Under the pieces are notes generated by a model. The model was not told where the DNA came from and made no database searches. It saw nothing but the letters and a program-made list of their open reading frames with translations. The translations under genes were made by a program, and so were the position numbers. A stretch of 28,153 bases of DNA from a virus: the IMG/VR virus record IMGVR_UViG_3300039044_000008, positions 1-28,153 of that record; one strand, written 5' to 3'. Positions 1-28,153 of this stretch are shown in pieces; the stretch's first letter is position 1, and each line of letters opens with the position of its first letter.

Positions 1-50
1 CAACCGCAATGCAAAACCAAACCAAAAGAGACATGCCCATTTACATTCTT

Positions 51-77
51 TTGGCACCCGAACTGTGCACAATAATT
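51..77 (+). promoter_or_regulatory. weak promoter candidate upstream of the first gene
   Basis: The first 106 bases hold no gene. They are AT-richer than the rest of the window. A TTGGCA at 51-56 is followed 15 bases later by ATAATT at 72-77, which loosely fits a sigma70-type -35/-10 pair with a short spacer. It could drive the coupled small-gene string that begins at 107. The -10 match is poor, and the operon may instead be read from further upstream, outside the window. Confidence 0.25.
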
Positions 78-106
78 GGTGTTATTTACTTTTTTGTGAG
101 GTGGTG

Positions 107-481
107 ATGAACCCGATATTTGCAAACCCGATATTCCTGAATGCCCTGGCTCCGATGGTGCTGCACGCCATGGGTCAGATAATCGTAACCATCATGCAAG
201 CACACGGTGAGAAGATGGTGGGCGCCCACCATTCGAGGCAGTGGCGCGAGGTTGGCTTCTCGCAAGGTGACGCCGCGTGGTGGGGTCAAGAGTCTAATGT
301 ACTGGTAAGCCTGCATGATATTGATGGTGTGATCAAAGTGCGCTTTTACATTCCCGGCCTTGTGGATCTTTCCACTATCCGAGAAAGAGAGGAAATTGAT
401 TACAATTTTCAATGGCTTGCAAGATGGCTTAGGCGTTGTTGTGACGTTGCTGTGTGGAAGGCGAATGAGGTGAAGTCATGA
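107..481 (+). CDS. hypothetical small phage protein, hydrophobic N-terminus
   Basis: 124-residue protein that I do not recognise. The ATG at 107 is chosen because a GAGGTGGT-type ribosome binding site ends just before it; a longer reading from an upstream GTG at 65 lacks one. The first residues repeat as NPIFA-NPIFL, written by a 15-base tandem duplication (110-139). A hydrophobic stretch follows (about residues 11-30), then a soluble part with Trp pairs (AAWWGQ, QWLARWLRRCC). The N-terminus could be a membrane or amphipathic helix. It shares an ATGA overlap with the next gene, so the two are probably translationally coupled. The function is unknown, and its place before the terminase says only that it belongs to the accessory string preceding packaging. 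Confidence 0.6.
   Translation: MNPIFANPIFLNALAPMVLHAMGQIIVTIMQAHGEKMVGAHHSRQWREVGFSQGDAAWWGQESNVLVSLHDIDGVIKVRFYIPGLVDLSTIREREEIDYNFQWLARWLRRCCDVAVWKANEVKS
110..139 (+). repeat. 15-bp tandem duplication (two copies)
   Basis: The 11-base string AACCCGATATT occurs at 110-120 and again at 125-135, in phase with codons, giving NPIFA followed by NPIFL at the start of the first gene. This is a small in-frame tandem duplication, probably from replication slippage. Confidence 0.7.
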
Positions 482-1230
482 CAGGTCGTAAATTCCATAG
501 ATTGCACTGGATTCACCTAAGCAACCGTAGACACGAAGCCCACGAGGTTTTGGAGGTCTATCGCTACCGGACGAAAACATTGCGTCGAGAGGTGCCAATA
601 AACCCGATGAGCGTGGCGGAGTTGGCGCTGATGCCTTTGAACGAGTGGTTCACCAAGGCGCACGAGGACCAGCTGAACATAGCTTTCAGTTCGGTACGGT
701 CGATTGCATATTACAAGGATGAGTACCCTGATAACTACCTTGAATGGGCGAATGAGTCTTGCGATTTGAAGGAACCAGCCATTGCCATCGCCAAGGTGCT
801 TGTTTCCAGGGCGAAAGAACGCGTGGTGTACAGCCCTTATCGGGACCACGCCATCAGCCTGAAGTGGTGTCAAGGCCATCGCGACGGCTACAATTTTGGT
901 TTTGGGTTTTTCGTTGAGTGCGTCAAACTCAGCCAATCTGTTGTGGAAGTGGAGTTGGGGCGTGATCTGTGTGTAGATGGTTGTGAGATCTGCGCGGAGG
1001 ACAGGCGCAACGAATCCAGGGCCGCCGTTTTCGATCCGACAAAAACCGCGCCGAACCCGTATGATTGTTTCCGCAAGATCGTCTGTCTCAAGTCGAATCG
1101 TTGGCACTATCAAAAAGCCAAGTGTCCGCATTGCGACAGGACAATTGTTGTTGTGCCGCCGGGGTACAAGCAAGCGCTTGATTGGATGATTCGAGTTGAA
1201 GCGCTCCAAGGCAGGGAGGTCACGTTTTGA
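478..1230 (+). CDS. hypothetical protein with paired-cysteine (zinc-ribbon-like) C-terminus
   Basis: 250 residues, starting at the ATG that overlaps the previous stop (ATGA). No family recognised. The N-terminal two thirds looks helical and charged. The C-terminal third carries clustered cysteines: C165, C169 and C172 (CVDGCEIC), C203, and C216/C219 (CPHC). This spacing fits one or two structural zinc sites, as in nucleic-acid-binding ribbons; zinc binding is inferred from spacing alone. A 238-residue open frame lies on the opposite strand over the same DNA but is a shadow. The gene ends in a strong AGGGAGGT (1213-1220) that serves the next gene. Confidence 0.65.
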   Translation: MTGRKFHRLHWIHLSNRRHEAHEVLEVYRYRTKTLRREVPINPMSVAELALMPLNEWFTKAHEDQLNIAFSSVRSIAYYKDEYPDNYLEWANESCDLKEPAIAIAKVLVSRAKERVVYSPYRDHAISLKWCQGHRDGYNFGFGFFVECVKLSQSVVEVELGRDLCVDGCEICAEDRRNESRAAVFDPTKTAPNPYDCFRKIVCLKSNRWHYQKAKCPHCDRTIVVVPPGYKQALDWMIRVEALQGREVTF

Positions 1231-1529
1231 CAAAGGCTATGAAACCGTCAGTGTATATCGCCACGGGCGCGCTACTTAGCGCCTTGCCGTGGATGTTGGT
1301 GTCCATTGTGGCGCTCAGGCCCACAGCAAATCCCACACCGCCGGAACGTGTGGTGATGGTGTGTGACCAGAACAACCGACTGATGCGCAAGGGGCACGAG
1401 TGGTTCTCCATGCGCAAGGTATACGGCGGAGCATACCCATGGCGTGATGAACACGAGTTCTCAAGCAGCCGAGCAGGGATGGCATGGTGTAAGGATCTCA
1501 AAGCAAAGGAGAAGAAAGATGTCCGATGA
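1227..1529 (+). CDS. hypothetical single-pass membrane protein
   Basis: 100 residues. The start is a TTG overlapping the preceding TGA, chosen because AGGGAGGT sits 6 bases upstream; an in-frame ATG at 1239 is the alternative. Residues about 8-29 (YIATGALLSALPWMLVSIVAL) form one hydrophobic segment after a Lys-containing N-terminus, consistent with an uncleaved signal anchor. The rest is polar and basic, with two Cys. It may be a small inner-membrane phage protein. No family is recognised. Its end overlaps the following start by 11 bases. Confidence 0.55.
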   Translation: MTKAMKPSVYIATGALLSALPWMLVSIVALRPTANPTPPERVVMVCDQNNRLMRKGHEWFSMRKVYGGAYPWRDEHEFSSSRAGMAWCKDLKAKEKKDVR

Positions 1530-1749
1530 TGCAATCAGACGAGGGTTGGAGTTAGAGAACAAACTGACGGGTTATCGCGGTGATCAGATCACAGGCAACG
1601 TTTTGGTGGGTGTGTTCGGAGAAGGTATTGCGATGGGCGTACTGGAAAACCGCAATGGTGAACAGCGCGCCACGGTGTTGCTGAGTGCTCAGGATGTCAG
1701 GAAGTTGCGCGACTACCTAAACATGGCGCTCGAATCGTGGGAGAAGTGA
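1519..1749 (+). CDS. small hypothetical protein
   Basis: 76 residues starting MSDDAIRRG. The frame is open further upstream, but the ATG at 1519 is preceded by AAGGAG at a proper distance and the upstream extension lies inside the preceding gene. The protein looks like a compact alpha/beta fold, with a repeated Gly-rich middle (GNVLVGVFGEGIAMGV) and a C-terminal helix (AQDVRKLRDYLNMALESW). No family recognised. It is a member of the coupled small-gene string before the terminase. Confidence 0.55.
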   Translation: MSDDAIRRGLELENKLTGYRGDQITGNVLVGVFGEGIAMGVLENRNGEQRATVLLSAQDVRKLRDYLNMALESWEK

Positions 1750-1752
1750 AAG

Positions 1753-1980
1753 ATGAAGGTTGCCAACGTTGAAAGCACAATAATCACCATAGACGGTCAA
1801 GAGTTTACCGCCGGTGGAGAAGTAACGATAAGCTTCAATGCCAACAACGAATCAATGGAGATCGACGAGAAGCGTCGCAAGCCGTTTGTCATAGGCACAT
1901 CTAGCACGGTATCGGGCACGCTTCGGATGTTCGTTCAGGAGTTGGATTCAGCGGGCAAACCCGTATGGAGGCAGCGATGA
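1753..1980 (+). CDS. small hypothetical protein, beta-rich
   Basis: 75 residues, three bases after the previous stop, with GGGAG (1739-1743) as a plausible ribosome binding site. The pattern ESTIITIDGQEF...GEVTISFNANNES suggests beta strands. It ends DSAGKPVWRQR, which closely resembles the end of the next protein (DSAGNPVRWRYE). In both, the codons for the Trp-Arg pair form the ribosome binding site of the following gene. Function unknown. Confidence 0.5.
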   Translation: MKVANVESTIITIDGQEFTAGGEVTISFNANNESMEIDEKRRKPFVIGTSSTVSGTLRMFVQELDSAGKPVWRQR

Positions 1981-2228
1981 GCTTCAAGCGACGATTCAAA
2001 CGCAATGGCATCATGGCGCCACGCCCGCGCAACCGGCATCCCGACATGACAGACAATGGCAACATGTGGATCACCATGGAAACGGGACAACCCGTGCGCG
2101 TTGAAGGAAGTATTCGCGGCCTGTCTACGTCATTGCTCGTGTACGATGATCTCGTGGGGCGCACCCCTGTCGGGCGCGTGGCGGAGACAGATTCGGCAGG
2201 CAATCCTGTGAGGTGGAGGTACGAGTGA
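1977..2228 (+). CDS. small basic hypothetical protein
   Basis: 83 residues starting MSFKRRFKRNG. The ATG at 1977 overlaps the preceding TGA and has GGAGG (1967-1971) five bases upstream; an ATG at 1965 overlaps that binding site and is less likely. The N-terminus is strongly basic, which could mean nucleic-acid binding, though no motif is visible. The C-terminus resembles that of the preceding gene product, suggesting that at least the gene ends are related by duplication. Confidence 0.5.
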   Translation: MSFKRRFKRNGIMAPRPRNRHPDMTDNGNMWITMETGQPVRVEGSIRGLSTSLLVYDDLVGRTPVGRVAETDSAGNPVRWRYE

Positions 2229-2512
2229 GCAAAGCAAGCAAACCATGTGAGGGCGTCGAGCCCGATTCAAGGTCAAAGCGATGGACTACCCGACGCCAGG
2301 CGCCGTTGCTACAAGCAGGTCAATCGGAGCATGTGTTGTCATTGACGAACTGGTTAGGCATTTCACCAAACCTTCACTTGCTGCAAGATCTCCAAGATCT
2401 TTACGCCCTTCCGGAGCATGTCGTGCGCCCCCGCATGGATGACCAAATGGATGCACTAAACTATGCGCTCAATTCAGCACCATGGGCTGAAGTGCTGAGA
2501 GGTGAAGAATGA
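2225..2512 (+). CDS. small hypothetical protein ending in a DDQxDA motif
   Basis: 95 residues. The GTG at 2225 overlaps the preceding stop, with GGAGGT at 2215-2220. It is unrecognised overall. The C-terminal stretch RMDDQMDALNYAL resembles the last catalytic segment of large terminase nuclease domains, such as KHDDQVDAMSQAI in the terminase of this same window. The rest of a nuclease is absent, so this is either a remnant, a regulator mimicking the segment, or chance. Confidence in the gene rests on overlaps and binding sites rather than homology. Confidence 0.45.
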   Translation: MSKASKPCEGVEPDSRSKRWTTRRQAPLLQAGQSEHVLSLTNWLGISPNLHLLQDLQDLYALPEHVVRPRMDDQMDALNYALNSAPWAEVLRGEE

Positions 2513-2937
2513 AACGATACAGCACCATCCCCGAAATGTGCGCGGCGTTTGCCGAGTATGATGCGAGCGTGCACCGGGTTAAATCACAAGACCCGGCCCG
2601 CCCGATCGTGCAGGCCACGAAGCAGGCGATCACCGTACCACCGAACTATGACCACTGGCAGGACATCAAGCGAGTGTTCGCGTTGGCGCGGCGTCGCACG
2701 TGCGCCCGCATGCCCGACTGGATCTTTGACCTGTGGTTGGACAACCGGGTCAACACCATCAGCGTGCGTACCCTGTCCAAGCGGCACAACGCCACGCATG
2801 AAGAGAAGATCGGCAAGAGCGCGCTGAACAACAGGTTTCTCACCATTGACCAGATCGTTGAGCAGGCGATGGCGGATATGAACATGTGCCGAGTCAACAA
2901 CGATCCAACCAGACAACCCGTGGAGGCATGGGCATGA
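2509..2937 (+). CDS. hypothetical protein, possible helix-turn-helix
   Basis: 142 residues, ATGA overlap with the previous gene and AGAGGTG upstream. The sequence is helical and basic in the middle (RRRTCARMPDW). The segment ISVRTLSKRHNATHEEKIG (residues about 84-102) reads like a helix-turn-helix, and the C-terminal half may be a second helical bundle. It might be a DNA-binding regulator or packaging accessory, given its place two genes before the terminase small subunit. No specific family can be named. Confidence 0.55.
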   Translation: MKRYSTIPEMCAAFAEYDASVHRVKSQDPARPIVQATKQAITVPPNYDHWQDIKRVFALARRRTCARMPDWIFDLWLDNRVNTISVRTLSKRHNATHEEKIGKSALNNRFLTIDQIVEQAMADMNMCRVNNDPTRQPVEAWA

Positions 2938-3266
2938 AGTCAACAACTTGGGTAATCGCACGGATGGCGGGTAAGAATTGCACGGATGCAGCAGAAGAGG
3001 CAGGCTACACAGGCAATCCACCACGCGATGCGTATGAATTGCTCAAGGACTGCCAACGACTCAGGGAGCAAGAGGCCATCGAACCCGGCAGTATTGAGAT
3101 GTTGGCCTCACACTATCGCGAAAAACGCGAGGAACTGCGCCGTGAGTTGAGACGCATCGGCAGGTTGATCACGGCGTGTGATATCCTTTCGTGCGAAAAC
3201 GACACGAACAGGTCATGTGTGTCCGTACCTTTTCAGTCAGTGTACATGCCGAAATGCGCGAAATAG
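2934..3266 (+). CDS. HTH protein resembling terminase small-subunit N-termini
   Basis: 110 residues; the ATG at 2934 overlaps the previous stop and has GGAGG (2922-2926) seven bases away. The segment WVIARMAGKNCTDAAEEAGY resembles the GKNATQAAIEAGY helix-turn-helix seen near the start of many small terminases and related phage DNA-binding proteins. A charged helical region follows (HYREKREELRRELRRI), then a short Cys-containing tail. The next gene also looks like a small terminase, so this one could be an accessory DNA-binding protein or a diverged partner. Confidence 0.55.
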   Translation: MKSTTWVIARMAGKNCTDAAEEAGYTGNPPRDAYELLKDCQRLREQEAIEPGSIEMLASHYREKREELRRELRRIGRLITACDILSCENDTNRSCVSVPFQSVYMPKCAK

Positions 3267-3297
3267 CGCACCGCTTCTGCACCATAAGGGTAGAAGC

Positions 3298-3717
3298 ATG
3301 AAAAAAAATAAATACAAATTTACGGGGAAGAACGCCGAAAAGAAGCAACGCATCATGGAGTTTATTGAACGTGGTGCGACGCTTGTGATGGCAGCCAACG
3401 CCGTCGGCATCTGCCGCACGACTCTATGGAACTGGCGCAAGGCAGACGAAGCGTTTGACGATGCGGTGTGTAACCTGTGGGTCGAGCAGTCACTTGAGCA
3501 ACTCGACAAGCTCAAGGCGTCGGACGACTGGCGGTCGGCGGCGTGGATGCTTGAGCGTCGCGAGAAGTCGATGCAACTCAAGTACGAAGAGCCTGAGCAG
3601 AAACAAAGCAATCCCCTCGAAGGCATCGACCTGGACAAGCTGGAAGATGACGAGCTTGCAACGCTCATACGACTCATTAGAAAATCAAAACCTGACGGCG
3701 ATCCTGGCGAAGGCTGA
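3298..3717 (+). CDS. terminase small subunit (putative)
   Basis: 139 residues; start at ATG 3298 after AAGGG. A longer reading from 3178 would overlap the previous gene heavily and encode an atypical Cys-rich leader. The N-terminal part (residues 14-50) carries a homeodomain-like helix-turn-helix, MAANAVGICRTTLWNWRK, typical of DNA-recognising small terminase subunits. A middle helical region (LEQLDKLKASDDWRSAAWML) would serve oligomerisation, and an acidic-then-basic tail may contact the large subunit. Its 3' end overlaps the large-subunit gene by about 70 bases. The assignment rests on the fold pattern and position. DNA recognition for packaging is inferred. Confidence 0.75.
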   Translation: MKKNKYKFTGKNAEKKQRIMEFIERGATLVMAANAVGICRTTLWNWRKADEAFDDAVCNLWVEQSLEQLDKLKASDDWRSAAWMLERREKSMQLKYEEPEQKQSNPLEGIDLDKLEDDELATLIRLIRKSKPDGDPGEG

Positions 3718-5128
3718 AGCCGACCTCGCGCGCCGCGACCTTGCCGAGTTTGTACGGCAGGCATGGCATGTGTTGGAACCCACCACCCCGCTCGTGTGGA
3801 ACTGGCACATCGACGCCATTTGCCAACATTTGATGGCGGTGGCAGATGGGCGCATCCGGCGCTTGATCATCAACATCCCGCCCGGTCACATGAAGTCGCT
3901 ATTGGTGAGCGTCTTCTTTCCCGCATGGATGTGGCTCAAAGATCCGTCATGGCGTTTGTTCAGTTGCTCCTATGCCAAGAGCTTGGCGACACGCGACACG
4001 GTCAAGACACGCGATATCATCACGTCTGATTGGTATCGCGAGACGTTCGATATTGAGTGGCAGATGGCCACCGATCAGAACCTCAAGACGAACTACAAAA
4101 ACACCGCGACCGGCGAGCGCCTGTGTGCCTCCACTGGATCGGCGGTGGTGGGCTTCCGTGGTGATTGCATTACGGTCGATGACCCGCTCAACACGCTAGA
4201 CGCATACAGTCAACTCAAGCGGACCAAGGCAAACGAGTGGCTCGGCAAGGCGATGTCAACGCGCCTCAATCATGCCGAGACAGACCCCATCATCATCGTC
4301 ATGCAGCGACTGCACGAGGATGACCCGACGGGGCACTTTCTGGAGTCAGGTCTTTGGACGCACCTGTGCTTGCCGAGCGAATACGACCCCGACCGGCACT
4401 GCAAGACAGGCATCGGATGGGAAGATCCGCGCACCGAAAAAGGCGAACTGCTCTTCCCTCAGAAGTTTCCGCAAACCGTCCTCGACGAAGCCAAAGATCC
4501 GACGAACCTCGGGCCGCGAGACTTCGCAGGACAGCACAACCAACACCCCTCGCCTGCTGACGGCGACCTCTTCAAAGACGGATGGTGGCAATACTACGAT
4601 GAGTTGCCCGGCCAATTCGACGTGGTGGTCCAGTCATGGGACTGCGCGTTCAAGGATGAGTCCGACAGCGACTACGTGGTGGGTCAGGTATGGGGCAGGC
4701 GCGGCGCCAACTTCTACCTGATTGACTCGATCCGAGCCAAGCTCGACTTTCCCGCGACCGTGCGGGCGATCAAGAACATGCACGCCAAACACCCGTATGC
4801 GCGTGCCATCTACATTGAAGACAAGGCGAACGGCCCGGCGATCATCCAGACCTTACGGCAAGAGATCCCCGGCATCATCCCGGTTAACCCACGCGGCAGC
4901 AAATATGCCCGCGCGGTCAGCGCGTCAAAGTATGCGCAGGCCCAAAACATCTACCTCCCCGATGGCGCGCCATGGGTGCTCGACTTCACACGAGAGTGTG
5001 CGTTGTTCCCGCGCGCCAAGCATGACGATCAGGTGGACGCGATGAGTCAGGCGATCATTCAACTGACCGCGACGCGCAAACCTGCAATCACCAAAGCCAA
5101 ATCAAACAGGCGAACAAGACGACGTTGA
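3647..5128 (+). CDS. terminase large subunit (ATPase/nuclease)
   Basis: About 493 residues. This is the packaging motor that pumps DNA into the prohead and cuts it. The ATPase domain has a Walker A-like loop IPPGHMKS (77-84) and Walker B ITVDDP (175-180). The RNase H-like nuclease domain has its acidic triad in SWDCAF (D332), YIEDKANG (E391/D392) and KHDDQVDA (D460, D461, D464). The order and spacing match Terminase_6/6C-type enzymes. The start is uncertain: ATG 3647 and TTG 3656 both lie inside the small-subunit gene, and neither has a strong ribosome binding site, so coupling to the upstream gene is likely. The C-terminus is basic (SNRRTRRR). Confidence 0.93.
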   Translation: MTSLQRSYDSLENQNLTAILAKAEADLARRDLAEFVRQAWHVLEPTTPLVWNWHIDAICQHLMAVADGRIRRLIINIPPGHMKSLLVSVFFPAWMWLKDPSWRLFSCSYAKSLATRDTVKTRDIITSDWYRETFDIEWQMATDQNLKTNYKNTATGERLCASTGSAVVGFRGDCITVDDPLNTLDAYSQLKRTKANEWLGKAMSTRLNHAETDPIIIVMQRLHEDDPTGHFLESGLWTHLCLPSEYDPDRHCKTGIGWEDPRTEKGELLFPQKFPQTVLDEAKDPTNLGPRDFAGQHNQHPSPADGDLFKDGWWQYYDELPGQFDVVVQSWDCAFKDESDSDYVVGQVWGRRGANFYLIDSIRAKLDFPATVRAIKNMHAKHPYARAIYIEDKANGPAIIQTLRQEIPGIIPVNPRGSKYARAVSASKYAQAQNIYLPDGAPWVLDFTRECALFPRAKHDDQVDAMSQAIIQLTATRKPAITKAKSNRRTRRR

Positions 5129-6510
5129 AACCAAGCAAGACATTTTTGGAGTTGTTGGACAAGTACGGCGTGGAGCCCATCCACCACAAGCCACAACCTC
5201 AGATGGTGCGCCGCTTTGGTCTTGTCGCACACGCTGACGTGCAAGAGCCCATCGGCACGACTGGCACGCAGACATGGGCGGGTGAGATCTCGGTTGAAAC
5301 CAACCCCGAATACCACCCCCATTTTGTGCGTGGCAGTTGGGGCGAGCCCGGCCTGTACGAGGAACTGTACCGCTCGGAGCCTCAGATCTTCGATGCGGTG
5401 AACGAACGCTGCGAAACACTCGTGGCGGGCACGTTTGAACTCCAGATGCCCGGACGAGTCAACCCGGACATGGAGCCGCGCCTACAAGAGCTTGTGTTGT
5501 TCCACGGCACGCGCATCAAAAACATTTACGGCGGATGGGATAACTTCGTCGAGCATGCCTCCACCGGCATCCTCAAGTTTGGATTCACGCCCTTTGAAAT
5601 CATCTGGGCACACGGCAAGACGCGCAGTTGGGTCCATGATCTCCAGTTCCGCGAGCAAGCGACCGTCGAGCGATGGCAGTTCAATGAGCGCCAGACGCAG
5701 ATGATCGGCTGTGAGTTTGCCACCGGCGTCGGCGGCAACGGCAGAACCTACACGCTACCCGCCACCGGCCCGCGCGTGGGTGACTGTCGGTTGATGGTCG
5801 TCAACGTCAACGCGCAGGGCAACAACGTCGAGGGCATTAGCCCCATTCGACCTTCACTCCATTACTGCCAGTTTAAGCAACTGTTGATGCAGATCGCCGC
5901 TGTCATGGCGGAGAAATACGGCGTGCCCATTACCTACGTCTACGAAGACCCACAGGCCGCACAGGCCATGATGGTCGCAAACGGCATGGGCGACGATGAA
6001 GAGATGGACGATGTCTATGACGTCATCGAAGAGATGAGCGCCGTGGACGCCACCGTGCTGACCTTGCCGGGCGCCATTCGGATCGGGACCACCAACCCGA
6101 CCAACCAGATGCCATCGTTCAAAGACTTGATCGACTACTGCGATCAAATGATCCGCACCCCATTCAACAACGAAGGGGCATTGCTGGGCATGCAAGGCGC
6201 GGTCGGTTCCTACGCCCTTGGCGAAGTCAAGGAACGCGAGGCGCTGAGTTCTGCACCGTACTATGCCCGACGCATCTGCGTGGCCCTGGACAAGCTCACT
6301 CGTCGTATCGTGCGCACTGAGCTTGGCGACATGGTCGAATATCCCAAATGGGTCTGGCGCATCGATGGCATGCAGGATTCCGGCAAGTGGCTGGCAGACA
6401 TTCGATCACTGTTGCCGAATGTACCCCTTACACAATACCCCCCAAAACTCAAAGAAGCCGTGCTCTCGCGGCTGGATTTGCCCCCTGACGCATTGGATGG
6501 CCTTGAATGA
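5125..6510 (+). CDS. portal protein, DUF935 / Mu gp29-like
   Basis: 461 residues, starting at a TTG that overlaps the terminase stop (TTGA). It forms the dodecameric ring at the unique capsid vertex through which DNA passes. Features consistent with the DUF935 portal family are an N-terminal arm, then LYRSEPQIFDAVNERCETLVAG, GILKFGFTPFEIIW, the wing and stem region with QFKQLLMQIAAVMAEKYGVP, and a C-terminal LIDYCDQMIRTPFNNEGALLG followed by GSYALGEV. The length fits the family. Location directly after the terminase is canonical. The upstream ribosome binding site is weak, so expression probably depends on terminase translation. Confidence 0.85.
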   Translation: MKPSKTFLELLDKYGVEPIHHKPQPQMVRRFGLVAHADVQEPIGTTGTQTWAGEISVETNPEYHPHFVRGSWGEPGLYEELYRSEPQIFDAVNERCETLVAGTFELQMPGRVNPDMEPRLQELVLFHGTRIKNIYGGWDNFVEHASTGILKFGFTPFEIIWAHGKTRSWVHDLQFREQATVERWQFNERQTQMIGCEFATGVGGNGRTYTLPATGPRVGDCRLMVVNVNAQGNNVEGISPIRPSLHYCQFKQLLMQIAAVMAEKYGVPITYVYEDPQAAQAMMVANGMGDDEEMDDVYDVIEEMSAVDATVLTLPGAIRIGTTNPTNQMPSFKDLIDYCDQMIRTPFNNEGALLGMQGAVGSYALGEVKEREALSSAPYYARRICVALDKLTRRIVRTELGDMVEYPKWVWRIDGMQDSGKWLADIRSLLPNVPLTQYPPKLKEAVLSRLDLPPDALDGLE

Positions 6511-7592
6511 GTAAACTTACTGCACAACCTGTGTTGTTGGCTGTCGAGCACGCAGAAAGCCAACCCACCAGAAGGACCGTGGACCTCAAGGGCGTGCTGC
6601 TGTGGGCATGGGGTGACGTACACCACCCCAAACACCCCGATGGCAAGTACACCGTGGATCAGTCGTTTGCCGACAAAATGATCCATGCGTTCCACGCACT
6701 CAACGATGGCGGGCAATACTTCCCCGCGCTGCTCGTCGAGCATGAAGCAGACGGTCGGGTCTATGGTCTGATTATCGACGTGTACACCACGGATGCAGGC
6801 ATCGCGTGTGACATGCGCTTGCCCGCTCACATCCACGCCATGATCGAGCGCGGCGAACTGCTCTACATCAGCGCTTCATTCTTCCCAAAGTACAAACACC
6901 AACACACTGGCGAGGAATTAGAGAATGTGCTGTCAGAAGCGTCCTTTGTGAGCAAACCCCACTTAAAAAACATACCCCCTTTGAGCGACGTCTACGCCCA
7001 CAGCGAGACAGGCTTTTATACACACCAACCACAGGACAACACCATGGCCGAAAATAAAACCGGCGCTGAGGGCGTCGAGCACATGGAAGATCAGGAAAAC
7101 ATGCAAGAGGAAGTCGAGCAGATGGAAGAGGAAGGCGAAGACAAGATGCAAGCCATCGAAGCCAAACTCGATCGCATCCTCGCCTTGCTTGAACCACCCG
7201 TCGAGCAGATGGAAGAGGAAGAGGAAGAGGTCGAGCAAAGCCTGCAAGAGCAGGTCGCCGAACTCAAACAAACCCTCGCCGTCAAAGACGCTCAGCTTGA
7301 GGTACGCCACGCGCTGCCCGAAGCCGACGACGCCACGGTGGGCCAACTTGCCCAACTCAAACTTGCAAATCCCTCGCTGTACAACAGCACGCTTGCCATC
7401 CACCAATCGCAAGCACCCGCCCCACCCGTGATCGATCAACCGATTGGCGGCGGCGAAGGCAACGAACCACTGACCCTTGAACAGGCCGAGGCCATGGCAG
7501 AAGAAGCCGTCGGCTCTTTGATGTCTGCAAAAGTCGAGTGGTTTGAAAAGAACCAACCCCAATTGACCAAACGATACCTTGGTCTCGAATAA
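6507..7592 (+). CDS. Mu gpI-like prohead protease fused to acidic scaffold
   Basis: 361 residues, ATGA overlap with the portal gene and GGATGG six bases upstream. The N-terminal half resembles phage Mu gpI-type proteases: LLVEHEADGRVYGLI (His79), then ELLYISASFFPKY (Ser122/Ser124 candidates) and VLSEASFVSKPHLKNIPPL. The C-terminal half is highly acidic and coiled-coil-like (residues about 190-290: EEVEQMEEEGED, VEQMEEEEEEVEQ), as in capsid scaffolds. In Mu the scaffold (Z) is made from an internal in-frame start of the protease gene; a matching internal start is present here at 7044. The catalytic residues named are inferred from local pattern. Confidence 0.8.
   Translation: MSKLTAQPVLLAVEHAESQPTRRTVDLKGVLLWAWGDVHHPKHPDGKYTVDQSFADKMIHAFHALNDGGQYFPALLVEHEADGRVYGLIIDVYTTDAGIACDMRLPAHIHAMIERGELLYISASFFPKYKHQHTGEELENVLSEASFVSKPHLKNIPPLSDVYAHSETGFYTHQPQDNTMAENKTGAEGVEHMEDQENMQEEVEQMEEEGEDKMQAIEAKLDRILALLEPPVEQMEEEEEEVEQSLQEQVAELKQTLAVKDAQLEVRHALPEADDATVGQLAQLKLANPSLYNSTLAIHQSQAPAPPVIDQPIGGGEGNEPLTLEQAEAMAEEAVGSLMSAKVEWFEKNQPQLTKRYLGLE
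7044..7592 (+). CDS. probable nested scaffold protein (internal in-frame start)
   Basis: In-frame ATG at codon 180 of the protease gene, preceded by AGGA with a seven-base spacer. It would give a 182-residue product, MAENKTGAEG..., consisting only of the acidic coiled-coil scaffold part. The start falls exactly between the protease domain and the scaffold region. This mirrors the Mu I/Z and lambda C/Nu3 arrangement, in which scaffold is made in excess of protease. It is seen as a well-placed internal start; use in vivo is inferred. Confidence 0.5.
   Translation: MAENKTGAEGVEHMEDQENMQEEVEQMEEEGEDKMQAIEAKLDRILALLEPPVEQMEEEEEEVEQSLQEQVAELKQTLAVKDAQLEVRHALPEADDATVGQLAQLKLANPSLYNSTLAIHQSQAPAPPVIDQPIGGGEGNEPLTLEQAEAMAEEAVGSLMSAKVEWFEKNQPQLTKRYLGLE
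7113..7221 (+). repeat. 22-bp direct repeat inside scaffold region
   Basis: An identical 22-base string encoding VEQMEEE occurs at 7113-7134 and at 7200-7221. A shorter third echo (GAGGTCGAGCA) starts at 7227. These repeats build the acidic coiled-coil segments of the scaffold and can be expected to vary in copy number. Confidence 0.7.
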
Positions 7593-7639
7593 GGCGCGCC
7601 CCTGCGCATCACCCCAACCCAATGTAAAAGGAGGCCCAA

Positions 7640-8005
7640 GTGGCTAACGATCCAAACTTTACAGCAGGGGCAACCGTCAGCCCCTACCGACTTCTCCAGG
7701 ACTCATCCGGCAACGTCATCCACGCCACCGCCGCAACGCAGGTTGTTCTCGCAGCATCCGGCGCCAGTGGCGCAGACAGCACCGAGAACATCGCGTGCAA
7801 GCTCCCCGGCCAACGCGTCAAGTTGACCGCATCCGCCTCGATCGCCAAGCACGCCCGCATCATGGCAACCACCGCCGGAAAGATCGTCACGTTCTCGTCT
7901 GGCGCTGGCGTCTTCTGCGCAGGCTATGCCCTTGAGGCAGCCGACGCCGATGGCGACGTGATCGAGTGCTTCTTCTTCCCAGGCTACAACGCAGAAGACG
8001 CGTAA
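7640..8005 (+). CDS. capsid decoration (cement) protein, putative
   Basis: 121 residues starting at GTG 7640, with a strong AAAGGAGG (7627-7634). The sequence is small, Ala/Gly/Ser/Thr-rich and beta-predicted, with no Trp. It contains GQRVKLTASASIAKHARIMATTAGKIVTF and an acidic tail region EAADADGDVIECFF. This matches the DUF2190-like or lambda gpD-like proteins that sit between protease/scaffold and major capsid genes and stabilise the shell. The strong binding site fits a protein needed in hundreds of copies. It is followed by a Rho-independent terminator. Confidence 0.65.
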   Translation: MANDPNFTAGATVSPYRLLQDSSGNVIHATAATQVVLAASGASGADSTENIACKLPGQRVKLTASASIAKHARIMATTAGKIVTFSSGAGVFCAGYALEAADADGDVIECFFFPGYNAEDA

Positions 8006-8033
8006 CCCCAACCCAACAACAATTCAACAATGA

Positions 8034-8059
8034 GGTCATCCATCCGGGTGGCCTTTTTT
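8034..8059 (+). terminator. Rho-independent terminator before the capsid gene
   Basis: Arms GGTCATCC (8034-8041) and GGGTGGCC (8046-8053) pair over eight positions with two G-U wobbles around an ATCC loop, followed by six T (8054-8059). It lies between the decoration and major capsid genes, 26 bases before the capsid start. Read-through must occur, or a separate promoter must exist, for capsid synthesis; none is obvious between 8005 and 8085. Confidence 0.75.
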
Positions 8060-8084
8060 GTTTCTTGCAAATAAGGAGGAAGCC

Positions 8085-8984
8085 GTGGGCTTCAACAAAA
8101 ATACACTGCCAGCGTCAGTCGTCGGCACCATGTTCAAGGGCTTGGAAGGTCAGTACGAACCCGTCATCAAACAACTCGCAGGCCAGAAAGAGCTTGTCAC
8201 ATCCTTGACCGGCACACTCCCTGCTTTGACCAGCGCATCGATGCTTGCCCGCGCTGATATGGGCGGAGGCATTGCACCCGGCGCCGTCTCAAAAGAGAAT
8301 GATGTCGATGTCGAAACCTTCGACTACAAGATCAAACGCTTTCAGGGCCGCACCATTCTGCCCGACCACATCCGCATCGACCTGGATGGATACAAGAACA
8401 TGAAGGCGCTTGAGACCTTTGGGCGCCAGTGCATGATCACATCCACATACAAGGTCAACGCCGAAACTCAGACACTCCTGTCGAGCACGTCACTGAACGA
8501 GACAGGCTCTGTCAACAACGGTGCATGGTCTTCGAGTTCCTCGACGCCGTTGGTGGACCTCGATCAGATCTTCGACGCCATCGGCGATGGGGACACATTG
8601 TTTCTCGGTCGTGACATCCGCAAAGACCTGGTCAAGCACCCGGACATCATCGCGGAGACAAGCAACTTCAGCGCGGGCGCGGTGAACGTCGGCAAATTGC
8701 TGGACGTGCTCTTCAAGCTCTACCCGCACTTGACAAACATTGTCATCGGCGAGTCCATGTACAACACCGCAAACGAAGGGCAGGCCGTCTCGATCGGCTT
8801 CCAGTTCGACGGTCTTGTGTGGGCAGGCTGGTCGGATGCTCTGGCATGGGTTGAGCAAACCGGTGTCAACAAGCACGAGGTTGAGCGCATCTCTGCCGCG
8901 CGTGGCTTCGAGATCAGCTACGAAGAAAGCTGTGATCAGGTCCGCACCACCAAGGAAAAAGGCTACGTGCTTACCGGCGCGTGA
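8085..8984 (+). CDS. major capsid protein
   Basis: 299 residues from GTG 8085, chosen because AAGGAGGA (8073-8080) precedes it; a longer reading from 8058 begins inside the terminator. Its length matches Mu gpT-type and similar HK97-fold capsid proteins (about 300). The order protease/scaffold, decoration, capsid is canonical. Visible pieces are an N-terminal helix (VVGTMFKGLEGQYEPVI), an E-loop-like stretch (VDVETFDYKIKRFQGRTIL), and a C-terminal axial-like region (VVIGE...GFQFDGLVWAGW, RISAARGFEISYEES). The HK97 fold is inferred from position and family, not from a diagnostic motif. Confidence 0.85.
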   Translation: MGFNKNTLPASVVGTMFKGLEGQYEPVIKQLAGQKELVTSLTGTLPALTSASMLARADMGGGIAPGAVSKENDVDVETFDYKIKRFQGRTILPDHIRIDLDGYKNMKALETFGRQCMITSTYKVNAETQTLLSSTSLNETGSVNNGAWSSSSSTPLVDLDQIFDAIGDGDTLFLGRDIRKDLVKHPDIIAETSNFSAGAVNVGKLLDVLFKLYPHLTNIVIGESMYNTANEGQAVSIGFQFDGLVWAGWSDALAWVEQTGVNKHEVERISAARGFEISYEESCDQVRTTKEKGYVLTGA

Positions 8985-8994
8985 GGAGGCCCAG

Positions 8995-9402
8995 GTGGCT
9001 GAAGTCACATTGATTTGCAACGTGGCCTATCTCAACGTCGAGGTGGGCCGCGTTGTGTATGGGCAGGTCTTCAACGTGTCGGACACGTGGTGGCACCGCC
9101 GTGGCAAGCTGTTGGGCGATCGCGTCCTGACCGCTGAACGCTACGTCGAGAAGGTGCTGCACGCCAAAGAAAGCGTGCTCCAAACCCTGTGCCGCAAGCG
9201 CCGCATGGATGATCAGGGCACTCGCCGCGATCTGCTCAAGCGCTTGTGTGAAGGTCTGGGCAAGGTGCCTCAAAAGCTCCCCGAACTGCGTGGTACATCC
9301 GACAAGCAAGAGGCATCAAAGAAGCCCGCGCCCAAGAAGAAAGCACCCAAAGCAAAGCAACCCGAATTGCCCCAAAAGAAAACCGAGGGTGATGAGTCAT
9401 GA
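8995..9402 (+). CDS. hypothetical head-associated protein with Lys/Pro-rich tail
   Basis: 135 residues from GTG 8995, with GAGGAGG at 8983-8989. The start region repeats that of the decoration gene almost exactly. The N-terminal beta-like part (AEVTLICNVAYLNVEVGRVVYGQVF) is followed by a basic helical region. The tail from about residue 104 is rich in Lys, Pro and Ala (KKPAPKKKAPKAK) and resembles disordered DNA- or capsid-binding tails. It may be a minor capsid or head-completion protein. No family is recognised. Confidence 0.6.
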   Translation: MAEVTLICNVAYLNVEVGRVVYGQVFNVSDTWWHRRGKLLGDRVLTAERYVEKVLHAKESVLQTLCRKRRMDDQGTRRDLLKRLCEGLGKVPQKLPELRGTSDKQEASKKPAPKKKAPKAKQPELPQKKTEGDES

Positions 9403-9584
9403 AAAAGCTCAAATACACAGTCAAAACCGGGTCGATCGACGGCGTGCCCAAGGGCGGCGTCATTGAAAAGACCTCCGACGAGGCGGCGAAATTCGTGCGC
9501 CGTGGCATGCTGGAACTCATCGAAGAGTCCAAGCCTGTCGCGAAGCCCGAACCCAAGCCGGTGAAGGACAATGGCAGTAACTGA
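9399..9584 (+). CDS. small hypothetical head-region protein
   Basis: 61 residues, ATGA overlap upstream and a 14-base overlap with the following connector gene. It begins MKKLKYTVKTGSIDGVPKGG and includes EAAKFVRRGMLELIEES before a Lys/Pro tail (KPVAKPEPKPVKD). Small proteins of this look, with a short fold reading like a beta-hairpin plus helix, often follow phage capsid genes. The shared Lys/Pro tail style with the preceding protein suggests a related role. Function unknown. Confidence 0.6.
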   Translation: MKKLKYTVKTGSIDGVPKGGVIEKTSDEAAKFVRRGMLELIEESKPVAKPEPKPVKDNGSN

Positions 9585-9996
9585 TTTTGGTGTCACATCC
9601 GGCGATGTCATCGCGCATTTGCCCATTGACGCCAGCAACATCAGCGCGACCACCGTGCCCCTGAGCACCACAGACATTGATGCGTACATTGATGACGCAT
9701 CCGCCAAGATGGCGGGGGTGCTCCAGGGTGCGGGGTTGTCTGCCGCGAGCCTCGACGATGATGCCACAGCGCAGATTGCATCCGCCATCAAGTGGTATGC
9801 CGTCGCCGAATGCTATGGCGCATTGGGTCACAGCAAGAAGGCGAGTGATGATGCGCGGCAGCGGTGGGTTGAGGTCTACACGACCTACAAAGCAAACCCT
9901 CGCGCCATCAGTGGCAAGTCATCGCGCGTGCGCTCGAATGTGGACACCACCCAAAGCCGTAAGAAGCGGTTCATCGGAACCACATACAAGTTTTGA
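9571..9996 (+). CDS. head-tail connector, Mu gp36/DUF1320-like
   Basis: 141 residues. The N-terminal pattern TTDIDAYIDDASAKMAGVLQGAG and the helical AQIASAIKWYAVAECYGALG fit the helical bundle of DUF1320/gp6-type adaptor proteins. These form the ring joining portal to neck. The C-terminal region is basic (SRKKRFIGTTYKF). Its position directly before a gpG-like morphogenesis gene matches Mu gp36-G order. GAAGGA sits just before ATG 9571. The assignment is by architecture and order. Confidence 0.65.
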   Translation: MAVTDFGVTSGDVIAHLPIDASNISATTVPLSTTDIDAYIDDASAKMAGVLQGAGLSAASLDDDATAQIASAIKWYAVAECYGALGHSKKASDDARQRWVEVYTTYKANPRAISGKSSRVRSNVDTTQSRKKRFIGTTYKF

Positions 9997-10508
9997 AAAT
10001 TGAACTGAAAGGACTGACGGGGGCGCAAGCGGAACTCAAGGGCATCGAAAAGCGCGTCAAAGGATGGCGCAAGACCGAGCCCAAGCTGCACCGTTGGTTG
10101 ATCCGGCGGCAAAAGGATGTGTTCCGCACGCAGGGCCAAAGCGAGGGCAAGAAGTGGGTCGGGTACAACACGAAGTACAAGGCGTACAAACAAGCGCTCG
10201 TAAAAGCCGGATACGTGCGTGACATGTCGTTACTGCGATGGACCGGCGGACGTGAGCGACTCTACCCCTCGCTGACCCAACCGTCACACACCATGCACGT
10301 GTTTCGCCGCGTTGATGGTGGGTTCGTCTTCGGCACGCGCTTGTCTTATGCGCGCAGGCTTCAAGAGGGCATTGGCAAAAACCAGTTTGGTGAGCCGATC
10401 GCCGCGAGGCCGTTTGCTGTCATCTCCGAGAAAAACCAGGCGCGCCTCGCGCAGCTGCTCTTGCTCTACATCCGCAATGACGAGCAGGGCAATGGATGGG
10501 AAACATGA
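9993..10508 (+). CDS. virion morphogenesis protein, Mu gpG-like / HK97 gp10-like
   Basis: 171 residues from a TTG overlapping the previous stop. It matches the phage virion morphogenesis family (PF05069-type): MKIELKGLTGAQAELKGIEKRV at the start, a central WVGYN...YKAYK region, and the typical ending FGTRLSYARRLQEGIG...PIAARPFAVISEKNQARLAQLL. Such proteins complete the neck or tail-head joining. There is no strong binding site of its own, so translation is probably coupled to the connector gene. Confidence 0.75.
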   Translation: MKIELKGLTGAQAELKGIEKRVKGWRKTEPKLHRWLIRRQKDVFRTQGQSEGKKWVGYNTKYKAYKQALVKAGYVRDMSLLRWTGGRERLYPSLTQPSHTMHVFRRVDGGFVFGTRLSYARRLQEGIGKNQFGEPIAARPFAVISEKNQARLAQLLLLYIRNDEQGNGWET

Positions 10509-11095
10509 TTGATCTGGCCTTTGCCCGGCAGGGCGCCATCGACCGCATCGTGCATGTGTTGCGTGAACAATACGCGACTGAAATCAGCGCGCTCAACACC
10601 GCAAAATACAGCGGTGAACTCGTGGTCCCTGCGCCCGCCGATGATGCCTATTACACCGACCACCCCGACATCACAGAAGATCAGCTCACCAATCACCCGG
10701 TGGCGGTCCATGTGTGGACGGGCGGGCCTCGTGAGATCGTCGAATCGACGACCATGGGTTTGCAAGAATACAAGGTCATTGGCTCCATTCCCATCGAAGT
10801 CGTGATCCTGTTCAGACCATCTATGCGCGAGCCCACGTGGCAATACAACGGGCGCGTGCTCAATGAGGCCGAATACATCCAGCGTCGCGGCGAGCTGTAT
10901 TGCGGCGCCGCGATCAACACCATCTACAAATATGCCTGCGAACGCACGGCAGATGCCGCCATCCTTGACGTGGAATTGACACTCGACGAGGCGACCCCGT
11001 TGTATCTCGACGAGCGCCGCATCATGGGACTGGCAGGCATGAGTTTCCGCATCACCCAAAACACCAGCGCGCCACTGACGCGCCCACTCCCATGA
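10505..11095 (+). CDS. tail terminator / tail completion protein (putative)
   Basis: 196 residues from ATG 10505 (ATGA overlap); ATG 10496 is the alternative, but GGATGG at 10493-10498 fits 10505 better. The layout of an N-terminal helix (RQGAIDRIVHVLREQYATEI), a mixed alpha/beta core and a C-terminal strand ending GMSFRITQ matches the size and place of tail terminator proteins that cap the tail tube. Its position between gpG-like and tube genes supports this. No signature residue is available, so the call is mainly contextual. Confidence 0.55.
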   Translation: MIDLAFARQGAIDRIVHVLREQYATEISALNTAKYSGELVVPAPADDAYYTDHPDITEDQLTNHPVAVHVWTGGPREIVESTTMGLQEYKVIGSIPIEVVILFRPSMREPTWQYNGRVLNEAEYIQRRGELYCGAAINTIYKYACERTADAAILDVELTLDEATPLYLDERRIMGLAGMSFRITQNTSAPLTRPLP

Positions 11096-11106
11096 GCACA
11101 CCATGA
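11092..11106 (+). CDS. four-codon mini-ORF (MSTP*) linking two genes
   Basis: ATG AGC ACA CCA TGA. Its ATG overlaps the stop of the tail terminator gene, and its TGA overlaps the ATG of the tail tube gene at 11103. ATGAGCA is duplicated (11092-11098 and 11103-11109). No Shine-Dalgarno sequence is visible for the tube gene, so a ribosome finishing the upstream gene could reach it through this relay. It may be a start-site duplication without function. Confidence 0.35.
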   Translation: MSTP

Positions 11107-12176
11107 GCAGCGAAATTTCCAGCAGGCTCAAGCGCGTCACCGTTGCGTCTGAGTCCACATATCTGACCGATGCCGTCAACACCATCCTTACCGATGGCGC
11201 CCTTGATCTCATCCACCAAAACTTCAAAGATGCCGACATCGTGCCCGCCCGCGTGGTTGGCGATGCCTCACGCATTCGCAACAGCCACAGCGGTCACAAG
11301 CACTTCACGGTGGGCGATCGTTGCGTCGTGACCTTCGAGGTGCCCCTGACGGCCCGCGTGGGTTCAGGCGCAGGCGATGAAGCGCCCTATCACGCCCCCG
11401 TGCTCAAGGCAATGAACCTCAAGGAGACGGTCGTTTCCTCGACGAGCGCGACTTACAACCCCGCCACCGCCGCACAGGAGGCCATCACGGTCTATATGTG
11501 GGAGCAGGAACTCGAAGACACCAAGCAGCGCCTGACCTACACCACTGGCGTGCGTGGCACGGGCGTGTTTAAATTCGCCCTGAATCAGGAGGCCATGTAC
11601 TCATTCACGGGCGTGGGCACCTATCAGGGCGAGCTGAGCAACCGCATCGAATTGTTCAACCCCACCACGGGGGCCGTCTCCAAACTCAAGGACGGCACCA
11701 CGAGCGCGACTGCCCGAACCACCGGCGAGGAAAAGTACGCCGACAAGGACGCGATGGTTTGCACCGGCATGACCATCACATGGAACGGCACCACGTTCGA
11801 TATCGGTGAGTTGGAGTTGAATCTCAACTGGACCACATCCACAAAAGAGATCATCAACAACGCCAACAACGTCTCCAAGGTGTTGCTCACCCGTGATGCA
11901 AACAACCGCATCGGCGGATCGTTTGAACTCGTCGATGGTGCCGAACTTACCACGTTGTTCAGCGCGGTCACGGCAGACACGGAAGGCCAGATGGTCATCG
12001 AACTCGACGACGGCACAGACAAGATCACCATCACCGCCGACAAGGTCCAGTTGGGCTACCCCACCAAGGGCGACACCAGCGGCATGCGAAGCTACAGCGT
12101 GCCATTCTTCCTCAATGGCGACTGGTCCACGCTGGCAGGCGATAACGACTTCTCCATGGTGTTCGCCGCATCGTGA
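11103..12176 (+). CDS. major tail tube protein (putative)
   Basis: 357 residues. Ser/Thr/Gly-rich with strand-predicted segments throughout (HFTVGDRCVVTFEVPLTARVG, GTGVFKFALNQEAMYSFTGVG, GGSFELVDGAEL, TEGQMVIELDDGTDKITITADKVQLGYP). This is the usual look of tail tube proteins of long-tailed phages. Its position between the tail terminator and the assembly genes before the tape measure is canonical. No sheath gene lies beside it, suggesting a non-contractile tail. The gene has no recognisable ribosome binding site although the product should be abundant; see the mini-ORF. Confidence 0.75.
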   Translation: MSSEISSRLKRVTVASESTYLTDAVNTILTDGALDLIHQNFKDADIVPARVVGDASRIRNSHSGHKHFTVGDRCVVTFEVPLTARVGSGAGDEAPYHAPVLKAMNLKETVVSSTSATYNPATAAQEAITVYMWEQELEDTKQRLTYTTGVRGTGVFKFALNQEAMYSFTGVGTYQGELSNRIELFNPTTGAVSKLKDGTTSATARTTGEEKYADKDAMVCTGMTITWNGTTFDIGELELNLNWTTSTKEIINNANNVSKVLLTRDANNRIGGSFELVDGAELTTLFSAVTADTEGQMVIELDDGTDKITITADKVQLGYPTKGDTSGMRSYSVPFFLNGDWSTLAGDNDFSMVFAAS

Positions 12177-12787
12177 GCCACTGGTCTGACATCTACGAGC
12201 GCCGCTGGTACTTCAACCCACCACAGACCACCAAGGACGTATTGGACGGCGCGCTGCTCGCGCTGGCACCATTGCTGGAAGTCACAAGCAAGGGGCAGAT
12301 GCCGGGCTCAACTGAGCTTGCGCATCTGCTCGATTTTCTTGCGCGCGTGACGGTCATCGATGGGATGGACCACGACGAGCGCGTCGAGTGGATCGACATG
12401 GAGCTGACCATCGACCAACAGGTGCAGTACCTGGAGGCGATCAAGGCAAGCGTGTCCATCCCTGCCGAGACGCTCGATCACATCCAGAACTATTACGACA
12501 TCGCATACGACGGTGGCTGCGAATGCCCCGTGTGCGAGGGCAGCAAGGACGCAAGCAAGGTCGCGTGTCGATACGCGGACATCCCCGTGCATGTCTACCA
12601 GTGGACGCAGAAGTACGCGGTGCTGAGCGATGACCCCGTGCTCACGGCGCCATGGTGGGTCTACCAGATCAAAGAGATCGAGAAGCGCGTCACTGGCAAA
12701 CACTGGCGCAAGATTGAAAAGCAGCGCAGGCGCGACGAGCGCAAGCGTGAGGTTGACGAACAACTCCGCAAGATGGGCATCAGCTGA
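12173..12787 (+). CDS. tail assembly protein (putative) with four-cysteine motif
   Basis: 204 residues from a GTG overlapping the tube gene stop. It lies where tail assembly chaperones sit (between tube and tape measure). The N-terminal half is helical (DVLDGALLALAPLLEV, ELAHLLDFLARVTVIDGM). A CECPVCEGSKDASKVAC segment with C116, C118, C121 and C132 could bind zinc. The C-terminus is a very basic helix (IEKQRRRDERKREVDEQLRK). No programmed frameshift into the next gene could be found. Tail assembly is inferred from position only. Confidence 0.5.
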   Translation: MSHWSDIYERRWYFNPPQTTKDVLDGALLALAPLLEVTSKGQMPGSTELAHLLDFLARVTVIDGMDHDERVEWIDMELTIDQQVQYLEAIKASVSIPAETLDHIQNYYDIAYDGGCECPVCEGSKDASKVACRYADIPVHVYQWTQKYAVLSDDPVLTAPWWVYQIKEIEKRVTGKHWRKIEKQRRRDERKREVDEQLRKMGIS

Positions 12788-13302
12788 TGGGCAAACGAAA
12801 CAAAAAGAAGAACAAGGTGCAACCCAAACCCACGCAAGGCAAGGGCTACACCTATCGCCGCAAGAGGGTGTTCTGCACTATCGAATTGTTCAAGACGCAA
12901 GAGCATGCGTTTGAGGTCGAGATGCGCAAGCCGCGCTCATCCCGAACGCAGGATTTGCGCAACGCCACACCGAACTTTCAACGGGCAATGATCCTGTTGG
13001 GCCAGCTGCTCCAGGGCGAAGAGCCAGACATCGACGACGTGATGATTCCCGGCTCGGAGATCGAAGAGATCGCCAAATACATGGCGGAGAACACCATCCG
13101 GTTTACCGAGCCGATCTGTGACGACGATGGCGCCCCCTTGACTTGGGCACAGATGGACGCAGAAGAGCGCGTCGATTTTTGGGAGACGCTCCCATCCGAG
13201 GAACTGCGCCACGCCTACGGCGCCTATCTCGGCGAAGTGATGGTCGATCAAGACCCCGAACTTCGCAAACAACTCCAGACCTTCAAGGATAAAGCTGCCT
13301 GA
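12787..13302 (+). CDS. tail assembly protein (putative)
   Basis: 171 residues; TGATG junctions on both sides. It begins with an extremely basic segment (MGKRNKKKNKVQPKPTQGKG) and continues with strands and helices (FQRAMILLGQLLQGEEPDIDDV, TWAQMDAEERVDFWETLPSEELRHAYGAYLGEV), ending in a charged tail. Its position directly before the tape measure gene matches the second tail chaperone of long-tailed phages. The family is not recognised. Confidence 0.5.
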   Translation: MGKRNKKKNKVQPKPTQGKGYTYRRKRVFCTIELFKTQEHAFEVEMRKPRSSRTQDLRNATPNFQRAMILLGQLLQGEEPDIDDVMIPGSEIEEIAKYMAENTIRFTEPICDDDGAPLTWAQMDAEERVDFWETLPSEELRHAYGAYLGEVMVDQDPELRKQLQTFKDKAA

Positions 13303-15716
13303 TGGCACAAGACGTCACAATCGTTATTCGCGCCAAGGATGCCGCATCCAAAGCGCTCGCCGCCACGGGCGCGCTGCTCGGCAAGATGGGCAACAAGGCC
13401 AAGGGCGCAGGTGCCGAAGCGCTCAAGACGGCCAAAGGGATGGAACTCATGGCAGCCGGGGGCGCCGTCCTCGGTGGCGTGTTGGGCGTTCTGACTGTCG
13501 CCATTACGGGCACAACCGCCGCCATGGCAGGTCTGTACAAAATCGGTCAGAAGGCGCTTGGCGCATGGGAAGAGCAAGAGGGCGTCAACGCAGACCTTGC
13601 CGACTCCTTGTCACGCGCAGGCGTCGAGGCCAACAACCTGCAAAGCGAGTTCGATGAACTCAACAAGATGGCAGGCGAGTTCTCCGTCAAGACGATGTTC
13701 GGCGATGAGGACATTCTGCGCAGCATGTCCAAGTACGTGCAGCTGACGGGTGATGCAAAGATCTCACAACAGGAACTGTCCACCATCCTCGGCATCGCCG
13801 CCAAGACCAAGCGCGACACCACGAGCGCAGCGGAACTCTACGCCAAGGCATTGAAGGGCGAGATCGGTCCATTAAAGGACGTGACCTCGATCACCAAGGA
13901 ACAGGAAGAGCGCCTCAATGCCATTGTAGATCCCACCAAGCGTGCAGCCAAAGCGCAGGAGATTTTGGCCGCACAATTCGCGGGTGTCGCAGAAGCCGCC
14001 AACCCGACCTTCAACGCGATCAAAAACCTGGAGGATGCACAGGGCGATCTGTGGCAAATGATGGGCAGCGTGATCGAACGATCCGGCGCCATCCCCATCG
14101 TGCTCAGCCCTGTCACCAAGGCGTTTCGCGCGGTGGAGGCATGGGTCGATAAGAACCACGTGACGCTGCAACGGTACGTCATCGATGGGGTGTTGTTTGC
14201 CGTCGGTGTGTTCCGTGGTTTCCTGACCATCCTCAAGGGCGCCAACCAACTGCTTGGCGAGGGATACCGCGCGGTCAAAGCCGTTGGTCTGGCTTATGAG
14301 TTTCTCTATGAGATGGTCAAGATCGCAGGCAACGGCATGGTGGACTTTATCACTGGCGCGTTGTCCACGGTCATCGAAGGTTTTGACAAGTTTCTCGCGA
14401 AAGCCGAGAGCGTGGCGAGCTTTGTGTCTGACGACATGGCGCTCAAGATCACGAAGGCGCGTGGTGTGTTCAAGGGCGTCAAAGAAGACCTCGACGCCAT
14501 CGGCAAGGCAAGTGTTGCCAACACCACGCAGAACCTCAAGAACATGGAAGCGATCACCAAGCAGGTCAAGGAACTGGAAGAGGACGACTCGGTCATGTTC
14601 CAAGCATTCGATAAAGGTCTGGACCGCATCATCAACAAGACCATTGAGGTAGACCGCAAGCTACTGGATGCCAAGAAGAACGCCAGCAAGCCCACCGTTG
14701 GCGCGGCAGTGCAAACCAAGGGCAAGAAGGACGGCGGCCTGAGCAAGGCACGCAAGGACGCGGCGGACCTCGCGCGGCGCAATGAACTGGCGAAGCGTCA
14801 ACTGGCGATCCTCAACGAAACGAACGAAACGCGCAAGGCATCGCTTGAGTTGCAGCTGAAGATCTACGAGATCACATCGAACAAGCAACTGACCGCGATG
14901 GAGCGAAAGAAAGAGGCCCGCAAGGCAGAACTCGATTACGAGAAGACGCTGGCAGACCTGCAAAAGAAACGATTCGAGGCCGAAAAGAAGCGCGCCGAAG
15001 AGGCGAAGAAAGAGCAAGAGGAACGCAACAAGCTCATCATGGCGCAGATGCAGCGCGAGAACGCTGCATTGACCGCGCTGTCTCAGGGGCTTGGCAGGCT
15101 GGTTCAGGGCGCCGATGGCGTCAACATGGTCGCGGCAGGCTTCGAGCATTTGATCAACCTCACGGCAGAAGCCAACAGGTTGCAGGCCGAGTACAACACC
15201 GGCGTGATCACGGGCTCGCAAGCGGTCAGTCAGGCGTTCAGCATGGCGGCTGGCGCGGCGGCGGTCTTCGCCGAACAGATGGGCGCCACGGCCAAAGAGC
15301 AAGCGGTCATCCTGTCGCTGTTTGAACTGGCAGCGTCGGTCGCATCATTCGCGGCGGGCGATGTCTTCGGCGGTGCACAGCACGCAGCTGCATCGGCGAT
15401 GTATGCCACGGTTGCGGCGACCTCCAGTTCCGCACCGGCGTCAGCAGGCGCAGGGTCTGCCGGGTCATCCGGCGGCGGCTCGCGCGGCGGTGGCGGTCCT
15501 TCAGTCAAGGATGAGCGCGAGAAGTCAGCTGAGATGCTCGCGGAGAAGTTGGGCGCCGTCCTCGGCGGTGGCAACACCATCAACGTCTTCTATGACGACC
15601 GCTCCACCAACCTGAGCAATGACCCACGCACGGGCGATCAACTGCTTGACGTGGTCGATGGTGCCGCAAAGCGCCGTGGCATTGACCTCAAATCCAACAA
15701 GTATCGGAGGAACTGA
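13302..15716 (+). CDS. tail tape measure protein
   Basis: 804 residues. It sets tail length and is ejected into the host envelope. The N-terminal opening DVTIVIRAKDAASKALAATGALLGKM is typical. A hydrophobic Gly/Ala segment (about residues 49-80, GGAVLGGVLGVLTVAITGT) and a second around 290-310 are membrane-active candidates. Long Lys/Glu/Ala coiled coils cover roughly 490-580. The region near 650-720 is Ala-rich and followed by a Ser/Gly linker (GSAGSSGGGSRGGGG). It is the largest gene after the tail assembly genes, as expected. If tube rise per residue is as usual (about 0.15 nm), the tail would be roughly 120 nm. Confidence 0.9.
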   Translation: MAQDVTIVIRAKDAASKALAATGALLGKMGNKAKGAGAEALKTAKGMELMAAGGAVLGGVLGVLTVAITGTTAAMAGLYKIGQKALGAWEEQEGVNADLADSLSRAGVEANNLQSEFDELNKMAGEFSVKTMFGDEDILRSMSKYVQLTGDAKISQQELSTILGIAAKTKRDTTSAAELYAKALKGEIGPLKDVTSITKEQEERLNAIVDPTKRAAKAQEILAAQFAGVAEAANPTFNAIKNLEDAQGDLWQMMGSVIERSGAIPIVLSPVTKAFRAVEAWVDKNHVTLQRYVIDGVLFAVGVFRGFLTILKGANQLLGEGYRAVKAVGLAYEFLYEMVKIAGNGMVDFITGALSTVIEGFDKFLAKAESVASFVSDDMALKITKARGVFKGVKEDLDAIGKASVANTTQNLKNMEAITKQVKELEEDDSVMFQAFDKGLDRIINKTIEVDRKLLDAKKNASKPTVGAAVQTKGKKDGGLSKARKDAADLARRNELAKRQLAILNETNETRKASLELQLKIYEITSNKQLTAMERKKEARKAELDYEKTLADLQKKRFEAEKKRAEEAKKEQEERNKLIMAQMQRENAALTALSQGLGRLVQGADGVNMVAAGFEHLINLTAEANRLQAEYNTGVITGSQAVSQAFSMAAGAAAVFAEQMGATAKEQAVILSLFELAASVASFAAGDVFGGAQHAAASAMYATVAATSSSAPASAGAGSAGSSGGGSRGGGGPSVKDEREKSAEMLAEKLGAVLGGGNTINVFYDDRSTNLSNDPRTGDQLLDVVDGAAKRRGIDLKSNKYRRN

Positions 15717-16615
15717 TGGCATACGGTCAGGACAGATGGTTGTATCCCATCACCATCGACTCCAGTAACAATACGATCGAATGGCGCGAAGACCCCGGCG
15801 GCGGCATGACGCTGCTCACCACGACGATCACGGCGGGCACATACTATTGCCACAATGATGCGACGCTCAACAGCACCTACCCCTCGCTGTACATCGCGAT
15901 CAAGGCAGCCATGGAAGCCGAAAGCACATCCAGCGCGCTGGGCTTGTCTTACACCTTCGAAGCGATCACCCCGACATCCTCGACGGCGCAGACCCTTGGC
16001 GGGCTTCGCATCACATCCACCGATGCGTGGGAGATGGCGTTGTTTGCAGACATCCACAAGACCGGCGCGCTGGGATTTGTGGAGGACACGGGCTATCTGG
16101 CAAGCGATGGCTCCGACCGGATCGACTCGCCATATACCATTCGCGGTGTGTGGATGCCGCCGGAATGGGCGACGGACAAGCGATCAAGACCTGTGCGCAC
16201 GTTGAGCGAATCGACCGAGTACACTGAGCACGCCGATGCCTACAGCACAGACCGGGGCACCCGGCGCATTCGGACATTCATCTATGAGCACATCACCGCC
16301 GCGCACGTGTACGCCACGCGAGGCAATGACGCGGGCTACGCCAACACGGGCGAGCTTGCGCAGTATGACGTGCATAACGCATTTGAAGACCTGTGGACGG
16401 CATGGGGTGACGGCGCCGCGATCATCGTGGTGCATGATGTCAACCCCAACACACTCGACGTGATCGGCGAGGGGTACGAAGTCGTCAAGCGCGCAAACAT
16501 CGAAGTCGCGCGCGACTTCAATAACGCCATCGACCTGATGATTACAGGCGGTGAATACTATCGCATCACGCTGCCATGCGTGATCACCAACGCTGGAGAC
16601 TACGTTGGCCAGTAG
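15716..16615 (+). CDS. minor tail protein (putative distal tail)
   Basis: 299 residues from ATG 15716, with a strong GGAGG five bases before it. The start MAYGQDRWLYPITIDSSNNTIEW, the strand-rich body and its position between tape measure and tail-tip genes suggest a distal tail or tip-joining protein. It includes a region with TDRGTRRIRTFIYEHITAAHVYATRG. No named family is recognised. It overlaps the next gene by 11 bases. Confidence 0.6.
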   Translation: MAYGQDRWLYPITIDSSNNTIEWREDPGGGMTLLTTTITAGTYYCHNDATLNSTYPSLYIAIKAAMEAESTSSALGLSYTFEAITPTSSTAQTLGGLRITSTDAWEMALFADIHKTGALGFVEDTGYLASDGSDRIDSPYTIRGVWMPPEWATDKRSRPVRTLSESTEYTEHADAYSTDRGTRRIRTFIYEHITAAHVYATRGNDAGYANTGELAQYDVHNAFEDLWTAWGDGAAIIVVHDVNPNTLDVIGEGYEVVKRANIEVARDFNNAIDLMITGGEYYRITLPCVITNAGDYVGQ

Positions 16616-19600
16616 AGTTTTGACGGGCATTGCCATTGAGGGCGTCGGCACAGATACCACCAAAACAGACGGGTTGTTCCTGTTCTATTCTGGCGGCGAT
16701 CTGGCGTTGCACACATCCTCCAACCGTGAGGGCCGCGCAGCATTGCGCGCGTTGCCACAGGGCACGTCTACTCGCGTCAATCCCTACACCGGGGATGTGA
16801 CCACCAACGCCTTGGCCTTCGAGGTCAGCGCATCCAACACGCTGGCGCCTTTGCTCATGAGCGAGCAGCGCCGCGCGCCGTACACGTTGGGCGCGGATCT
16901 GACCGACAGCGCCACGACGGTCAATATTGGCACGGTGTCACTGGATAACCTCCCCATCTGGATTGGCGATGAAACCATCTTGCTGGGCACCGATTCTGGC
17001 AGCGGCGTGTACACCGGATGTACCCGTGGCTTGTGGGGATCACCAGCGCAAGCACACGACGCAGGCGATGGTGTTTACCGTCGCGTGCCCGGATGGGCAG
17101 ATCGATTGATCACCGTCATCGAACACGACGAGGCAGATGGCAGCGAGACAGTCGTGGGTCGATACCACATCGACAACATCAGCATGGATGATACGATCAT
17201 CACCATCCAGACCTCCGAGGTGCTCAACGATTATCGCGCAGCCGAGATCAATCAGGGCGCCGAAGACCTGACCGCGTACGCCAAGAGTATGCGCATCAAC
17301 CCCAACCGCTCGATCGCGGGTGCATTGGTGGGCTACACTTCTACACTCAGGCAGGCAAATACCTCGCTTGACGCGGTGTTTCTGGAGGTCAATGGTGAAC
17401 GCATCCACCAGTTTGTCCAACGTGATGGGCTGGTCAATGCAGGCGGTAACGCATCATGGGTGTTTGAACCCTATCCGTTTGGCGAAGATGAGGTCGCCAT
17501 TGATTCACTGTACGAGGTGTTTGTCATCTGGCGCCAGTCAGGCAGCGGCTCGAATGTCGTGGGTGACTTTTCCACTGAAGATCTGACCTACCCCGCACAC
17601 CCGCTCGCCATCGCGCTGGCATTGCTCACATCCACGGGCGCAGGCTACAACGGATCGTATGACGTGCTGGGCGAACAGTGGGGGTTGGGGCTGGATTACA
17701 TCTCGTGGACCCCATGGGAAACCGAGATCGCCAACACACCAGACATGTGCATCGACCAGTTGGTGCTTGGTCGTGGTGGCTCAACCGTAAATGTTTTTAC
17801 CACCATACAAGATATTTTACTCAAGCCGTTCGGCTATTTCCTGAGCATCACCAATGATGGATTGCTCACCATTGAACGACTGAGGCTCCCCACGCTGATT
17901 GATTGGCAGGCCGCTCAGACATCCAGCATTGACGCATACATCGACGGCCCGCTGCGCATGGACCGCGCGATGGGTGAAATCAGCGACCGCATCGTCGCGA
18001 ACGTCGGCGGCGCAGGCACAGGCCAGACCACCACTGTCAACGTGCGCACACCGGAGCGCTCCACACGTCGAGCCAAACTGGCAGACGCGCGAGAGTTTGA
18101 ACTCAACTACACCGCGATCAACCCCAAATCGTTGGGCATCGTGCCCGGCGCACAGGCAGGCGCACTCACCAACGCGCTCGTGAACCTGCTTCAACTCAAC
18201 CTCGACGCGGTGCCACGGCTGTTCGTGCGTGTGGGCAACCCTGCCACGACGGGTGAAACCGACTACAACCACGGGCGCATCATTCGCATTAATGACCTGG
18301 CGAACCTGCAAGACGCATGGATCGTCGATGCCAATGGCAACCGGGTTGATGATCTGTCCGAGATTGACTTCGCGGGCATGATCATTGGTCGTGAGTATGA
18401 CCTTGATCGCCGCACGTACACACTTGAGTTGTTGTTCCTGTCCTACCACGTCGGGCAGTTCATTCGACTGCGCGCACCATCGGGCGTGATCGCCTCGGTG
18501 GACAGCGGCACCAATACCATCACGTTGGACGCCACGACATTTAGCGCATCGGATGCCGCGACGTTCAACGATGGCGATGATATTGAGATCTGGACCGTCG
18601 ATGGCGCCAAGTGGGCAAGCTCGGTTGTGCGTTCGGTTGACAATGTGTCAGGCAACAACCTGGAGCTTGACGCATGGTTTGGTGCAGACCCATCGGCGGG
18701 CATGATCGTCCGCCTCGCCAACAGTGCAAGCTACAACAACACATCCATTTATAGCCTGACCGGCCGGCCTTACACGTACCTCGCGGATGCCAACGATGAG
18801 ATCGACGAGAACGGCACGACGGTAGACGCAGACATCTACGGCACCAACATCTACGGCGGTGCCTTCAACACCAACAAGGGGCTTGAGCCAGACTTTATTG
18901 GCATCGATGACGAATCATTCGATACCACGTCGAGCGACTGTCCTCCGTTGGATACATGGTTGGAACACAGGCTGCGAGCCAACGCGCAGCACCTCATCAC
19001 GCAGGGCAATCAGGTGTCGTGGGCGCCGTTGTCCGGTCGATCAAACGACTTGAGCGATGCCACAGGAAAGAACAATATCCGCCCTTATGCCAGCATCAAC
19101 ACCTCAACGATCATGTTTGTGCCATGGCTAATCGAGCCGGGACTCAAGCAGGTCTCGATTCATGGCATCGGGCGTGTGGGTGATGAGGGCGGCACCAACA
19201 GCTACATCACAAAGCTGCGCCTCGACACGCAGCAACTGACCGGCGAGCAAGAGTACATCGAAGTCCTCGCCAACACAGAAGCGGACACACCCGAGTTTCA
19301 ACCATTCGAGGTGGCGTTGAGCTATGACACGGCGGTGCAGTTCCGCGAGGTCGCACCGCTTGAGTTGTGGGGTAACGCACCATCGCAAAACAATGCAACC
19401 GCCGGATCTGCCTCGCTTGGTTCGGGTGATGTACGTGGACCCATTCTCTACAGCGACGCGAATTTCTACGCGGACAGCGCAGCCACACGCCCAAATACCA
19501 GCGCATTGGATACGATGTACACCGTGCCCGGCGCAGGCAATGCAGGCGTGCGCATGGATCATATGCAGACGCGCGACTACGGCAGCGACGAGGGGATGGT

Positions 19601-20492
19601 CACATACCCACCGCCTGTGGCCGCCTCGACTGTGCAAAAATACTACATGAGTTATTTGCAGCTGCGTGGCCTGGAGGTGCAACAAACCTTTCAGGACACC
19701 ACCGCGCAGGCAAAGAGCGAACTCGAAGCAGGTAAACCCGAGCTTGGTGAGATCGCCGGTTTGCACATCATCCGTACCAACGCGGTCCAGAAGCGCGCCA
19801 AACCCTTGTGGATTGGACCACGCGGGCAGGCAGCACCGAGCGAGGATGGTTGGCCCACCGGTTACACCACGCGGTTTGCGCGGATTGCAGGCGACGCAAC
19901 AGACACCGCTGTGTTTTCTGCCAACGTGTTTCCATCCACGGACAACTGCACGCTGCTGGTGATGGCCTACGTCCTGCCATGCTTTGACCAGACGATCTAC
20001 AACCGAGGCTCATTGTTTGGTCTGGTTGAGGAAGAATCCATCGAAGGTCACTGGAACATTGGCGCCAAGGTGCACGAACTCCAGACCGGCGAGGACTGGA
20101 GCACAGCAACCGAGCTTGGCAACTCGCTCGACACACTGTCAGGCAATGACCCCATTCCTCTTGTGTTGCAGCATTTGCCATTTGACCTCACGGGCCAGAT
20201 CCCCGCGCTGCTCACGGAGTTTATGGTGCGCAAGGGCATCGACTCGGCAAATGGATTTGCGATGAAAGAGGGTCAGTTGTTCGCGCCAGACATCCCGTAT
20301 CTGACGCTCGTGCAGACGACGGTGGACATCACCCGCGACGCATCAGGCGAGTTGCCCTGCCGGGTGCAGTTGCACCTTGACTACGATACGCGTGACACAG
20401 CGAACTACTTCAACAACACGGACACGGATTTGGACACCAGCGATGCGCTCATCACAGTGGTGGGCGCCTCTATTTGGGAGCTTCCACAGTAG
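16605..20492 (+). CDS. large tail-tip / hub protein
   Basis: 1295 residues from TTG 16605; GGAG lies seven bases upstream. N-terminal 300 residues: tail-module-like strands with YTLGADLTDSATTVNIGTV and WIGDETILLGTDSGSGVYTGCTRGLWG. The middle (about 300-620) looks like a hub domain (QDILLKPFGYFLSITNDGLLTIERLRLP, REYDLDRRTYTLELLFLSYHVGQFIRL). The C-terminal half is Thr/Asn/Asp-rich and fibre-like (SSIYSLTGRPYTYLADAND, NTSALDTMYTVPGAG). It probably plays the combined role of tip hub and attachment protein, as lambda gpJ does. The assignment rests on size, order and composition. Confidence 0.75.
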   Translation: MASRVLTGIAIEGVGTDTTKTDGLFLFYSGGDLALHTSSNREGRAALRALPQGTSTRVNPYTGDVTTNALAFEVSASNTLAPLLMSEQRRAPYTLGADLTDSATTVNIGTVSLDNLPIWIGDETILLGTDSGSGVYTGCTRGLWGSPAQAHDAGDGVYRRVPGWADRLITVIEHDEADGSETVVGRYHIDNISMDDTIITIQTSEVLNDYRAAEINQGAEDLTAYAKSMRINPNRSIAGALVGYTSTLRQANTSLDAVFLEVNGERIHQFVQRDGLVNAGGNASWVFEPYPFGEDEVAIDSLYEVFVIWRQSGSGSNVVGDFSTEDLTYPAHPLAIALALLTSTGAGYNGSYDVLGEQWGLGLDYISWTPWETEIANTPDMCIDQLVLGRGGSTVNVFTTIQDILLKPFGYFLSITNDGLLTIERLRLPTLIDWQAAQTSSIDAYIDGPLRMDRAMGEISDRIVANVGGAGTGQTTTVNVRTPERSTRRAKLADAREFELNYTAINPKSLGIVPGAQAGALTNALVNLLQLNLDAVPRLFVRVGNPATTGETDYNHGRIIRINDLANLQDAWIVDANGNRVDDLSEIDFAGMIIGREYDLDRRTYTLELLFLSYHVGQFIRLRAPSGVIASVDSGTNTITLDATTFSASDAATFNDGDDIEIWTVDGAKWASSVVRSVDNVSGNNLELDAWFGADPSAGMIVRLANSASYNNTSIYSLTGRPYTYLADANDEIDENGTTVDADIYGTNIYGGAFNTNKGLEPDFIGIDDESFDTTSSDCPPLDTWLEHRLRANAQHLITQGNQVSWAPLSGRSNDLSDATGKNNIRPYASINTSTIMFVPWLIEPGLKQVSIHGIGRVGDEGGTNSYITKLRLDTQQLTGEQEYIEVLANTEADTPEFQPFEVALSYDTAVQFREVAPLELWGNAPSQNNATAGSASLGSGDVRGPILYSDANFYADSAATRPNTSALDTMYTVPGAGNAGVRMDHMQTRDYGSDEGMVTYPPPVAASTVQKYYMSYLQLRGLEVQQTFQDTTAQAKSELEAGKPELGEIAGLHIIRTNAVQKRAKPLWIGPRGQAAPSEDGWPTGYTTRFARIAGDATDTAVFSANVFPSTDNCTLLVMAYVLPCFDQTIYNRGSLFGLVEEESIEGHWNIGAKVHELQTGEDWSTATELGNSLDTLSGNDPIPLVLQHLPFDLTGQIPALLTEFMVRKGIDSANGFAMKEGQLFAPDIPYLTLVQTTVDITRDASGELPCRVQLHLDYDTRDTANYFNNTDTDLDTSDALITVVGASIWELPQ

Positions 20493-20925
20493 GCGTACAA
20501 CCCAACGCGGGGTCAATGGATTCGGGACCATCCATGGACGCAGGCACCCAAACGATCAACTCGACGGGTGCGGTGTCTGGATGGTTGCATCCCTGACCGT
20601 TGTACCCATTGAAACCAAACTGCACGGGCTTGCCTGGATCGCGCCCGCCACAACGGGTCCACTTCCCATCCGCCTTGTAGTGGAAGTCCCCAAAGTATTC
20701 GAGTTTGAGTTCGGATTCTGGCACGGGTTCGCCATCGCGCAACGGGTGCCCCATAAAGAACGAGAGTTTGTCGAATGACACGGGCTGCATCAGGTAGTCG
20801 GGCGTGTCCTTATCGCATGTCAACTGCACCAGATAATCGTCACGCACGTCGGGTTCGGTTGGCTCGGGGTCTTCACCACAGCCCACCACCAGGGCGGCAC
20901 ACATCAACAACACTAAAACTCGCAT
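20470..20925 (-). CDS. antisense lipoprotein (phage moron candidate)
   Basis: 151 residues on the minus strand. The signal peptide MRVLVLLMCAALVVGC ends in a clean lipobox LVVG|C, followed by the usual acidic/Pro linker (GEDPEPTEPDVRDD); lipidation would anchor it in a membrane. The mature part holds further cysteines (LTCDKD, RCGGRD, QGCNHPD, LGCTP) that could form disulfides. The ATG at 20925 follows TGAGGTGATC, a near-perfect complement to the 16S tail; GTG 20931 is the alternative. Its 3' end overlaps the tail-tip gene by 23 bases, converging. A TTGACA promoter lies upstream. Superinfection exclusion or lysogenic conversion is inferred from layout only. Confidence 0.75.
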   Translation of the reverse strand: MRVLVLLMCAALVVGCGEDPEPTEPDVRDDYLVQLTCDKDTPDYLMQPVSFDKLSFFMGHPLRDGEPVPESELKLEYFGDFHYKADGKWTRCGGRDPGKPVQFGFNGYNGQGCNHPDTAPVELIVWVPASMDGPESIDPALGCTPTVEAPK

Positions 20926-20935
20926 GATCACCTCA
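20926..20935 (-). promoter_or_regulatory. extended ribosome binding site of the antisense lipoprotein
   Basis: Read on the minus strand, TGAGGTGATC directly precedes ATG 20925 and complements the 3' tail of 16S rRNA over about nine bases. On the plus strand this stretch abuts the ATG at 20935 of the next tail gene and there reads as the 16S tail itself, so it cannot serve the plus-strand gene. Confidence 0.6.
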
Positions 20936-21525
20936 TGAGCAAAACACTACCATCGACATATCCAAGCGTGGGGCCGGGCGAGTTCATGTCTGCCCAACCC
21001 ATACAGGCAGATGATTGGCACAATACTGCACAATGTCAACACCACATTTACCAAAGGATCGGATCACGATCAACAATCTACCTATCTGGCGATGACCCGT
21101 TTGAAACCACGAGCGGCTCATACACCACCACAGACGATAACGACGCAGACCACCCCCTGACACTCAATCAGGGGGTGATTCGTTTGACCCGCGAGATGAT
21201 CGACTCAGGCGCGGTCAAGCATGAGTTGGTCTTCGTGGGTGTCGGCAAAGACATCGACGTGCAAGTCAGCGTGTTCGCGCCTGATAGCGGCACAAGCGCG
21301 CTCACCACATTCACCGCATCGCGCGCGTCGTCCACCGTCGATCGTTTCGAGGGGTCCGTTCTGCTCACCAAGGCGCAGGCAGACGCGGGCGGTGTCTCAG
21401 GCAGTGACCCGCGCGTGCTGTTGGTGAGCATCGAAGTCAAGGCAAACACCACGAGCGCCGCATTATATCAGGCGTTCGTCTATGAATCCTACATCAGCGC
21501 GTCCGAATTGCCGGACGGCACATAA
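20935..21525 (+). CDS. tail / fibre-associated protein (putative)
   Basis: 196 residues from ATG 20935. No Shine-Dalgarno precedes this ATG, since the spot is used by the opposite-strand lipoprotein. ATG 20986 (MSAQPIQADDW) is an alternative with GGGCGAG nearby, but the longer N-terminus, PSTYPSVGPGEFMSAQPIQADDWHNTAQC, looks like a normal phage virion protein start. The body is Thr/Ser/Asp-rich and strand-like, with DIDVQVSVFAPDSGTSALTTF. It contains the lipoprotein promoter (21011-21039) and a strong hairpin (21151-21177). It is likely part of the tail tip or fibre. Confidence 0.6.
   Translation: MSKTLPSTYPSVGPGEFMSAQPIQADDWHNTAQCQHHIYQRIGSRSTIYLSGDDPFETTSGSYTTTDDNDADHPLTLNQGVIRLTREMIDSGAVKHELVFVGVGKDIDVQVSVFAPDSGTSALTTFTASRASSTVDRFEGSVLLTKAQADAGGVSGSDPRVLLVSIEVKANTTSAALYQAFVYESYISASELPDGT
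21011..21039 (-). promoter_or_regulatory. sigma70-like promoter driving the antisense lipoprotein
   Basis: On the minus strand: a perfect TTGACA -35 (21039-21034), 17-base spacer, and AATCAT -10 (21016-21011; four of six matches to TATAAT). Transcription would begin near 21004, leaving a leader of about 80 bases before ATG 20925. It lies wholly inside the coding sequence of the plus-strand gene at 20935. It fits autonomous expression of a moron from a repressed prophage. Confidence 0.55.
21151..21177. repeat. perfect 10-bp inverted repeat inside a coding region
   Basis: CACCCCCTGA (21151-21160) and TCAGGGGGTG (21168-21177) form a perfect GC-rich stem with a seven-base loop. No T-run follows on either strand, so it is not a standard terminator. 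It sits just upstream (in minus-strand sense) of the lipoprotein promoter. Confidence 0.6.
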
Positions 21526-21540
21526 CCCAAGAGGTCCATC

Positions 21541-21921
21541 ATGTCAGGAAAGAAAGCCCGTGGCAGTCGAGTTCAATCGGCTGCCACTTCTTTATATGCA
21601 GCAGACGTCGCCACCACGTCGAGCTATGCAGACGTTGAGTTCACCGTGGATGGAAACACGGAGTCCGCCATTGAATGTGACTTCGCCATCAGCCTGGAGG
21701 TTGAAGCGGAGGCCGAGACGCAAGATGTCAAGATCAAGGTGCTCACGCGCGCGCACTTCTCCATGCCCTGGCGTGAGTTGCAAGCGGAGACAGATGTGAC
21801 CACAACGGACGGCAATCAGTCAGTGTATTCCGGCACCGTGCGCGGCTCGCAAATCAAGGTGCAGATCAAGGAAGGCGCATCATCCGGCGGTACGGCGAAG
21901 ATCGCCCTGATACTCAAGTGA
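21541..21921 (+). CDS. small tail-region structural protein (putative)
   Basis: 126 residues; AAGAGGT precedes ATG 21541. A basic start (MSGKKARGSRVQ) is followed by a strand-rich, acidic, Thr/Val-rich body (DVEFTVDGNTESAIECDFAISLEVEAEAETQDVKI) that reads like a single beta-sandwich module. It may be a small fibre or tail-tip decoration protein, or a chaperone for the fibres that follow. No family recognised. Confidence 0.55.
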   Translation: MSGKKARGSRVQSAATSLYAADVATTSSYADVEFTVDGNTESAIECDFAISLEVEAEAETQDVKIKVLTRAHFSMPWRELQAETDVTTTDGNQSVYSGTVRGSQIKVQIKEGASSGGTAKIALILK

Positions 21922-21928
21922 GGCAACC

Positions 21929-22708
21929 ATGCCAGTCATTCGATCATTTGCCGCTGAGATAAGCGGCGCGAGTGGAGGGGGTGGTGGAGGCGGATTCGAC
22001 CCGTTTGACTACTTTGGCGCGCGCATGGTTGATTGGGCGTGGGCACCATACGAGGGGCCAAACACAGCGCCAGACAACGTGTCCGCCAACAAGCGCACGG
22101 GCAGCATCGCCTACGGCGACACCATGCCAGAGATCAGCAACTATGCAGGCGGGGACTATCACACGAGTGTGTTTACCGGTGCCGAGCTGGTCGATGGTGG
22201 CAGCGGCCCGGACTACTTCCTTGTGGCAGGCGGGACGTCCTACGAACAGTCCACGTCCCCCGTGGCGATCGGGGATGACCTGAGCTTCGTTGATGTGTTT
22301 GGCCGCACCTCGTTGACGCAGGGCGGCTACCTCTACCAGCATACGACGTTCTCACCATCGGTGCTCATCCGCACGAGCAGCCCATACAACATCGACTTTT
22401 TCCACAATGGCGACAACGCAGTCAAGGCCGTGGCAGACACAGACCTCCACATCCTGATCCAACACGTGGACAACGCCAACAGCAAGACCGACCACCGCTT
22501 CGATGGCGAGGTCATCGACACGGCAGCCAATATCCACGACTACGTCGCGGGTGAAACCGAGCGAGAGTTTTCTGGATACACCGGCTCAACCCGTGCGCGC
22601 GCCAAGCGCGTAGGGTGGTTCAAGATCCGCGACTTGACTGAGGCGGAGGCCGCGCTTCTGGAGACATGGATCTCCGAGCAAACAGGCATTACGTTGACCG
22701 GCCCCTGA
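21929..22708 (+). CDS. tail fibre-like protein, LamG-like fold (putative)
   Basis: 259 residues; TGAGG six bases before ATG 21929. A seven-glycine linker (residues 16-22) follows a short N-terminal arm, a usual way phage fibres attach. The remaining 235 residues have the strand pattern and ending (RVGWFKIRDLTEAEAALLETWISEQTGITLTG) of concanavalin/LamG-like sugar-binding modules. The role is probably host surface glycan binding. The 3' end overlaps the esterase gene by 43 bases, and the stop is set in GGC CCC TGA. Binding is inferred. Confidence 0.6.
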   Translation: MPVIRSFAAEISGASGGGGGGGFDPFDYFGARMVDWAWAPYEGPNTAPDNVSANKRTGSIAYGDTMPEISNYAGGDYHTSVFTGAELVDGGSGPDYFLVAGGTSYEQSTSPVAIGDDLSFVDVFGRTSLTQGGYLYQHTTFSPSVLIRTSSPYNIDFFHNGDNAVKAVADTDLHILIQHVDNANSKTDHRFDGEVIDTAANIHDYVAGETEREFSGYTGSTRARAKRVGWFKIRDLTEAEAALLETWISEQTGITLTGP

Positions 22709-23721
22709 TCGCCTCGCCCCAATCGAACGCCGTCTACCATACCACGGGGTCAGACGGTTGGGTCCGAGGCATCACCGGCACATATACTGCCGACATGACC
22801 AACCTCAAGGCGCGCCTGAACATCACGGGCAGCGAGACTTGGCATGACATCAGTGGAACAGGTGGCGAGTTCACCGTCGATATCCCCGCAAGCGTGGGCA
22901 CCGGCACGCTGGAAATCCAGGCCAATGACGGCACCCGGTTGACCCAGATCCCCTACGTGTCCGTTGGCACGTGTGATGGAGGCGTGGGTCAGTCCAATAT
23001 GAAGGGCTCGTCGGAGAACAAGCACAACTACAGCGCAAACAACAGCATCGGCCTGTACGATCCCCGCCCGACGCCCATGGCGTTGATGGTGGGCAGGACT
23101 GAGCGCGATACATGGGGCGCCGCGTATGATGAGGGGTGGATACCCGAATATCTCAACACGCAGCAAACTAGCAACAGCAGGCCGTGGGGCATGGTTCGTT
23201 TTGCGATCGGCTCCACGAAGATCTCGCAGTGGCTCAAGACGGCGCCTGTGGATGCCGCCGGGTATGGCTACAGCGTCCGGTATTATGATGAGTTGGTCCG
23301 CGCGGTGCTCGTATCGCAGGGGTTTGACCCCGCCACATACGACCCCGCCACGATGGACCCACCTATCCGGCACCTCAAGATCCAGATCGGCGAGGCGGAC
23401 GCGAAGGCGAGCACCAGCAAGGCATCATTCAAGGCAGACCTCAAACAATTCGCGGCAGACATCAACGCAGACCTTGGCGTCTCATGCGTGGTGAGCGTGC
23501 TGCAAGACCTGTTCTCCACGGGCTACGTGGCGACCGAGGCGCAGTTGATCGCGATACAGGATGCCGTCACCGAGGCCGCAGCAGAATCCGCATACATCAC
23601 CGTTGGTCCTGACTTCTCGGATGTGGTGCTTGACACCGATCCGCCAGAGCAGTCGGGCAACGTACACTTTTACACAGATACGCAGGTGGCGTTGGCTGCC
23701 TCGCGATGGAGTACCTTCTAA
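22666..23721 (+). CDS. tail-associated carbohydrate esterase (SASA / SGNH-type)
   Basis: Up to 351 residues. The catalytic domain from about residue 100 carries GGVGQSNMKG (Ser110 nucleophile), FAIGSTKISQWL (G182 block), KIQIGEADAKA (239-246; the GE(S/A)D block) and GNVHFYTD (His334). This is the order of the sialate O-acetylesterase-like SASA family (PF03629-type), which removes acetyl groups from sugars. A beta domain (about 20-98) precedes it. The usual Asp three residues before the catalytic His is Gly331 here. The start is uncertain: ATG 22666 has GGAG only two bases away, and its first 14 residues look unnatural; a frameshift from the preceding fibre gene is possible. Confidence 0.72.
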   Translation: MDLRANRHYVDRPLIASPQSNAVYHTTGSDGWVRGITGTYTADMTNLKARLNITGSETWHDISGTGGEFTVDIPASVGTGTLEIQANDGTRLTQIPYVSVGTCDGGVGQSNMKGSSENKHNYSANNSIGLYDPRPTPMALMVGRTERDTWGAAYDEGWIPEYLNTQQTSNSRPWGMVRFAIGSTKISQWLKTAPVDAAGYGYSVRYYDELVRAVLVSQGFDPATYDPATMDPPIRHLKIQIGEADAKASTSKASFKADLKQFAADINADLGVSCVVSVLQDLFSTGYVATEAQLIAIQDAVTEAAAESAYITVGPDFSDVVLDTDPPEQSGNVHFYTDTQVALAASRWSTF

Positions 23722-24416
23722 TGTGGCAATCACACAAAGGGGGCGCACAATGGCGCCTGAAATGCGACGATCGCATCGAACTCAAGGACGGTCTGGATCA
23801 CGCCACGGACGACCTCGCGCGTTACCTGACGCTCGACGGGGACAACTGCCCGCGCACCAAGGGGCAACCACGCAGCGTCGAGTTGCTGCTTGAGGACTTC
23901 GGCGAGGAACTGCACCGCGCGGCCAATGAATACAATATCCCGTTACCATGGATGATCGCGTTGGTGTTGTGCGAATCGGGCAGACTCAAGGGTTCGCGCT
24001 TGCGTCGTGATCCCGTGAGTCTTCGCCATGAGCCGGGCTATGAGTCCGACGAGGCTACACCCAGCAAGGTATCGGCGGGCCTTGGGCAGACGCTCTTGCG
24101 TACCGCGCGATACGTGGCAGGCATCCTCAAGATCAACCCGGCAGTGATGGTCAATGGCAACCTGTACGAGCAGGACCGCGCGATCAATGTGTATGACCTG
24201 TATCAACCCGCGCTGTCGCTGATGTTGATGGCGGGCTACATGGAGATCCTGGGCGACAAATGGGACATGGACCCCATCATCATTCAGGCGGCATACAACG
24301 CAGGCGGCGCATACACCTCATCGAAGAACCCGTACAACTTGCGCATGTACGGCGGGTCTGATCGCCTGATCAAATTCACCGCGTACCATAATGACGCCAT
24401 TGAGGTTCTGAAATGA
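23721..24416 (+). CDS. endolysin: lytic transglycosylase (SLT-type)
   Basis: 231 residues from ATG 23721 (TAATG junction; GGAG nine bases upstream); ATG 23706 is an alternative. Lytic transglycosylase motifs appear in order: LVLCESGRL (catalytic Glu85), SAGLGQ (118-123), and AAYNAGG (190-196). It cleaves the peptidoglycan glycan backbone. There is no signal peptide or membrane segment, so access to the wall would depend on a holin; the next gene is a candidate. An N-terminal region of about 55 residues before the domain has no clear match. It could alternatively be a virion-bound hydrolase, given its place just after the fibre genes. Confidence 0.8.
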   Translation: MWQSHKGGAQWRLKCDDRIELKDGLDHATDDLARYLTLDGDNCPRTKGQPRSVELLLEDFGEELHRAANEYNIPLPWMIALVLCESGRLKGSRLRRDPVSLRHEPGYESDEATPSKVSAGLGQTLLRTARYVAGILKINPAVMVNGNLYEQDRAINVYDLYQPALSLMLMAGYMEILGDKWDMDPIIIQAAYNAGGAYTSSKNPYNLRMYGGSDRLIKFTAYHNDAIEVLK

Positions 24417-24799
24417 GACTGCCTCATTTGCGCCAGGTGATGCGACGTGGGTTGCCTCTTTTGGTGCTCGTGCCAATCGGGATGCTCTACCTGTCGGGCT
24501 TCCTTGGCATGCTGTGGTGGCCCCCGCCATCGCTCGCAGCATACTCCACCATCATCAAAATCACAGGTATCGCTGGCCCCGAAGGGGGATTGATCCGCGT
24601 GGTTTGCGCTTTGTCCGCCCTGTTTGGCGTCGTGATGCCATGGCGTCCCGTCAGGGTGCTTTTGTATATTCCCGCGCTCGCCTCGGTCCTGCTCATTGTG
24701 TTGAGTTTTATGGATACGGGGCAGGGCTTTGCCGTGGGGGCATGGTCCGTGGGGGCCATCTGCGCCTGCATTGGACTGGTGTGTGATGCGAGTGATTGA
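24413..24799 (+). CDS. holin candidate, four transmembrane segments
   Basis: 128 residues, ATGA overlap with the endolysin gene. A basic N-terminus (MRLPHLRQVMRRG) is followed by hydrophobic stretches at about 14-36, 59-76, 81-100 and 104-124, leaving little between them. The size, topology and location directly after a cytoplasmic endolysin suit a holin that releases the enzyme through the inner membrane. No family-specific motif is visible, so other small membrane proteins remain possible. Confidence 0.6.
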   Translation: MRLPHLRQVMRRGLPLLVLVPIGMLYLSGFLGMLWWPPPSLAAYSTIIKITGIAGPEGGLIRVVCALSALFGVVMPWRPVRVLLYIPALASVLLIVLSFMDTGQGFAVGAWSVGAICACIGLVCDASD

Positions 24800-25391
24800 T
24801 GCAACAACCATAATAAATGCCCTGACACTGATCGCCACAACGCCGCCTGCCATGAAGGCCATTGAATCCGACGCATGGAGCAATCCGCGCACGTGGGCGG
24901 TGGTGGTGTTTCTGATCGCGCTCGCCACGTGGCGCGAGTGGTTCGGCGTGATCAAGCGCGTGCTGCTTGCAAGGAAGACCACCGAAATCAGCGACGAGTC
25001 CAAGGACAAGGACAAGGACCGCACGCTAGAGAGCAGCTTGTTTCAACACGTACTGGAGGAAAAGAAGGCCGCACAGGCAGACGTGCGCGCGCAAACCACG
25101 CAGACCATTGCCACGCTACAGGAAACCATCAAGCGCTTGCAGGATGAAATGGACGACATCCGCGCCGAGCGCGATCAGGCGCAGGTGGATCTCAAGGTGG
25201 AGATGCGACGACACGAGGAAACGCGCGGGCGCATGGAGGGCTACAGGAGCCAGCGCAACCAACTCAAACACATCATTCAAAAAAACCGCGACCGCATGGC
25301 GAACACCATGGGTACAGCGGCAACCATTGAAATCGACGAGATGCTGGAATTGGCAGACGAGGCCAGCTCCATTCAAACGGGGGAGTCATGA
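24786..25391 (+). CDS. membrane-anchored coiled-coil protein (lysis accessory, spanin-like)
   Basis: 201 residues from ATG 24786, overlapping the holin candidate by 14 bases. A hydrophobic segment at about 37-50 (WAVVVFLIALATW) is followed by a long charged coiled coil (84-170: HVLEEKKAAQADV, LQETIKRLQDEMDDIRAERDQ). One membrane anchor plus a coiled coil is the layout of i-spanins. However, basic residues sit right after the membrane segment (REWFGVIKRVLLARK), which would favour a cytoplasmic coiled coil, opposite to a spanin. No partner lipoprotein gene overlaps it. Confidence 0.5.
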   Translation: MRVIDATTIINALTLIATTPPAMKAIESDAWSNPRTWAVVVFLIALATWREWFGVIKRVLLARKTTEISDESKDKDKDRTLESSLFQHVLEEKKAAQADVRAQTTQTIATLQETIKRLQDEMDDIRAERDQAQVDLKVEMRRHEETRGRMEGYRSQRNQLKHIIQKNRDRMANTMGTAATIEIDEMLELADEASSIQTGES

Positions 25392-26113
25392 CCACCATAC
25401 TGCACCTGTCGGACCTGCACATCGGCGCGGACAGCAACGCGCGCAACCTTGGTCTGATCATCAATCACATCAACGCGAACTACGGCGAGGATGTGCCGAT
25501 CGCGATCACCGGTGATCTCGTGGAGACGACCAGTCACCGCATGTACAAGACGTGCGCCTCGCTGCTCAAGCGCCTGTTGCCGCGCCCCCTTTGGATTGTG
25601 CCGGGTAATCATGACCTGTGCGCCAAGGGCGTGGACATCGGGCTTGGGTTGGATGCGGACTATGACCTGTGGGAGAAATACATCAGGCCATTGATGGCGC
25701 CCACCAAGCGGCACCTGCCATACATCTGGCACCACGGCGGGCTTCAGATCGTCGGGCTCGACACCATGGCGGGCACCATGGGCGATTGGATCGCCGATAC
25801 CGCGCGCGGCGCTGTGGGCAAGAGGCAATTGTACGCGCTGACGCAGCTGCTCCAGCACACGCCCACCATTGTCATTGGGCACCATCGCGTGCATTGGGAT
25901 GACACGTGGCATCGACTGCGTGACGCGGAGGCCATGGCGCACATCATGGAGCCGCGCGCAGTGGCGTACCTGTGTGGACATCAACACAAGGAAGAGCGCG
26001 TCGAGGGCAATGGCACGGTTTATCTGGCAAGCCATCAGACCACGTACCCCGCGTTGCGATATGCGGAAGTGACCATTGGCGAGGCTATTGAAAGAAGGTG
26101 GGTGTGGTTATGA
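25388..26113 (+). CDS. calcineurin-like metallophosphoesterase
   Basis: 241 residues, ATGA overlap. The five metal-binding blocks are all present: LSDLHIG (D9, H11), ITGDLVE (D43), VPGNHDL (N74, H75), IGHHRVH (H165) and CGHQHKE (H198, H200). The architecture resembles CpdA-type cyclic nucleotide phosphodiesterases and other small two-metal phosphoesterases; the substrate cannot be read from the sequence. It has no signal peptide, so it should act in the cytoplasm. It is followed, with an ATGA overlap, by a second phosphoesterase gene. Roles in nucleotide-signal removal or DNA/RNA end processing are both possible. Confidence 0.85.
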   Translation: MTTILHLSDLHIGADSNARNLGLIINHINANYGEDVPIAITGDLVETTSHRMYKTCASLLKRLLPRPLWIVPGNHDLCAKGVDIGLGLDADYDLWEKYIRPLMAPTKRHLPYIWHHGGLQIVGLDTMAGTMGDWIADTARGAVGKRQLYALTQLLQHTPTIVIGHHRVHWDDTWHRLRDAEAMAHIMEPRAVAYLCGHQHKEERVEGNGTVYLASHQTTYPALRYAEVTIGEAIERRWVWL

Positions 26114-27549
26114 AGTTGAGAAAGAAGGTACAGCAGGCGCTCGAAGAGCACCCCGAATGGTTGCAGTTGTCCAGGCTTGGCGCGGCCAAAGAGATCATCA
26201 ACGCGGGCTATTGCGATGCGACACCTAACGCGGTGCGCAAGCAGATCAAGCGCATCCTTGATCGAGAGGATTTGCGAATGCCTCCAAAAGATACGCCCGC
26301 GCCGGTCGCGTCCGGTGTGCGTGAGTTGCAAGAGGACTACTTCTACAATGACGTCGATGACAAATATGTCATATTCGCCGGGCCTGCCAAGGGCGTCATT
26401 GATGGCGGGCTGGTCCGCGCAATCCGACAAAAATACAGCAATATGGGCATGGGCGATACAGTCAATGAACTGGCCCTTGAGTATGGGTTCACGCCTGAGT
26501 TTATCAAGGGGCTGTTGCGCGCGACCAACACCACGCACGCGAGCCTGCCGCTGACTGATGAGGAAATCGCCGCGACCATCGGCGACGAGGATGCCGAGCA
26601 CGCCGCGTTTCAGAACATGGTCATGATGCAGGCGCAGAAGCTCCACCGCAGGACGCAGAAGGAACTGTGGCGCAGAACACAGGAAGACGCGCGCAAGTGG
26701 CGTGAGTTTGAGCAAGGGCGCCTCAAGCCCCTGGTGGAACTCGTCGAGCAGCACCCGCCGCGCAGGCATGTGTTTCAGATGGCGGGTCAACCCGACGACT
26801 TCGATGTGCTGTTCAATGCCTCGGATGTGCACATTGGCGCGCTCGGCATCCATGGCGAGGGGTTGGAAGACACCCACCGCGCGCTGATGGAAACAACGGA
26901 GCGCTTGATCGAGCGCGTTGCACAGCGTGGCAGACCCCGTCGTGTGGTCGCGGTGCTCAATGGTGATTGGTTTCACGCCGATACACCACGGGGGACCACG
27001 ACGCGCGGCACTCCGCTGGACATGGCATGCACACCAGATGAGGCGTTTGGTGTGGGTTGTGATATCGCGATCGAATACATCGACCGGTTGCGCAGTCTCG
27101 GTCACACCACCGTCTACGTCGTGCGCGGCAACCATGACAACATGACCTCGCTGGCACTAAACCGCGTGCTCATTGAAGCATACAGGCGCATTGATGGCGT
27201 GGAGGTCGTCGAGGCTACGTGCGAACCGTGGCACATGATGATGCTCGGCAAGGCGCATTTGTACTTCGAGCACGGCGATGGTCCAAAGGGCGCCAAGATC
27301 ACGCCCGTCATGGCGAAGGTGGGCAAGGCCATGTGGGGTCAATGCAACCACCACTATGCGTTTACCGGACACCTGCACCACATGAAGGTGCTCGACGACT
27401 ACGGCGTGGTTCATATCCAGATGCCATCACTGGCGCAACCCGACAGGTATCACGCTAAAGGCGGGTGGTGCACCTCAACGCGCATGCAAGAGGCGTATTG
27501 TTTTGACGCGCATGGCTTTTTGTTTGACACGATCCGCGCGCATGGATAA
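26110..27549 (+). CDS. metallophosphoesterase with N-terminal helix-turn-helix region
   Basis: 479 residues from ATG 26110 (ATGA overlap; AAGGTGGG upstream). The N-terminal 225 residues are basic and helical: LSRLGAAKEIINAGYCDATPNAVRKQI (20-46) and DTVNELALEYGFTPEFIKGLLRA (116-138) look like helix-turn-helix units, and 165-215 like a coiled helix. The phosphoesterase domain follows with NASDVHIG (D239, H241), LNGDWFH (D286), VRGNHDN (N341, H342), YFEHGD (H388) and FTGHLHH (H421, H423). The layout suggests a nuclease or phosphatase directed to DNA, as in Mre11/SbcD-like enzymes, though no capping domain is seen. Last gene of the late operon, before a palindromic terminator. Confidence 0.82.
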   Translation: MKLRKKVQQALEEHPEWLQLSRLGAAKEIINAGYCDATPNAVRKQIKRILDREDLRMPPKDTPAPVASGVRELQEDYFYNDVDDKYVIFAGPAKGVIDGGLVRAIRQKYSNMGMGDTVNELALEYGFTPEFIKGLLRATNTTHASLPLTDEEIAATIGDEDAEHAAFQNMVMMQAQKLHRRTQKELWRRTQEDARKWREFEQGRLKPLVELVEQHPPRRHVFQMAGQPDDFDVLFNASDVHIGALGIHGEGLEDTHRALMETTERLIERVAQRGRPRRVVAVLNGDWFHADTPRGTTTRGTPLDMACTPDEAFGVGCDIAIEYIDRLRSLGHTTVYVVRGNHDNMTSLALNRVLIEAYRRIDGVEVVEATCEPWHMMMLGKAHLYFEHGDGPKGAKITPVMAKVGKAMWGQCNHHYAFTGHLHHMKVLDDYGVVHIQMPSLAQPDRYHAKGGWCTSTRMQEAYCFDAHGFLFDTIRAHG

Positions 27550-27592
27550 GATCTCATATAACTACTAGACGGATTCGGGTTCGGCAACGAAC

Positions 27593-27630
27593 ACAACAAA
27601 GCCCCGGTCGATCGACCGGGGCTTTGTTGT
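27593..27630. terminator. bidirectional terminator, 38-bp perfect palindrome
   Basis: Two 19-base arms (27593-27611 and 27612-27630) are exact reverse complements. The GC core AGCCCCGGTCGA is flanked by AACAA/TTGTT, so each strand ends in a U-rich tract (CTTTGTTGT, then TTCTT on the plus strand). It sits between two convergent genes and should stop transcription from both sides. Confidence 0.9.
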
Positions 27631-27636
27631 TTCTTG

Positions 27637-28153
27637 TCAACTGCTATAAAAGTCCATGGCACTGGCCAGGAACTCTTGCTGTGCGCGCAATTCGATCCCG
27701 CGCTCGTGCATCTGGTGAGCCGTCAACCCATTTTCTTTTGGCAACTTGAAGTAGTGGAGCACGTACTGGTCAAACGAGTTTTGCAATAGCGTCCACGTGT
27801 CATGATTGTCTATTCCCCGCATCGCGTCCACCAAACCATCGCACGTCCATTTGACTTCATTGGCCATTGCAGCATGCATTACACCCAAGTTGTTGCACGC
27901 CCTGTAGATAGAAACAGGTATATCTTCTTGGAGAAAACCGAAAACACCCGAGTCGATGCGCCTGGCGTGGGCGATCTCAACACGTTCCCATAAATAAGGG
28001 TCATCATCAATAAACCACAGGTGCATGGGCTTGATCACACAGTCAAGCAGCCACCGTTGCACGGCCTTGCGAGGTAAAATTCCAAGTCGATAGCGATGCG
28101 ATCCAACGTGAATATGACATCGCAATGATTCAGGCGTTGTGTTTGCGCAGATG
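27637..28153 (-). CDS. hypothetical protein, 5' end beyond the window
   Basis: Minus-strand frame open from the stop at 27637 to the right edge (at least 171 residues). A TTG at 28125 could start a 162-residue version, but upstream codons (...NTTPESLRCHIHVGSHRYRLG) continue without a stop and look natural, so the true start probably lies outside. The product is mixed alpha/beta with Trp/His-rich parts (MHLWFIDDDPYLWERVEIAHARR) and a C-terminal helix (ELRAQQEFLASAMDFY). Its base composition looks less GC-rich than the late genes. Family unknown. It may belong to a neighbouring phage early region or to host DNA. Confidence 0.6.
   Translation of the reverse strand, partial: ICANTTPESLRCHIHVGSHRYRLGILPRKAVQRWLLDCVIKPMHLWFIDDDPYLWERVEIAHARRIDSGVFGFLQEDIPVSIYRACNNLGVMHAAMANEVKWTCDGLVDAMRGIDNHDTWTLLQNSFDQYVLHYFKLPKENGLTAHQMHERGIELRAQQEFLASAMDFYSS

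What the first reader, a model, noticed from the sequence alone, without database searches (positions are those of the whole stretch)
20470..21039. Antisense lipoprotein with its own promoter hidden inside a tail gene
Seen: a minus-strand ORF with a clean signal peptide and lipobox (LVVG|C) lies between two plus-strand tail genes, and a TTGACA-17-AATCAT promoter sits upstream inside the plus-strand gene at 20935. Established: autonomous oppositely oriented lipoprotein genes in late phage operons (morons) can block superinfection or alter the host surface. Inference: a prophage-expressed lipoprotein of this kind, here with at least four further Cys in the mature part and no family I recognise.
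Basis: partly seen in the sequence, partly recalled or inferred. Interest (0 to 1): 0.7.

Follow-up and report, generated by a model that had tools for sequence, protein, structure and literature searches.

The report
Orphan antisense phage lipoprotein in tail module
A phage with almost no known relatives carries, backwards between two of its presumed tail genes, a real but unclassifiable lipoprotein gene, most likely used to keep further phages out of the infected cell; the arrangement is known from E. coli phages, the protein is new.

Summary
A 151-codon minus-strand gene (20925-20470; ATG directly preceded by GAGGTGATC) encodes a signal peptide, the lipobox VVG|C and a 136-residue acidic mature part with exactly four Cys besides the lipid Cys. 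It is the only lipobox ORF in 28 kb and has the best coding score of 113 minus-strand ORFs. TTGACA-17-AATCAT (21039-21011) is one of only two sites of 10/12 or better in the window on either strand.

Nothing shows a prophage: no integrase or repressor was recognised, and no related phage sharing the tail genes was found, so presence/absence could not be tested. No homologue turned up in any collection or family library searched.

Best reading: a superinfection-exclusion (SE) lipoprotein. T1 Cor and Rtp45 of phage RTP are also minus-strand lipoprotein genes just past the J-like tail-tip gene; Rtp45 and T5 Llp are shown to block the receptor from the periplasmic side. This protein has no detectable similarity to Cor or Rtp45 and is about twice their size, so it is an analogue by position and type, not a family member. 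A host-fitness cargo gene or an o-spanin remains possible.

The parts
20470..20925 (-). Lipoprotein gene, 151 aa, from ATG 20925 to stop 20472-20470; a GTG start at 20931 is possible but less likely
20878..20925 (-). Signal peptide and lipobox MRVLVLLMCAALVVG|C; predicted lipidated Cys16, followed by Gly at +2
   Evidence: pattern scan; sequence; no dedicated signal-peptide predictor was available
20926..20934 (-). Shine-Dalgarno-like GAGGTGATC directly before the ATG
21011..21039 (-). Sigma70-like promoter candidate TTGACA-17-AATCAT (10 of 12); start site expected near 21004, leader about 79 nt
16605..20492 (+). 1295-aa presumed tail-tip/central-fibre protein, convergent with the lipoprotein gene, 23-bp overlap at the 3' ends
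   Evidence: role inferred from position after the probable tape measure gene 13302-15716 (weak match, E 0.0076); no family or PDB match
20935..21525 (+). 196-aa presumed tail protein, divergent from the lipoprotein gene; start may be ATG 20986, since ATG 20935 has no convincing SD
   Evidence: no significant family

Best explanation
A real, separately transcribed phage gene for an outer-membrane lipoprotein that most likely acts as a superinfection-exclusion factor. Proposed working: the minus-strand promoter inside the next tail gene is read by host RNA polymerase; the protein is exported, lipidated at Cys16 and sorted to the outer membrane (+2 residue Gly); a probably flexible acidic tether (GEDPEPTEPDVRD) holds a small, probably disulphide-bonded domain at the periplasmic face, where it binds the receptor recognised by the phage's own tail and locks it against adsorption by further phages. 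Shown here: the gene, its coding signal, signal peptide and lipobox, its position, and the absence of homologues in the collections searched. Inferred: transcription, outer-membrane location, disulphides, receptor blocking.
For: Coding and lipobox evidence. Position and orientation match annotated or proven SE lipoproteins: T1 Cor is minus strand, distal to the J-like gp33 and the two genes after it, facing the tail operon; RTP rtp45 is minus strand, distal to the J-like rtp43; N15 Cor lies in a similar place but on the plus strand. Literature: RBP and cognate SE genes were suggested to lie directly downstream of gpJ homologues in small siphophages (PMC8594841); Rtp45 changes LptD loops so that the RBP cannot bind, and Llp has a comparable effect on FhuA (PMC12685063, PMC9586334). 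Llp and Cor carry an intramolecular disulphide (PMC9586334).
Against: No sequence similarity to Cor or Rtp45 (the weak match to Rtp45 is confined to the signal peptide region). The mature part is 136 aa, against about 57-62 for Cor and Rtp45 (from the lipobox Cys in the sequences). The 1295-aa neighbour is not shown to be J-like; the model of its N-terminal part was unusable (pLDDT 33). No relatives, so no conservation or co-variation with receptor-binding genes could be seen. The coding signal fades over the last 30 or so codons. The host is unknown, so the promoter consensus may not apply, and even a Gram-negative host is only an inference.
Confidence: 0.5

Rival explanations
1. Host-fitness cargo (moron) other than exclusion: an acquired bacterial-type lipoprotein that changes the host surface or periplasm, expressed from its own promoter independently of the lytic programme.
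For: Own promoter-like site and opposite strand; larger than the known SE lipoproteins and with a long acidic tether as in many bacterial lipoproteins; cargo genes are commonly inserted between late genes (established knowledge).
Against: No bacterial homologue in GTDB contigs by exact-peptide scan, nor a convincing one in samples of about 200-300 genomes from each of three phyla (one phylum; 52; 66); the base composition does not differ from the rest of the phage, so there is no sign of recent import.
Confidence: 0.28
2. Outer-membrane subunit of a two-component spanin (o-spanin): a lipoprotein that pairs with an inner-membrane coiled-coil protein in lysis. The window encodes an SLT-domain protein (23706-24416), a holin-like membrane protein (24413-24799) and a membrane plus coiled-coil protein (about 24789-25391) but no other lipoprotein.
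For: Only lipobox ORF of the window; no lipobox ORF of convincing o-spanin type near the lysis genes even with a looser pattern; the coiled-coil protein weakly matches Rz-like spanins (PHROG 312, E 0.009; TIGR03495, E 0.17).
Against: The spanin gene pairs surveyed are embedded, overlapping or a short distance apart (PMC6139136), not 4 kb apart on opposite strands; an antisense gene would be poorly timed for lysis; positive residues directly after the hydrophobic segment suggest that the coiled coil is cytoplasmic (sequence); coiled-coil matches are unspecific.
Confidence: 0.13
3. Chance ORF, or a region read on the plus strand; not a gene.
For: The window has long spurious minus-strand ORFs (up to 366 aa); no relatives are available to show conservation.
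Against: Best minus-strand coding score, plus frames hold 2-4 stops over the same stretch, and 442 bp would otherwise be empty in a compact genome; lipobox, SD and promoter-like site all line up.
Confidence: 0.04

Closest known systems
Rtp45, SE lipoprotein of E. coli phage RTP
   Same: Minus-strand lipoprotein gene distal to and facing the long tail-tip gene, at the border to further plus-strand genes
   Different: 76 aa; forms a same-strand pair with the proposed RBP gene rtp44; no sequence similarity beyond the signal peptide; here the neighbours' roles are unproven
Cor of phages T1 and N15
   Same: Small lipoprotein gene just past the J-like tail-tip module; on the minus strand in T1; Cys in the mature part
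   Different: 75-78 aa, two Cys besides the lipid Cys; plus strand in N15; no detectable similarity
Llp of phage T5
   Same: Phage lipoprotein gene next to the receptor-binding protein gene; intramolecular disulphide (PMC9586334)
   Different: About 61 mature residues; not aligned here because the T5 record was not found under the accession tried
o-spanins (Rz1-like and T4-like)
   Same: Outer-membrane lipoprotein of phage origin; T4-type o-spanins have conserved Cys (PMC6139136)
   Different: Lie beside or within the i-spanin gene; this gene is 4 kb from the only candidate and on the other strand
Ltp of Streptococcus phage TP-J34
   Same: Phage SE lipoprotein (PMC3952083, abstract)
   Different: Gram-positive host, cell-surface exposed; not compared here

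Membership tests
Cor/Rtp45-type SE lipoproteins | Lipoprotein signal peptide with lipobox | tested here: met
   MRVLVLLMCAALVVG|C
Cor/Rtp45-type SE lipoproteins | Sequence similarity to known members | tested here: not met
   blastp against N15 Cor, T1 Cor and Rtp45: only the signal peptide region, E 0.14; no PHROG, Pfam, NCBIfam or PADLOC family
Cor/Rtp45-type SE lipoproteins | Small size (75-78 aa precursor) | tested here: not met
   151 aa precursor, 136 aa mature
Cor/Rtp45-type SE lipoproteins | Gene just distal to the J-like tail-tip gene | tested here: inconclusive
   It follows a 1295-aa gene downstream of the probable tape measure, but no family match shows that this is J-like
Cor/Rtp45-type SE lipoproteins | Blocks adsorption to the receptor | not testable with these tools
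   needs expression in the host
o-spanin | Lipoprotein encoded within, overlapping or beside an i-spanin gene | tested here: not met
   only candidate partner at about 24789-25391, plus strand, 4 kb away
o-spanin | Needed for outer-membrane disruption in lysis | not testable with these tools
   needs a deletion mutant
Prophage moron | Own promoter, oriented independently of the late operon | tested here: inconclusive
   opposite strand and one 10/12 promoter-like site; transcription not shown
Prophage moron | Carried by a temperate phage | tested here: inconclusive
   no integrase or repressor recognised in the genes scanned, but the record may be a fragment

The most novel reading that the evidence does not exclude
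A new, larger family of receptor-locking SE lipoprotein, with a four-Cys folded domain on an acidic tether, in a phage lineage without cultured relatives, showing that the layout 'tail-tip gene plus antisense exclusion lipoprotein' arose repeatedly with unrelated proteins.
Probability: 0.3. Interest if true: 0.5.

Novelty: new variant of a known kind. Interest (0 to 1): 0.36.

Why it matters
SE lipoproteins point to the outer-membrane protein a phage uses: the locked protein is the receptor. If this orphan lipoprotein works that way, pulling down its partner would name the receptor of an uncultured phage whose host is unknown. It would also suggest that the position next to the tail-tip gene is a general hot spot for exclusion genes, which would help to find others that have no recognisable sequence.

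Tried and rejected
Homologues of the lipoprotein: exact-peptide scans of IMG/VR and GTDB contigs, tblastn on phages and plasmids, 41 terminase-related virus records, 9 genomes and phylum samples: nothing convincing. The best, G716 (L136), aligns only over residues 2-53, the signal peptide and the start of the mature part, and belongs to a different 168-aa protein. Related phages through the two flanking genes, portal, capsid, major tail protein candidate and exonuclease: none; through the terminase: 132 loci, none of which shares a tail gene with the window; the tail-tip gene was also absent from a sample of Bdellovibrionota genomes. So presence/absence between the same two genes could not be tested. 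Structure: the single-sequence model of the lipoprotein is poor (pLDDT 49.5), that of the first 600 residues of the tail-tip protein unusable; no fold search was run on them. Terminator after the gene: no minus-strand site in the scan and no unusual fold. Rejected: chance ORF. A survey of 1.8 Mb of terminase-related loci found only one other antisense lipoprotein ORF that looks real, in L071, upstream of the terminase; most of those loci do not reach the tail genes.

Full report
What is there. The window is a whole virus record of 28,153 bases. It reads as the packaging, head and tail part of a long-tailed phage: small and large terminase, portal, major head protein, a neck protein, a probable tape measure (13302-15716, weak match), then a 299-aa and a 1295-aa protein, followed by further presumed tail genes, a SASA-domain esterase, an SLT-domain protein, a holin-like protein, a coiled-coil membrane protein and two calcineurin-type phosphoesterases, all on the plus strand. 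In this block one stretch of 442 bp, between the stop of the 1295-aa gene (20492) and the start of the next (20935), has no plausible plus-strand gene. It is filled by a minus-strand ORF, 20925-20470.

Is it a gene? With codon statistics trained on the other genes, only the minus frame scores as coding (+0.28 bits per codon); the other five frames are below zero and hold 2-5 stops. Of 113 minus-strand ORFs it has the highest score. It begins with ATG directly preceded by GAGGTGATC, among the strongest Shine-Dalgarno matches of the starts checked. It starts with a signal peptide and lipobox and is the only such ORF in the window; random sequence of the same dinucleotide make-up gave none of 140 aa or more. 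The coding score fades over the last 30 codons, so the C-terminus is the less certain part.

The promoter. TTGACA-17-AATCAT (21039-21011, minus strand) lies inside the next plus-strand gene. A local scan finds as many sites as chance would give, and a pattern built on this site is matched in 22 of 100 shuffles of the whole window. Against that, only two sites of 10/12 or better exist on either strand of the window, and 0.6% of 200-bp windows hold one. The promoter is therefore plausible, not shown; the host and its consensus are unknown.

What it is not. There is no Pfam, PHROG, NCBIfam, PADLOC or PDB sequence match, no homologue in viral contigs, GTDB contigs, phages or plasmids, nor a convincing one in samples from three bacterial phyla. 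The exact-peptide scans find close relatives only, so distant homologues may exist. The phage itself is nearly an orphan: apart from the terminase, portal, head, neck, SASA, SLT and phosphoesterase genes little has recognisable relatives, and none of 132 loci that share the terminase shares a tail gene.

What it most likely does. In E. coli phage T1 the exclusion lipoprotein Cor is a minus-strand gene that faces the tail operon just past the J-like tail-tip gene and two small genes. In phage RTP, rtp44-rtp45 are a minus-strand pair directly past the J-like rtp43; Rtp44 is the proposed receptor-binding protein, and Rtp45 binds LptDE at the periplasmic side and displaces its outer loops so that the receptor-binding protein cannot bind (PMC12685063). 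In N15 Cor lies in a similar place on the plus strand. For small siphophages it was suggested that receptor-binding proteins are encoded directly downstream of gpJ homologues together with cognate exclusion proteins (PMC8594841). T5 Llp, next to the receptor-binding gene, blocks FhuA from the periplasmic side (PMC9586334). The gene described here has the same type of product, the same orientation as in T1 and RTP and, if the 1295-aa protein is the tail-tip protein, the same place. This supports exclusion as the function. It does not support membership: there is no sequence similarity to Cor or Rtp45 and the protein is about twice as long.

Rivals. A host-fitness cargo gene would look the same from sequence. 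An o-spanin is possible because the window has a membrane protein with a coiled coil and weak Rz-like matches and no other lipoprotein, but the 4-kb distance and the antisense orientation are unlike the known spanin pairs (PMC6139136).

Overall: a sound finding of a known type with an unknown protein; interest moderate.

Noticed in passing
window 1-28153: The phage is nearly an orphan: no relative of its tape measure, tail-tip or major tail protein candidate was found in the collections searched with each, and the terminase (45-48% identity at best) travels without the other genes.
   Followed up: yes
window 25388-27549: Two calcineurin-type phosphoesterase genes in tandem (241 and 483 aa); the second resembles phage 'DNA repair exonuclease' and has an extra N-terminal region of about 100 aa.
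   Followed up: partly
window 22666-23721: SASA-domain (sialic acid-specific acetylesterase-type) protein among the distal tail genes, possibly a tail-borne esterase acting on surface glycans.
   Followed up: no
window 24789-25391: Membrane segment followed by a long coiled coil, weak Rz-like spanin matches, but no o-spanin beside it.
   Followed up: partly
window 27524-27552: The only other strong promoter-like site of the window, plus strand (TTGACA-17-TAAGAT), at the end of the second phosphoesterase gene.
   Followed up: no
window 20935-20986: The plus-strand gene read from ATG 20935 may start at ATG 20986; the former lacks a convincing SD and lies 9 bp from the divergent lipoprotein start.
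   Followed up: partly
L071 4176-5018 (-): An unrelated 280-aa antisense lipoprotein ORF about 5 kb upstream of the terminase in another virus record; could be host DNA or cargo.
   Followed up: no
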